Source: Chloroflexota bacterium
GTDB taxonomy: Bacteria; Chloroflexota; Dehalococcoidia; Lucifugimonadales; Australimonadaceae
Length of the DNA stretch: 52,683 nucleotides
NCBI GenBank assembly: GCA_028874795.1
Contig: JAPPHT010000029.1
Coordinates: 18,944 to 71,626 of the forward strand
Reading direction: 5' to 3'
Shown here: positions 1-52,683 of the stretch, piece by piece
How the letters are laid out: each line of letters opens with the position of its first letter
Numbering within the stretch: the first letter of the stretch is position 1
Notes under the pieces: generated by a model
The model's input: the letters and a program-made list of their open reading frames with translations, nothing else
Databases searched by the model: none
Told to the model about the DNA's origin: nothing
Position numbers and translations under genes: made by a program

Positions 1-355
1 TGTTTTTTGCGGGGTTCGTTTTTATTTTGTCCTAAACCGCCGTCACCGTGGGGGGGGGGGCCGGGCCGCGCGGCCCCCCCGGGGGGGGCCCCCCCACCAC
101 CGCCTGCTACAGCGGGCACCGGCCGTCAGCGAGGAGGCCCCGTTGCTGTCCCTGGCCGGCCGCCGCCGATTCAGGCGTTTCGTTCCCGCCGCAGCCCACT
201 CTGCCGCGGAGGCTGGAGATGACACCCATGCATCCCGGTGACAACTATACCGCCCTGATAATGACAATAGGGTGACATTCAAATCAGTTTTGATGACGTT
301 TAGATGACCTTGTTGAAGTGAGCGGGTTCCCGGCAAGTGCGTAGGGCATTCCGCG
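1..355. other. Low-complexity contig edge, no gene
   Basis: No credible gene lies here. Positions 51-107 are made almost entirely of long G and C runs that fold back on each other, beside T-rich runs at 3-29. Such composition at the very end of a sequence is typical of assembly or read artefacts, so the first 110 bases should be treated with caution. From about 230 the composition becomes normal and leads into the repeat and promoter described separately. Short frames on both strands here have no recognisable protein character. Confidence 0.6.
259..309. promoter_or_regulatory. Two pairs of TGAC direct repeats, Pho-box-like
   Basis: TGAC occurs at 262, 273, 294 and 305. Within each pair the spacing is 11 bp and the two pairs are 32 bp apart, so all sites fall on one helix face. 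Read on the minus strand the first pair is TGTCA-N6-TGTCA, which matches the layout of PhoB/OmpR-family boxes (11-bp direct repeats). It lies about 85-130 bp upstream of the inferred transcription start of the MpaB-like gene. The repeat geometry is seen; binding by a PhoB-like regulator is inferred. Confidence 0.4.
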
Positions 356-384
356 TTGACCCTTATGCCGAGTCGCCCTACACT
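356..384 (+). promoter_or_regulatory. Sigma70-type promoter for the MpaB-like pair
   Basis: TTGACC at 356-361 and TACACT at 379-384 are separated by exactly 17 bp. Transcription would begin near 391, about 70 bases before the ATG at 464. This argues against translation from the TTG at 356, which is part of the -35 box. Confidence 0.6.
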
Positions 385-463
385 TGCTCTGGTATCCCCG
401 TGCCATATCGGATTACCGGTTCCAGGTCGGGATGATCGGGAACGGGATGAAGCCAGACGCGCT

Positions 464-1696
464 ATGCAGAACCCTGACGCAACACGTGCCTCTGCCCCTG
501 GAAACAACGATCACCTCGAAGGCGTTGTCCTGCCCACCGATTACATCCCCCAGGTCGAGATTGCCCTGGCGCATGACCACGAGCGGGCGGCCAACTACTT
601 CAAGCACACACTCATAGGCGACCCCCTGGCCGACGAGACGCTGGAAGAATGCTCCTCGCTGACACGGGCCGAACTGTACCTCTTCGTCCAGGCAGGAATG
701 GACGGGGACAAGGCCGCTCTGGCCGACGCCCCCGCTGCACTGCGGGAGTTCTTCGATCAGGTGGACGAACTTCCGGACTGGTTCCACGAGACAGACTCCA
801 TGCCGGGCGTCCGCAGCTTCCACCGGAACTCCTCCTTGATCCTGGGAGCGATGGTAGGCGGCGTCCTGGTCGAGGGCTTCACGACGAACATCAGCAAGTC
901 TTTCTTCCTGAGCGGGCGGCTGAGGGACCAGGGCGTCAGGCGGCTGAAGCAGAACAACCGGCACATGCTGGAGATATTCATGCCGGGCGGCATGGACAGG
1001 CTGGGCGACGGGTTCAAGCTGTCCGTGCGGATCCGGCTGGTACACGCGCATATCCGGCGCCTGCTCCGGGAATCGGGAGACTGGGATATAGAGGCATGGG
1101 GAGTGCCCGTCAGCTCCGCGCACCTGGGCTTCGCCATCGCCGCCTTCTCGGCGCGCTTGCTCCACCATGCCAGGAGACTGGGCGCCCAGTTCACCGATGA
1201 AGAGAGAGCCAGCTTTATGCAGGTATGGCGGCGGTCAGGCTATGTCATGGGCATCCCCGAGACTATCCTCTACCACGACGAGGCGGACGCGCTGAAGGTG
1301 TTCGAGATCGGCCGCATGTGTGAGCCTCCTATCGGACTCGAATCCATCGCGATGGCGAACGCGCTGGAAAACTCGGCGCCCGTGGTAGTCGGGATCGCGG
1401 ACCCTTCCCAGCGGCGCAGCCTGGCGAAGTACGTGTACAACGTGTCCGGCGCACTCATCGGCAAGGAGATGGCTGCTGCCCTGCGGTACCCCAAGCGCAA
1501 TACGCTCGGCGTGCTCCCGATGTTCCGCCTGGATGTCCGGTACAAGCGCCTGATGGCCAGGCTCTTCCCGAGCTACGCTGCCCGGATGAAGCAGAACGAC
1601 TTCACCGGCATGCTCGGGGCATCGGCGTATGACGAGGCGGGGCTCACTTACGGATGGCCGGACAATGTCTACGCGGAACGTTCGAGCCGGTGGTAA
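464..1696 (+). CDS. MpaB/DUF2236-family oxygenase (copy 1)
   Basis: Predicted heme-dependent oxygenase of the DUF2236 family, which includes fungal MpaB (oxidative cleavage of prenyl chains) and bacterial rubber oxygenase Lcp. The protein is 410 residues from ATG 464. Family features are the DWF segment after a short acidic region, the glycine-rich GAMVGGVLVEGF stretch, and a RIRLVHAHIRRLL helix that carries the candidate proximal heme histidine. No signal peptide or membrane anchor is evident. ATG 464 is preferred because the promoter overlaps the upstream TTG and because it matches the length of the adjacent paralogue at 1774. The two genes are clearly duplicates and probably co-transcribed. 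Substrate is unknown; oxidation of an isoprenoid or other unsaturated lipid is an inference. Confidence 0.8.
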   Translation: MQNPDATRASAPGNNDHLEGVVLPTDYIPQVEIALAHDHERAANYFKHTLIGDPLADETLEECSSLTRAELYLFVQAGMDGDKAALADAPAALREFFDQVDELPDWFHETDSMPGVRSFHRNSSLILGAMVGGVLVEGFTTNISKSFFLSGRLRDQGVRRLKQNNRHMLEIFMPGGMDRLGDGFKLSVRIRLVHAHIRRLLRESGDWDIEAWGVPVSSAHLGFAIAAFSARLLHHARRLGAQFTDEERASFMQVWRRSGYVMGIPETILYHDEADALKVFEIGRMCEPPIGLESIAMANALENSAPVVVGIADPSQRRSLAKYVYNVSGALIGKEMAAALRYPKRNTLGVLPMFRLDVRYKRLMARLFPSYAARMKQNDFTGMLGASAYDEAGLTYGWPDNVYAERSSRW

Positions 1697-1773
1697 GGCT
1701 TCTGGAGCATGGAGACGTTGACAAGGCGGCCGTCGAAGACCTGTCATGACGCGTGGGGAGAGGTGAGGCCGCA

Positions 1774-3000
1774 ATGACGGTTGGCGGCTTGCACTATTCA
1801 GATAGCGGACAGTTGATGTTCGATGACATCATTCTTCCGACAGACTATATCGCCCACGCAGAGAAGGCACTCAGATACGACTATCAACGCACAGCGAACT
1901 ATCTCAAACATACCCTTATGGGCGACCCCGTAGTCGACGAGATGCTGGAAGAGTGTTCCGTCGTGGAACGCGCAGACATGCAACGGTTCGTCCATGCGGG
2001 TATGGAGCAGGACGAGGACGTCCTGTCCGACGCCCCTGCCGTGATACGTGAATTCTTCAAGAGCCTGGAAACGCCTCCCGACTGGTTCGATCGTGAAGCG
2101 ACCCGTCCGGGAATCAGGAGCTTCCACAGGAACTCTCCGCTGATCCTGGGGGGGATGGTTGGCGGCGTGCTGGTCGAGGGGTTCGCCACGAACATCAGCA
2201 AATCTTTCTTCCAGACGGGCCGGATCAGGGACCAGGGTGTCAGGCGGCTGAAGCAGAACAACCGGCACATGCTTGAGATATTCCTGCCGGGCGGCCTGGA
2301 CAGGCAGGGGGACGGATTCAAGCTGTCCGTGCGCATCCGTTTGGTGCATGCGCAGGTCCGCCGTCTGCTCGCCATGTCGCGGGACTGGGACCACGAAGCC
2401 TGGGGAGTGCCGGTCAGCGCCGCGCACTGCGGCTGGGCGCTCAGCGCCTTCTCGGCGAGGCTGCTGTACCACTCCTCGAGATTGGGCGCCCGTTTCAGTC
2501 CCGAAGAGCGCGCGAGCTTCATGCACGTATGGCGGTATTCCGGTCATCTGATGGGCATACCGGAATCCATCCTCCTGGAGGACGAAGAAGACGCCCTGAA
2601 GCTGTTCACTGCCGGGCTGATGTGCGAGCCTGCCCCCGGTCTGGAATCTGTCGTGATGGCGAACGCGCTCGTCAATGCGGCGCCTCTGGTTATCGGTCAG
2701 TCGGACCCTGCACAGCGGCGTGGACTCGCGAAGTACGTATACCACGTGTCGAGCGCCCTGATCGGCAAGGAGATGGCACGCGACCTGAGGTATCCCAGGC
2801 ACCAGACCTTCGGTGTGCTTCCGTTGTTCCGCATGGACGTCCGCTACAAGCGGCTGATGGGGAAGCTCTTCCCGAAGCGCGCGGCCAGCATGAGATCGAG
2901 CGACTTCACCGGCCTGCTGGGGGCGTCTGCGTACGACGACGTCGGTATCAGCTACGCGACACCCGACAGAGCGCACGCGGAAGAGTCGTCCTTCTGGTAG
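1774..3000 (+). CDS. MpaB/DUF2236-family oxygenase (copy 2)
   Basis: Tandem paralogue of the preceding gene, 408 residues, and similar along its whole length. It has the same PPDWFD segment (about 101-106), GGMVGGVLVEGF (about 126-137), the heme-helix motif RIRLVHAQVRRLL with His192, and a conserved C-terminal SDFTGLLGASAYD block. A good ribosome binding site (AGGTGAGG, 1761-1768) sits just before ATG 1774; a GTG at 1753 in the same frame is less likely. The 77-bp gap from copy 1 shows no obvious promoter, so the two are probably one transcript. Two copies with the heme motif intact suggest partners or different substrates rather than decay. Confidence 0.8.
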   Translation: MTVGGLHYSDSGQLMFDDIILPTDYIAHAEKALRYDYQRTANYLKHTLMGDPVVDEMLEECSVVERADMQRFVHAGMEQDEDVLSDAPAVIREFFKSLETPPDWFDREATRPGIRSFHRNSPLILGGMVGGVLVEGFATNISKSFFQTGRIRDQGVRRLKQNNRHMLEIFLPGGLDRQGDGFKLSVRIRLVHAQVRRLLAMSRDWDHEAWGVPVSAAHCGWALSAFSARLLYHSSRLGARFSPEERASFMHVWRYSGHLMGIPESILLEDEEDALKLFTAGLMCEPAPGLESVVMANALVNAAPLVIGQSDPAQRRGLAKYVYHVSSALIGKEMARDLRYPRHQTFGVLPLFRMDVRYKRLMGKLFPKRAASMRSSDFTGLLGASAYDDVGISYATPDRAHAEESSFW

Positions 3001-3012
3001 AGGGATGCTCCG

Positions 3013-3573
3013 CTACCGCCGCACTTTCGCCCAGGCCACCACCAGCACGCCCAGCACTGCCAGTCCACCCATGACCCACGGGTCCAACCCCGTCACGACC
3101 CCCAGCACGGCATAGAGCGCGAGCCCGAACCCGGCGCCAACGCCGGTATTCCGCAACACGAAGATCATCCCCACGCCCAGCACCATCGACGGGATGGCGA
3201 TGAGCCACGCAAAGCCAACACACCCGCCCGCAAGCGTTGCGAGCCCCACGCCGCCCGGCAATCGCGACAGCCCCAGCAGCGGCCAGTTGTGCCCGGCGAT
3301 CGCAGCCGCCAGCGCGGGCAGCGCGAGCGGACCCTCCGCGCCGACGGCGTGCGCCAAGGCCACGGCCGCCGCACCCTTCCCCGCGTCCGCAACGAAGACC
3401 AGCACGCCCCATCGACGCCCGACCCGGCGGAAGACGTTGGCGGTGCCGGCTATCCGCGTATCCACCTCGCCGATCGCGATACCCTTGCGCCGGGCGGCAA
3501 GGTACGCCCACGGCAGTGAACCGAGCAGGTACCCCGCAACGATGGATATCGCAACCGCAGCGTAGACCGGCAT
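3013..3573 (-). CDS. PlsY-like glycerol-3-phosphate acyltransferase
   Basis: Integral membrane protein of 186 residues with the layout of PlsY, which transfers an acyl group from acyl-phosphate to glycerol-3-phosphate in phospholipid synthesis. Visible family features are GSLPWAYL near residue 18, a DAGKG segment near 63, and AGHNWPLL followed by a glycine-rich GGVGLATLAGG loop that corresponds to the PlsY GHxFP...GGKGVAT motif. The usual GSGNxGATN motif is replaced by a looser DTRIAGTANVFRR, and GGKG by PGGVG, so this is a divergent member and catalysis is not assured. It is convergent with the MpaB pair (12 bp between stop codons) and divergent from hyuA. Confidence 0.65.
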   Translation of the reverse strand: MPVYAAVAISIVAGYLLGSLPWAYLAARRKGIAIGEVDTRIAGTANVFRRVGRRWGVLVFVADAGKGAAAVALAHAVGAEGPLALPALAAAIAGHNWPLLGLSRLPGGVGLATLAGGCVGFAWLIAIPSMVLGVGMIFVLRNTGVGAGFGLALYAVLGVVTGLDPWVMGGLAVLGVLVVAWAKVRR

Positions 3574-3693
3574 GGCGCAGAGTCTAGCGCACTGGCGTCC
3601 CTCACTCCGTTCGGTCCGTAAGACGCGCGCTGCCCGTCGCCTGTGGGCTGTGATAGTCTCCCGGCGTTAATCCCCCACTGACACAGGACCGAT

Positions 3694-5748
3694 ATGAAGG
3701 CCATCGCGGTAGATACGGGCGGTACGTTCACGGACATGGTCGTCCTGGACCAGGACACCGGAGCGCTTGCCGTTCTGAAGCTTCCCTCCACGCCTGACGA
3801 GCCCGGCAGGGCCATCATCGACGGCCTGCGTGAGGCCTTCGGCAACGGCGTAGCCCCCGCCGACGTGCTCTCCCTCTCCCACGGCACCACCGTCGGGACC
3901 AACGCGCTGCTCACGGGAGCGGGCGCGCACGTGGGCCTCTTCGTGACCGAAGGCTTCGGAGCGATCAATGACGTCTGGCACCTTGCGCCCAGCGAGGACT
4001 CCTCCCGTGCCACCAGCGTCTACGTGGAGAAGAAGCCGCCTGTGCTGCCGCGCTACCGCAGGGAGGCGAAGGAGCGCGTCAACTACAAGGGCGAAGCCGT
4101 CGTGCCCCTGGACGAGGAGGCTGCGGCGGAAGCCGTGCGCTCCCTCGGACGTCGCGGCGTGGAGTCCATCGCCGTCGTTCTCCTCTTCTCGTTCCTGAAC
4201 CCCGCGCACGAGGAGCGAATCGCCGAGATCATCGAGCACGAACTGCCGGGAACGACGGTGTCGCTCTCCTCCAAGGTGCTGCCGCAGATGCGCGAGTTCC
4301 CGCGCCTGAGCACGACGGTGGCGAACGCCTACATCTCCCCGAAGATGGGCACCTATCTCGCTACCCTGGAGGAGCGGGTCCGCGCCGAGCAGGTGACCAG
4401 TGACGCCCTCTACGTGATGCAGAGCAATGGCGGCGTCGCCCGCATAGGCAGCGTTACACCCGTGACGACCGTCCTCTCCGGCCCCTGCGCCGGAGCCATG
4501 GCGGCGATGGCCGTGGCGGCCACCGCCGGCTTCGACAACGTCGTCTCGCTCGACATGGGCGGCACGAGCACGGACATTGCCCTCGGCCAGCAGGGACGCG
4601 TCCTGGAAACGACGAGCGGCCGCATCGGCAACTGGGAGTTGGCCGTGCCCATGCTGATGATCAACACTATCGGCGCGGGCGGCGGTACCATCGCGACTGT
4701 CGAGTCCGGCGGCGGACTGCGCGTCGGGCCCGAGAGCGCCGGCGCCGACCCCGGCCCCGTGGCCTACGGCAAGGGCGGCACGCAACCCACCGTTACGGAC
4801 GCGAACCTCGTGCTCGGGTTCCTCAACCCGGAGTCCAAGCTCGCTGGGCGGGTCAGCCTCGACCGCGACGGGGCGGAGCGCTCCATCGCCGGGATGGCAG
4901 AACGGCTCGGACTCGGCACGCTTGAGACCGCTGAGGGCATCATCCGCATCATCAACGCCAAGATGGAGGAGGGCATCCGCGCCGTCTCCACCGAGCAGGG
5001 CTACGACCTGCGCGACTTCGTGCTCGTGGCCTTCGGCGGGGCGGGGCCCGTGCCGTCCGGCAGGCTCGCCGCGGACCTGAAGATGTCCAAGGTCATCGTC
5101 CCGCCGGCTCCCGGCGTGACGTCCGCGCTTGGCCTGCTCATGGCCGACCCACGCCACGACTATGTCCGCTCCCGCCTGCGTCTCATGTCCGAGCTGGAAG
5201 CCGGCGAGCTGACCGCGATCATGCAGGACCTCCGAGCGCAGGCTGAGCGCGAGTTCACGTCTGAGGGCTACTCCCTCGACCAGTTGCGCCTCGAGTTCGG
5301 CATAGACATCCGCTACCTGGGCCAGGGCTACGAACTCACGATACCGCTCGGCGCGGATAGCCAGGTCTCGCAGCAGGACGTGACCGCGGCGCGCGGCCGC
5401 TTCGATGCAACCCATGAGCAGATGTTCGGCCACGCTGCGCCGGACGAGGAGGCGGAAGCCGTCAACTACCGGCTGCGCGCCTCGGCAGTCGTTCCCAAGG
5501 CGACGCTCAAACGGCAGGCCCACCCCGACACCGATTCCCGGGTCGCTCGGGTAGGGGAGCGGCAGGTCTGCTTCGACAGCGCACACGGAATGGCTTCGTG
5601 CCCCGTCTACGACCGCGCCCTGCTCGCTCCCGGCCACCGCTTCGACGGCCCCGCCATCGTTGACCAGTTGGACTCGACAACCGTCGTCTACCCGGGCCAG
5701 CGCGCCCTGGTCGACGATTACCTGAACATCATCATCGACGTGACCTAG
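3694..5748 (+). CDS. hyuA: Hydantoinase/oxoprolinase family subunit A
   Basis: ATP-dependent ring-opening amidohydrolase subunit of the N-methylhydantoinase / 5-oxoprolinase / acetophenone carboxylase family. It is 684 residues, the usual HyuA length. The actin-like nucleotide-binding motifs are clear: DTGGTFTD (7-14), HGTTVGTN (63-70) and DMGGTSTD (about 287-294), followed by the GAGGGT...GPESAGADPGP region. The C-terminal part carries the usual beta-rich hydantoinase domain. ATG 3694 follows an AGGA box. The gene is 12 bp upstream of hyuB and clearly in one operon with it. The exact substrate (hydantoin, oxoproline or a ketone) cannot be read from sequence; the downstream D-aminoacylase-like gene favours a cyclic amide. 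Confidence 0.9.
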   Translation: MKAIAVDTGGTFTDMVVLDQDTGALAVLKLPSTPDEPGRAIIDGLREAFGNGVAPADVLSLSHGTTVGTNALLTGAGAHVGLFVTEGFGAINDVWHLAPSEDSSRATSVYVEKKPPVLPRYRREAKERVNYKGEAVVPLDEEAAAEAVRSLGRRGVESIAVVLLFSFLNPAHEERIAEIIEHELPGTTVSLSSKVLPQMREFPRLSTTVANAYISPKMGTYLATLEERVRAEQVTSDALYVMQSNGGVARIGSVTPVTTVLSGPCAGAMAAMAVAATAGFDNVVSLDMGGTSTDIALGQQGRVLETTSGRIGNWELAVPMLMINTIGAGGGTIATVESGGGLRVGPESAGADPGPVAYGKGGTQPTVTDANLVLGFLNPESKLAGRVSLDRDGAERSIAGMAERLGLGTLETAEGIIRIINAKMEEGIRAVSTEQGYDLRDFVLVAFGGAGPVPSGRLAADLKMSKVIVPPAPGVTSALGLLMADPRHDYVRSRLRLMSELEAGELTAIMQDLRAQAEREFTSEGYSLDQLRLEFGIDIRYLGQGYELTIPLGADSQVSQQDVTAARGRFDATHEQMFGHAAPDEEAEAVNYRLRASAVVPKATLKRQAHPDTDSRVARVGERQVCFDSAHGMASCPVYDRALLAPGHRFDGPAIVDQLDSTTVVYPGQRALVDDYLNIIIDVT

Positions 5749-5760
5749 GGAGGTGCCGCC

Positions 5761-7446
5761 ATGGCACGCGTTGACCCCATCACCTACGAAGTGCTCCGGG
5801 CACGGCTGGACGGCATCGTCCGCGAGATGGAGAAAGCCGTCTTTCGGACCGGCTATTCGACCATCGTCCGCGAGTCGCACGACTTCAGCTGCGGCGTCCT
5901 GGACAGGCAGGGGCGGCTCGTCGGCCAGTCGTTCCATCCCGGGCACATGGCCGCCTACCCGGAGTCGATCAAGGGGCTGCTCCAGTTCTACAGCCTCGAC
6001 GACATGGCCGAGGGCGACGCCTTCCTTGCGAATCACCCCTACTACAGCGGGTGCCCCCACGCCAACGACATGGTCATCATGACGCCCATCTTCCACGAGG
6101 ACGAGGTCATCGGCTTCGCCGCGAGCATGGGGCACACGCCGGACATCGGCGGCGTCTCCGCGGGCAGCCGCAACGCCACCTCCCGCGACATCTTTGGCGA
6201 GGGACTGCAGATCATGCCCGTGCGCTACATGCGCAACTATGAACTGGTGCAGGACACGGCGTCGTTCGTCCGCGCCAACAGCCGCGTGCCGGAGATGATG
6301 ATCGGCGACCTCTCCGCCAAGGCCGGCGTCTGTTTCACCATCGGCGAGGAGCGCGTGAAGGACGCCCTGCGCACCTACGGCAGAGAGACGCTCCTCCAGA
6401 TGTTCGACGACCTCGGCGAGCGCACGGAGCAGCAGGCCCGCGACTACATCTCCCGCTGGAAGGACGGCGTCAGCGAGTCCGAGACCTGGGTGGACGACCC
6501 CTCCAACCCCGGCAAGCCCATCCGCCTCCACGCCGCCGCCATCAAGGAGGGCGACCGCCTCATCGTCGACTTCACCGCCACCGGCGACCAGGCCGCTGCC
6601 CCCATCAACGTGCGCGAGCCGTTCATCCGCGGCCTCGTCTACAACGGCGTCATCTGCATGACCGACCCTTACTTGCCCATCAACCACGGTCTCGCGAACG
6701 CCATCGAATGCCGTTTCCGGCCGGGCAGCATCATCTCTCCGGAGTTCCCCGGTCCCGTCGGCTTCTACTCCAAGACCATGGCCATCGCCGAGAGCGTCAT
6801 CATGACCGCCGTCGCGAAGGCCGCCGGGCAGCCCACGCTCGCCCACGGCTCCACGCAGAGCTCCATCGTCATCGGCTACCAGGGCGACGGCGACCGCCAG
6901 TACGTGCAGTACGAGCTGATGTACGCGGGCGCCCGCGCATTCGACGGCGGCGACGGCTTCTCCGGCGTCGGGGCGCGCGCCAGCGGCGGACGCTTCACGA
7001 GCGTCGAGATCATAGAGTCCGAGTTCCCGGTGGACATGACGCGCTTCGAGGTGCTGCCCGACACGGGCGGCGACGGCAAGTCCCGCGGGGGTCCCGGCTA
7101 CGTGCGTGAGTACAAGGTGCGCTCCGGCGGGCGCCTCTCCGGCGGCGCGGCCAAGCGCGAGGCCGCAGGCATGGACGGCGGCGGCAACGGCGCGAACGCA
7201 TACGTTGTCGTGCATCCTGGCACCGACCGCGAGGAGCGCTATCCCGGTATCGCCTCCAACCTCGGCATGCAGCCCGGCGAGGTCTTCAGCATCGAGACGG
7301 GCGGCGGCGGCGGCGTGCTGCCCCCCACGGAGCGCGACCACGAACTCGTCAAGGGCGACATCCAGGACGGACTCATCACACCCGCAAAGGCGATGGAGGT
7401 CTACGGCCTCTCCGAGGCGGAGGTCGTCGAGGCGCTGGCGGACTGA
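5761..7446 (+). CDS. hyuB: Hydantoinase/oxoprolinase family subunit B
   Basis: Partner subunit of HyuA, 561 residues, full family length. Typical segments include DPITYEVLRARLDGIVREME at the N terminus, the SHDFSCGVLD block, the FHPGHMAAYPES block, NHPYYSG (about 92-98) and GHTPDIGG. The C-terminal third holds the glycine-rich GGDGKSRGGPGYVREY region seen in HyuB proteins. A strong Shine-Dalgarno (GGGAGGTG) sits just before ATG 5761. Together with HyuA it would form the ATP-dependent cyclic-amide hydrolase in the cytoplasm. The gene is followed after 61 bp by the amidohydrolase at 7508. Confidence 0.9.
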   Translation: MARVDPITYEVLRARLDGIVREMEKAVFRTGYSTIVRESHDFSCGVLDRQGRLVGQSFHPGHMAAYPESIKGLLQFYSLDDMAEGDAFLANHPYYSGCPHANDMVIMTPIFHEDEVIGFAASMGHTPDIGGVSAGSRNATSRDIFGEGLQIMPVRYMRNYELVQDTASFVRANSRVPEMMIGDLSAKAGVCFTIGEERVKDALRTYGRETLLQMFDDLGERTEQQARDYISRWKDGVSESETWVDDPSNPGKPIRLHAAAIKEGDRLIVDFTATGDQAAAPINVREPFIRGLVYNGVICMTDPYLPINHGLANAIECRFRPGSIISPEFPGPVGFYSKTMAIAESVIMTAVAKAAGQPTLAHGSTQSSIVIGYQGDGDRQYVQYELMYAGARAFDGGDGFSGVGARASGGRFTSVEIIESEFPVDMTRFEVLPDTGGDGKSRGGPGYVREYKVRSGGRLSGGAAKREAAGMDGGGNGANAYVVVHPGTDREERYPGIASNLGMQPGEVFSIETGGGGGVLPPTERDHELVKGDIQDGLITPAKAMEVYGLSEAEVVEALAD

Positions 7447-7507
7447 GCGACCGGCAACCCTCCCATCAGGGTGTAACATACCCCCAACGCTCCAGCGGAG
7501 GTGCGGG

Positions 7508-9229
7508 ATGGCGTTCGATCTGCTCATCAAGGGCGGCCTCGTCGTGGACGGAACGGGCGACGCCCCCACGGTCGCCGACGTCGGCATCGTGGACGGGCGC
7601 GTCGCCGCGGTGGGACGGCTCGATGGCCCGGCGTCTCGCGAGATCGACGCCGGCGGCTGCCTCGTCACCCCCGGCTTCATCGACCACCACACCCACTACG
7701 ACGGCCAGGTGACGTTCGACCCGCTCTGCACCTTCTCCTGCTACAACGGCGTCACGACCGTCGTGAGCGGCAACTGCTCCCTGACGCTCGCCCCGGTGCG
7801 CGAGGGCGACGAATCCGCGCTCGCCGGGATGCTCGCGAAGGTCGAGGCCATCCCCTACGACGTGCTGATGAACGGCGTGCCGTGGGGGTGGCGCACCTTC
7901 GGGGACTACCTCGGCTCGCTCGATGACAACCTCGGCATCAACTTCGGCGTCATGGTCGGCCACTCCGCCGTCCGCCGCTGGGTGATGGGCGCCGACTCCC
8001 AGGAGCGCGAGGCCACCGGTGATGAGATCGAGGCGATACAGGCCGCGGTGCGCGAGTGCGTCGAGGCTGGGGCGCTCGGCATATCGTTCGACCGCAACCC
8101 GCGCCACGCCGGCATGGACGGCAAGCTCCTCCCCGCCAACGTCGCCTCCATCGACGAGCTGTACGCCGTCGCGGGTGCGCTGCGCGACCTCGACACCGGC
8201 GTCATCCAGGTCGGCGACCCGAGAGACCTCGAGTTGACCGAGGGCATCTGTACTCGGATGTCGGAGATCAGCGGGCGTCCGGTGACCTACCTCTCCATCA
8301 CGCAGAGCGTGCTCCGCCCGGAGCAGTGGCGGGAGCACCTCGCCCACCTCGCCGATGTCGCTGCGCGCGGCACGGCCCGCATCTACCCCCAGATCAACCC
8401 CCGCCCCGGCCTGCGCTTTTTCCAGATGGACAGCGCCGAGTTCTTAAACTTCATGCCCACCTGGAAGCGCATCATGAACAGCAGCACGGCGGAGCGCGTC
8501 GCCGCGTTCGCCGACGCCTCGCTCCGCCCGCAGCTCGCGCAGGAGGTCGCGGAGCACAGCGACAACACCGCGCTGGGCTTCTCCGGGCGCTGGGACCACG
8601 TCGTCATCGTCAAGCCCGCGCTGGAGAAGAACCGGGGCCTCGCGGGCATGACCGCCGCCGAACTCGGCGCGCAGCGCGGCGTCAGCCCGATGGACGCCTT
8701 CCTCGACCTCGCCGTCGAGGAGGAGATGAAGACCTGGTGCGCCCGCAACCAGCAGAACAACGACGACGAGGCGATGGCCGCCATCCTCAACGATGAGCAC
8801 ACCCTCATCGGCCTGTCGGACTCTGGCGCGCACGTCGTGCGGGAGGGCGGCTACGGCTACGGCGTCCACTTCCTCAGTCACTGGGTGCGTGACAAGGGCA
8901 TCATGCCGGTGGAGGAGGGCGTCCGGCGCCTCACTTCGTTCCCCGCGGACGTCTTCGGCGCCCCGGGGCGCGGCAGGCTCATCCCGGGCGGCAAGGCCGA
9001 CGTGCTGGTGATGGACTATGAGAACCTCGGCCTCGATCCCTCGGAGGAGGCGTACGACCTGCCCGGCGGCTCGATGCGGTTGAAGCAGGTGGCCCACGGC
9101 ATCCCGTACACCATCGTCAACGGGCAGGTGTTGCTGGAGGACGGTGTGCACACCGGCGCGCTCCCTGGCCAGGTCGTGCGGAACTCCCGCTACGAGGCTG
9201 GCAAGAACGGGAACGGAGCGGCGGGCTAG
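7508..9229 (+). CDS. D-aminoacylase-like amidohydrolase
   Basis: Amidohydrolase-superfamily enzyme of 573 residues resembling N-acyl-D-amino-acid deacylases. It starts with the beta-sandwich segment DLLIKGGLVVDGTG and the metal motif HTH (61-63) in TPGFIDHHTHYDG, then GNCSL (the D-aminoacylase Cys-ligand region), VGHSAVR, and LSDSGAHV near the C-terminal metal Asp. The two barrel histidines usual in D-aminoacylase (THxR and SHxK regions) are not visible: those stretches read VIQVGDP and YLSIT, so the metal site is atypical. ATG 7508 follows GGAGGTGCGGG; an in-frame extension to 7106 is only overlap with hyuB. Next to hyuAB it may remove the acyl or carbamoyl group left after ring opening (inference). 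Confidence 0.8.
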   Translation: MAFDLLIKGGLVVDGTGDAPTVADVGIVDGRVAAVGRLDGPASREIDAGGCLVTPGFIDHHTHYDGQVTFDPLCTFSCYNGVTTVVSGNCSLTLAPVREGDESALAGMLAKVEAIPYDVLMNGVPWGWRTFGDYLGSLDDNLGINFGVMVGHSAVRRWVMGADSQEREATGDEIEAIQAAVRECVEAGALGISFDRNPRHAGMDGKLLPANVASIDELYAVAGALRDLDTGVIQVGDPRDLELTEGICTRMSEISGRPVTYLSITQSVLRPEQWREHLAHLADVAARGTARIYPQINPRPGLRFFQMDSAEFLNFMPTWKRIMNSSTAERVAAFADASLRPQLAQEVAEHSDNTALGFSGRWDHVVIVKPALEKNRGLAGMTAAELGAQRGVSPMDAFLDLAVEEEMKTWCARNQQNNDDEAMAAILNDEHTLIGLSDSGAHVVREGGYGYGVHFLSHWVRDKGIMPVEEGVRRLTSFPADVFGAPGRGRLIPGGKADVLVMDYENLGLDPSEEAYDLPGGSMRLKQVAHGIPYTIVNGQVLLEDGVHTGALPGQVVRNSRYEAGKNGNGAAG

Positions 9230-9232
9230 ACG

Positions 9233-10150
9233 TTGTCCTGGGTAGTACTCGCGCTCGCAGGGGCGGCGGTCTCAGGGATCGTCAGCATCTTCGACAAGAC
9301 CGTCATCTACCGCTACGCCACCACACCCCACACGCTGCCGCTGCTCATCGGCATAGCGCAGACCTTCGTCGGGCTCGTCGTGCTGGCTGCCGTCCGCGTG
9401 CCGGAGGGCGCTGCATGGGAGCCTGTCCTCTGGGCGCTGGTCTCCGGCGCGGTCTTCGGCCTCAGTGCACAGTTCCTGATACACGTCCTCTACTGGAATG
9501 AAGTATCGCGCACCATCCCGGTCTTCCAGAGCTACCCCATCTTCACCGCCATCTACGCCTTCTTCTTCCTGGGCGAGGAGTTGGGTGGGGTCGAGTGGCT
9601 CGCGGTGGCCGTCGTTGTCGCAGGGGCGGTGCTGATCTCGTTCCGGCCCGGTGCGACCTCCATCCGCAGCATCCTGGCGGACAGGGCGTTCGTGTTGCTC
9701 ATGATCGGCAGCGCCATCCACGGCAGCGCGCACATATTCGGCAAGGTCGCGGTGGACGAGTTGCCGGTGCTCTTCACGCACGCGCTGCGCTCGCTGGGGC
9801 TCGGAGCCGTCTTCTTTTCCTTCAACCTGCGGAGCGGCTCTGTGGAGGACGTGCGCACATTCGTCCGGACCCGCAGCCCGGCGCTGCGGTTCGTCGCCAT
9901 GAACGAGCTGATCATCGCCACGGTTGGGCTCCTCCTCCTCCTCTGGGCGCTGGCGCTCGGCCCCGCCGCGCTCGTGACCGCGCTGTCCGGCGCGCGCGCC
10001 TTCTTCCTCGTCGTCTACAGCACGGCGCTGGCTCTCGTCTGGAAGGGCGCGCTCGGCGAGGTCACGACGCCCGGCGCCATCGCGGTCAAACTGGCCTCCA
10101 CAGCACTCATCGTAGGAGGCGTCGCCGCGATAGCGCTGGGAAGCGGGTAA
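9233..10150 (+). CDS. EamA/DMT-family transporter (copy 1)
   Basis: Ten-helix drug/metabolite-transporter protein of 305 residues with the two EamA halves: the first ends in PIFTAIYAFFFLGEELGGVEW, the second in TTPGAIAVKLASTALIVGG. Start is TTG 9233, three bases after the amidohydrolase stop, so it belongs to the same operon. Carriers of this family usually export or import amino acids, sugars or small metabolites; here the context suggests the product or substrate of the hydantoinase pathway. It is followed by two further copies in tandem, each beginning MSW and ending near LGSG or IGSG. Confidence 0.8.
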   Translation: MSWVVLALAGAAVSGIVSIFDKTVIYRYATTPHTLPLLIGIAQTFVGLVVLAAVRVPEGAAWEPVLWALVSGAVFGLSAQFLIHVLYWNEVSRTIPVFQSYPIFTAIYAFFFLGEELGGVEWLAVAVVVAGAVLISFRPGATSIRSILADRAFVLLMIGSAIHGSAHIFGKVAVDELPVLFTHALRSLGLGAVFFSFNLRSGSVEDVRTFVRTRSPALRFVAMNELIIATVGLLLLLWALALGPAALVTALSGARAFFLVVYSTALALVWKGALGEVTTPGAIAVKLASTALIVGGVAAIALGSG

Positions 10151-10153
10151 CCG

Positions 10154-10399
10154 ATGTCCTGGTTGGCGGTCGTTCTCGCCGGCGTGGCGCTCGCCGGCCT
10201 CCTCAGCGTTCTCGACAAGACGGTCATCCACCGCTACGCCCGCATGTCGTTCTTCGCGGTCGTCTATGCCATCGCTCTCTCCATGGTGTGGCGCGGCGCC
10301 CTGGCCGAGGTGACGACGCCCGCCACGGTCACGGTCAAGCTCTTCTCTTCCGCCCTGATCGTTGGAGGGGTTATCGTCATCGCGATAGGAAGCGGGTAG
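10154..10399 (+). CDS. Internally deleted EamA transporter, 81 residues
   Basis: The reading frame encodes only the first helix of the neighbouring EamA proteins (residues 1-30, ending in HRYAR) joined in frame to their last two helices (FFAVVYAIALSMVWRGALAEVTTP through IAIGSG). About 220 central residues present in copies 1 and 3 are missing. Start, stop and frame are intact, and the gene sits 3 bp after copy 1 and 2 bp before copy 3. It is best read as a tandem copy shortened by one in-frame deletion. It may be a decaying copy or a retained small membrane protein. The joint should be checked for an assembly collapse between repeats. Confidence 0.65.
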   Translation: MSWLAVVLAGVALAGLLSVLDKTVIHRYARMSFFAVVYAIALSMVWRGALAEVTTPATVTVKLFSSALIVGGVIVIAIGSG

Positions 10400-10401
10400 C
10401 G

Positions 10402-11313
10402 ATGTCCTGGGTAGTCATCGTGCTGGCGGGCGCCGCGCTTGCCGCCTGCATCAGCATCCTCGATAAGACCATCGTCCACAAATACGCCCGCACGCCGAGC
10501 ACCCAACCGCTCGCCATCGGCTTCACCCTGCCGTTCGTCGGGACCGCGCTGCTCCTCGTCTTCGGTATCCCGGAGTCGGCCACGTTGGAAAACGTGCTCC
10601 TGGCGCTCCTCTCAGGCGCCTTCTACGGCCTCGGCACGCACATCCTCATCCACACGCTCTTCACGCGAGAGGTCTCCCGTGCCATTCCCGTCTACCAGAC
10701 CTACCCCATCTTCACCGCGCTCATCGCGTTCTTCTTCCTCGGCGAGCGGCTGGGCGCTGTCGAATGGCTCGCGGTCCTCGCCATCGTGGGTGGCGCGGTG
10801 CTGATCTCGTCCGGCCCCGGCGCGTCCCGCGGTTTCCTTCCGGACAGGACGTTCATGCTGCTCATGCTTGGCAGCCTCATAGAGGGCAGCTCCTTCGTAC
10901 TCGGCAAGTCGGCGGTGAACGAGCTGCCGGTGCTGTTCGTGCACGCCCTGCGCATGTTCGCCCTCAGCAGCGTCCTGCTCGTCTTCAACCTGCGACGGGC
11001 GCCGCTCGACGACATCGTCTCGTTCTTCCGCACCCGCAGCCCCGCGCTCGGGTACATGGCCCTCAACCAGTTCATCGTTGCCAACACGAGTCTCTTCCTT
11101 CTCCTCTGGGCGCTTTCACTCGGCCCCACGACGCTCGTCACTGCGCTCTCCAGCCTGCGGACGTTCTTCCTCGTCATCTTCACGATCGGCCTCTCGCTGA
11201 TCTGGCGCGGCGCGCTCGGCGAGGTCACGACGCGCGGTACGGTGACGGTGAAGCTCGTGTCCACTGCCCTCATCGTGGGAGGAGCGGTCGTCATCGCGCT
11301 AGGCAGCGGGTGA
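10402..11313 (+). CDS. EamA/DMT-family transporter (copy 3)
   Basis: Full-length EamA carrier, 303 residues, closely similar to the one at 9233 throughout. Both halves are present (PIFTALIAFFFLGERLGAVEW and TTRGTVTVKLVSTALIVGG). ATG 10402 is chosen because it aligns with the MSW start of the other copies; the frame is open upstream only because it overlaps earlier genes. Its TGA overlaps an ATG at 11313 that opens a 30-codon frame beginning MSVAVVTLA, which resembles the start of a further copy that has since decayed. It is the last gene of the hydantoinase-type operon. Confidence 0.8.
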   Translation: MSWVVIVLAGAALAACISILDKTIVHKYARTPSTQPLAIGFTLPFVGTALLLVFGIPESATLENVLLALLSGAFYGLGTHILIHTLFTREVSRAIPVYQTYPIFTALIAFFFLGERLGAVEWLAVLAIVGGAVLISSGPGASRGFLPDRTFMLLMLGSLIEGSSFVLGKSAVNELPVLFVHALRMFALSSVLLVFNLRRAPLDDIVSFFRTRSPALGYMALNQFIVANTSLFLLLWALSLGPTTLVTALSSLRTFFLVIFTIGLSLIWRGALGEVTTRGTVTVKLVSTALIVGGAVVIALGSG

Positions 11314-11679
11314 TGTCTGTCGCCGTTGTGACACTTGCCCCTTACCCGGTTGACCCCGTATCCGGTACGCTGGACGCATGGCCGACCCGTTGGCAGCACC
11401 TATAGGCCGCGTCTATACCTCATGGTTCAGCTATAGACTGGGTCTATAGGTCACAGCCACAAAGTTGAAAAACGATGAGTGCCTTGTTGCCTTGTTCGCG
11501 GGAAGCAGGCCACGGCCTGGGAAACACCCCCTAACAAGGTGATCAAGGTACTCAGATCGTAGGCTTGGATTACTCCTGAAGCGCTGAACAAGATTTCAGA
11601 GATCGGTGGCTTATGAGTTCCTTGTTCGAGCCCGCCCGTGGCGGCTCCGGACCTGTGTAAGAATGAGAGTTCCTGTCCC
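11314..11679. other. Intergenic region with repeats
   Basis: This 366-bp stretch separates the EamA array from an MFS gene and holds no convincing gene. A 30-codon frame from 11313 is probably a decayed EamA start. The region contains the double dyad at 11398-11451 and several copies of CCTTGTT or its complement AACAAGG (around 11481, 11489, 11533 and 11620). A CCTTGTTCG word occurs twice. No clear -35/-10 pair for the MFS gene was seen. Confidence 0.5.
11398..11451. promoter_or_regulatory. Two operator-like dyads, CTATAGAC-N3-GTCTATAG type
   Basis: Positions 11431-11449 form a perfect dyad of two 8-base arms (CTATAGAC and GTCTATAG) around TGG. Positions 11400-11418 form a related but imperfect dyad (CTATAGGC, CGC, GTCTATAC). 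The centres are 31 bp apart, three helical turns, and the whole block is also a larger inverted repeat with 20-base arms. This is the usual geometry of a pair of sites for a dimeric repressor such as TetR or GntR. The regulator is not apparent next to it. The nearest downstream gene is the MFS transporter at 11680. Confidence 0.5.
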
Positions 11680-12984
11680 ATGAACAGCACCGCGCCCCCA
11701 CGACGCATCACGCTCTACCCGTCCTTCCGGGGGTGGTGGATCGTCGGCGTCTCGTTCCTGGCGCTCTTCACCCATGGCGCGGCGACCAGCTACCTCTTCG
11801 GCCTGCTCGTCGTCCCGATGGAGAACGACCTCGGCTGGAGCCGCACGATGCTCACCGGGGCGCTCACCGTCGCCACGTTCGTCTCCGCCGGGCTCGGCAT
11901 GGTGCTCGGCCCCCTGTTCGACAGGAGCGGCGCGCGCCTGGGTATGACGCTCAGCGCCCTCTTCGGCGGCGCGTGTCTACTGCTCCTGGCGTTCACGAGC
12001 GTCCCCTGGGCGTACTACGCGTTGCTCGGGGTCGGGGTAGGCGCCGCGCGGACAGGGCTGGAGATCGTGGGCCCGCGCACGGCCATCGCCAACTGGTTCG
12101 TGCGCCGCCGTGCCGCCGCGTTCGCCTGGTCCAGCGGGGGACGCGCCGTGTTCGGCTTCCTGATGGTCCCCGTCTTCGCCGTCCTCGTCGAGCAGACCTC
12201 GTGGCGTGCCGGATGGGCCGTGCTCGGCGTCGTCGAGATCTTCATCCTCGCGCCGCTCGCCTGGCTCATCGTGCGGCGCAGGCCGGAGGACCACGGCCAG
12301 TTCCCCGACGGCGACCTGCCAGGCGCGGAGCGGTCGGAGCGGCCCGTCCTATCGCACGCCGTATCGGACGAAGACAGTTGGACGCTGCGGGAGGCTGTGC
12401 GCACGCGGACGCTCTGGCTCATCGTCATATCGATCATGCTCACCGGATTTCCCGCCACCGGCGTCATCGCCAACATGGTGCCGTACTTCATAGACGAGGG
12501 ACTCGACCTGCGGTTCGCCTCAACCGCCTTCGCGATGTTCGGCTTCGGCGCGATGCTCGGGCGTCCCTTCTGGGGTTTTATCGCCGCGCGCTTCGGCGTT
12601 CGCGCCAGCCTCACGCTCTGGGGGTTCGGCTACTCCCTGTCCCTTGCGCTCTACGTTCTGGCTGACACGCCCGCGACCCTCTTTGCTGCTGCGTGGCCGG
12701 TGGGTCTCGTCATCGGCGGCTCGCAACAGTTGCAGTCTCAGGCGTGGCCGGACTACTTCGGTCGCAGGCACGTCGGCGCCATCACCGGCCTCACCGTCCT
12801 CCTCGTCACCCCCGCCATGGCGCTTGGCCCGCTCGTCACTGCGTTCGCCTTCGACCTCATGGGAAGCTACGAGCCCATACACACGGTCTACGCGGCGGGC
12901 TCCTTCCTCGCGGGCTTCTTCTTCCTCGCCGCCCGCCGCCCGAGGCGGAAAGTCCTGTCCACTCCGTCAACGGGAGGTGCATAG
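11680..12984 (+). CDS. MFS transporter (monocarboxylate/oxalate-formate type)
   Basis: Twelve-helix major facilitator protein, 434 residues. After a short basic N terminus, helix 1 begins at RGWWIVGVSFLALFTHGA; the cytoplasmic loop 2-3 signature is LGPLFDRSGARLGMTLSALF, and the central loop carries WFVRRRAAAFAW followed by RRRPEDHGQFPDG. This pattern is that of bacterial organic-acid MFS carriers. ATG 11680 is preferred over the in-frame GTG at 11638, which would add a polar non-conserved leader. The gene stands alone behind the double operator at 11398-11451. Substrate is unknown; a carboxylic acid is likely from family resemblance. Confidence 0.8.
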   Translation: MNSTAPPRRITLYPSFRGWWIVGVSFLALFTHGAATSYLFGLLVVPMENDLGWSRTMLTGALTVATFVSAGLGMVLGPLFDRSGARLGMTLSALFGGACLLLLAFTSVPWAYYALLGVGVGAARTGLEIVGPRTAIANWFVRRRAAAFAWSSGGRAVFGFLMVPVFAVLVEQTSWRAGWAVLGVVEIFILAPLAWLIVRRRPEDHGQFPDGDLPGAERSERPVLSHAVSDEDSWTLREAVRTRTLWLIVISIMLTGFPATGVIANMVPYFIDEGLDLRFASTAFAMFGFGAMLGRPFWGFIAARFGVRASLTLWGFGYSLSLALYVLADTPATLFAAAWPVGLVIGGSQQLQSQAWPDYFGRRHVGAITGLTVLLVTPAMALGPLVTAFAFDLMGSYEPIHTVYAAGSFLAGFFFLAARRPRRKVLSTPSTGGA

Positions 12985-13072
12985 ACCGGCACGCCACGCT
13001 GCCTGAATGGCCACTAGGCCGGGCGCGGAATACGGCATGAACACCGGTCATGCCGGCGAAAGACGTTGTCAG

Positions 13073-13101
13073 TTGACAGACCTACGGGCGGCGAGTACGT
13101 T
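13073..13101 (+). promoter_or_regulatory. Sigma70-type promoter for lipoprotein gene
   Basis: TTGACA at 13073-13078 and TACGTT at 13096-13101 are separated by 17 bp. Transcription from about 13108 would leave a 60-base leader before the ATG at 13169. It also means that the longer in-frame extension from 13007 is not translated. Confidence 0.55.
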
Positions 13102-13168
13102 CGCAGCACCGTGCGGCAGCTTGTTTCGTTGCTCGATGCAGAGGCCCGGTTATGGGACAAGAGGGGGG

Positions 13169-13738
13169 ATGATGACCAATGCAACGCGGTCCCCATTTGT
13201 GATTGTCTTGTTGTTGGCCACCGTGGCCATGATTAGCTCGTGCTCCAGCCCTGAGCCGACGGCTACTCCCGTCCCTGTCGAGGTTGACGATGACGCCGCG
13301 GGAGCAGCACCGGTCGCCAAGGCGCCGCCCACGATCAGCGTCTACCCCTCCGTCATGAGGTGGCCCCAGGGGCGAAGCAACGGCGCAGGCGTCTGGATCA
13401 TGGGGTCCGGTCTGGAACCGGGACAATGGTTCGAGTTGTGGGCTGGCGTGAACGGCGTCGACGACGACATCGCCTCTTTTGGCTTGGAGGGCGCATCCCT
13501 CCGGCAGGCGAACCAGGAGGGAGCCTTCGCGCTGGGCTTCTCGATCAGCGGGCGGGTAGAGCGGGAGGACCTCGAGACGATCCTGATGCAAAGCCCTCTC
13601 GAAGGCCCGGTAACCGTCTCTCTCGTTGACATGGATACGAGGGAGGTTCTGGCTACCACTCCCTGGCTCATATGTGGCCGCGAGCCAGTCGAGCCTTGGT
13701 GCGCCTCGGCCCAGGATGTGCTGATCCTTGCCGAGTAG
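13169..13738 (+). CDS. Small secreted lipoprotein of unknown function
   Basis: A 189-residue predicted lipoprotein. A hydrophobic signal (FVIVLLLATVAMISS) ends in a lipobox with Cys near residue 26, followed by a short Pro/Thr linker (PEPTATPVPVEV). The mature part is a compact, probably beta-rich domain with YPSVMRWPQG and GSGLEPGQWFELW, and contains a late Cys pair in ICGREPVEPWC. This looks like a small extracellular Ig-like domain, but no family is recognised. ATG 13169 or 13172 follows a GAGGGGGG ribosome binding site. It precedes the ABC permease at 13831 and might be transcribed with it. Confidence 0.6.
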   Translation: MMTNATRSPFVIVLLLATVAMISSCSSPEPTATPVPVEVDDDAAGAAPVAKAPPTISVYPSVMRWPQGRSNGAGVWIMGSGLEPGQWFELWAGVNGVDDDIASFGLEGASLRQANQEGAFALGFSISGRVEREDLETILMQSPLEGPVTVSLVDMDTREVLATTPWLICGREPVEPWCASAQDVLILAE

Positions 13739-13830
13739 TCATGGAGATGCCGTTGGAAAGCTAACCGTTCAACACATCTCAGACTCCGAGGTCCGATGCG
13801 GATTGGTGCCGGCGCCGTGAGGATTCGTAC

Positions 13831-15576
13831 ATGATTGCCAGCGCACAGCTGAATAGGTATCGACAGATTGCGCTGGCCGTCCGGTCAGAGAGAAGCACGT
13901 TCTTCATGGCGGCATTGCTCGTTGCCTTGGGCGTGCCCTTGGTCGGACCGATCGTCATCATCCTGGCGCTGAGTTTCAACACGGCGCATGAGATCTTTGC
14001 CGGCGAGTTTCTGTGGGGACTCGACAATTGGCGGGTCGGATTCCAGGACGGCCGTATACCTGAAGCCGTTTTCAATACGTTCATGGTGTGGGGCCTGGAA
14101 TTCGTCATAGCGATGCCTGTCGCCGTGATCATAGCCTGGACGCTCGCGCGCACGCGCATCCCGTTCAGCTACCCGTTGGAGTTCCTGTTCTGGGTTGCCT
14201 ACATCACGCCGGGAGGCGTTATCGCCTGGATCCTCCTCCTGGACCCGAACACCGGCTACATCAATCTGGCGGCCAGGAACCTGCCCTTCGTCGACAGGTA
14301 TGTCTTCGACATCTTCAGCGTGCCCGGCATCATACTCACGGGCGTCATGGGCAACGGGATCGCTCTCAAGGTGATGCTGCTGACCCCGGCCTTCCGCAAC
14401 ATGGACGCCGCCCTGGAAGAGGCGGGGCGGGTTGGCGGAGCGTCGAGCCTGCGGACCGCCCTCCGCATCACTATCCCCTTGATGATCTCGCCCATCGCGC
14501 TGGTTACTGCTCTCCAACTCATGCGTGTGTTCCAGTCCTTCGAGGCAGAGTTCCTGCTGGGCACGCCGGTAGGCTTCTACGTCTACTCAACACTGATCTT
14601 CGATCTTGTCCGGCTGAACGAGCCTCCTCTCTACGGACAGGCCACCGTGTTGGCATCCATCACGCTCGTTGTGCTTGCCTTCATCATTCCCATGCAACGC
14701 TGGATACTCCAGCGCCGCCGGTATACGACCGTGACGGGGGCGTTCAAACCGGGCCTTACCGACCTCGGGGTCTTCCGCTGGCCGGCGTTCGCCGCGATAT
14801 CGCTGCTCCATGCATTCCTGACCGTGGTGCCGCTCGGGGCGCTCGTACTGGGCAGCTTCATGGTGAGGAGCGGCTACTTCCAGATCGACCCCGTCTTCAC
14901 ACTTGATCACTGGGACTTCGTGCTCTCAGCGCCAGTGTTCATCAACGCAGTACGCATGACGGTGATCCTCGCCTTGACGGCGGGCATCTTCAGCCCCCTC
15001 CTGTTCTCCCTGATCGCGTATATCCTCGTGCGGACCCGCTGGCGCGGGCGGTTCCTCCTCGATTCCCTCATTTGGGTATCGGCGGCCCTGCCGGGAATGC
15101 TCACCGCCCTCGGTCTGCTGTTGATCTTCCTGTGGACTCCGGGGCTGCTCCTCCTCTACGGGTCGATCTGGGCGCTTATCCTCGTCGTCATCCTCCAGGG
15201 GAACACGACCGGCGTGAACATCTCGAAGGCGGCCATCGTTCAGGTCGGGTTCGACATGGAGGAGGCCGGCCGTATCTCCGGCGCTGGCTGGTTCACCGTG
15301 TACTTCAAGATATGGCTGCCACTGCTGATGCCGACGTTGCTTCTGCTGGGCGTCCTGAACTTCAACATCGCTGCGAGCACGACGGCAAGCATCATCCTGC
15401 TGGCTTCGCGAGACACGATCACATTGTCGATTCTGGCGTTGGAGTGGGCGATGCCGGGGGTCCTATCGCTCAGGGAAGCGGCAAGCGCGGTGCTCATCGT
15501 CATCGCGTCGATCACCATGGTGACTGCTCTCGTCGCCCGGCGAGTGGGGCTTCGGCTGGGAGTACGACACGGCTAG
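13831..15576 (+). CDS. ABC transporter permease, fused double domain (iron/FbpB type)
   Basis: A 581-residue inner-membrane permease containing two binding-protein-dependent transport domains in one chain, as in FbpB/SfuB-type ferric-ion importers and ThiP. Each half has the EAA loop that contacts the ATPase: EEAGRVGGASSLRTALRITIP (about 195-215) and MEEAGRISGAGWFTVYFKIWLP (about 475-496). About twelve membrane segments are visible. The substrate-binding lipoprotein follows at 15695, but no ATP-binding subunit is encoded nearby, so the importer must borrow one from elsewhere. Ferric iron is the likeliest cargo by family; thiamine or phosphonate carriers share this architecture. Confidence 0.8.
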   Translation: MIASAQLNRYRQIALAVRSERSTFFMAALLVALGVPLVGPIVIILALSFNTAHEIFAGEFLWGLDNWRVGFQDGRIPEAVFNTFMVWGLEFVIAMPVAVIIAWTLARTRIPFSYPLEFLFWVAYITPGGVIAWILLLDPNTGYINLAARNLPFVDRYVFDIFSVPGIILTGVMGNGIALKVMLLTPAFRNMDAALEEAGRVGGASSLRTALRITIPLMISPIALVTALQLMRVFQSFEAEFLLGTPVGFYVYSTLIFDLVRLNEPPLYGQATVLASITLVVLAFIIPMQRWILQRRRYTTVTGAFKPGLTDLGVFRWPAFAAISLLHAFLTVVPLGALVLGSFMVRSGYFQIDPVFTLDHWDFVLSAPVFINAVRMTVILALTAGIFSPLLFSLIAYILVRTRWRGRFLLDSLIWVSAALPGMLTALGLLLIFLWTPGLLLLYGSIWALILVVILQGNTTGVNISKAAIVQVGFDMEEAGRISGAGWFTVYFKIWLPLLMPTLLLLGVLNFNIAASTTASIILLASRDTITLSILALEWAMPGVLSLREAASAVLIVIASITMVTALVARRVGLRLGVRHG

Positions 15577-15694
15577 CCCATGGAACTTACAGGGGCAGAA
15601 GACACTGAAGGAGCCAGGTTCAAGCCCCGTTTCGAGGGTCCTGTATCGAAGCGTGAAGATACGCTGCAAAGCAGCAAGGGAGAGGGGGATGGTC

Positions 15695-16897
15695 ATGGAT
15701 ACTGCACGGTGCCGGAACATGAGAGGAGCAGGTTTGGCGGTCATGTTGCTCGTGGGGCTCGTCGTAGTAGCGGCGGGCTGCGGTTCTGACGACCCGACGC
15801 CCACGCCTGCGGGGGCAGCCTCCACGCCGACGCCCGCGCTGAGTGAGTGGGATCAGTTGATCGCCGATGCCCAGGAAGAGGGCAGGCTGGTCGTGATCGG
15901 CTCCGGCGGCGGCGGGTCGCGGATGGAACTGGTCTGGGACCGCTTCACCGACGAGTTCGGCATACAGACTGTCGTGCAGCGCGGAAGCGCCCGGGAACAC
16001 ACGGACAGACTGATAGCCGAACAAGCCGCGGGCCGCTTCACGGCGGATGTGGGTACGATTGGAGGCGGCACCGGGGCTACCCGAGCAGCGCCTGCCGGGA
16101 TCTTCGAAGAAACGGACGGTTGGCTGTTCCTGCCAGAGGTTGTAGACCGCTCCAACTGGTTCAACGGCCAGCACCACTACGCAGACCTCGATGAGAAATA
16201 CCTGTTCAATCACTCCGCAGCCTTTGCCCACACCATAGAGTTCCACGTCAACACCGATAAGGTCTCGCAAGCGGAGATAGACGCGATCCAATCGATCGAT
16301 GATTTCCTGGCACCGAGATGGAGGGGAGAGATTGTGGGACTCACTCCCATGGAACCGGGGGCGACCACCGGATACTACGAACTCTATCTGATGGGAGAAA
16401 CGGACTGGTTGCAGACGTACGTGCAGGACCTGGACGTCGGCTTCTTCGGGGACTTCCGAACGGTGGAGGACCAATTTGCCCAGGGCGTCTACTCCATCTG
16501 CATCCTCGGTTGCGGCGACATCGAGGACTTGGCAGACCTCGGCTTGCCCGTGGAAACGGTGAGGAAGGACCTGGGCACGGTCGGGACGATGGTCGGAGGG
16601 ACGTCCGCAAATGTTGTGCACGTGATGAAGGATCCGGCGAACCCCAACGCAGCGAAGCTGTTCGTCAACTGGTTCTTAAGCCGCGAAGGCCAGACCGCGG
16701 TTCATGACCTGGTTGCGGAGTACTCAGGAAGGACGTCGCCGAACTCCTTGCGGCTGGACGTTCCCAAGGACAACGTGGACCCGGCCGAGATCCAGGAGCC
16801 GGGCAGGGACTACGTCAACATCGATGCTGCCGAGCATGTCGCAAAGCGGGATGAGATCATCGCGCAGGTGAGAGAGTGGTTCCAGGCAGCGAACTAG
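15695..16897 (+). CDS. Iron-type ABC substrate-binding lipoprotein
   Basis: Extracellular solute-binding protein of 400 residues. A hydrophobic signal (LAVMLLVGLVVVAAG) ends in a lipobox Cys and is followed by a Thr/Pro linker (DDPTPTPAGAASTPTPA). The mature domain starts WDQLIADAQEEGRLVVIGSG and contains FTDEFGIQTVV and later DPANPNAAKLFVNWFLSREGQ, typical of the AfuA/FbpA-like class. ATG 15695 lies 6 bases after an AGAGGGGG box; in-frame GTG 15653 and ATG 15689 are alternatives. It partners the permease just upstream. A strong hairpin at 16965-17009 follows. Confidence 0.8.
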   Translation: MDTARCRNMRGAGLAVMLLVGLVVVAAGCGSDDPTPTPAGAASTPTPALSEWDQLIADAQEEGRLVVIGSGGGGSRMELVWDRFTDEFGIQTVVQRGSAREHTDRLIAEQAAGRFTADVGTIGGGTGATRAAPAGIFEETDGWLFLPEVVDRSNWFNGQHHYADLDEKYLFNHSAAFAHTIEFHVNTDKVSQAEIDAIQSIDDFLAPRWRGEIVGLTPMEPGATTGYYELYLMGETDWLQTYVQDLDVGFFGDFRTVEDQFAQGVYSICILGCGDIEDLADLGLPVETVRKDLGTVGTMVGGTSANVVHVMKDPANPNAAKLFVNWFLSREGQTAVHDLVAEYSGRTSPNSLRLDVPKDNVDPAEIQEPGRDYVNIDAAEHVAKRDEIIAQVREWFQAAN

Positions 16898-16964
16898 AAA
16901 CCGAGCCAGGGTCGCGGGGCACGAGCCCTGAGACGCGAGCGCAGTGAGTTCGGCCAAGCGTTTG

Positions 16965-17009
16965 GAGATGCAATGGCCGGGAGCATGAGAGCCCCGGCCA
17001 TTGCATCTC
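16965..17009 (+). terminator. Perfect 17-bp stem-loop after the binding-protein gene
   Basis: Positions 16965-16981 are the exact reverse complement of 16993-17009, with an 11-base loop. The stem is GC-rich near the loop and lies 67 bases after the stop codon. There is no T-run after it, so it may be a factor-assisted terminator or an mRNA 3' stabiliser rather than a classical intrinsic terminator. Confidence 0.6.
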
Positions 17010-17091
17010 GGCGTTGTGGAATGGCAGCGTTCCGCATCGATGAAGTCGGTGGGCACACGGCACGGGATGCGGGGGCGCCGGCTGGACGGGA

Positions 17092-17709
17092 CTAACACTC
17101 ACGAGTCTCGGAAACATTCAGCGGCAGATCGGCGGTGGCGGCGAGCGTCCTTCCGATCTCATCCTGCCTGAAGGGGATATCCATCCACGTTCTGTCGTGA
17201 CGAACAAGGCTGAGTCCCTTTCCGATCATGCATCCTTCGCCCCCTCCTTCTAACCGTGTCCGTCGCAGGCGAAGATTGATACGGGCTACGTCGTCGAAGG
17301 GGAGCGTTTCACGGGTCTGAGCGTAGAGCCATCGCTGCTCGAGCACTACCACCCTTGCTCGCTCGTCAATGATAAAGCTCGTGGAAGACACGAACAGGAA
17401 GAGGGTTGAGAACCCCAGGAGCACCAGGATGACGCCGCAAACCAGCATCATCCGTACGCAGACAACGCTGTGTGATCTGAAGCCGGCCGCCAGCCCCAGG
17501 AAGATCACACCGAGGCTTGCCACGACGAACCCGATTCCAGTTGAGACCCAGAGCAGCTGGCGGTCGCCCGATCTGTCGGCGAAAACGGCGACCGAGGCCT
17601 CAGGGTCCGGGATGAAGACGTCCAAGAGGTAAGATTGCCACATGACCGCCCATGTAGCCATGCCTGCAGCGAGTACAAGCACTGCAGCTGGCCACTTCCA
17701 TCGGGACAT
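17092..17709 (-). CDS. Hypothetical membrane protein with C-terminal soluble domain
   Basis: A protein of about 205 residues from ATG 17709 (an in-frame GTG at 17742 would add 11). Three hydrophobic segments are visible near the N terminus (WPAAVLVLAAGMATWAVM, LLWVSTGIGFVVASLGVIFLGLAAG, VCGVILVLLGFSTLFLFVS). After them comes a soluble domain with IDERARVVVLEQRWLY and TLPFDDVARINLRLRR, whose spacing recalls bacterial PH-like domains, but this is only a resemblance. It is divergent from the MFS gene at 17871, sharing a 160-bp intergenic region. Function unknown. Confidence 0.55.
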   Translation of the reverse strand: MSRWKWPAAVLVLAAGMATWAVMWQSYLLDVFIPDPEASVAVFADRSGDRQLLWVSTGIGFVVASLGVIFLGLAAGFRSHSVVCVRMMLVCGVILVLLGFSTLFLFVSSTSFIIDERARVVVLEQRWLYAQTRETLPFDDVARINLRLRRTRLEGGGEGCMIGKGLSLVRHDRTWMDIPFRQDEIGRTLAATADLPLNVSETREC

Positions 17710-17870
17710 GGCGATGGGACACCGTCCGTGAATACTCGTCACCTTTCATCGTGTCGGGGCTTGCAGCTCGGGGGTTCCCGCCCCAGCCGCGGCCGGACTC
17801 TGCGACTGAGGGTGTTCGCAGCCGGCCGGCCTGAAGTTCTGCCATATTCTAGTTGGCGCGCGAGGCGGAC

Positions 17871-19142
17871 ATGAACGCAGTTGCGAAACGCCTCCCGTTC
17901 TATGGCTGGGTCATCGTGTTTCTCGCAGCGGTGAACAGCGCCTTTCAGACGGGAGGGGCCCATTTCGCAAGCAGCGTCTTTGCGGGACCGATGCACGACG
18001 ACCTGGGGTGGACGAAGGCTACGGTCTTCGGGGCACTGACGCTCCGGGTGCTCGCCGGAGGCGTCCTGGGTCCTTTCCTGGGGCCCCTGGTGGACCACAG
18101 GTGGGTGCCCCGCGTCATGCTGCCGCTGGGCGCCGTGGTCTCCGGACTGTCCTTCATCCTGGTGACGTGGGTGGAAACGCCGTTCCACTACTACATGGCG
18201 TTCGGAGTCCTCGGTTCGCTGGGCGCGGTGTTGAGCGTGGGCGTGCTCGATGCGATCGTCATCAAGTGGTTCGTCCGCCGGCGCGCTCAGGCATTGATGT
18301 GGGCCAACATAGGTTCGCCCTTGGGGATCCTGATATTCCCCCCCATCATCATCCTGCTCATCGCCACCGTTGGCTGGCGCATGGCCTGGTTCTGGACCGG
18401 GCTTGGCGTGATCGCGGTTATAGCTCCTTTGATGCTGCTGGTCCGCACGAGTCCTGAGAGCGTCGGCCTGATGCCCGACAACGGCGCTTCTCCGGCGGGA
18501 GAGCGGGAGGCCGCGCGCGAGGTGGCGCCCGAGGAACCGAGCCTCACCCGCCGCGAAGCGTTGAGTACGTCCTCGTTCTGGATGCTGTCAACCGTTGGTC
18601 TCGTGGCGATGCTTGGACTGTCGGGGTTCCAGGTCCAATGGCTGCCTTTCATGGAGGACCGCGGGGTCGGCGGAGAGACAGGCGCCTCTGTCCTCATGGT
18701 GTACGGCGTTTGCGCGGTTGCCAATCGCTTCATCTGGGGGACAGCGTCGAGCCGCTTCCCGCTCCGTTACGTATTCACCTGCCAGGCGGGGCTGACCGGG
18801 TTGAGCGTCGTCTTGGTGATTCTGGTCGGTGAGCCGTGGATGCTGTTCGTGTGGGGGGCGACCCAGGGGCTGACTCAACCTGGATTCTTCCAGCTTCACG
18901 CCCTCACGGTCGCCAACCACTTCGGCCGCGACCACATCGGAGGGATACGCGGCATGATGCGGCCATTCATGACCACATCCAGTGCTGCCTCTCCGCTGCT
19001 GCTCGCCACGTTACGGGACAACCAGGGGAGCTATACAGGCGCGTTCAGCCTGGTCGCAGGCTGCTGGCTACTCGTCAGCGCACTGGTGTTCTTCACCAAG
19101 CCTCCCCGTCATAAGGTCACGTCGACCGTCGAACAGCCGTGA
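17871..19142 (+). CDS. MFS transporter (organic-acid type)
   Basis: Twelve-helix major facilitator of 423 residues. It begins LPFYGWVIVFLAAVNSAFQTGG, a start typical of oxalate/formate and monocarboxylate MFS proteins, and has the loop 2-3 signature GPFLGPLVDHRWVPRVMLPLG and WFVRRRAQALMWANIG after helix 4. A hydrophilic central loop (GASPAGEREAAREVAPEEPS) separates the halves. ATG 17871 follows a GAGGCGG box; the TTG at 17853 in the same frame has no better support. It is convergent with the unknown gene at 19148, only 5 bp between ends. Confidence 0.8.
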   Translation: MNAVAKRLPFYGWVIVFLAAVNSAFQTGGAHFASSVFAGPMHDDLGWTKATVFGALTLRVLAGGVLGPFLGPLVDHRWVPRVMLPLGAVVSGLSFILVTWVETPFHYYMAFGVLGSLGAVLSVGVLDAIVIKWFVRRRAQALMWANIGSPLGILIFPPIIILLIATVGWRMAWFWTGLGVIAVIAPLMLLVRTSPESVGLMPDNGASPAGEREAAREVAPEEPSLTRREALSTSSFWMLSTVGLVAMLGLSGFQVQWLPFMEDRGVGGETGASVLMVYGVCAVANRFIWGTASSRFPLRYVFTCQAGLTGLSVVLVILVGEPWMLFVWGATQGLTQPGFFQLHALTVANHFGRDHIGGIRGMMRPFMTTSSAASPLLLATLRDNQGSYTGAFSLVAGCWLLVSALVFFTKPPRHKVTSTVEQP

Positions 19143-19147
19143 TGAGT

Positions 19148-19882
19148 TCATGGGGTACCTGCCTCGTCGGCATCAGGTGGCAGTCCGGCTTCGAGGTACC
19201 GCTCCGTCCGGGCCGGCTCAGCGACTCCCATCGAAGCCATCCGTCCCACGATGGTCTCGAGGAGTCGGGAGAGGTCTCGGAGCAGAGCGTTGTCCTTCAC
19301 CGTTCCGTCGAGTTGACAGTAAAGCATGGCGAGGTCTTCGGTCTGTCCCTCGGTTATCAGGTCGAACCATTCGTCGTCCCGGGTTGCCTTGAGTGACACG
19401 GAAGGCAGCGCCTGGAGGGAACGGCGGAGGTCTGCATCGGCCAGGAGTTCGCGAAGCCTGTCTTCGTCGTTGGTGTCGATGTTGAACTCGTAGTCGAAAT
19501 CGCCGTAGCCCAGGGGGATCGCGGGTGGTTTCAGTTCGCTCTCCAGCCTGCGAAGGAACCCGTCCAGGGCGTCCTCTCCCTCAGGCTCCAGTTTCCGGCG
19601 CTGGCGGGAGATCGCGTCTCCCACGATGGGGCGCCGGCGCAACGACCAGACGAACGGGATGCGGCATGTGAACGGTACCCCGATCCGCGTCGCCTGGCGT
19701 TCACCGAAGAACGGGTTGGGCGGGGAGCCCTCCGGCGTATCGAAGTCGAAGACGATATACCACCGGCCTCGCGGGACGAGGACCACGGCGCCGCCTCCGC
19801 GCGCCTGGACGATCGTGCCGTTGTGCTCCCGTGCCACCCTCTGCCTGACGGCCCGCTTCGACGATCCGAATAACCATGCCAT
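19148..19882 (-). CDS. Hypothetical protein
   Basis: A 244-residue soluble protein with no recognised family. The N-terminal 20 residues are basic (GSSKRAVRQRVAREHNG), followed by a beta-rich stretch (TIVQARGGGAVVLVPRGRWYIVFDFDTP). The C-terminal half is acidic and helical. No signal peptide or membrane segment is seen. Codon use matches its neighbours and the opposite strand has no better frame, so the gene is probably real. No function is proposed. Confidence 0.5.
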   Translation of the reverse strand: MAWLFGSSKRAVRQRVAREHNGTIVQARGGGAVVLVPRGRWYIVFDFDTPEGSPPNPFFGERQATRIGVPFTCRIPFVWSLRRRPIVGDAISRQRRKLEPEGEDALDGFLRRLESELKPPAIPLGYGDFDYEFNIDTNDEDRLRELLADADLRRSLQALPSVSLKATRDDEWFDLITEGQTEDLAMLYCQLDGTVKDNALLRDLSRLLETIVGRMASMGVAEPARTERYLEAGLPPDADEAGTP

Positions 19883-19917
19883 GGCGAAATCATAGCCGAG
19901 CCTTCGGTTCTCTGGTG

Positions 19918-19934
19918 CCCTGCTTCAAGCAGGG
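19918..19934. repeat. 17-base palindrome CCCTGCTT-C-AAGCAGGG
   Basis: A perfect inverted repeat with a one-base centre lies 35 bp upstream of the minus-strand gene at 19882. It could be an operator for that gene or a hairpin ending the transcript of the small gene at 20029-20211. The rest of 19883-20028 shows no gene. Confidence 0.4.
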
Positions 19935-20028
19935 TTTGTGTTCGGGAGGGTTGCCGCCGCTCTGCCGAATGCGGTTCGTTGATTGGTGCAGGGTCGACCC
20001 TTGGGGTTGTCTTGCGAAGGGTCGGGCA

Positions 20029-20211
20029 CTATGTCTGAGGCCCTCCGCGGCGCCGGAGCGCCAGCACGGCTATCGCGAGCGGGATCAGCAGCACAACCAC
20101 GCCGATGAGCACCACCATCACCACTGGGCCCTGCCCCAGGATCGAGTCCAGGGTGTGGACGAGCCACCCCAGGAGTTCCGAGTCCGTTGGTTCGGAGTGA
20201 TGCGCGCGCAT
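20029..20211 (-). CDS. Small single-pass membrane protein
   Basis: A 60-residue protein with a hydrophilic N terminus (MRAHHSEPTDSELLGWLVHT), one membrane segment (VVMVVLIGVVVLLIPLAIAVLAL) and a short basic tail (RRRGGPQT). ATG 20211 follows a GAGGCGGA box and lies 16 bp after the stop of the upstream MFS gene, so the two are probably one transcript. The positive-inside pattern suggests N-out, C-in. It may be an accessory peptide of that carrier; no family is recognised. Confidence 0.5.
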   Translation of the reverse strand: MRAHHSEPTDSELLGWLVHTLDSILGQGPVVMVVLIGVVVLLIPLAIAVLALRRRGGPQT

Positions 20212-20227
20212 GTCCGCCTCGCTTCGC

Positions 20228-21547
20228 CTAGGCCTCCGCCAGCCGCATAGGCATGTACCGCGCTGAAACCTCCCGCTCGCGCACTCTCCACGCCATCACC
20301 GAGGCCCCGACCAGCATCAAGACGCATACCAGCCAGACCGGGTCGTAGGAGAGGAAGTAGTCGTAGGTGAAACCTGCGGCAAGGACGGCGACGGCCCCGG
20401 CGCACATGTGCACCATGGTCAGCATCCCCGTGATGGACCCGGAATTGCGGACGCCGTAAATCTCCGCGGCGAGTGCGCTGGTCTGGGGCACGGTCGCCAG
20501 CCACGAGCTGCCCGCAACAACCGCGAACACCCACAGGCCCATCGGGGTCGGCAAGACGAGCAGCGCGAGGAAACCGATCCCTCGTACCGCGTACACCATG
20601 GCGAGCGTATTCTTCCGCTGAAGGCGGTCGGAGATCAGGAAACCCACCGCGAGCACGCTTGCCACGTTGGAGAAGCTGAGCAGAGCGAAGGCAAGCGCGG
20701 CGGTCGTCTCCGATATGCCTTCCGTGTTCGCGAACGACACGAAGTGGACGGCGATGACCGCCGTCGTCACGCCGCAGACGACGTAGGTGAGCGTGAGTTG
20801 CCACATGGGCGAGGAGCGATACGCCTGTCGCCAGTGGGATACGGCCAGCGGACCATCGACGAGTCGTTGCCTCTGCTGACCTTCCTCGGTCCCTGGTGAG
20901 TCGCCGTCCGGGCTCAGCCCCATCGGCCCCGGTTGGTTCCGGACCACCACCAGGACCAGCGGCAGCACGAGCACAAGCATGATCCCTGCGACGACTGCGA
21001 GAGCGACCCGCCAGTTGAAGAGTTCCAGCAGGAAGGCTGAGAACGGCACCAGGAGCATCGCGCCCCCGGAGCCCCCGGCGGTGATGATGCTCAGTGCGGC
21101 TCCGCGCCTGCGGACGAACCAACGCGCTATCAGCGGGGTGATGGGCGTGAACATCGCTCCGGCGTTGGAGAACGACGCAAGCGTGGCGTAGAAGAACGCC
21201 AGCATGAGTATGTTAAGCGAGAACGCCATCGCCAGCGTGCTGACGCCGAGCACCGCGACGCTCACGCAGGCGACCACGCGCGCCCCATAGCGGTCGGCGA
21301 GCCCGCCCACGACCGGCTGGGCAACGCCGTTCACCATCCATCCGACAAACGCAACGCTGGACATGTAGGAGACGGATACGTTGAACTCTTCCGTCCACGA
21401 TGGAAGGAACAGCCCGAAGCTCTGCCGGAAACCGATGGAGACGAACGTCATGAACAGCAGGGCCGCCACGATGTACCAGCCGTAGAAGATGCCGCTCTGG
21501 CCCGTCCTGCCTTTCGCGCCGTGTCCTGCCAAGCCTGCTCCCTTCAC
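20228..21547 (-). CDS. MFS transporter
   Basis: Major facilitator protein of 439 residues, twelve predicted helices. It starts helix 1 at GIFYGWYIVAALLFMTFVSIGFRQSFGLFLP, has the loop 2-3 signature GGLADRYGARVVACVSVAVLG, and WFVRRRGAALSIITAGGSGG after helix 4. A hydrophilic central loop (DGDSPGTEEGQQRQR) divides the halves. The open frame begins at GTG 21547; no ATG occurs before helix 1, so this or a nearby alternative codon must be the start. A small membrane peptide gene follows 16 bp downstream. It is related to the carrier at 17871 but is not a recent duplicate. Confidence 0.75.
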   Translation of the reverse strand: MKGAGLAGHGAKGRTGQSGIFYGWYIVAALLFMTFVSIGFRQSFGLFLPSWTEEFNVSVSYMSSVAFVGWMVNGVAQPVVGGLADRYGARVVACVSVAVLGVSTLAMAFSLNILMLAFFYATLASFSNAGAMFTPITPLIARWFVRRRGAALSIITAGGSGGAMLLVPFSAFLLELFNWRVALAVVAGIMLVLVLPLVLVVVRNQPGPMGLSPDGDSPGTEEGQQRQRLVDGPLAVSHWRQAYRSSPMWQLTLTYVVCGVTTAVIAVHFVSFANTEGISETTAALAFALLSFSNVASVLAVGFLISDRLQRKNTLAMVYAVRGIGFLALLVLPTPMGLWVFAVVAGSSWLATVPQTSALAAEIYGVRNSGSITGMLTMVHMCAGAVAVLAAGFTYDYFLSYDPVWLVCVLMLVGASVMAWRVREREVSARYMPMRLAEA

Positions 21548-21611
21548 CCGCGCTTCGGCGATTATATCCGCCGCCCTCTTGCCCGCCTTCCCCTGGTCAG
21601 GCAGGTGCGCG

Positions 21612-22874
21612 CTACATCTCCAGTCGCCGGTACCGTGGGAAGGCGAGGGTCGCGACGGCGATGATCGCCAGCCCCGCGATGCCGCCGACGAGGAAGGCGT
21701 TGTCCACGCCGTACACCTTGGAGATCACTCCGGCGACCACCCCCCAGAACGGCATCATGCCGATCTCCATCTGGTAGACGCCGATCACGCGTCCGCGCAG
21801 GTCGTCCGGCGTCATCGTGTGCACGACCGTCATGTTCGTCGTCATCACCAGTTGTACGAACATCTGCTGGAGCAGCAGCGCAACCATCGCCATCCAGAGG
21901 ACGTCGACCAGGGCGACCACGATGATCGAGACCGCCGAAAGCGCGAATGCGACGGACGCCAACTGCCCCTTCCGGCGCACTGCGCTGAACACCGCAAGCA
22001 GCCCCGTTCCCAGGAACCCGCCCAGGCCCATCGCCATCAGCAGCAGGCCGAGGTACGTCCCGTCCTCGTTCAGCAGGATCTCGGCGGAATAGACCGGCAG
22101 TTGGTTGAATACCATGGCAAGCATCGTGATTGACAGCCCGAACGTCATCGCGGTCGTTATGCGCGTTACCGGCTCCGTGATCACGCGCCGGAAACCTTCC
22201 TTGAGGTTCTGGAACGGCGAGCTCTCCCTCGCTTGCGATCTGTCTCCCGAGTAGTACGGCGTCCGCATGCGAGTGACCATCAACAGCGCCAGGAAGAAGA
22301 GGCACCCCTGGATGAGGAAGTTCATGCCCGGGCCGAGGAACGCTATTACGAACCCCCCGATGGCTGGGCCGATGGCGCGCATGAGATTGAATGCCATGGA
22401 GCTCATCGCCGTGGCGTTCATCAGCGCCTCACGCGGCACGGTGTTCGCGATGAGGACCTGACGCACGGGGTTGTTCCCCGCCCACAGCACGCCGAACAGG
22501 AATGCGAAGACGTACAGGTGCCACAGCTGTTGCAGGTCATACAACAGCACGATCGTGAACCCGAACACGAGCAGGGTGACAAGCGCCTGGTCCACGAGCA
22601 GCAGCTTCCGCCGGTCCACCCGGTCCGCGATGACGCCCGTAAGCGGAGACAACAGCAATGGAAGCGCTCGGATCCCCACGACTCCAGCGACTTGAACGGC
22701 GTCGCGGCTGAGATCGTAGGCGAGCCAGCCAAGAGTCACCTGCTGGAACCACACGCCTCCCGCTACGAGGCCCGTCGTGAACCAGAGGATGCGGAAGTCG
22801 GGGTAGCGCAGCGCCTGTCGGGAAACGGCGCTCCGCGTTGCGGACGCGGCTGGCTGCGGGTTCGGCGCTTGCAT
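21612..22874 (-). CDS. MFS transporter, DHA3/EntS-like
   Basis: A 420-residue major facilitator of the group that includes the enterobactin exporter EntS and macrolide efflux proteins. Landmarks are ALRYPDFRILWFTTGLVAGGVWFQQVTLGWL at helix 1, GVIADRVDRRKLLLVDQ in loop 2-3, and NPVRQVLIANTVPREALMNATA, a typical DHA3 sequence. The likely role is proton-driven efflux of a siderophore or drug-like compound. ATG 22874 follows GGAGCC; the frame is open far upstream only as the shadow of the divergent amidohydrolase. It shares a 99-bp divergent region with the gene at 22974. Confidence 0.8.
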   Translation of the reverse strand: MQAPNPQPAASATRSAVSRQALRYPDFRILWFTTGLVAGGVWFQQVTLGWLAYDLSRDAVQVAGVVGIRALPLLLSPLTGVIADRVDRRKLLLVDQALVTLLVFGFTIVLLYDLQQLWHLYVFAFLFGVLWAGNNPVRQVLIANTVPREALMNATAMSSMAFNLMRAIGPAIGGFVIAFLGPGMNFLIQGCLFFLALLMVTRMRTPYYSGDRSQARESSPFQNLKEGFRRVITEPVTRITTAMTFGLSITMLAMVFNQLPVYSAEILLNEDGTYLGLLLMAMGLGGFLGTGLLAVFSAVRRKGQLASVAFALSAVSIIVVALVDVLWMAMVALLLQQMFVQLVMTTNMTVVHTMTPDDLRGRVIGVYQMEIGMMPFWGVVAGVISKVYGVDNAFLVGGIAGLAIIAVATLAFPRYRRLEM

Positions 22875-22926
22875 GGAGGCTCCGTTCACTATACGCCTCC
22901 GCGTGTGCGGCGGCCTGCGCCGTTGT

Positions 22927-22955
22927 TTGGACTTGGTTGGAGTGGGGTCTATACT
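22927..22955 (+). promoter_or_regulatory. Sigma70-type promoter
   Basis: TTGGAC at 22927-22932 and TATACT at 22950-22955 are separated by 17 bp. It reads toward the amidohydrolase at 22974, whose GGGAGGAAG ribosome binding site lies just after it. The predicted leader is about 12-15 bases. Confidence 0.6.
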
Positions 22956-22973
22956 CCGCGCGGGAGGAAGGCA

Positions 22974-24044
22974 ATGAACGCGAACATCGAGTTGGTCATC
23001 GACGCCGACGGGCATGTCCGGGAAGACAACGACGGCATCCGGGAGTTCCTGCCGACTCCGTTCCACAGGGACAGGATGCAGAACATCTTCCCGCCCTTCG
23101 ACCACTTCCACGGCTTCCACCTGATCGAGCCAGACCCGGAACGCGCCAAGCGGGGTGTGGTGGGACCGGACGAGTGGCTCACGTTCCTGGACGACGTTGG
23201 GATTGACACCACCGTCCTGTATCCAACCCGGGGACTCGCCTGCGGCAAGATCACCGCCATCGACTGGGCGGTGGCTGCGACGCGGGCGTACAACGACTGG
23301 CTCCACGCGACGTACTGCGCCCGGGATTCGCGATTCAAGGGCATGGCGCTGATCCCGATGCAGGACCCCGTTGCCGCGGTGGAGGAGCTCCGCCGCGCGG
23401 TGACCGAGCTGGGAATGGTGGGCGCGATGCTGCCCTCGCGCGGCCTGAGCACACACCTGGGGGCGAAGATCTACTGGCCCGTGTACGAGGAGGCCGATCG
23501 GCTGGGCTGTGCGGTCGCCGTCCATGGCGGGTGTCACGATGGCATGGGCTTCGACGATCTGAACCGGTATGCGCCCATCCACGCGATGGGGCACCCGATG
23601 GGCGTGATGATCGGGATGGCCAGCATCGTCTTCAACGGCGTGCTGGACCGGTTCCCCAACATGCGGATGAGCTTCCTGGAAGGCGGGGTCGGCTGGTTCT
23701 TGATGGCCATGGAGCGGTTCGACCGCTCGCACGTCACCCACGTCGAACAGGACCCTGACGGAGAATACGGTCCGCACGGCGACGAGATACCCAGCGAGTA
23801 CATCCTGCGGCACATCCGCGAGGGCCGGCTGTACATCGGCTGCGAGGGGGAGGAGCCTGCGCTCGGCTTCGCGGCGACACGCTACAGCCCGGATGCCTTC
23901 CTCTACTCCAGCGACTTCCCGCATGAGGTCACGACGGAGATGTGCAAGCGGGAGATCCAGGAGGTGCGGGAGAGCGAGGAGCTGGCGGACACCGACAAGG
24001 AGGCGATACTGAGCCGGAACGCCCTTCGCTACTACCGGCTGTGA
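22974..24044 (+). CDS. Amidohydrolase-2 family protein
   Basis: A 356-residue TIM-barrel metal-dependent hydrolase or decarboxylase of the family that includes ACMSD and gamma-resorcylate decarboxylase. The N-terminal metal motif reads VIDADGHVRE (His13). Further landmarks are MALIPMQDP, AVAVHGGCHDG (barrel His), RMSFLEGGVGW and a C-terminal FLYSSDFPHE with the metal-binding Asp. ATG 22974 follows a strong GGGAGGAAG box; the long upstream frame is a shadow of the divergent MFS gene. It is four bases from the downstream epimerase and in the same operon. Substrate unknown. Confidence 0.8.
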   Translation: MNANIELVIDADGHVREDNDGIREFLPTPFHRDRMQNIFPPFDHFHGFHLIEPDPERAKRGVVGPDEWLTFLDDVGIDTTVLYPTRGLACGKITAIDWAVAATRAYNDWLHATYCARDSRFKGMALIPMQDPVAAVEELRRAVTELGMVGAMLPSRGLSTHLGAKIYWPVYEEADRLGCAVAVHGGCHDGMGFDDLNRYAPIHAMGHPMGVMIGMASIVFNGVLDRFPNMRMSFLEGGVGWFLMAMERFDRSHVTHVEQDPDGEYGPHGDEIPSEYILRHIREGRLYIGCEGEEPALGFAATRYSPDAFLYSSDFPHEVTTEMCKREIQEVRESEELADTDKEAILSRNALRYYRL

Positions 24045-24048
24045 GACT

Positions 24049-24981
24049 GTGAACATCCTGGTAACAGGCGGGGCGGGCTTCATCGGCTCACACCTCGTGG
24101 ACAGGCTCGTCGCCGACGGCCACCGTGTCGCTGTGGTGGACGTGCTGGCCACTGGTACACGGGCCAACCTCAACCCACAGGCTGCGCTCTACGAGATCGA
24201 CATCCGGAGCCCGGCACTCGCGGCCGCTTTCGAGGCCGCGCAGCCGGTGGCGGTCTATCACGTGGCCGCGCACGCCAGCGTGAGCGAGTCCGTCCGCGAC
24301 CCGATGCACGACGCGGAGGTGAACGTTCTCGGCACGCTGAACGTGCTCCAACAGTGCGCGGCTTACGGGGTAGGGCGCGTTGTGTTCATCTCCACCGGCG
24401 GGGCGCTCTACGGCGAGCCTGAGTTCCTCCCCCCGGACGAGGGGCATCCTGTGCTTCCGTTGTCGCCGTACGGCGCGTCGAAGGCCGCCGCCGAGACGTA
24501 CGTGCGGACGCTGTGTCCGCTCTCCGGCATCCGCTACACGATCCTGCGCCCCGGCAACGTCTACGGCCCGCGACAGGACCCGTTCGGCGAGGCGGGCGTC
24601 GTCGCCATCTTCGCCAACGCCATGCTGCGCGGCGAGCGTCCCACTATCTTCGGCGACGGCTCGCACGAGCGGGACTACGTGTACGTGGACGACGTGGTGC
24701 AGGCGAACGTGCTTGCGCTGGCGCAGGAAGAGGACGGCGTCTACAACATCGGGACCGGTGAAGGCACGACGGTCTCGCAGGTGTTCGACGCGCTCGCCGG
24801 GGCTACCGACTATGATGGCGCCCCGGAGCACGCGGCGGAGCGGCCGGGCGACGTGCACCGCATCTACCTGGACGTGCGACGCGCGGAGCAGAGGCTCGGC
24901 TGGCGCGCCTCAGTATCGCTCGAGGAAGGCATCCTCCGCACCGTCAACGCGATGCGTGAGGTGGAGGAACACGCAGAATGA
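24049..24981 (+). CDS. NAD-dependent epimerase/dehydratase (extended SDR)
   Basis: Sugar-nucleotide epimerase-type protein, 310 residues. The Rossmann motif GGAGFIG (7-13) binds NAD; the catalytic Ser115 and Tyr141-x3-Lys145 (YGASK) are present, as are RPGNVYGPRQ and the C-terminal ERPGDVHRIYLDVRRAEQRLGW substrate-domain block. This is the pattern of GalE/UDP-glucose 4-epimerase-like proteins, acting in the cytoplasm. Start is GTG 24049, four bases after the amidohydrolase stop. No other sugar-nucleotide genes are nearby, so its place in a pathway is unclear. Confidence 0.85.
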   Translation: MNILVTGGAGFIGSHLVDRLVADGHRVAVVDVLATGTRANLNPQAALYEIDIRSPALAAAFEAAQPVAVYHVAAHASVSESVRDPMHDAEVNVLGTLNVLQQCAAYGVGRVVFISTGGALYGEPEFLPPDEGHPVLPLSPYGASKAAAETYVRTLCPLSGIRYTILRPGNVYGPRQDPFGEAGVVAIFANAMLRGERPTIFGDGSHERDYVYVDDVVQANVLALAQEEDGVYNIGTGEGTTVSQVFDALAGATDYDGAPEHAAERPGDVHRIYLDVRRAEQRLGWRASVSLEEGILRTVNAMREVEEHAE

Positions 24982-24991
24982 AGCGCTCGCG

Positions 24992-25022
24992 TTGACAGCG
25001 GCGCTGTCGGGCCGACTATGAT
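24992..25022 (+). promoter_or_regulatory. Possible promoter, 19-bp spacing
   Basis: A consensus TTGACA at 24992-24997 is followed after 19 bp by TATGAT at 25017-25022. The spacing is two bases longer than ideal. It would drive the small gene at 25051 and the hydrolase after it. Confidence 0.45.
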
Positions 25023-25050
25023 GGCGGGTAGTCCCGCGAGGAGTTGATAC

Positions 25051-25176
25051 GTGAAGGACCTTATCTGGCCGTTCGGCAACGCTGAGGACATCGGCTACAT
25101 CCTCTGGCCTGTGACCGCCGGGGGCGCTATCGGCGCCGGCGCTCTGCTCATCGTACTCAGCTTCGTCTGGCCGTAG
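25051..25176 (+). CDS. 41-residue membrane peptide
   Basis: Starts at GTG 25051 after GAGGAGTTGATAC and ends in TAG at 25176. The peptide reads MKDLIWPFGNAEDIGYILWP, then a glycine/alanine-rich membrane segment ending in LLIVLSFVWP. It has its own possible promoter and lies 6 bp before the hydrolase at 25183. Its start, ribosome binding site, hydrophobic pattern and position argue for a real small membrane protein; no family is recognised. Confidence 0.45.
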   Translation: MKDLIWPFGNAEDIGYILWPVTAGGAIGAGALLIVLSFVWP

Positions 25177-25182
25177 AAGTCC

Positions 25183-26034
25183 ATGGGCGAGGCGCGGTTC
25201 GCCACCGTCAATGGCGTACGCACGGCGTACGAGACGTCCGGGAGCGGCTTTCCGCTGCTCCTGCTTCACGGTTTCCCGCGCACGCGGCGCACCTGGGAGC
25301 AGATCACGCCCGCGCTCGCGGAGAGGTTCACCGTCGTTGCACCCGACCGGCGAGGCTACGGCGACTCGGAGCGCATCCCCGACCCCGCCGCCTACGGCCT
25401 CGCGGCGATGGCGGAAGACGCGGTCGCTCTGATGGACCACCTGGGCCACGAGCGCTTCGTCGTTGTCGGGCACGACAAGGGCGCGCCAACCGCGAGGCGC
25501 GTCGCCGCCGACCTGCCGGAGCGTGTCGTCGGCATGGTGCAGATCGACTCGACGCCGCAGGGCGTGGGCGAGGGGCGCCGCGACCCGAGCGGGCGGCAGT
25601 GGTACTTCGACTTCTTCCGCCAGCGCAACGTGGCCGAGCCGATCGTGAACGCGGTCCCGGAGCTGTTCTTCGGCCTCTTCCTGGACCGCAACCCGCATCT
25701 CTCGCCGGAGGAGCGCGCATTCTACGTGGAGGCGTTCTCCCTCCCCGGCACCGCGGACGCAGTCATCTGGGACTACCGCCTCGCGTTGGAGGAGGATCCG
25801 GCCTACTGGCGCGCCGAGGTCGCCGCCGGACGGAAGATTGCCGTGCCCATGCTGTCCATCTGGGGCGCCTCAGGCCCGTCGGTGAATGCGGACGTGCTCG
25901 GCGCGTGGCGCGAGGTCGCGGACGACGTCCGCGGCTGGCCGGTCGATGGCAGTGCGCACTATGTGCACGAGCAGCAGCCGGAGGCTACCGTCGCCGCTAT
26001 CCTCGGCTTCGCGGACGAACTGGGACTGCCCTGA
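25183..26034 (+). CDS. Alpha/beta hydrolase with Asp nucleophile (haloacid dehalogenase/epoxide-hydrolase-like)
   Basis: A 283-residue alpha/beta hydrolase. The oxyanion motif is HGFPRT (29-34) and the nucleophile elbow is VVGHDKG with Asp98, so catalysis would go through an ester intermediate as in fluoroacetate dehalogenase and epoxide hydrolases. A late His in GSAHYVHEQQP is the base candidate. In fluoroacetate dehalogenase the elbow continues GHDRGGR, and both arginines bind the substrate carboxylate; here they read Lys99 and Pro102. The halide-pocket region also differs (RQWYFDFF). It is therefore likely to act on a different, perhaps uncharged, substrate. It lies directly after the 41-residue peptide and is convergent with the amidohydrolase at 26048. 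Confidence 0.75.
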   Translation: MGEARFATVNGVRTAYETSGSGFPLLLLHGFPRTRRTWEQITPALAERFTVVAPDRRGYGDSERIPDPAAYGLAAMAEDAVALMDHLGHERFVVVGHDKGAPTARRVAADLPERVVGMVQIDSTPQGVGEGRRDPSGRQWYFDFFRQRNVAEPIVNAVPELFFGLFLDRNPHLSPEERAFYVEAFSLPGTADAVIWDYRLALEEDPAYWRAEVAAGRKIAVPMLSIWGASGPSVNADVLGAWREVADDVRGWPVDGSAHYVHEQQPEATVAAILGFADELGLP

Positions 26035-26047
26035 GCGCAGGCTCAGA

Positions 26048-27244
26048 CTAGCGGGTCAGAGCGACCTGCTGCTCTTCCCTCGCCGCATCCGCCTTCGCGA
26101 AATCAGCCTCGCTGAAGTTGTAGAGCGTCGCGCCGCCGTAGAGGACGGCCGCCGCGGTCTCCCTCGATACCCCTTGCACGAGGTTGTTCGAAACGTTCGG
26201 GAAGTTCGAGTCGAAGTGCGGGTAGTCGGTCGAGATGCACATGCGGTCGGCGCCGATGAGCGATGCGGTCGCCTCGATCTCGGGCTCGCTGCCCTCCACG
26301 GCTGCCCAGCAGTTACGCCGGAAGTACTCCTTCGGCGTTAGCGAGAGGTAGGGCGCGTGGGTCTCCAGGTACTGCGGGTAGTCCCACTCGATGCGGCTGA
26401 GCACGCCAGGCACCCATGAGTTCTGCGCCTCCAGGAAACCGACACGCAGATTGGGGTGGAACTCGAAGACCCCGCCGATCACCATCGCGATGAGCGCCTG
26501 CTGCATCTCGATCCAGTGGCTTGCGACGTGCCGGTAGAAGCGGTTCTCGCCGTACAGCGTGTTCATGTGTGAGTACCAGGCGCCGGTGCCCTCATGGAAG
26601 CCCCACGTCACGTCGAGCTCCTCGTGCAGGCTGTAGAGCGGCTCCCAGTAGTTGGAGTGCCAGTAGCGCCCGTTCACGAGGTTCGGACGCATGAATGAGC
26701 CGACCGCTCCGAGCTCGGTCACGCAGCGGCGCAGTTCACGGCAGGCGAGCGTCACATCGTGGAAGGGGAGCATCGCCGCGAACTTCAGGCGGTCCGGGCT
26801 GTAGCTGCAGAAATCGGCGATCCAGTTGTTGTACGCCTGGCAGAGCGCGTTTGAGAGGAGCGGGTCCATGCCGTCCCGCGCGATGAGCCCCAGACCCATC
26901 GTCGGGAAGAGGACTGCGATGTCCACGCCCTCCATCTCCATCCCCATCACCTGGGCGACCGGGTCGTAGTTGCGCTCGATGGCGAAGCCCAGGTAGGGAG
27001 CGGAGCGCGAGCCTGAGAGCGGTTGGCGCTGGTTGGAGGAGACCTTCTTGTTCCGTTTCCGGTACTGCTGGAGGTCGTCGTCCCCGGCGCGTGAGAGGCC
27101 GTCGATCACCATATTGGAGCCGCCCGCACGGCCTGGAGCGCTGATGACGCGGTCCTTGAACTTGGGGTCGAGGTACCGGTCGAAGATGTCCGCCGGCTCC
27201 ATCACGTGCATGTCGCAATCAACGAACCGCATGCCGTCCTTCAT
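26048..27244 (-). CDS. Amidohydrolase-2 family protein
   Basis: A 398-residue metal-dependent hydrolase or decarboxylase. The N-terminal motif MRFVDCDMHVMEP is the typical D-x-D-x-H-x-x-E of this family, often found in SAR202 and actinobacterial catabolic clusters. Later landmarks are FPTMGLGLIARDG, AAMLPFHDV, GFHEGTGAWYSH (barrel His), RVGFLEAQNSWVP and MCISTDYPHFDS with the metal Asp. ATG 27244 follows a GGGAGGAG box. It is a distant paralogue of the genes at 22974 and 37438. Substrate unknown; aromatic-acid decarboxylation or amide hydrolysis are both possible. Confidence 0.8.
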   Translation of the reverse strand: MKDGMRFVDCDMHVMEPADIFDRYLDPKFKDRVISAPGRAGGSNMVIDGLSRAGDDDLQQYRKRNKKVSSNQRQPLSGSRSAPYLGFAIERNYDPVAQVMGMEMEGVDIAVLFPTMGLGLIARDGMDPLLSNALCQAYNNWIADFCSYSPDRLKFAAMLPFHDVTLACRELRRCVTELGAVGSFMRPNLVNGRYWHSNYWEPLYSLHEELDVTWGFHEGTGAWYSHMNTLYGENRFYRHVASHWIEMQQALIAMVIGGVFEFHPNLRVGFLEAQNSWVPGVLSRIEWDYPQYLETHAPYLSLTPKEYFRRNCWAAVEGSEPEIEATASLIGADRMCISTDYPHFDSNFPNVSNNLVQGVSRETAAAVLYGGATLYNFSEADFAKADAAREEQQVALTR

Positions 27245-27326
27245 GGCTTCTCCTCCCTTTTCCAGCGCGGCTCAACGCCCTTGCGCGCCAACGAGCATGA
27301 GTATAGCGCGTTCGTGAGAGTGGGCC

Positions 27327-29162
27327 TCAGCCCTCTGGGAAGAGGGTGAGCACGAGGCTTCCGCGCGAGACGCCGTCTTTCGAGCTGGAACTCATGGCCA
27401 GTGCTCCCAGGGTCTCTTCCAGGGTTTCTTCCGCCTCCCGGTCGAGCGCCCCTGCGGTGTCAGACACGATCCTGACGATGCCCTGCAGGCTGACGTAAGC
27501 CAGTATGTCCAGGTTGTCTGAAAGCTCCCCTACGGCCCGGCGGTATTCCTCGTCAGAGGCCAGCGGCGCGCCCTCGCCCTGCTGCCGCGACACGATGATC
27601 TCTAACGTGTCCTCCGTCGTGCCGAACGTGAGAAAGCCGTCGTGCAGCACATAACCCGGGGCGTAGCCGATGTCGTCCACGTCGCTCAGGTCCAGCAGAT
27701 AGGCGCTGCGGTCAGTTCCAACGTCGGCGGGCTCGAAGTCCCAGTCAAGTTCATCCTCCAGGAGGGAGGCGGCCTCGCGCAGGGCCGCGTCCAGTGCGCT
27801 GGCTCGCTCCGGCCGATAGGAGAACATCGCTACGGCGTCGATCGGCGTGTCCTCCAGATCGCTGTCGGCGCGGAGGACGCTTATGATCGCAGTACCCTGG
27901 AGGTGGTCGAGCAGGTCTGCTTCTATGTCGAATCCTGCCAGCCTGCTCCCTGCCCACAAGCCTACATCGAGCGCGTCTCCGAGGGTGGCATCACGCTCCA
28001 GCGGTTCCGGGAAGGGCTGTGCGGACTCCTGCGCCGCCAAACGGTCGACCTCCTCGAACCACTCGATCTGGGTGTACGGAGGAATGATTTCCAACATCTC
28101 TTCCCAGAGGTCGTCGCCGTAGAGGTCTGCTATCGCGCAGTCATGCAACGTTTCCCGCCACTCCGCGACCACGGGATTGAACGACGCAGCGGCGAAGCCG
28201 AGTGTGTCGTCAGGCAGCAGCTTGGCGGCCTCCGGGAGTTCAGGCGCTTCAGGCCATCCGCCGCTGGTGAGTGGCGTCACAGTGTCGAAGACGAGGCCGC
28301 GCTCAAACGCTCCTGCGGAGATCGCCACCCAACGTGGCGTGGATGCATAGAGGCCTCCGCAGGTGGCCTGTCCCGCGCCGGCAGCCAGGTCCAAGAGACC
28401 GCTCCCCAAGGAGTCTTCAAGGGCATCCTGGAGGTTCTCGTAGTCCAGGTAGACGGACATGAAGCGCCGTCCGGGCAGCGCGGCCCGCGCTTCCTGGAAC
28501 GCGTCATTGGAAGCGAGGGTACGGGTCCGCTCGCCGCTCACCCTGTCCAGGATGATTTTGAGAGTGTGTTCAGCCGATGCGAGCACGAGCAAATCGTCGG
28601 ACAACGCAATGGACAGCTCGAAATCGTCCCAGTCTTCCTCCTCCACCCAAGTGTCGAAGTCTCCGTAGTTGTCTCCGTCAAATCCGAGCCCGCCGTTATC
28701 TTCGATACTATCCAGCACGTTGTCGATGAAGTCTTCTGCGGCTTCCCGGTTCCGTACCGCCACAGTTGCTGCGAACTCAACAGTGCCATCTAGGGAGTCG
28801 ACATCGATGAGCGCTGCAGAAGCCTCTGCCCCAATCCACTCCGCTAAGTCCTCGAACTCCGCGTCGAACGCCTCGTCAAGGAGGTCTTCCAGGTCTTCCT
28901 CGAATTCGCGGAATGAGGATATGTCCCGCATCCGGCTGAACATCTCTGTCATATGCCGACGCTGGCCGCCACCAGGATTGAGCGTCATCCACGAGTACGC
29001 GATGACGTTTGACGGGTAGTAGCGTGCTGAATGCTCGGGCGGGTCCGACACGAACGGTATCGCGAAGTATCCCAGGTAGACTCCGGCCCCGTACCCAATC
29101 CCACCGACTAACGCGAGTCCTGCTATCGCGGCTGCGACTTTCAGGCTGAAGGCCGTGATCAA
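27327..29162 (-). CDS. Membrane-anchored DUF3352-like protein
   Basis: A 611-residue acidic protein with one N-terminal membrane segment (AAAIAGLALVGGIGYGAGVYL). The rest is probably outside the cell. It contains two similar halves, each opening with a YYPSNVIAYSWM or LLPDDTLGFAAA type strand and containing LVLASAEHTLKIILDR or LTFGTTEDTLEIIVSR; this repeated pattern is that of DUF3352 proteins of Chloroflexota and cyanobacteria. The start is TTG 29162, whose bases overlap the TGA of the upstream hydrolase, suggesting translational coupling. Function unknown; only two cysteines and no catalytic motif are seen. Confidence 0.65.
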   Translation of the reverse strand: MITAFSLKVAAAIAGLALVGGIGYGAGVYLGYFAIPFVSDPPEHSARYYPSNVIAYSWMTLNPGGGQRRHMTEMFSRMRDISSFREFEEDLEDLLDEAFDAEFEDLAEWIGAEASAALIDVDSLDGTVEFAATVAVRNREAAEDFIDNVLDSIEDNGGLGFDGDNYGDFDTWVEEEDWDDFELSIALSDDLLVLASAEHTLKIILDRVSGERTRTLASNDAFQEARAALPGRRFMSVYLDYENLQDALEDSLGSGLLDLAAGAGQATCGGLYASTPRWVAISAGAFERGLVFDTVTPLTSGGWPEAPELPEAAKLLPDDTLGFAAASFNPVVAEWRETLHDCAIADLYGDDLWEEMLEIIPPYTQIEWFEEVDRLAAQESAQPFPEPLERDATLGDALDVGLWAGSRLAGFDIEADLLDHLQGTAIISVLRADSDLEDTPIDAVAMFSYRPERASALDAALREAASLLEDELDWDFEPADVGTDRSAYLLDLSDVDDIGYAPGYVLHDGFLTFGTTEDTLEIIVSRQQGEGAPLASDEEYRRAVGELSDNLDILAYVSLQGIVRIVSDTAGALDREAEETLEETLGALAMSSSSKDGVSRGSLVLTLFPEG

Positions 29163-29971
29163 TACGAGGCCTCCACCTTCGCGATGAACTCGCGCACGTG
29201 CGGGATCATTGTGTCTGCTGCCTGGAACGCCTGCGCGTGCGTATGGTCAGGCAGCGAGAGGAATGACGCGTTGGGGGCGAGGGACGCGCACCGCTTGGCC
29301 GGTTCGTGGTTGCGTATGTCCTTCGTGCCCGCGTACACGAACGTAGGCAACATCATGTTCACGATGTCCTCGTCCGGCGCGCCCCAGTCCAGATTCGCGA
29401 GTTGCTGTGCGGCGTAAGCGTCTTTGTCGTTCGCCAGCAGGCGTTCGCGCTGCTGCTCAGGGAGCGGCCCGGCGTCCATCTCCATCGCGGTGACGTACAC
29501 GTCCATGCCAAGCCGCATGATCTTCGCGCGCGCCTGCCAGCGGGCGCGGTCGAACTCAGGGACGGGCAAGGGGATGACCGGGTAGGAGCCGAGCACGAGA
29601 GCATGGAAGCGGTGTGGGGCCAGCATGCCGAGCGCCCAGCCGATGCTCGCGCCCATGGAATAGCCCCAGTAGAACGTCTTCTCGATGCCGAGGTCGTCAA
29701 GCACGGCGGTAACGTCGGATACCTTCTGTGCGCGTCCATAGTCTGCAGGTTCAGTCAGCTTCTCGCTCTGGCCGAAGCCGCGCGAGTCGATGAGGATGAG
29801 CCGGAACTCACTGGAGAGCGCCGCGGTATAGCCTGCGTTGTGCCAGTTCTTCGTGCTGCCGCCCATGCCGTGCATGAGCACGAGTGGGGGCGCATCAACC
29901 GGCGCATCGCCATTGACCTCGTAGTGGATGCGGACGCCGCTGTTGTCGATGAACCGGTCTTCGAACGACAC
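29159..29971 (-). CDS. Alpha/beta hydrolase, tandem copy 4 of 4
   Basis: A 270-residue serine hydrolase. Visible are the oxyanion motif HGMGGS (34-39), the nucleophile elbow GYSMG with Ser105, an acidic residue in VYAGTKD and the late DHTHAQ histidine region. The start is GTG 29971 after a GAGGAG box. It is the last of four head-to-tail paralogues read on the minus strand and is closest to its immediate neighbour (30000), sharing DSRGFGQSEKLTEPADYGR. Substrate unknown: esters, lactones or C-C bonds are all possible in this fold. Its stop overlaps the start of the DUF3352-like gene. Confidence 0.8.
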   Translation of the reverse strand: MSFEDRFIDNSGVRIHYEVNGDAPVDAPPLVLMHGMGGSTKNWHNAGYTAALSSEFRLILIDSRGFGQSEKLTEPADYGRAQKVSDVTAVLDDLGIEKTFYWGYSMGASIGWALGMLAPHRFHALVLGSYPVIPLPVPEFDRARWQARAKIMRLGMDVYVTAMEMDAGPLPEQQRERLLANDKDAYAAQQLANLDWGAPDEDIVNMMLPTFVYAGTKDIRNHEPAKRCASLAPNASFLSLPDHTHAQAFQAADTMIPHVREFIAKVEASY

Positions 29972-29999
29972 GATGCTGCTCCTCGGCCCCGGGTTCTTC

Positions 30000-30809
30000 C
30001 TAGAGTGCGTCCTGGACGCCCGCGATGAACTTCCGCACGTGCGGGATCATCGTGTCCGCTGCCAGGAATGCTTCCATATGAGTGTGGTCCGGCACCGAGA
30101 GGAACGACGCGTTGGGGGCGAGCGACGCACACCGTTTGGCCGGTTCATGGTTGCGCCCGTCCTTCGTACCCGCATAGACGAACGTGGGCAGCGTCATGCT
30201 GACGATGTCCTCGTCCGGCGCGCCCCAGTCGAGGTTCGCGAGCTGCTGGGCGGCGTAGGCGTCCTTGTCGTTTGCCAACAGGCGCTCGCGGTCGGCGTCC
30301 GGGAGTGGCCCGGCGTCCATCTCCATCGCAGCGACGTACACGTCCATCCCGAGCTGCATAATCTTGGCGCGGGCCTGCCAGCGGGCGCGGTCGAAGTCAG
30401 GGACGGGCAGAGGGATGACCGGGTAGGAGCCGAGCACGAGGGCATGGAAACGATGCGGGGCCAGCATGCCGAGCGCCCAGCCGATGCTTGCACCCATGGA
30501 GTAGCCCCAGTAGAACGCCTTCTCGACGCCGAGGTCGTCCAGTACGGCGGTGACGTCGGACACCTTCTGCGCCCGACCGTAGTCTGCGGGTTCAGTCAGC
30601 TTCTCGCTCTGGCCGAAGCCGCGCGAGTCGATGAGGATGAGCCGGAACTCGCCGGAAAGCGCCGCCGTGTAACCGGCGTTGTGCCAGTCCTTCGTGCTCA
30701 TGCCCATGCCGTGCATGAGCACGAGCGGCGGAGCGTCGTTCGGTGCATCGTCCACTTCGTAGTGGATGCGGACGCCGCTGTTGTCTATGAACCGGTCATC
30801 GAACGGCAT
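30000..30809 (-). CDS. Alpha/beta hydrolase, tandem copy 3 of 4
   Basis: A 269-residue serine hydrolase, near twin of the gene at 29159. It has HGMGMS at the oxyanion hole, GYSMG at the nucleophile and VYAGTKD and DHTHME near the C terminus. ATG 30809 aligns with the other copies; the open frame reaching 31076 is a shadow of the next paralogue. It lies 28 bp upstream of the copy at 29159. The oxyanion motif differs slightly among copies (GGS or GMS), which may mark different activity. Confidence 0.8.
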   Translation of the reverse strand: MPFDDRFIDNSGVRIHYEVDDAPNDAPPLVLMHGMGMSTKDWHNAGYTAALSGEFRLILIDSRGFGQSEKLTEPADYGRAQKVSDVTAVLDDLGVEKAFYWGYSMGASIGWALGMLAPHRFHALVLGSYPVIPLPVPDFDRARWQARAKIMQLGMDVYVAAMEMDAGPLPDADRERLLANDKDAYAAQQLANLDWGAPDEDIVSMTLPTFVYAGTKDGRNHEPAKRCASLAPNASFLSVPDHTHMEAFLAADTMIPHVRKFIAGVQDAL

Positions 30810-30835
30810 GGACTGCTCCCTTTGCTCAGGTTCTG

Positions 30836-31657
30836 CTAGCGCGTGTCCTCCACCATCGCGATGAACTCCCGCACGTGCGGGATCATCAAGTCTGCAGCCA
30901 GGAACGCGGACATGTGCGTGTGCCCGTCCAGCGGCAGGAACCGCGCATTGGGCGCAAGCGAGGCTGAACGCTTGGTAAGCGTGTGGTTGCGGGGCATGGG
31001 GTAGTCGTCCTCGGTACCGGAGTAGACGAGCGCCGGTAGTGTCATGTTGACGATGTCCTCGTCCGGCGCGCCCCATTCCAGATTGGCTATCTGCTGGGCG
31101 GCATAAGCATCCTTGTCATTCGACAGCAGCCGGTTTCGGCTGTCCTCCGGCAAGGGGCCCTGGTCCATCTCCATCGCGGCGACGTAGATGTCCATGCCGA
31201 TGCGCATGAGCTTGGCGCGGGCTTCCCAACGCACGCGGTCGATCTCCGGCACATCCGGCGAGATCACGGGATATGCCCCTAGAACCAGGCCGTGGAAGCG
31301 TTCAGGCGCGAGCATCCCCACTGCCCAGCCGATGCTGGCGCCCATGGAGAAGCCCCAATAGTAGGCTTTGTCCACGCCCAGGTCGTCCAGCACGGCGGTT
31401 ATGTCCGATACCTTCTGCGCGCGTCCGTAGTCGGCGGGCTCCTTCAGCTTGTCGCTCTGCCCGAAGCCACGCGAGTCCACCAGGACAACTTTGAACTCGT
31501 TGCAGAGCTTCTCCGGGTAGCCGGCGTCCCGCCAGTCCTTTGTGCTCATGCCCATGCCGTGCACGAAGACGATGACGGGCTCTTCCGCAGGTCCCTCCTC
31601 CACCTCGTAGTGGATGCGGACGCCGTTGTTATCCACGAACCGGTCCTGATATGGCAT
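30836..31657 (-). CDS. Alpha/beta hydrolase, tandem copy 2 of 4
   Basis: A 273-residue serine hydrolase, closer to copy 1 (31687) than to copies 3 and 4. Features are FVHGMGMS, the nucleophile elbow GFSMG, DSRGFGQSDKLKEPADYGR and a longer acid loop, SGTEDDYPMPRNHTLTKR, that copies 3 and 4 lack (they read AGTKD..NHEPAKR). The late His is in DGHTHM. ATG 31657 is preceded by AAGGAGCAG. The pattern suggests an ancestral pair that duplicated as a unit or diverged before a second duplication. Confidence 0.8.
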   Translation of the reverse strand: MPYQDRFVDNNGVRIHYEVEEGPAEEPVIVFVHGMGMSTKDWRDAGYPEKLCNEFKVVLVDSRGFGQSDKLKEPADYGRAQKVSDITAVLDDLGVDKAYYWGFSMGASIGWAVGMLAPERFHGLVLGAYPVISPDVPEIDRVRWEARAKLMRIGMDIYVAAMEMDQGPLPEDSRNRLLSNDKDAYAAQQIANLEWGAPDEDIVNMTLPALVYSGTEDDYPMPRNHTLTKRSASLAPNARFLPLDGHTHMSAFLAADLMIPHVREFIAMVEDTR

Positions 31658-31686
31658 CTGCTGCTCCTTGTCCCCTCGTGAGTCTT

Positions 31687-32508
31687 CTAGCGGGAGTCCT
31701 CGACCATCGCGATGAACTCGCGCACGTGCGGGATCACCACGTCCGGCGAAGCCATCGCGGACGCGTGCGTGTGCCCCTCCAGCGGCAGGAACTTGGCGTT
31801 GGGCGCGAGAGAGGCAGACCGTTTCGTAAGCGCGTGGTTCCGTGGCATCGGGTACTCGTCTTCGGTGCCGGAGTAGACGAGCGCGGGGAGGGTCATGTTG
31901 CGGATGTCCTCGTCCGGCGCGCCCCAGCTCAGGTTGGCTATCTGCTGGGCGGCGTAGGCGTCCTTGTCGTTCGCCAACAGCCGGGCCTTGTTCTCCTCTG
32001 CCAAGGGCCCCTGGTCCATCTCCATCGCGGCGATGTACACGTCCATCCCGAGGCGCATCAGCTTGGCGCGCGCCTCCCACCGCACCCGGTCGATCTCCGG
32101 TACTTCTGGCGAGAGCACGGGGTATGCCCCGAGGATGAGGCCGTTGAAATGCTCAGGCGCGAGCATACCGACAGCCCAGCCGATGCTTGCGCCCATGGAG
32201 TACCCCCAGTAATACGCCTTCTCCACACCGAGGTGGTCCAGAACGGCGGTGACGTCGGACACCTTCTCCGCGCGTCCGTAGTCGTCGGGGTCCTTGAGCT
32301 TGTCGCTCTGCCCGAATCCACGGGAGTCCATGAGCACGACCCTGTACTCGTCGCGCAGCTTCTCCGGGTAGCCGTGCATCCGCCAGCCCTTGGTGCTGCC
32401 GCCCATGCCGTGCACGAAGATGATGACGGGGGAGTCCACGGGCCCGTCTTCCACCTCGTAGTGGATGCGGACGCCGTTGTTGTCCACGAACCGGTCCTCG
32501 TATGGCAT
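31687..32508 (-). CDS. Alpha/beta hydrolase, tandem copy 1 of 4
   Basis: First gene of the array, 273 residues, with FVHGMGGS, elbow GYSMG, SGTEDEYPMPRNHALTKR and EGHTHAS. ATG 32508 follows AAGGAGGAATGCC, a strong ribosome binding site. It lies 40 bp after the SDR gene at 32549, so the SDR, four hydrolases and DUF3352-like gene probably form one six-gene transcript from about 33340 to 27327. An oxidoreductase followed by hydrolases would suit stepwise breakdown of an alcohol or ketone through an ester or lactone, which is an inference. Confidence 0.8.
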   Translation of the reverse strand: MPYEDRFVDNNGVRIHYEVEDGPVDSPVIIFVHGMGGSTKGWRMHGYPEKLRDEYRVVLMDSRGFGQSDKLKDPDDYGRAEKVSDVTAVLDHLGVEKAYYWGYSMGASIGWAVGMLAPEHFNGLILGAYPVLSPEVPEIDRVRWEARAKLMRLGMDVYIAAMEMDQGPLAEENKARLLANDKDAYAAQQIANLSWGAPDEDIRNMTLPALVYSGTEDEYPMPRNHALTKRSASLAPNAKFLPLEGHTHASAMASPDVVIPHVREFIAMVEDSR

Positions 32509-32548
32509 GGCATTCCTCCTTGTGTTCTGCGATCGAGTCCCGTGCGGA

Positions 32549-33340
32549 TCAGCGCCTTCCGCCGTCCGCTTCGATGGCTGTTCCGGTGATGTAGCCCGCC
32601 GCGTCGGAGACGAGCCAGAGCACAGTGCCCGCGTGCTCATCCGGCGTGCCGAGGCGGCCCATGGCGCTGCGGTTCGTCGTCGTGGACCGGACGCTCTCGT
32701 GCCACATCGGACGGTGTGGGGTCTCGATGCCCCCGAGCGCGATGGCGTTGACGCGCACCTCCGGCGCCCATTCGTAGGCCATCGATTTCGACATGTTGAT
32801 GACCCCGGCCTTGGCTGCGCCATAGGCGGCCTGACCCGTTCCCGGGTTGACCCCCGCGCCCGAGGCTATGTTGACGATCGCGCCCTTGCCCTGTGCCTTC
32901 ATGATCGGCTGTACGGCCTTGGAGCACATGAACGCCGTGAGTACGTTCACGCGATAGCACTCGATGAAGTCGTGTGGCTCCAGCTCCATGAGGGCCCCGG
33001 AGCGGAACGTCTCGCCCCAACTCCCGCCAACGACGTTGACGAGGGCATCGATCCGCCCGAACTCGTCCATCGTCTGCGCCACCATGGCGTCCACCTCGTC
33101 CTGGTTGCGAACGTCCGCCGTGATGCCGAGCGCTCGGCTGCCGATGGCGCGTATCTCGTCCACGACTGGATGCACCGGCGCGTGGGGCCGCTCCCTTCCG
33201 ACCGTCACCTCCTCCGGCTCGCGCGCCGCCACGACGACGTTCGCACCCTGCCGTGCGAGCGCAAGCGAGATGGCCTTGCCGAACCCCTGCGAACCCCCGG
33301 TGACGATGGCCACGCGGTCAGTCATGTCGAAACTGGGCAT
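32549..33340 (-). CDS. Short-chain dehydrogenase/reductase
   Basis: Classical SDR oxidoreductase of 263 residues. The cofactor motif TGGSQGFG is at 14-21, NVVGG follows strand 4, the catalytic Ser is in NIASGAGVN and Tyr/Lys are in YGAAKAG. The C-terminal AGYITGTAIEADGG block is typical. A segment after strand 2 (VTVGRERPHAPVHPV) is longer than usual. The residue at the end of strand 2 is Arg (AAREPEE), which favours NADP(H). ATG 33340 follows GGAGGAGGCG. It heads the minus-strand hydrolase operon and is divergent from the NTF2-like gene. Confidence 0.85.
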   Translation of the reverse strand: MPSFDMTDRVAIVTGGSQGFGKAISLALARQGANVVVAAREPEEVTVGRERPHAPVHPVVDEIRAIGSRALGITADVRNQDEVDAMVAQTMDEFGRIDALVNVVGGSWGETFRSGALMELEPHDFIECYRVNVLTAFMCSKAVQPIMKAQGKGAIVNIASGAGVNPGTGQAAYGAAKAGVINMSKSMAYEWAPEVRVNAIALGGIETPHRPMWHESVRSTTTNRSAMGRLGTPDEHAGTVLWLVSDAAGYITGTAIEADGGRR

Positions 33341-33415
33341 GGGCGCCTCCTCCTCTCCGCGCGAGGGATGATACATCCGACTCCGCCGCGGGGTTGTCGT
33401 GGTAGAGTTTACGCG

Positions 33416-33811
33416 ATGAGCGACGCGGACGAAGCGGCGGTGCTCGCCGCCAACAAGGCGTTCTACGATGCGTTCAGCACGCTGGACATACGGCGTATGG
33501 AGGAGGTCTGGTCGCGCGAGGACGTGGTGACGTGCACCCACCCCGGATGGAGAGCGCTCGACGGCTGGGCCGAGGTCATGGAGAGCTGGGAGCGCATATT
33601 CGAGGGCGCGGCGATGATGACGTTCACGATCACCGGCGCTCAGGCGACGGTCGAGGGCGGCGTTGCGTGGGTCACCTGCACCGAGAACCTGACGTCGGTG
33701 GCCGGCGGACGCGTGATGGACGCGCATGTCGAAGCGACGAACGTCTTTCGCAGCCGGCATGGGCGGTGGTTGATGGTGCACCATCACGGGTCACCCGTCC
33801 TTGGCGCATAG
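33416..33811 (+). CDS. NTF2-like/SnoaL-type protein
   Basis: A 131-residue protein with the cone-shaped NTF2-like pattern: an N-terminal helix (AVLAANKAFYDAFSTLDIRRMEEVW), VVTCTHPGWRALDGWAEVMESWERIF, then paired strands ending VEATNVFRSRHGRWLMVHHHGS. Such proteins act as small isomerases, cyclases or calcium/calmodulin-type association domains, or simply bind ligands. The HHHGS end is characteristic of a group often annotated as DUF4440/SnoaL-like. The start is ATG 33416. It precedes the Rieske oxygenase, though that gene may have its own promoter. Confidence 0.75.
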   Translation: MSDADEAAVLAANKAFYDAFSTLDIRRMEEVWSREDVVTCTHPGWRALDGWAEVMESWERIFEGAAMMTFTITGAQATVEGGVAWVTCTENLTSVAGGRVMDAHVEATNVFRSRHGRWLMVHHHGSPVLGA

Positions 33812-33824
33812 GCGTCGGAGGCAT

Positions 33825-33854
33825 TTGACCGGAGCGCGCTCGGAGTGGCAATCT
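33825..33854 (+). promoter_or_regulatory. Possible promoter for the Rieske gene
   Basis: TTGACC at 33825-33830 is followed after 18 bp by CAATCT at 33849-33854. Transcription would start about 38 bases before the ATG at 33899. The -10 box is weak. Confidence 0.4.
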
Positions 33855-33898
33855 TCATCCGTAAGCAAGCAAGAACGGCAGGAGCAGGGAGGTGACCG

Positions 33899-35299
33899 AT
33901 GCTGACCCCAGAGCAGAATGACCGATTGACATTGGTTGGACCTGGGACGCCTATGGGCGAGCTGATGCGGCGCTACTGGCAGCCTATCGCCGGGGTGTCT
34001 GAGTTCAACGAGAACCCCACGAAGGCGATCCGCCTTCTTGGCGAAGACCTCGTGTTATACAAGGATGAGAGCGGCACGTTTGGCCTCATCGATGCCTCAT
34101 GCGCTCACCGCCGCGTCAACATGCTGTGGGGCATCCCCGAGCCTAAGGGTCTTCGCTGTTCGTACCATGGCTGGTTGTACGACGAGACAGGCCAGTGCCT
34201 GGAGATGCCCGCCGAGCCCGGCGATTCGACCTTCCCCAGCCGCGTACGGCTGAAGGCGTATCCGGTAGAGACGCTTGGGGGCCTTGTGTTCGCATACCTC
34301 GGCCCGCAGCCCGCTCCGCTGCTGCCGCACTACTATCCGTTCGTGGAAGAGGGCAGGGTGAGGAGCATCGGCTGGACGGTCGTCACCTGCAACTGGCTCC
34401 AGATCATGGAGAACTCGCTGGACCCCATCCACGCCGAGTACCTGCATGGCTACTTCTCCAAGTACGCCCTCCAACGGATCGGCCTGCTGAAGCACCGGGG
34501 CGACATCTACGGCAAGCGTCCGCCGGAAGAGAATGAGGACTTCGGCCCATACTGGCGCAAGCCGAATCGCACCATGCGGCATATCTCTGCATCCACCAGC
34601 AGGTTCGAGCACGGCATCCTGAAACACCGCTGGCTGGAGGGCGAGGAGCAGGAGGAGTCCATCGGCTGGCGCTACGGCCATCCGATACTCTTCCCGAACC
34701 TGGAGTCCGGCACGGGTGGGCACGACTTCCAGATCCGCGTGCCCATGGACGACACACACACCTACTACGTCTACTACTACTCGGAATGGCCGCGCGAAGG
34801 CGAGAACCCGAACCAGCGGGAAGACGAGATACCCGTCTACCACGTGCCGATCGCCGGTGTCGACGAGTGGGGCCAGCCCATCTGGGAGCAGCTCGACAAC
34901 AACAGTGGGCAGGACCACTTCGCCTGGACGTCGCAGGGCCCGCGCACGCGCCGTTACCTGGAGAAGCTGGGACAGTCGGACATCGGCATCATCCTCTTCC
35001 GCCGCATGCTTCTGGAGCAGATGCAGATACTGGAGGACGGCGGAGAACCGATGAATGTGTTCCGGGACCCCGCGAAGAACGACATTATCTGGCTGCCCTT
35101 CGACCGCATGGACGACGAGGTCATCGAAGGGAAGACGGCCACGCCCAAGAACCCCCACCGCCGCGGCGAGGCGATCGCGGCTGGGTCTTCCGGAAAGTTC
35201 AACACGTTGAACCTGGAATACGCCAAGCGCATCGGTGCGACCTTGCCGCCGCCGTTCCCGAAGTCGGCCAAGACGGCGGTCGAGGTCTCGCCGGGCTAG
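33899..35299 (+). CDS. Rieske non-heme iron oxygenase, large subunit
   Basis: A 466-residue ring-hydroxylating-type oxygenase. The Rieske cluster ligands are Cys68-x-His70 and Cys87-x2-His90 (CAHRR and CSYHGW). The mononuclear iron site is E-N-S-L-D175-P-I-H178-A-E-Y-L-H183. The layout resembles the phthalate 4,5-dioxygenase/ vanillate demethylase branch, which acts on aromatic acids or performs O- or N-demethylation in the cytoplasm. A strong GGGAGGTGA box precedes ATG 33899. No reductase or ferredoxin is encoded nearby, so electrons must come from elsewhere. It is followed by a small unknown gene. Confidence 0.85.
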   Translation: MLTPEQNDRLTLVGPGTPMGELMRRYWQPIAGVSEFNENPTKAIRLLGEDLVLYKDESGTFGLIDASCAHRRVNMLWGIPEPKGLRCSYHGWLYDETGQCLEMPAEPGDSTFPSRVRLKAYPVETLGGLVFAYLGPQPAPLLPHYYPFVEEGRVRSIGWTVVTCNWLQIMENSLDPIHAEYLHGYFSKYALQRIGLLKHRGDIYGKRPPEENEDFGPYWRKPNRTMRHISASTSRFEHGILKHRWLEGEEQEESIGWRYGHPILFPNLESGTGGHDFQIRVPMDDTHTYYVYYYSEWPREGENPNQREDEIPVYHVPIAGVDEWGQPIWEQLDNNSGQDHFAWTSQGPRTRRYLEKLGQSDIGIILFRRMLLEQMQILEDGGEPMNVFRDPAKNDIIWLPFDRMDDEVIEGKTATPKNPHRRGEAIAAGSSGKFNTLNLEYAKRIGATLPPPFPKSAKTAVEVSPG

Positions 35300-35321
35300 A
35301 AGAACGATTCGGAGTCGCAGC

Positions 35322-35567
35322 ATGAATCTGGAAGGTATCGAAACAGGCACGCGCCTCGTAACCGTGAGTGGAGACGTCGTTGAATTGCTCGGCGTCAGCA
35401 CAGACGGCGCCACCGCGAGCGTCCGGTTCGTGGACGTCCTCGGCGGCGCAGACGTATCTGAGGGTGAAGAAGCCTCACTACCGTCCGAGGACATCGCCAC
35501 CGTCGACGGCAACCGTTTCGTGGGGCCTGGCCGCACTGCTTCCTACACCGGCGACAGCCGCGCATAG
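35322..35567 (+). CDS. Small hypothetical protein after the Rieske gene
   Basis: An 81-residue acidic protein with a beta-rich pattern (ETGTRLVTVSGDVVELLGV, ATASVRFVDVLGG) and no membrane segment. It reads like a small barrel domain. ATG 35322 follows GGAG and lies 22 bp after the oxygenase stop, implying one transcript. No family is recognised. Confidence 0.5.
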   Translation: MNLEGIETGTRLVTVSGDVVELLGVSTDGATASVRFVDVLGGADVSEGEEASLPSEDIATVDGNRFVGPGRTASYTGDSRA

Positions 35568-35596
35568 GCTGTCGCCGATACCGTTCGAGGACGGTG

Positions 35597-35627
35597 TTGA
35601 CCCTCACGCAGCGTCAGGCTTTAGGCT
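35597..35627 (+). promoter_or_regulatory. MerR-type promoter with operator dyad
   Basis: TTGACC (35597-35602) and TAGGCT (35622-35627) are 19 bp apart, the over-long spacing used by MerR-family activators. Between them lies a near-perfect dyad, 35602-35618 (CCTCACGC and GCGTCAGG around A). The start codon of the MerR/TipA-like gene follows at 35637, so the message would be leaderless or nearly so. Autoregulation by that gene product is strongly suggested. Confidence 0.75.
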
Positions 35628-35636
35628 GATGCTGTT

Positions 35637-36395
35637 ATGAACATGCGCTCACGCTCCTATCGCGTTGGAGAGTTGGCAGCGCGGGTCGGAATCTCCGTTC
35701 GGACGCTCCACCACTACGACCGCCTCGGCCTCGTGCAACCGTCGGCACGCTCAGAGTCTGGCTACCGCCTCTACGGAGAGGCCGATTTACTTCGTCTGCA
35801 ACAGGTGCTCACTCTGCGTTGCCTGGGACTTCCCCTGCGCCGCATCCTCGATGTGCTCGACGGTAAGGACTTCGACGTCGCTGCGTCGCTGCGTATCCAA
35901 CGCATTGCCCTGCGGGAACGCATCGAGGAACTGCGGCGTGTCGAGTCGGCGATAGCGGAGGCGCTCGCAGCGCATGAGCATGGCGGTGAGTGGGACTGGA
36001 ACCTGGTGCTGGTAGTTGCAGAGGCCGCCGGGAACAGTAGTGGAGGAGACTTGATGGAGAAGCACTACACCCCCGAGGAGATGGCGCAGTTCGCGGAGTT
36101 GCGCGCCGAGACGTCGCCTGAGGAGATTGAGGCTGTCGAACGTGAGTGGTCGGCGCTGCTCGCGGACGTCCGTACGTCGCGCGGGCTTGACCCTGCCAGC
36201 GCGGACGCAAAGGCGCTCGTGGCGCGGTGGGACGCGCTGCAGGAGCGGACGATGGCGCATTTCGCGAGCAAGCCCGGACTGATCGAGGCGATAGGTCGCA
36301 ACTACGAGGCGGGTTCGTTTGAGGGCATGGATCGCGCGCCGCAGGCGGAGGACTTCGCCTTCATCCAGCGGGTGCGGGAGAGATCGGCCCCTTGA
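35637..36395 (+). CDS. MerR-family regulator with TipAS domain
   Basis: A 252-residue transcription activator of the TipA class. The N-terminal winged helix-turn-helix is YRVGELAARVGISVRTLHHYDRLGLVQP with SGYRLY of the wing; a dimerisation helix follows (about 90-115). The C-terminal part (YTPEEMAQFAEL to FEGMDRAPQAEDFAFIQRV) matches TipAS, which in Streptomyces binds thiopeptide antibiotics and other drug-like ligands. The gene carries its own MerR-type promoter. ATG 35637 or 35643 can serve as start. No efflux gene is next to it, so its regulon may be only itself or distant. Confidence 0.85.
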   Translation: MNMRSRSYRVGELAARVGISVRTLHHYDRLGLVQPSARSESGYRLYGEADLLRLQQVLTLRCLGLPLRRILDVLDGKDFDVAASLRIQRIALRERIEELRRVESAIAEALAAHEHGGEWDWNLVLVVAEAAGNSSGGDLMEKHYTPEEMAQFAELRAETSPEEIEAVEREWSALLADVRTSRGLDPASADAKALVARWDALQERTMAHFASKPGLIEAIGRNYEAGSFEGMDRAPQAEDFAFIQRVRERSAP

Positions 36396-36399
36396 CCGC

Positions 36400-37434
36400 T
36401 CAATTAGAGCGCCAGGCGCGTGCACGCTTGAGGAAGGCCTCTGGCTCAGCACGCCATTCCGTATAACCGATGGCGCCGCCGTTGGTCAGATAGTCGACCT
36501 TATCGTTGAGGCACGCGGTCAGCGCAGTCTCGGCAGTAGACAGCGTCCAGCCTCCATGCTCAACGGCGGGGTCGAGTGCGGTGACGGCGAGGACGCCCCC
36601 GCCGCCATAGGAATAGGCAACCTCGGTGTTGCCGACCGCTCCTCGGGCGACAGCGTCTATGGCGCCGTCGGCCAGGGACTCGATCATCTCCATCTCCGCC
36701 TTGAAGTAGACGACCTGAGGCATGTTCGGCGACGGCGGCAGAAGACGCTCGCGCCCTTCCAGGTCCGCCGAGGACCCGGCGGCGGTGATGCGGTAAGCGT
36801 CCGTGCCGTCCGCAGTGAGGGTCCCCGATCCGGAGACTATGCGGGTGCCATCGGCGAGGATTCCTTCAGGGTTCGCAAGGCCAGTGAGTTGGAGCAGGCG
36901 GGACTCGCCCGTGGTGTCGGCTATCGTGCCGACGCGGGCCTCGCTCGTGAGGCCATCGTGAGTCGCGTACCGCTCGGCGTCCGCGGCGCGCACCAGCAGC
37001 GACTGCTGGAAGGTGATGTGACCGGACGTGAAGTTGACCACGTGGTTGCCATCGGCGTCGCGCGTGCGAGAGTTGAGGATGGTGATGCCGCCTCCGGCGA
37101 TGTCGAAATCGGGTGTGGAGGGGAGCAGCCAGATGCCGGGCCACTCAACGATGGGGATACGGTTGAACTGCAGTCCCGCTCCGTCCATCGTCTCCAGCGC
37201 CGTGAGCAGGTCGGCCTCATAGCCGGCGTGTTCGTGGAAGCCCGGGGAAGCCGGGTCTGCGTCCGCGCTGAAGCTCACCGGCTCAAAGAAGGCGTAGAAG
37301 GCGAAGTCGAGGGTCTGCCCGTCGGTGCACGCTGCGGGGGCCGGAGGCGTGGCGCTGTCTTCGCACGCGGCGACTATGAGCACTCCTGAGACGGCCAGCA
37401 GGGCGAGAGCAAGCGGGAGGATGCGGGGCGGCAA
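36400..37434 (-). CDS. Family 3 amino-acid-type ABC substrate-binding lipoprotein
   Basis: A 344-residue lipoprotein with signal LALALLAVSGVLIVAA ending in a Cys lipobox (ACEDS). The mature domain has GYEADLLTALETMDG, DFDIAGGGITILNSRTRD, and EMIESLADGAIDAVARGAVGN, which together match polar amino-acid binding proteins of the PBPb type. The frame starts at TTG 37434, three bases after the upstream amidohydrolase stop, with no better start before the signal. No permease or ATPase is next to it. It might instead deliver a catabolic substrate related to the amidohydrolase. Confidence 0.7.
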   Translation of the reverse strand: MPPRILPLALALLAVSGVLIVAACEDSATPPAPAACTDGQTLDFAFYAFFEPVSFSADADPASPGFHEHAGYEADLLTALETMDGAGLQFNRIPIVEWPGIWLLPSTPDFDIAGGGITILNSRTRDADGNHVVNFTSGHITFQQSLLVRAADAERYATHDGLTSEARVGTIADTTGESRLLQLTGLANPEGILADGTRIVSGSGTLTADGTDAYRITAAGSSADLEGRERLLPPSPNMPQVVYFKAEMEMIESLADGAIDAVARGAVGNTEVAYSYGGGGVLAVTALDPAVEHGGWTLSTAETALTACLNDKVDYLTNGGAIGYTEWRAEPEAFLKRARAWRSN

Positions 37435-37437
37435 AAG

Positions 37438-38436
37438 CTACGCCGTTCCCAGGTAGCGGAGCGCGTTCTTCCAGCCGATGAGCTCGCGCTCCTCTGCCCC
37501 GAGGCCGAGCGCGTCGAACTCCTCCTCGGGCGATGGGTTCTTGGGGCCGCCGCCCTGCCAGTCGGAACCGATCATCACCTGGCCCGCGCCCACGTGGTCT
37601 ATCAGGTAGCGCAGCGGGGCCGTTCCGAACGTGATGTCGTCGTAGTACAGCATCGATGCGTACTCCATCGGCGCCTTGGGGATGATTCTGCGTACGGCCT
37701 CGCGCGAGTGCCAGTTCTCGTCGCTGCGGGCAAGCAGTTGCATGAGCACGCCTCCGCCGTGGCTGATGCAGATCCGCAGATCGGGCAGCTCATCGAGCAG
37801 CCCGCTCCAGATGATGGACGCTCCCGCAAGACCGGATTCGATGGGGAACCCGAGCGGTGCGTCCGCGACGATGGGCGGGATGTGCGCCAGCCTGTCCGCG
37901 AAGGTAGGTCGGTTCGCGTGCGGGAACACCGCGAGGCCCAGTTCCGCGGCTTCTCTGAAGAACGGGCGGAACCGCTCCTCGCCGAGGCTTCGCCCTTCGA
38001 TGTTGGAGCGTATCTCCACGCCGTGCAGGCCGAGCTCCTTGATGACCCGCAGCTCAGCCACCGCGAGCTCGATGTCCTGCATGGGCACGGAGCCGAGTCC
38101 GTACAGACGCTCAGGCTCCTCGGCGACCATGCCTGCGATGGTCTCGTTCAGATGCCTGGCGAGGTCCGCGCCGTCCCTGGGGTCCAGGTGGTACATCAGC
38201 AGTTCGGGCAGGGGAGAGAGCACCTGCCTGTCCGTGCCCTGGCTGGTGAACTCCGCGGCGCGCTTCGGCGCGTCCCAGCAGACGTCCCGCACCGTTCGAT
38301 ACTCCTCTCCGCTGATCATGATGGTGGAGCGTTCGTCGTCCTTCGGTTCCATGGACGGGAAGGCGTCGCCGGATGGGCGGTCGGGCGAGTAGGGGAAGTC
38401 CTTCGGGACGATGTGCGTGTGCATGTCGATGATCAT
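37438..38436 (-). CDS. ACMSD-like amidohydrolase
   Basis: A 332-residue amidohydrolase-2 protein resembling aminocarboxymuconate semialdehyde decarboxylase. Metal ligands are in MIIDMHTHIVP (His6, His8), VFPHANRP (barrel His), ICISHGGG and the late Asp in MIGSDWQGG. LGLHGVEIRSN and GSVPMQD are also family blocks. Decarboxylation of an aromatic-ring cleavage product fits the nearby Rieske oxygenase and VOC protein, but the actual substrate is not readable. ATG 38436 shares a 132-bp divergent region with the VOC gene. Confidence 0.8.
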   Translation of the reverse strand: MIIDMHTHIVPKDFPYSPDRPSGDAFPSMEPKDDERSTIMISGEEYRTVRDVCWDAPKRAAEFTSQGTDRQVLSPLPELLMYHLDPRDGADLARHLNETIAGMVAEEPERLYGLGSVPMQDIELAVAELRVIKELGLHGVEIRSNIEGRSLGEERFRPFFREAAELGLAVFPHANRPTFADRLAHIPPIVADAPLGFPIESGLAGASIIWSGLLDELPDLRICISHGGGVLMQLLARSDENWHSREAVRRIIPKAPMEYASMLYYDDITFGTAPLRYLIDHVGAGQVMIGSDWQGGGPKNPSPEEEFDALGLGAEERELIGWKNALRYLGTA

Positions 38437-38464
38437 GGCTCGTTCCTCGGCGCTGCCGCGCGGC

Positions 38465-38541
38465 GTTAGCCTAACATCAGGCCGCTCCGCTCCGCAGGGG
38501 GCGGGCTGCGCCCGCTTGCTGCCCGGAGTATGCTGTTAGGC
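38465..38541. promoter_or_regulatory. Operator-like inverted repeats between divergent genes
   Basis: An 11-base palindrome GTTAG-C-CTAAC lies at 38465-38475. The 8-base word GCCTAACA (38469-38476) is repeated inverted as TGTTAGGC at 38534-38541. Between them a GC-rich hairpin (GCGGGC-TGC-GCCCGC) occupies 38501-38515. The arrangement between the divergent amidohydrolase and VOC genes suggests shared control, not demonstrated. Confidence 0.35.
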
Positions 38542-38568
38542 GAAACCACGAGTTACAGGAGGTCAGCC

Positions 38569-38970
38569 ATGGCGCTTCAGTTGGACCACACGATCGTACC
38601 CGCCTACGACAAGGTGAAGTCCGCCGAGTTCATCGCGCGGATCTTCGGGCTCACCTATGACGGGCCCTACGGCCACTTCGCTCCAGTGAAGATCAACGAC
38701 AAGCTAACCCTCGACTTCGACGACCTGCGCGAAGGCGAGACGAAGCCGCGCTCGAACCACTACGCCTTCCTCGCCTCAGACCAGGAGTTCGACGACATCC
38801 TGGGGCGCATCAAGGAGGAGGGAGTCGTGTTCGGCAGTGGGCCCGGCTCGCGCACGGACGGAGAGATCAACTACAAGCACCAGGGCCGCGGCTTCTACTT
38901 CGAGTGCGAGAACGGCCACGTGTGGGAAGTCATCACCCACACCTACATCGCCAGCTCGCTGACCAACTGA
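38569..38970 (+). CDS. VOC-family protein (glyoxalase/dioxygenase fold)
   Basis: A 133-residue single-domain vicinal-oxygen-chelate protein. It has LQLDHTIVPAYD with the first metal-type His, a central SNHYAFLASDQEFDDILGRIK block, and GRGFYFECENGHVWEVITHTY with the last acidic ligand candidate. Members include extradiol dioxygenases, glyoxalases and fosfomycin-resistance proteins. A good GGAGGT box precedes ATG 38569. The gene sits 30 bp before the DDN-like reductase and probably shares its transcript. Confidence 0.8.
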   Translation: MALQLDHTIVPAYDKVKSAEFIARIFGLTYDGPYGHFAPVKINDKLTLDFDDLREGETKPRSNHYAFLASDQEFDDILGRIKEEGVVFGSGPGSRTDGEINYKHQGRGFYFECENGHVWEVITHTYIASSLTN

Positions 38971-39000
38971 TCCCACACCCCTTCGCTAGGAGTTGCACCC

Positions 39001-39363
39001 TTGGACGACGCAGCACGCCAGGCACTGGAGACCGACAGACTGGTCGACATCACGACGACCGGACGCAAGAGTGGCAAGCCGCACCGCAAGGAGGTGCGGC
39101 TGCGCCAGTTGGACGGCCAGATCTATCTCTCCAACAACCCCGGCAAGCGCGACTGGGCGGCGAACCTGTTTGCGAACCCGGAGTTCACCTACCACCTGAA
39201 GCAGAGCGTCCAACGCGACCTTCGGGCCCGCGCCACTCTGGTGCGCGATGTCGACGAGAAGCGTGCGCTCCTCACGCGCATCCTCGAGAAGGAGGACGCT
39301 CTGGACACGGTGGAGGCGCGCGTCGCGGGCAGCCACCTCTTCCGCATCGAGGTCCTCGACTAG
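39001..39363 (+). CDS. Deazaflavin (F420)-dependent nitroreductase-type protein
   Basis: A 120-residue protein of the DDN/DUF385 family. The signature TTTGRKSGKPHRKEV (18-32) and LSNNPGKRDWAANLFANPEF are typical of F420H2-dependent reductases and F420-binding proteins. It suggests that the host makes coenzyme F420. Start is TTG 39001 after TAGGAG. It could reduce an activated double bond or nitro group of the compounds handled by the adjacent enzymes. It is convergent with the hydrolase at 39403. Confidence 0.75.
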   Translation: MDDAARQALETDRLVDITTTGRKSGKPHRKEVRLRQLDGQIYLSNNPGKRDWAANLFANPEFTYHLKQSVQRDLRARATLVRDVDEKRALLTRILEKEDALDTVEARVAGSHLFRIEVLD

Positions 39364-39402
39364 GACGGAGCGAAAGAACCGGCGCGACCGGGACTCTCTC
39401 AC

Positions 39403-40230
39403 CTAGTCCGGCAGGAAGTCCAGCAGCGCGGCGTTCAGCTCGTCTGGCACTCCCATCGGGACCCAGTGGTCGCAGTCGAAGACCACCATCTTCGATCCCG
39501 GGATGCCGGCGTGCGTCATCTCCCCCATGTCCAGCGCGTTCGTCGAGTCGTTCCTGCCCCACACCACCAGCGTCGGGACGGGGATGTGCGGGAAGCGGCG
39601 CACCGTGTTGTAGCGGCGGCGCGTCTCCATGTTGTTCATGTGGTTCAGCACGCGCTGGTAGGCCGCGAGCCGCTCCGGGTTCTGGGCCAGGGCGTAGTGG
39701 TAGTCGGCCATCGCCTCCAGGTCCACACTGGTGCCCATCCGGGTCTGCAGGCTGTTGAGGATCTGGTCGCGTGACGGGGGCTGGAACTGCACCATGCTGG
39801 GCAATTGGCGGGGCATGGCCCCGCCGCTGGCGACGAGGACGAGTTTGTTGAGCCGATGAGGGCTCTCGTAGCCGAACAGCGACGCGAGCCAGCCGCCCAT
39901 CGAGTGGCCAACGAGGTTGGTCTTCTCGAGACCCAGCGCGTCCTGGAACTCGCGCAGGAAGTCCACGAGATAGGCGAACGAGTACTCCTGCTCCAGCCAG
40001 CCCTCGCCTTTGCCCCACGCGAGCGCATCCACGGCGATGACGCGCAGCCTATTCGACAGCGGCCCGATGTTCAGCGCCCAGTCGTGCGCGCCGCTCGTGT
40101 ACCCGACTCCGTGCACGAGTATGGTGGGATAGCCGTCGCCCGCCTCTATGTAGCGGGTCGTGCCATGGCTCATCTCCACGAACTTCTCTTCGGCGTTCTC
40201 GATAACCACGCCACCGACGTTCAAGCTCAT
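39403..40230 (-). CDS. Alpha/beta hydrolase (MhpC/meta-cleavage type)
   Basis: A 275-residue serine hydrolase. It has LVHGVGYTSGAHDW at the oxyanion region, nucleophile elbow VGHSMGG with Ser110, the acid in VVWGRND and the base His in DCDHWVPMGVP. It is not a copy of the four tandem hydrolases. The spacing resembles C-C hydrolases of aromatic meta-cleavage pathways, consistent with the nearby Rieske and VOC genes, but haloperoxidase-like esterases are similar. ATG 40230 is favoured because GGAGG lies seven bases before it; ATG 40245 in frame is an alternative. Confidence 0.8.
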   Translation of the reverse strand: MSLNVGGVVIENAEEKFVEMSHGTTRYIEAGDGYPTILVHGVGYTSGAHDWALNIGPLSNRLRVIAVDALAWGKGEGWLEQEYSFAYLVDFLREFQDALGLEKTNLVGHSMGGWLASLFGYESPHRLNKLVLVASGGAMPRQLPSMVQFQPPSRDQILNSLQTRMGTSVDLEAMADYHYALAQNPERLAAYQRVLNHMNNMETRRRYNTVRRFPHIPVPTLVVWGRNDSTNALDMGEMTHAGIPGSKMVVFDCDHWVPMGVPDELNAALLDFLPD

Positions 40231-40335
40231 CTCATCCTCCGTCATGAAAATGCGCCCCTGGGGGGTGCGCCCCGGTATCGTGCGAGTGCGCGGTTCCGGT
40301 GTCAAGTGCGGGCGCATTCGTGTACGCTTTCCAGC

Positions 40336-40911
40336 ATGCAACCGAGAACGCCATTCCTCTTCTCCATGCACCCGTTGTACGCCTGGCCGCTCGCCGTCAT
40401 TACCAGTGCGGCCCTGATCTTCGCTTTGCCCCTGGCGTTCGTCGAGCCTGCGGCGGAGGCCCCGGCCTCGGGAGAGGCTGCGGGTGAGACTTCGACTGAA
40501 GCCTCGGGTGAGACGTCGGAAGACCCTCAGACTCCGAGGGAGGTGCTCTCCACTGCGGGCGTGGTCGTCCTCATTGCTCTGCTCGTCGGGTCCGTCGGGT
40601 TCATTCCCGTGATGGCGCGCCGCAAAGGGGTGAGGGCCATGTGGTGGTCCATGGGGGGTGTGGGCGCGGGCTTTCTGTACCTCTTCACCGGCGGGTTGCC
40701 CTTGATACACCCGCTCATGGTGCTGCTCGCTCTGGTCTACATGCGTGCCCAGTCGCCCGCGACACCCGCGACGGCGCTTAACGCGGCCGTGCCGGGAGCG
40801 CAGGAGGCCGCCAGTGAGGTTCGGTTCGTTGAGGCACCGCCGGAGAAGGAGCCTGAGCCGCCGCCGGTGCGCCGCCGTCCGACGCGCAGGCGCAGACGTC
40901 CGCGCTGGTAG
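40336..40911 (+). CDS. Hypothetical membrane protein
   Basis: A 191-residue protein with an N-terminal hydrophobic segment (LAVITSAALIFALPLAFV), an acidic Ala/Glu/Ser/Thr-rich linker (EAPASGEAAGETSTEASGE), then three further hydrophobic segments between about 70 and 135. The C-terminal 25 residues are proline and arginine rich, ending RRRRRPRW, and should be cytoplasmic. ATG 40336 is the first ATG before the hydrophobic part. It lies just upstream of tRNA-Leu and is overlapped antisense by the read-through tail of the recombinase frame. Function unknown. Confidence 0.5.
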   Translation: MQPRTPFLFSMHPLYAWPLAVITSAALIFALPLAFVEPAAEAPASGEAAGETSTEASGETSEDPQTPREVLSTAGVVVLIALLVGSVGFIPVMARRKGVRAMWWSMGGVGAGFLYLFTGGLPLIHPLMVLLALVYMRAQSPATPATALNAAVPGAQEAASEVRFVEAPPEKEPEPPPVRRRPTRRRRRPRW

Positions 40912-42599
40912 CGGTGTGCGGTACGATAGGTGCGGCGGGGAAGTGGCGGAACGGCAGACGCGCATGATTTAGGATCATGTGCCCAAAGCGGCGTGGGAGT
41001 TCGAGTCTCCCCTTCCCCACCAACCGTTACTGATTTCATAACTCGTCGGCTGAGGGCGATCTCCGCAACATCCGCCCCGTCGATGTCGTTGTCCAGCGGC
41101 GTGGGGATGGTGTAGTGGATGACGGCCTTCCCGGGCCGGATCGCGATCTCCTTCACGAACGACCGGATGAACGCCTTCGTCTCGGTGACCTCGCTCTCCA
41201 TCAGGAACTCGCTCATCTCCCGCGCGTAGGCCGCAATCCGCTCGACATCCTGTACGCTGGCCCTGCGCAGGGCGAGGATGGAGCGGGCCTCGTCGGCCGC
41301 CTGCTCCAGCCGCTCCTGGTTCTCCAGGTGGTGGCGGATGCGTGGGAGAATCTCCTCGGTGGTGAGATCCGTCTTCTCGACCAGCTCCCAGAGGCGGTCC
41401 ATGCGCCTGCGGATGTCGGCGAGCTCGGCGTCTGCTGCCTCGACGCGCTCCTGCTGCTCCCTGATGACGGAGTCCATCTCCTCGTTGACCATCTTGACGA
41501 GGTCGCGCATGTTGGACTCGGTGAGGATGTGCTGTCTGATCTGGTCGATGATGAGGCGCTCGAAGCGCTTGGCGTTGAGTCGCGGGGTCGCGCATTCGCC
41601 GCTGCCGCGCGAGAGGAGGGAGTGGCAGACGTAGTAGGTGTAGCGCCCGCCCTTGGCCTCCGCGGCGGAGAGTGCCTTGCCGCAGGTCTGGCAGGTGAGA
41701 AGGCCGCTGAGGAGGTAGGGGCTCGCGGTGCGGCGGGGGTGCGTGACCTTCGGGGCCTTGGAGCGCAGCATCTTCTCCACCTTCTTGAACTCCCGCTGGG
41801 AGACGATGGCGGGGAAGGCGTCCTCGACGCGGACAGGGGGCGTGTTGTCCTTGGCCCCGACTCCCCAGACGAGGGTTCCCGCGTAGGCCTCGTTGCCGAG
41901 CATGCGGTGGACGGTGGTCTTCATCCAGCGCTTGCCGTCGGGAGAGGAGACTCCCTCGCCGTTGAGGGTCTTGGTGATGTCGAGGATGCTCGTGCCGCTG
42001 AGGGCCATGGTGAAGATGCGCCTGACGACGGCGTCGAGAGGCGGGTCGAGTTCGAGGACGGGCCGTTTCTTGGCGCCGTCCTGGACGTGGGCCTTCCGGT
42101 AGCCGTAGGGGGCATGCGGGGCGACCCAGAAGCCGCGCGATGCGGCCTCCCGCATGCCGCGCACCACCTCCTGAGCGAGATTCTCCGAGTAGAACTCGTC
42201 GACGCTCTCGATGATGGCCTCCATGAGCTTGCCGGTGGGAGTGTCGTCGGCGTGCTCGGTGATGGAGACGACGCGGATGCCCTTCTTGCGGAGCATGGAC
42301 TTGAAGGCGACCGCGTGCTCGCGCTTGCGCGTGAAGCGGCTGAACTTCCAGACGAGGATCACCTGGAAGGGAGCGTTGGCCTTGCTGCCCTCGTCGATCA
42401 TGCGGCGGAACTGGGGCCTGTCTGCGACGCGTCCGCTCTCGGCCTCGTCGATGTACTCGCGGACGATGGCGTAGTCGTTCTTGTGTGCGTATTCGCGGAG
42501 CGCGCGGAGTTGAGCGGCGACGGATAGGTCGACGTCCTGGCGATCGCTGGAGACGCGAGCGTAGACGGCTGCAGTTGTCGGGTTCTGTCGGTCAGCCAT
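40737..42599 (-). CDS. Large serine recombinase (site-specific integrase)
   Basis: Site-specific recombinase of the large serine family. The N-terminal resolvase domain has YARVSSDRQ (13-21, catalytic Ser17) and VWKFSRFTRKRE; the recombinase domain follows with APYGYRK, then a zinc ribbon (LTCQTCGKAL and later Cys residues) and a long coiled coil near 370-450. The protein proper ends around VIHYTIPTPLDNDIDGADVAEIALSRR (about residue 515-520). From about 41022 on the frame is antisense to tRNA-Leu and then to the 40336 gene, so the last ~95 residues come from host DNA joined by integration. ATG 42599 follows AAGGAG. It probably catalysed insertion of this element at the tRNA. Confidence 0.85.
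   Translation of the reverse strand: MADRQNPTTAAVYARVSSDRQDVDLSVAAQLRALREYAHKNDYAIVREYIDEAESGRVADRPQFRRMIDEGSKANAPFQVILVWKFSRFTRKREHAVAFKSMLRKKGIRVVSITEHADDTPTGKLMEAIIESVDEFYSENLAQEVVRGMREAASRGFWVAPHAPYGYRKAHVQDGAKKRPVLELDPPLDAVVRRIFTMALSGTSILDITKTLNGEGVSSPDGKRWMKTTVHRMLGNEAYAGTLVWGVGAKDNTPPVRVEDAFPAIVSQREFKKVEKMLRSKAPKVTHPRRTASPYLLSGLLTCQTCGKALSAAEAKGGRYTYYVCHSLLSRGSGECATPRLNAKRFERLIIDQIRQHILTESNMRDLVKMVNEEMDSVIREQQERVEAADAELADIRRRMDRLWELVEKTDLTTEEILPRIRHHLENQERLEQAADEARSILALRRASVQDVERIAAYAREMSEFLMESEVTETKAFIRSFVKEIAIRPGKAVIHYTIPTPLDNDIDGADVAEIALSRRVMKSVTVGGEGETRTPTPLWAHDPKSCASAVPPLPRRTYRTAHRYQRGRLRLRVGRRRTGGGSGSFSGGASTNRTSLAASCAPGTAALSAVAGVAGDWARM
40937..41022 (+). tRNA. tRNA-Leu (anticodon UAG)
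   Basis: Complete class II tRNA with CCA encoded. The acceptor GGGGAAG (40937-40943) pairs fully with CTTCCCC (41012-41018), the anticodon stem CATGA/TCATG encloses the loop TTTAGGA with anticodon TAG at 40970-40972, a long variable arm follows, and the T arm is GGGAG/CTCCC with TTCGAGT. The 3' end is the junction with the integrated element that begins at about 41023. Confidence 0.95.
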
Positions 42600-43123
42600 T
42601 TGTGAGCGCTCCTTCTAGGTCGTGCCTTTGCAGTTCTGGGGTCGGCTGCGGGCAACCGAAGCCCTAAGGGGAATGGTCTGCTCCGTTCAGCGTGATGGTC
42701 AAGGGGCAGATGTCAGGTGTTCTGCTAGGTCGTACTGGTTCAGCGGGAGGTGAGATTCAGCATGGCATACGCACCGTCATTGCGAACGCTTTGGTGCAGA
42801 TCCAACGGAGGCATGTGGCTCCGCGCGGTCAGAGAGGAAGGAGTGGTTCGGTCTACAGAACATGCGCAAGGGGATTGCCGTCCCCGTTGCGCACCACATC
42901 GGCACGCGTCCGGGTGCCGCCGAGGGTCCGTGGTCCTGAACTCAATCTGGAGCTCGCGCCCGTGACGCATGACCGCGCACGGGTTCCGAGCGAGCGGGAC
43001 CCATTCCGAGGGCGGCGGCATCCAACAATCGGCCAAGAGTTGGCCTCCCCCTCCTATTCAAACCTGGGTGCCGGCTGCGTATCCTTGGGTACGAAGTCAA
43101 GCAGTTGAGTAGGGGGCTAGAGA
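42600..43123. other. Intergenic region between recombinase and methyltransferase
   Basis: About 520 bp with no convincing gene; frames on both strands are low-quality and lack good starts. A 9-base word CTAGGTCGT occurs at 42615-42623 and again at 42725-42733, exactly 110 bp apart. The region should contain the divergent promoters of the recombinase and methyltransferase and could contain recombinase-binding sequences. Confidence 0.4.
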
Positions 43124-44059
43124 GTGGCACCGAGTGCAGTCTCTCTGTTTTCCGGATGCGGCGGGACAGACCTTGGTATCCGGGAACTCGGGTTTGACAT
43201 AGCCCTTGCAAACGACGTGTGGTCAGTGGCAGCCGATCTGTACCGGGCGAACCTCCCGGATGTAAGTGTCCAACTTGGTGACGTCCGGGAAGTCAAGAGC
43301 TTCCCGAACGCGGACCTTCTCATCGGTTGCTACCCTTGCCAAGGGTATAGCCAGGGTGGGACTCGTAACCCGGCATCTTCACTGAACTATTTGTATCGTG
43401 AGTTTGATCGTGCCCTGCGGCAAATCAGCCCCAAGGCATTCATTGTGGAGAACGTCGCAGGCATGGCACATGCAAATAACCGGACCCTGTTGAATAACCA
43501 GCTTGTGCGTTTCCGATTGGCTGGTTACACGGTCTCTTACAACGTGCTTGATGCCAAGGACTACGGCTTAGCCCAGACACGCCGCCGACTATTCATAGTT
43601 GGTGTGAAGAGTACACTTGGCATGAGATATGAGTTCCCCAGTCCAACGCACGGACCTCGTGCGGGGCTTGCATATACTAGCCAACAAGAGGTCATAGGGG
43701 GTATGGAGGAATGGCCAGAAGGCCAGTATTGCTCAGAGCCACTTCACTGGTACTACATGTCCAGGCGGCGTCGACATAATTGGAACGAACCCAGCGCTTG
43801 TATAGTAGGTCATTGGCGGCATGTCCCGCTTCACCCAATAAGCCCCCCTCTTATCCGGATTGATACCGACCACTGGCAGTTTCAGTATCCAGGACCGTTT
43901 CGCCGCTTGTCGCTGGCTGAGTGCGCCGCCCTCCAGTCCTTCCCGAGTGACTACCGCTGGGAATCAGTGCGAGTGAAGGACGGGTTCATGGCAGCAGGGA
44001 ATGCGGTGCCTCCCACAATCGCAAAGGCGATAGCGTGCGCGTTGCCCGATATTTGGTGA
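43124..44059 (+). CDS. C5-cytosine DNA methyltransferase
   Basis: A 311-residue DNA (cytosine-5) methyltransferase. Motif I is SLFSGCGGTDLG (7-18) for S-adenosylmethionine, motif IV is CYPCQGYS with the catalytic Cys72, motif VI is ENV (109-111), motif VIII is QTRRR (151-155), and motifs IX and X are RLSLAECAALQSFP and GNAVPP. The target-recognition region (about 165-260) is short. It methylates cytosine in a specific site; the site cannot be read. Start is GTG 43124. It is convergent with the coupled PD-(D/E)xK-like and ParB-like genes (12 bp between stops) and near a Vsr gene, pointing to a restriction-modification role. It is AT-richer than the host genes. Confidence 0.9.
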   Translation: MAPSAVSLFSGCGGTDLGIRELGFDIALANDVWSVAADLYRANLPDVSVQLGDVREVKSFPNADLLIGCYPCQGYSQGGTRNPASSLNYLYREFDRALRQISPKAFIVENVAGMAHANNRTLLNNQLVRFRLAGYTVSYNVLDAKDYGLAQTRRRLFIVGVKSTLGMRYEFPSPTHGPRAGLAYTSQQEVIGGMEEWPEGQYCSEPLHWYYMSRRRRHNWNEPSACIVGHWRHVPLHPISPPLIRIDTDHWQFQYPGPFRRLSLAECAALQSFPSDYRWESVRVKDGFMAAGNAVPPTIAKAIACALPDIW

Positions 44060-44071
44060 TGTGCGGAATCG

Positions 44072-44998
44072 TCAGAGGGTCTTAGCTTCCTGTAAACGCT
44101 TGGCACACCACCGCTGTATCGTAGGGCTTGCATTCCAATGGAATAGTAATGATGCAACCCTAGCTCGGTCAACAACCATGTTTCCATAGTCAACGATATC
44201 GGCCCAGTCTTCGTAGTTTGGAATCCATGGCACTGCAAATGCTTGAACGGGATTGCATCCGAAGTCAATCATTCGCTTCCATTTTTCTATGTTCAGTTCT
44301 CCAAGTTTCGAGTTCCAGTCTGTTCCTGTTGAGCAATTGGCAAGCAGGACGACTTTGGAAGATCGGCTATCTGAAAATGGCTTCCAAGCGACAGCATCGA
44401 CGCCCATGTCCTTCTCACTTGCTCGAACTTGCCGAGTACTAAGGCGAGGTTGACCCATTTGCTTTGCAAGGTAGTTGAGCGCTTCGTTAGGGTGAGACGG
44501 TACTGGGTGTCTATAAGGGAATCCGAATCTAAGCGACTCCCCTGCCAAATACTGGGCGAGAGCCGCTGTGACTACTTCCTCGAAAAGCCTTCTCCCTTCC
44601 GTTTTCCCGGGTAGACCAGGAGCACTCAACAACAATAGGAATACGTAAGCGATAGCCTCATTCGCCCAAGTATCGGATGCAGTGAGAACGATACCGTCAA
44701 AGGTGAAAGGGTACCCCCTACCGATGACATCGCTTCGGCGTTGAAGCTCTTCGGAAGCATCGGCGATAGCCTCATCCTCGGCAGCATCGGGCCCAACACC
44801 GTCTTCATTGGAATCGTCAGTAGTCTCGCGGTAGGCCAGTTCCAAGTCTCCGCCTAAGGAATCTTCTGCCGATGGAGACTGGTGCAGAGCACTCCTAAAG
44901 TCCTCCAGGCTGCATGATAGCGAAGGACTGGTGAGAGCAGTAATCTCCGCTTCGTCTGCTAAGGAGTGGGCAGACTCATCAATCGGGAACCACGTCAT
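44072..44998 (-). CDS. PD-(D/E)xK-like putative nuclease
   Basis: A 308-residue protein with no close recognised family. The first 90 residues are acidic and probably flexible. The core reads RRLFEEVVTAALAQYL (Glu140/141), MGVDAVAWKPF (Asp201) and VVLLANCSTGTDWNSK (221-231). This order, E then D then a strand with a Q/N-C-x-x-G-x-x-W-x-x-K turn, matches divergent PD-(D/E)xK nucleases, although the usual E/Q-x-K appears as N-C-S, so the active site may be altered. It overlaps the ParB-like gene by one base (TAATG) and is therefore translated with it. It is the best candidate for the cutting component opposite the methyltransferase. Nuclease activity is inferred. Confidence 0.6.
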   Translation of the reverse strand: MTWFPIDESAHSLADEAEITALTSPSLSCSLEDFRSALHQSPSAEDSLGGDLELAYRETTDDSNEDGVGPDAAEDEAIADASEELQRRSDVIGRGYPFTFDGIVLTASDTWANEAIAYVFLLLLSAPGLPGKTEGRRLFEEVVTAALAQYLAGESLRFGFPYRHPVPSHPNEALNYLAKQMGQPRLSTRQVRASEKDMGVDAVAWKPFSDSRSSKVVLLANCSTGTDWNSKLGELNIEKWKRMIDFGCNPVQAFAVPWIPNYEDWADIVDYGNMVVDRARVASLLFHWNASPTIQRWCAKRLQEAKTL

Positions 44999-46107
44999 TA
45001 TTTCAGTGCCCTAACCAATCCTTGTGATTCCGTGACACAGTCATCAGCCAACTTCTTGATTGAATCGTTCGCGCGAGCGGGAGAAGCTAGTTCTGTCGCT
45101 TGAGTAAGCTTTTCTAGCGCTTGGCGAATCGACTTTTCTAGACGGGCCTCCGCAGCTGGAATTGCCTCTACTGCATCTCTGACCTTAGTGCCAGCCCTTA
45201 GCCTCTGCAGTGCCGGGGGACTCGACAGCGCCTTGGACAACAACTGAATCTCTCTTGATTCCTCAATGGCCGGTTCTATCTTTGCCTCCTTGTCGCCGTA
45301 CAGATAAGTGGAGACCTCCTTGAGTTGTGGGAGATTAGCGTCTGCTACAGGCTTTGGCATTCCCTGTGCAGCAAGGCCCAGAAAGGAGAGTACAGGCCTG
45401 AATGTCAGAGCTGTGAACAAATACGAGAAAGGAGGGGCATGGCCATTCCTCGCCGGAATCATTGATAGTGAATCAGCTTGCTCCCATACCAAGTATGCTC
45501 TCAGAAGCCGAGGTGCGGTTTCATGGCGATCACCAATTTTTTGTTGGATGGAATCAAGATCATTTCCGTCGCTCACTAGCTGGGAAACGTATCTGGCTTT
45601 CGCATAGGAATCCCATCGTTTCACGCCGGTGATGTGCCGGTATCCTAGGTATGCTAGAACGGCCGAGCGACCCTCCTCATATACTCGAACAGGGACAGAT
45701 AGTAACTCTTCCCGCCTGTCGTTGCTCAACGGAGGGGCGTTTACGCGTAAAGGGCGCCCACTGATAGGATCGATGAGGCGTTCGGTCAAACTTGGGTCCA
45801 ATAGTATCTTCAAGGCGGCGAGCCGCCGGTTACCTTCAACAATTATGAGCTTTGAAGAATCGTCTGGATCGGGAACGCCAACCAATGGTTCTTCGTCAAA
45901 ATAGCCGTTTATGGCAAAAGAATCCATCAACTCGCCCACTGAGTACGTTCTGACGATGAGGATCAAGAGTTGTTCTTGTGATGGTATCCCTTCCGTGGGA
46001 GGAAGGCGAGGATTTTCGGCGTCGAGCAGGAGGTCCTTGACTGCCCAGTCTGCGATAGGGTGGCGCTTGCGTGGACCCGCTGTGCCAACATCGTTCTGTG
46101 TAGTCAT
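44998..46107 (-). CDS. ParB/sulfiredoxin-fold protein
   Basis: A 369-residue protein with an N-terminal ParB/Srx domain: LLLDAENPRLP (27-36), NGYFDEEPLVGVP (67-79) and IIVEGNRRLAALKIL with Glu91-Gly-Asn-Arg-Arg95. In ParB the equivalent GERR box binds nucleotide. The remaining 250 residues are helical and unassigned. ATG 46107 follows TAGGAG. It is the first gene of a two-gene unit with the PD-(D/E)xK-like protein at 44072. Such stand-alone ParB-fold proteins occur in defence islands, where nucleotide-dependent DNA binding or nicking is suspected. It lies 420 bp from the divergent Vsr gene. Confidence 0.7.
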   Translation of the reverse strand: MTTQNDVGTAGPRKRHPIADWAVKDLLLDAENPRLPPTEGIPSQEQLLILIVRTYSVGELMDSFAINGYFDEEPLVGVPDPDDSSKLIIVEGNRRLAALKILLDPSLTERLIDPISGRPLRVNAPPLSNDRREELLSVPVRVYEEGRSAVLAYLGYRHITGVKRWDSYAKARYVSQLVSDGNDLDSIQQKIGDRHETAPRLLRAYLVWEQADSLSMIPARNGHAPPFSYLFTALTFRPVLSFLGLAAQGMPKPVADANLPQLKEVSTYLYGDKEAKIEPAIEESREIQLLSKALSSPPALQRLRAGTKVRDAVEAIPAAEARLEKSIRQALEKLTQATELASPARANDSIKKLADDCVTESQGLVRALK

Positions 46108-46111
46108 TCAT

Positions 46112-46526
46112 GTGCTCCTACGTTGCCTTGCCCCGTCCGGCACAAGGTTACAACGACCGGGAGGGGCTGGGAATACCCCTGCCTCGGCTCGCCCACTCCA
46201 TTAGCGATTGGAGGGGGAGCGATGAGCGGGCATCAACGGGGTGTAGCGGTTCGGCCTTGATGCACTCAGGGGTTCTAGCGGTTCTTGACTCCCGGGATGC
46301 CGGAGGCAATCCATCATTAGGTAGGGAGTGGTGGTAATGGGCGACGCAGGCATCGAGCCTGCCAACGTCATCTGCGGCAGGTGCATAGCGGATACACACA
46401 GGAAATCGGTCGAGCCGGCTCGAATCCCATGCCGCTACGCGCCGTGTCCGAGGAGCGCACGTTGGAGAAGGACCAGTTGAGTTCGCACTCGGCTGCATCC
46501 GTCGTTATCGTTGATATCATCACTTC
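46112..46526. other. Divergent intergenic region, ParB-like gene to vsr
   Basis: No gene is supported in these 415 bp. A 12-base perfect palindrome CGAGCCGGCTCG lies at about 46412-46423, and TGATATCA at 46510-46517 sits just before the Vsr start. Segments around 46330-46440 have short tRNA-like T-arm patterns on both strands, but no complete tRNA can be folded. It must contain promoters for both flanking genes. Confidence 0.4.
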
Positions 46527-46979
46527 ATGCCAGCGGAGCCACGCGCTAAAGTGAAGAATATCCTGTATCCAGTACCTACAAGCCCTTCCGTAACGAAGGC
46601 GATGCGCGCCAATCGACGGTCGGACACGAAACCTGAGGTCGCGCTCCGCTCTCTATTGCACCGCAGCGGGCTCCGGTTCAGGAAGGACTATGCAATCCGT
46701 CGGCCTGATGGCAAGGCAGTCCATTGTGATATTGCGTTCACTGGCAAGAGGGTCGCCGTATTCGTCGATGGTTGTTTCTGGCATCTCTGTCCGGACCACG
46801 GGAGAATCCCCAAATCTAACCAGGCTTACTGGATTCCCAAGCTACAGCGGAACGTCGATCGAGACAGAGCAACCGACTCTGGACTACGAGAAGCCGGTTG
46901 GCGAGTGCTGCGGCTTTGGGAGCATGTTTCCCCAGAGGATGCTAGCGTGGAAGTCCTGCGCTTGTTAGCCGAAGTCTAG
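46527..46979 (+). CDS. vsr: Very short patch repair-type endonuclease
   Basis: A 150-residue Vsr-family DNA mismatch endonuclease. Family features are RSDTKPEVALRSLLHRSGLRFR, the catalytic Asp68 in CDIAF, VFVDGCFWHLCPDH (zinc Cys83, Cys88 and His86/His91), PKSNQAYWIPKLQRNVDRDR and GWRVLRLWEH. Vsr nicks next to T:G mismatches formed by deamination of 5-methylcytosine and usually accompanies a C5 methyltransferase, as here with the gene at 43124. A subset of this family, without full Vsr residues, acts as restriction nuclease, so that role is also possible. ATG 46527 is used. Confidence 0.9.
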   Translation: MPAEPRAKVKNILYPVPTSPSVTKAMRANRRSDTKPEVALRSLLHRSGLRFRKDYAIRRPDGKAVHCDIAFTGKRVAVFVDGCFWHLCPDHGRIPKSNQAYWIPKLQRNVDRDRATDSGLREAGWRVLRLWEHVSPEDASVEVLRLLAEV

Positions 46980-47532
46980 GTGGATTGGGAGCGGACTCAC
47001 GGGTGCTTCTCCATCTGCTGCTCCGCTGACTGAGCGGCGTTCACTTGGGGGCGGAGCAGCGCGCCAGCCGTGCGGCGAACTGCCCCCTTCGTAGCCTTTG
47101 TGCTGCTCACTGCCGCTGCTGGTTTGCGCCTGCGTGGTGAGGGAACAGCACAGCCGTAGTCAGAATGACGGCTAGGAGGACATGGGACGTTGGGGAAAGA
47201 GGATTTCTGCGGTTCAGGGTACCATCCGACGGAAGGAAGTTGACGGGGATTCTTCGGTGGCTGGAGACGTCAAGGTCAACACACCAGAGCGGAGGCCCGT
47301 GATGGACGAGATGCGGGAAGCGACACCCGCTATCTCTGAGGAGAGGTGAACTTCTTGCTTCATCGAAGCGAGCGATCGCCAATCGTCTGGCTCCGCGTGT
47401 CACCGAGGCTGTTGCGCCTGAGCGGAGCCCATTGCTACACTCAGCCGAAGGCAGAACGTATGTTCTTCTCAAGCCATACACCCCATTCACTCCCGGCGCG
47501 CGACCGGGATCGGCTCTCGACGGAGCGGAGAC
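46980..47532. other. Intergenic region with inverted repeats
   Basis: About 550 bp without a credible gene; the 179-codon minus frame at 47107-47646 has no protein-like character. A 9-base inverted repeat (CTGCTCCGC and GCGGAGCAG) lies near 47020-47067. The promoter described at 47412-47441 is at the right end. Confidence 0.4.
47412..47441 (+). promoter_or_regulatory. Possible promoter for the HTH operon
   Basis: TTGCGC at 47412-47417 and TACACT at 47436-47441 are separated by 18 bp. It precedes the four overlapping small genes that start at 47533, leaving a leader of about 85 bases. Confidence 0.35.
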
Positions 47533-47721
47533 GTGCGGCAGCAGAAGCGGAGACTGACCGAAGAGCAGGAGGAGCTGCGGTTGAGCGGGCTGCGGATGCT
47601 GGCCCGCTTGATCGCGCGCCGCTGCCTCGCCGATCTGGAGCCACACAGCGACCGGGGAGCCGAAGCCGGGGGCCGTGCTGCTGATGCCGGAGACGTCGAC
47701 CGAGAGGAGAAGGCGGCGTGA
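47533..47721 (+). CDS. Small helical protein heading the HTH operon
   Basis: A 62-residue charged protein (MRQQKRRLTEEQEELRLSGL at the start, acidic and alanine-rich at the end), probably a single long helix or coiled coil. Start is GTG 47533. Its TGA overlaps the GTG start of the XRE gene at 47718, which is strong evidence that it is translated in the same unit. No family is recognised. Confidence 0.45.
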   Translation: MRQQKRRLTEEQEELRLSGLRMLARLIARRCLADLEPHSDRGAEAGGRAADAGDVDREEKAA

Positions 47722-47960
47722 AACGCAGACGGCCCTCCTCGAGGGTGAAGCTCAACCCTGATCGCGTGTGGGAGCTGCTCAACCGGCGTCACCTGAGCCA
47801 GAATGAACTGGCGGCGCTGGTCGGCACGTCGTCAGGCTACCTCTCGCAGCTGATGTGCGGGACGCGCAGCCCGTCGGCGGAGCTGCGCAGGCGGCTCGTG
47901 GACATGCTGGGCGTCCCCGACTTCGAGGACCTGTTCGTATTGGAGGCCGTCGAGGCATGA
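47718..47960 (+). CDS. XRE-family HTH protein
   Basis: An 80-residue DNA-binding protein consisting of a basic N terminus and one Cro/CI-type helix-turn-helix: LNRRHLSQNELAALVGTSSGYLSQLMCGTRSPSAELRRRLVDML. The start is GTG 47718, overlapping the upstream stop, and its own stop overlaps the ATG of the next gene (ATGA at 47957). It probably represses or times the operon and perhaps neighbouring island genes. It belongs to a run of three HTH proteins. Confidence 0.75.
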   Translation: MKRRRPSSRVKLNPDRVWELLNRRHLSQNELAALVGTSSGYLSQLMCGTRSPSAELRRRLVDMLGVPDFEDLFVLEAVEA

Positions 47961-48280
47961 GGCGTAGCAGGCGGGCTGAGGCTCATCGCTACCTGGATGC
48001 TACGTTCCTGCCGGAGGGCTTCTCTGACGACCTGCGGATTCTCAAGGAGGCGAGCGGGCTGACGTGGAACGAGCTCGCCGACGTGCTTGGCGTGGACCCG
48101 AGGCAGTTGCACCGGTGGCGCTGCGGCACGAAGCCGAGCGGGGACGGGCTGTACGCGCTGCTGCAGCTTGCCGCCCAAGTTCCGGGCGGCGTTCAGTTGA
48201 TTGTGAGAAGGCACGTCCTGGAGCCGATGACGCAGGAGTCAGCCGACGTCGGCGTCGGTTTCGGCGGCGTGAAGGGATAG
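47957..48280 (+). CDS. HTH protein, paralogue pair member A
   Basis: A 107-residue protein containing a helix-turn-helix: LPEGFSDDLRILKEASGLTWNELADVLGVDPRQLHRWRCGTKPS, followed by a helical segment. It shares the LPE-F-x8-EASGL...W-R-x-G pattern with the next gene, so they are duplicates. ATG 47957 overlaps the stop of the XRE gene by four bases. The RQLHRWRCGTK segment is the recognition-helix region. It is likely a transcription factor or a phage-type regulatory protein. Confidence 0.7.
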   Translation: MRRSRRAEAHRYLDATFLPEGFSDDLRILKEASGLTWNELADVLGVDPRQLHRWRCGTKPSGDGLYALLQLAAQVPGGVQLIVRRHVLEPMTQESADVGVGFGGVKG

Positions 48281-48285
48281 AGGCC

Positions 48286-48591
48286 ATGGGAGTTCAGCGT
48301 CTGAGATACAGGCGGGCGGAGTGGCGTCTTCCCGAGGATTTCCCAGTGCGGCTCGCGCGGTTCCAGGAGGCGAGCGGGCTGTCGACGCGGGCGCTTGCCA
48401 GTTTGCTGGGTGTGAGCCCCTACCGTCTGCGGCGTTGGAGGAACGGAGAAGACGACCCCAACCCTGCGCACCTGTTCGCGGTGCTGACAGTCGCCGGAGC
48501 GATGGGACTGCGGGACGGCGTCCTGATGTGCCCGGAGCGTGACCTTCCCGACGGGATCGATGTTGAGGCGCTGCGGCGCCGGGCTGGATGA
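48286..48591 (+). CDS. HTH protein, paralogue pair member B
   Basis: A 101-residue paralogue of the preceding gene: LPEDFPVRLARFQEASGLSTRALASLLGVSPYRLRRWRNGEDDP, then a helical C terminus. It lies 5 bp downstream (AGGCC before ATG 48286) in the same transcript. The two copies differ most in the recognition helix (HRWRCGTK or RRWRNGED), so they should bind different sequences. It ends before a convergent candidate small gene at 48626. Confidence 0.7.
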   Translation: MGVQRLRYRRAEWRLPEDFPVRLARFQEASGLSTRALASLLGVSPYRLRRWRNGEDDPNPAHLFAVLTVAGAMGLRDGVLMCPERDLPDGIDVEALRRRAG

Positions 48592-48625
48592 CCCTCTGCG
48601 GATTGCGACGTCTGAATGCCTGCGG

Positions 48626-48856
48626 CTAGGAGAGGAGCCGCTCCCGTCGCTCCTCGTCAGTGAGACTGCGGTACGATGCGCCCTCGTCATCCGTGGCTAT
48701 CACGGAATGCTGGAGCAGGGCGATGCCCACATGCACGCGATCGCGCTGCGGCTCCACATGTTGGCAGCGTTCTGCCGCCAGCATGCTCCGATGAGGGTGA
48801 CGGCAGAGCCGGTGTGCCTGGCCCGCCTCGATGTAGCCGATGCTGTAGCGTGTCAT
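48626..48856 (-). CDS. Candidate small protein, uncertain
   Basis: A 76-residue frame starting MTRYSIGYIEAGQAHRLCRH on the minus strand, convergent with the HTH operon and divergent from the Nmad3 gene. The protein-like pattern extends upstream (RVRIGDVARTVGDTLDGTRT) without an ATG, so a non-ATG start near 48940 is possible. It has a His/Cys-rich CRHPHRSMLAAERC segment. The overlapping plus-strand frame (48539-48976) is less convincing. Reported with low confidence. Confidence 0.3.
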   Translation of the reverse strand: MTRYSIGYIEAGQAHRLCRHPHRSMLAAERCQHVEPQRDRVHVGIALLQHSVIATDDEGASYRSLTDEERRERLLS

Positions 48857-49057
48857 GCCGTCCGGAAGACACTCCGTTCGTGTGCCGTCGAGCGTATCAC
48901 CTACGGTCCGCGCAACGTCCCCGATTCGTACTCTCAGCGTGAACGGGCGAGGCGACGGTATTCTGGGCGAGGCTGACCGCCGTCGGGAACATAGTGGTGT
49001 CGGAACCTGCGACGGCTGCGCCAGGAGAGAGGACTCAGCAGCGTCAGGAGTGTCGCG

Positions 49058-49945
49058 ATGAAACCGAGGAAGCTGATACTTAGCCGGAAGGGGTTCGACA
49101 GCAAGGCGGGCGGGTGCCCGAGCCCCATCTTCACCCGCGACGGCACGATGGTTTCCCTGCCGATCCCCGTACGGCAGGGCCAGACGCGGTACCGTGACCT
49201 GCACCACAACGGTGAGAACATGGGCGACCTTGTGCGTGACCTCAGCGATGGTGCCTACGGCCGCTTGGCCTACGCGAACCTCAACCCGGATGTCAACAGG
49301 GCTGTTCGCCGGGAGCGAGACGAGAGATGGCGCGGCCTGTCCGGTCAGTTGACCCCCAGTGCAAGCGGCCACCTGCTGAATCAGGCCGTCGGAATCGGCG
49401 ACGTGTTCCTGTTCTTCGGTCTGTTCCAATGGGTCGAGAAGGCGCGCGGCAAGCGTGGCAAATACCGGTTCATCTCCGACGAGCCGGCATTTCACGTGCT
49501 GTGGGGCTGGCTGCAGGTGGGCGGCGCCCACGTCCGCGACGACCTGGGGGACGACGATTTTCCCTGGGCTCAGGGACATCCCCATATGCACGAGGCCCCC
49601 AATCCATACAACCTGCTGTACTTCGCATCACGCGACCTCGACCTCGGCCGTGGCCGGATAGCTGACGGGTGCGGCGTGTTCGGCTACTACGACGACCGCC
49701 TGCGCCTGACGCGCAGTGGCGGGACTGCAACGCAGTGGCGGTTGCCGCGCTGGTTCCACCCAGGCGATAACAGGACCCCGCTGTCCAACATGGGCAACAA
49801 CAAGTGGTCGTTGTGTGACGACGGGGTCTACGTTCAGCGCACGGGCTACGGTCAGGAGTTCGTGCTGGACCTCGACGAGTACCCGGAGGGCAGGCGCTGG
49901 GTCGCCAGCCTGTGCAGGCGGTTCGGCTCGGAGCAGCCCGCCTGA
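49058..49945 (+). CDS. Nmad3-family protein (nucleotide-modification-associated domain 3)
   Basis: A 295-residue protein matching the Nmad3 family. Its N terminus, LILSRKGFDSKAGGCPSPIF followed by DGTMVSLPIPV, is the family hallmark; later blocks are FLFFGLFQWVEKARGKRGKYRF, HVLWGWLQVGG, HPHMHEAPNPYNLLYFAS and NKWSLCDDGVYVQRTGYGQEFVLD. Nmad3 was defined by comparative genomics of phage and bacterial DNA-modification clusters; its biochemical function is not established as far as I know. ATG 49058 lies about 465 bp after the HTH operon. In this island it may relate to a modified-base system together with the methyltransferase or to recognition of modified phage DNA. Confidence 0.8.
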   Translation: MKPRKLILSRKGFDSKAGGCPSPIFTRDGTMVSLPIPVRQGQTRYRDLHHNGENMGDLVRDLSDGAYGRLAYANLNPDVNRAVRRERDERWRGLSGQLTPSASGHLLNQAVGIGDVFLFFGLFQWVEKARGKRGKYRFISDEPAFHVLWGWLQVGGAHVRDDLGDDDFPWAQGHPHMHEAPNPYNLLYFASRDLDLGRGRIADGCGVFGYYDDRLRLTRSGGTATQWRLPRWFHPGDNRTPLSNMGNNKWSLCDDGVYVQRTGYGQEFVLDLDEYPEGRRWVASLCRRFGSEQPA

Positions 49946-50180
49946 ACAGCGTTTTTCGGAAGAAGTGGACTCAGCGCGACTGGAACGTCACCTCCGGCTC
50001 GTGGGCGCCGGGTGGGAATCACGCGCGCCCCAGTGGTCCCTCGTGCTCCAGCAGGCAAGACACAGGGGCTTGAAGTGTCCCTTCACTAGGCTAGACGGAG
50101 TATGATGTCTCTGGGGTTTCAAGGCATAGAGTTGAGCAACAGGCGTTGAACAGCACGACCAGCGTAGGAACATTGTAAGC

Positions 50181-51002
50181 ATGAGTCAGATCCCGTTCCC
50201 TGTACGAGAGGGAATCAATCGGAACGAGCAACTCCTTCCTCCAGAGGAGCTTCCTGACCATGTCCGCGAGAAATTGCTTGCGGATATGCGAAGCATCGCT
50301 GAAGATGCACTTCGGTTTCAAGATCTACTCTATGAACAGATGTGCCCCATCATAGCAAGAGTCCTGAACAAGACATTGCCCGCGCAACCTCAAGGGGGCC
50401 CCTTCCGCTATTATGTTCCTAAGACTGTCAAAGAGTGTTCTTGGGTAGATTTCTATGACATATGCGAAGTGACCCACAAGTGCATACTGGCGTCGGGATA
50501 CGACGCAAACACGTTTGCGAACGACACGAATTCCTATTGGGGGCACTACGGAATTGCTTGGAAGTACGAGACAGGGTGGGTTGTTCGGACACGCCCGGAT
50601 CAAACCCAGCAGGACATCAAGAAGGCGTTCCAGTTGGTGTCAACTCCTGAGTATCAAAGTGTAAATGAGCAGTACGCGAAGGCCATCGGCCACCTCAATC
50701 GTCGACCGCCTGACTATGAAAATGCAGTTGGGGATGCAGTGGGAGCAATCGAGAGAATGGCTAAGATAATCGCTGGGCAACCCAACCGAGTGCTTAGCCA
50801 GCTCACGACACGTCCACCTTTGAATGGTTCAGTGCATAGAACGCTTCTGGCCATCATAGACAAGCTCTATGCTTACCGCGGAGACCAGTCTGAACATGGC
50901 GGAGTTGGTAAAGCAGCCATTGGACCGGCGGAAGCAGAGTTCATCCTTGCGACTAGCGCAAATACCATCATATACTTGGCGTCGAAATTCCCTGCTCGAT
51001 AG
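50181..51002 (+). CDS. HEPN/Abi-like protein with RxxxxxH motif
   Basis: A 273-residue protein resembling abortive-infection C-terminal (AbiJ-type) proteins. The N terminus reads IPFPVREGINRNEQLLPPEE, the FxxRxG pattern of AbiJ N-terminal domains. The C-terminal helical domain has YENAVGDAVGAIERMAKIIAG and YRGDQSEHGG, giving Arg233-x5-His239, the HEPN ribonuclease motif. Members usually act as toxins that cleave RNA on phage infection. The gene is distinctly AT-rich, unlike flanking genes, suggesting separate acquisition. ATG 50181 is used. A 235-bp gap before it has no gene; the small hairpin TGAAG-TGTCC-CTTCA near 50075 was noted. Confidence 0.65.
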   Translation: MSQIPFPVREGINRNEQLLPPEELPDHVREKLLADMRSIAEDALRFQDLLYEQMCPIIARVLNKTLPAQPQGGPFRYYVPKTVKECSWVDFYDICEVTHKCILASGYDANTFANDTNSYWGHYGIAWKYETGWVVRTRPDQTQQDIKKAFQLVSTPEYQSVNEQYAKAIGHLNRRPPDYENAVGDAVGAIERMAKIIAGQPNRVLSQLTTRPPLNGSVHRTLLAIIDKLYAYRGDQSEHGGVGKAAIGPAEAEFILATSANTIIYLASKFPAR

Positions 51003-51141
51003 TTCTCGAAGGCTAGCCCGCATGGCGGATTTCATCTGCCGGGTTAGTGTAGATATGCGCAAGCGTTGGCAGCTCAAACGGCCATCCTTCTGAAATCTCA
51101 CACCATCTGGAAACGCAAACCGAAAGAAGGGAGAGAATCGC

Positions 51142-52203
51142 GTGAGATACCAGTTGGCCGTGGGGGTGTTGCTGGTACTGGCCGCGGCTTGCGCTTGTAG
51201 GCCAGAGCCCGCCCCGACTCCCACGCCTACCTCTGCGGCAACGCCGACCTCAACACCGATGCGAGCTATCGCTACTCCTGCCACGCAGCGCATGGCGGCA
51301 CCCACGGCAACACCTACGGTCGTACCGACAGGAATGGCAACACCCACACCGGTACTCACGGCAAGGGCGACGCCGACCGCTACCCCTGTCCCGGCGCCCC
51401 TCATCTTGGACTTCAAGCCCATCATCGCGAGTGAGGCCGCTTGGGACTGCGTTGCCGGTCACGATTGGCCGACCAGCTTCGATCGCGAGAGGGACCCTGG
51501 CAACTTGATACTTCGGGACGTTGACGGCTACACGACCCGCTGCGGCTGGCACGAGGCGTTCCGCTCCCAGGCCAAGCGTCCGGAAGCCGTGTACTACCAG
51601 CTCTACGTCCATCCGGATGCCGTGGATGTGGGCGAATGGGACAGGGACAGGCGTTCCGCATTCGAGGAAGTTACGAAGGAGGTCTCCTTCCTAACTGGTC
51701 TGCGATTCGCCCCGTACGTGTCCGGGGAACATGATCTGGATGATCGGCTCCTCCTGCGGCTCGATGACACGCTGACGCTGATTGCGGCCTGCGATTCGCC
51801 CGAACACGGCATCGCGTCCTGCGGTAAGTATGGTCTGTACGGCTTCCTCGAAAGGGAGCGAGGCCGGCCCGGCTACCCAGTCCGGCCCTCGGTCGGCATC
51901 GACGTTACACGAGTTACGGGCGGACGCGAGTTCCGGCATGTCCTTAGGCACGAACTCCTGCACGTGCTGTTCGGGTTCTACCACGCCTATCAGGGTCCCA
52001 GCGTCCTCACCGAGTCCTACATGCCGGGGGAGGAACCCGACGGGTTCACCCTACAAGACGAGGAGATGCTCGGACTATACGGTGCCATCCCTGCGGGTAT
52101 GCCTTGGGAGGAGATTCAAGGCCGTGCCTGCGTAGGGGTAGGGGATCAGTGCTACCGTCTCTATGAATGGTTCGAAGAACCTTGGTGGGAGTGGGACCAG
52201 TAG
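51142..52203 (+). CDS. Lipoprotein with putative HELLH zinc-protease site
   Basis: A 353-residue secreted lipoprotein. Signal LAVGVLLVLAAACAC ends at a lipobox Cys and is followed by a ~65-residue Thr/Pro/Ala-rich linker built of TPTP and ATPT units. The globular part contains REFRHVLRHELLHVLFGFYHA, with HELLH at 270-274 and a third His seven residues later (281), a metzincin-like spacing longer by one residue. Conserved cysteines (WDCVAGHDW, TRCGWH, AACDSPEHGIASCGK, RACVGVGDQC) suggest disulfides. Start is GTG 51142 after AAGGGAGAG. A surface protease of the host cell envelope is inferred; the family is not recognised. Confidence 0.65.
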   Translation: MRYQLAVGVLLVLAAACACRPEPAPTPTPTSAATPTSTPMRAIATPATQRMAAPTATPTVVPTGMATPTPVLTARATPTATPVPAPLILDFKPIIASEAAWDCVAGHDWPTSFDRERDPGNLILRDVDGYTTRCGWHEAFRSQAKRPEAVYYQLYVHPDAVDVGEWDRDRRSAFEEVTKEVSFLTGLRFAPYVSGEHDLDDRLLLRLDDTLTLIAACDSPEHGIASCGKYGLYGFLERERGRPGYPVRPSVGIDVTRVTGGREFRHVLRHELLHVLFGFYHAYQGPSVLTESYMPGEEPDGFTLQDEEMLGLYGAIPAGMPWEEIQGRACVGVGDQCYRLYEWFEEPWWEWDQ

Positions 52204-52282
52204 CGAAGGCGGGCAGACTGGTTTTCGTCGTCCCTGGAGGAGAGCGGCCCGGCTGCGTCCACCACTGCTTCGTAAAGCGCCG

Positions 52283-52302
52283 TCTTCATCGAAAGATGAA
52301 GA
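52283..52302. other. Perfect stem-loop with GAAA tetraloop
   Basis: TCTTCATC (52283-52290) and GATGAAGA (52295-52302) form an 8-bp stem closed by GAAA, a stable GNRA tetraloop. It lies 80 bases after the lipoprotein stop. No T-run follows, so terminator activity is uncertain; it could also be a structured RNA or protein-binding site. Confidence 0.45.
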
Positions 52303-52419
52303 GAAGCACCGGGCATGCGGGAGCGCGGGCTAGGAGCCTACGGGTGGTAGGATGGCGCCATCACCAAAGCCGAAGGCACCTTGTGACGTACAATACGTGC
52401 AAGTGCAGCAGAAGGAGTC

Positions 52420-52632
52420 ATGGGATTGTCCAGGGAGCACATAACGCACTACCTCCATGGTCTCAACTGTCCCATCCCCGGCTGCGGCAGACCTATGACC
52501 ACCCGATACGGGTCATCGTTCGGCTGCTATCCCTGCGGCCTGAAGATCGAGTTCTCGGGGGTGATGAAGGACAGGCTGCGCGTCGGCGAGCCCCATCCTG
52601 TGCGCGGCCTCCCCAGATTCAATCCGCACTAA
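52420..52632 (+). CDS. Small zinc-ribbon protein
   Basis: A 70-residue protein with two knuckles, Cys17-x4-Cys22 and Cys36-x2-Cys39 (CPIPGC and CYPCG), the pattern of a zinc ribbon. ATG 52420 follows AGAAGGAGTC, a strong ribosome binding site. The rest is short and polar. Such proteins often contact nucleic acids or partner enzymes in phages and islands. It is complete and ends 51 bp before the window edge. Confidence 0.6.
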   Translation: MGLSREHITHYLHGLNCPIPGCGRPMTTRYGSSFGCYPCGLKIEFSGVMKDRLRVGEPHPVRGLPRFNPH

Positions 52633-52683
52633 GGATGCTCTGAATAACCCGTCAACGTTGAGTTGAGCGGATGGACGGGGTTG

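Follow-up and report, generated by a model that had tools for sequence, protein, structure and literature searches.

Three adjacent genes of a Chloroflexota bacterium, encoding a ParB-type protein (A), a PD-(D/E)xK-fold protein (B), and a C5-cytosine DNA methyltransferase (M), probably constitute a restriction-modification-like defence system, with A and B as the restriction unit and M protecting the host. They are located in a window of 52,683 bp (contig JAPPHT010000029.1, positions 18,944 to 71,626), which is the whole stretch of DNA analysed. The original prediction had proposed a composite module of a C5 methyltransferase, a ParB-fold protein, a PD-(D/E)xK-fold partner, and a Vsr gene; the first three were found to be kept in other genomes, whereas Vsr was not retained as part of the core.

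The M gene (43124..44059, forward strand) encodes 311 aa from a GTG start and matched PF00145 with an E-value of 5.5e-57. The cysteine codon of its catalytic PCQ motif is at 43337-43339 (+), and the other C5 methyltransferase motifs ENV, QTRRR, and GNAVPP are also present. On the reverse strand, A (44998..46107, 369 aa) is followed by B (44072..44998, 308 aa), and the stop codon of A (TAA) and the start codon of B (ATG) overlap by one base (TAATG, 45000-44996). M and B are convergent and 12 bp apart, the M stop being at 44059 and the B stop ending at 44072. Thus, both the complete C5 methyltransferase facing a two-gene pair and the one-base overlap joining that pair, as originally described, were borne out by the open reading frame check, the PF00145 match, and the sequence itself. 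A gene for a Vsr-family mismatch endonuclease (46527..46979, +) lies beyond the pair, as predicted, divergent from A, and matched TIGR00632 above the cut-off (E 2.2e-39; 134.4 bits against 97.85). All four genes proved intact at their originally predicted positions on inspection of reading frames and sequence. The G+C content was 51-56% across this stretch versus about 66% in the flanks, which suggests horizontal acquisition, and A is present as a single copy in this genome.

The AlphaFold model of A, built with 88 relatives, had a pLDDT of 91.6 and a pTM of 0.82. It shows, in order, a ParB-CTPase fold, a helix-turn-helix (HTH) region, and long C-terminal helices forming a coiled coil. Residues 17-298 aligned with KorB (8qa9) at a Z-score of 10.6, and the model aligned with ParB-CTPgammaS (7bnr) at 9.4. 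Box I (N32-P33-R34) and Box II (E91-G-N-R-R95; 45823..45837, reverse strand), the latter being the site of the ParB nucleotide-binding arginine patch, were invariant in the 89-row alignment, which agrees with the ParB-like N-terminal domain with an EGNRR box recognized originally. The proposed search with PF02195-type profiles gave a divided answer: no ParB family was matched in Pfam, and the ParB fold was recovered by AlphaFold. The TIGR00180 match was weak (E 0.01), and a PDB sequence search with A returned nothing meaningful. The fold, the Box II arginines, and the HTH are shared with the ParB, KorB, and Noc CTP clamps; however, those have a ParA neighbour, while A adjoins nuclease and methyltransferase genes. 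A ParABS partition system was rejected, as A is accompanied by B, M, and Vsr and has no parA next to it. According to a survey of the fold, ParB-CTPase-fold proteins bind CTP, ATP, or GTP, and their sequences give no reliable prediction of specificity (PMC12704722).

For B, the AlphaFold model (pLDDT 90.6, pTM 0.89) showed a C-terminal PD-(D/E)xK nuclease core, in line with the structure anticipated for this gene. Residues 112-290 aligned with FokI (Z 7.4), PaqCI (7.1), Can2 (6.8), MspJI (6.7), and BsaWI (6.7), as well as with BspD6I, and the best aligned structures mostly belonged to PD-(D/E)xK superfamily nucleases. MspJI was the top Foldseek match (E 8.5e-4) and was reached by the PDB sequence search at an E-value of 0.5. 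Since a Z-score of 7.4 is within the range of unrelated matches, the assignment was drawn from the many PD-(D/E)xK rows together with the motif, by which B is probably a PD-(D/E)xK-fold protein and a putative nuclease subunit. No Pfam, NCBIfam, or PADLOC family was found for B; it matched two PHROGs, 3984 and 14650, neither with an annotated function. MspJI/AspBHI and FokI share the fold of this region with B, and MspJI also a D...Q-type motif, but these nucleases carry their own recognition domain, which is absent from B. MspJI cleaves modified DNA, whereas B adjoins a methyltransferase gene.

The catalytic-type motif of B (44306..44398, reverse strand) includes D201 (44396-44398), N221 (44336-44338), and K231 (44306-44308). 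Among the core residues originally proposed, D201 was invariant (171/171 readable sequences), E140 was only partly conserved (E in 96, Q in 47, and A in 22 of the 171), and N221, from the predicted NCSTG segment, corresponds to a position occupied by Q in 164/171 sequences. The window copy shares N221 with one relative, and five others have H or R. A catalytic-type lysine was found at position 223 or 230-232 in all 171 sequences; it follows the Q by two residues in 26 (Mrr-type Q-x-K), lies near 231 in 144, and occurs at both sites in one. Active-site lysines are known to migrate in the PD-(D/E)xK superfamily. The activity of the window copy is uncertain because of N221 and the variable motif I residue E140, although D201 and K231 are in place. 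In the helical N-terminal part of B, D15, E18, and R88 were invariant, and this part might be, as a guess, the interface with A.

The conservation of the cassette was computed on relatives of A, taking the best 80 of 182 from viral contigs and the best 80 of at least 528 from genome contigs; in the genome contigs, a single sequence gave nothing and an alignment of A was needed to find relatives. Profile searches placed B immediately after A in 151 of the 154 fetched loci that had room for it. In 122 of 132, a DNA methyltransferase is the direct neighbour (C5 in 52, D12 N6-adenine in 43, and N6/N4 in 27), though these frequencies are not an unbiased census, since the loci were picked as best matches to A. 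The co-occurrence count proposed originally thus finds the pair kept beside C5 methyltransferases elsewhere. Ten loci with room had no adjacent methyltransferase; hence, a small number of pairs may work alone or with a distant enzyme. In a search independent of the A-based retrieval, the B profile was run against 400 genomes of the phylum and found B in eight, all of which also encode A. At least 15 bacterial phyla and numerous phages carry the cassette, and many A-B copies lie on ordinary genome contigs. The A-B pairing is real, and its association with a methyltransferase is beyond chance.

The distance matrices of A and B were correlated with r of 0.93-0.96 within each methyltransferase class; those of A and M among C5 members gave r of 0.42. 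Between the phages Wphi and 12474, M is 98% identical, against 32% for A and 22% for B; reader and mark may thus not have co-evolved strictly. In the FastTree phylogeny of A, in which the window sequence forms a long branch, a supported branch separates the C5 partners from the rest, where D12 and N6/N4 enzymes replaced each other at least seven times. As D12 and N6/N4 methyltransferases replace the C5 enzyme, C5 chemistry is not essential to the cassette.

M shares 49% identity with Mth of Wphi, and its closest PADLOC profile was DruM2/DruM (PDLC00027; E 3.7e-98). Between motifs VIII and IX of the C5 enzymes, where the target is recognized, the window M and most partners are conserved to roughly the same degree as in the catalytic core; a single shared target is suggested, though not proven, by this. 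Of the 52 loci in which the adjacent methyltransferase is a C5 enzyme, 3 contain a Vsr gene, and none of the 70 with other methyltransferases does. Because of this rarity, the four-gene core was rejected; the core comprises three genes, with Vsr as an optional C5 accessory.

In the P2-like phage Wphi, gp98 corresponds to A, gp96 to B, and the convergent mth to M, and this gene order is repeated in 12474III and in Pseudomonas phage D14A. The cassette or its methyltransferase was matched in 225 of 5,426 complete E. coli genomes, and in 103 of these the match spans most of the cassette. All five divergent E. coli types inspected have A-B and a convergent M between the portal and replication genes, a site reported as a defence-system hotspot in P2-like phages (PMC9519451, PMC9122126). 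Wphi offers a ready E. coli model for the cassette.

The closest known relative of the cassette is PD-lambda-5, which protects E. coli against a broad range of phages (PMC9519451). Residues 21-176 of the window A aligned with positions 7-161 of the 466 in PD-Lambda-5_A (E 3.5e-15), and PD-Lambda-5_A models were matched by 21/21 A members tested, the window match being confined to the N-terminal part. The D12 methyltransferase of one locus (L034) matched PD-Lambda-5_B at an E-value of 4e-101. The ParB-like N-terminal domain of A, the methyltransferase of the D12 members, and carriage by prophages are shared; in contrast, PD-lambda-5 consists of two genes and lacks B, and its A is longer, at about 430-610 aa in most PADLOC models. 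Membership of the window system in PD-lambda-5 was rejected, since its A matches at the ParB-like N-terminus only and lacks the C-terminal part, B is additional, and M is a C5 enzyme. In two loci (L129 and L135), A-B is followed in one gene run by a PD-Lambda-5_A gene and a D12 methyltransferase. A true PD-lambda-5 pair with a full-length PD-Lambda-5_A match is present in L135, the only one of the two in which the PD-Lambda-5_B identity of the methyltransferase was tested. A single methyltransferase appears to serve both modules.

As in Type II restriction-modification systems, a DNA methyltransferase adjoins the gene of a PD-(D/E)xK-fold nuclease, but in the cassette a ParB-CTPase-fold protein is almost invariably encoded alongside the nuclease, and a single A-B family pairs with three methyltransferase classes. 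GmrSD and DUF262 type IV systems likewise link a ParB-related NTP-binding domain to a nuclease; A, however, is canonical ParB-like with an HTH rather than DUF262, and the GmrSD nuclease is HNH, whereas that of the cassette is PD-(D/E)xK, encoded by a separate gene, and linked to a methyltransferase. GmrSD type IV was rejected, as neither A nor B matched PF03235 or an HNH domain. Druantia type II was also rejected: only the DruM-like methyltransferase fits, and no open reading frame of more than 620 aa that could encode the large helicase DruE overlaps 38000-52683, where the contig ends. No published name or description of the A-B-M cassette, and no assay of any of its members, was found in the open-access papers searched, so an earlier description elsewhere is possible; ParB is not mentioned in PMC9122126 or in the restriction-modification review PMC12707154, and a term search of the ParB-fold survey (PMC12704722) showed no such operon. 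Within this search the cassette corresponds to no named system, in line with the original remark that the four-gene set was not recognized as one, and B is without a Pfam or PADLOC family.

The description of PD-lambda-5, which has the N-terminal domain of A and the D12 type of M in common with these loci, as compacted RM+Abi (PMC9519451) raises the question of abortive infection, in which M and A would detect a phage that interferes with methylation or DNA, and B would then damage host DNA to stop the infection. The two gene runs joining A-B to a PD-lambda-5-type A gene with a single D12 methyltransferase point the same way. Nevertheless, A and B are without a separate toxin domain, and a protective methyltransferase with a DNase-type fold fits direct cutting more simply, so this explanation is considered unlikely. 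The ParB fold and HTH of A, together with the many copies on prophages and plasmids, could also be read as a non-nucleolytic module, with A and B stabilizing, partitioning, or regulating a mobile element and M serving an epigenetic role. This is improbable, given that A adjoins M, B, and Vsr with no ParA gene, that B members keep the nuclease-type D and Q and the alternating lysine, and that numerous copies lie outside mobile elements on ordinary genome contigs. Least probable of all is a chance neighbourhood of an orphan methyltransferase and Vsr with an unrelated A-B pair: M is exchangeable and, among C5 members, evolves separately from A-B, but the methyltransferase is directly adjacent in nearly all loci with room, at fixed positions.

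In the favoured restriction-modification-like system, M would methylate its target in the host genome, and A and B would act as one co-evolving restriction unit. A protective mark is argued for by the linked DNA methyltransferase, which may be of any of three chemistries, and the distinction of self from non-self would depend on it. A most likely reads both the DNA and whether the mark is missing, probably by acting as an NTP-controlled ParB-type clamp. It would then recruit or activate B, which would cut unmarked invading DNA. The computed evidence covers the conservation of the cassette, the two folds, the catalytic-type motif, the exchange of methyltransferases, the co-evolution of A with B, and the position in the P2 defence hotspot; restriction itself, the self/non-self rule, the dependence on an NTP and the step that uses it, the reading and sliding by A, and the cut site of B are inferred from these. 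Where Vsr is found, it would repair T:G mismatches after deamination of 5-methylcytosine. A bolder reading, possible but held with less than even confidence, is that of a new restriction class, in which a nucleotide-switched ParB-type clamp loads on unmethylated sites and slides or recruits a separate PD-(D/E)xK nuclease, with three exchangeable mark chemistries.

If the proposed function is true, a widespread restriction class would be added, spanning at least 15 phyla, more than 500 relatives of A from a single scan of genome contigs, and P2-like prophages of E. coli, which has been missed by Pfam and PADLOC through B. Canonical ParB-like proteins would gain a restriction function, and the poorly understood PD-lambda-5 would be linked to nuclease-based systems. 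It is the nucleotide-clamp reading, if true, that would make the cassette a new class.

Several loci had unusual arrangements. A human faecal phage (L027, MT835579) carries two convergent A-B pairs, a C5 methyltransferase, a Z1 gene, and Vsr on one scaffold. Without a directly adjacent single methyltransferase, A-B is some kilobases from a Z1/DUF4420 operon in L025 and some kilobases from a C5 methyltransferase in L036 and L038. In L198, where no methyltransferase was found, A-B adjoins a DndE-domain/ATPase gene, a possible link to phosphorothioate modification.

In the window, a large serine recombinase open reading frame (40740-42599, reverse strand) crosses with its 3' end the tRNA-Leu gene (40937-41022, +), which looks like integration of an element at the tRNA 3' end. 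No long direct repeat marking a right attachment site was found up to the contig end, which is also the window end. A run of small HTH-type genes (47718-48591, +) contains internal direct repeats (48042-48099 and 48362-48419) that are 71% identical. Near the defence module, a gene for nucleotide modification associated domain 3 (Nmad3) was found at 49058-49945 (+; PF18754, E 2.2e-60). The gene at 50181-51002 (+) matched the PADLOC candidate PDC-S32 (E 5.4e-26) and, weakly, AbiJ_NTD4, which suggests a defence island.
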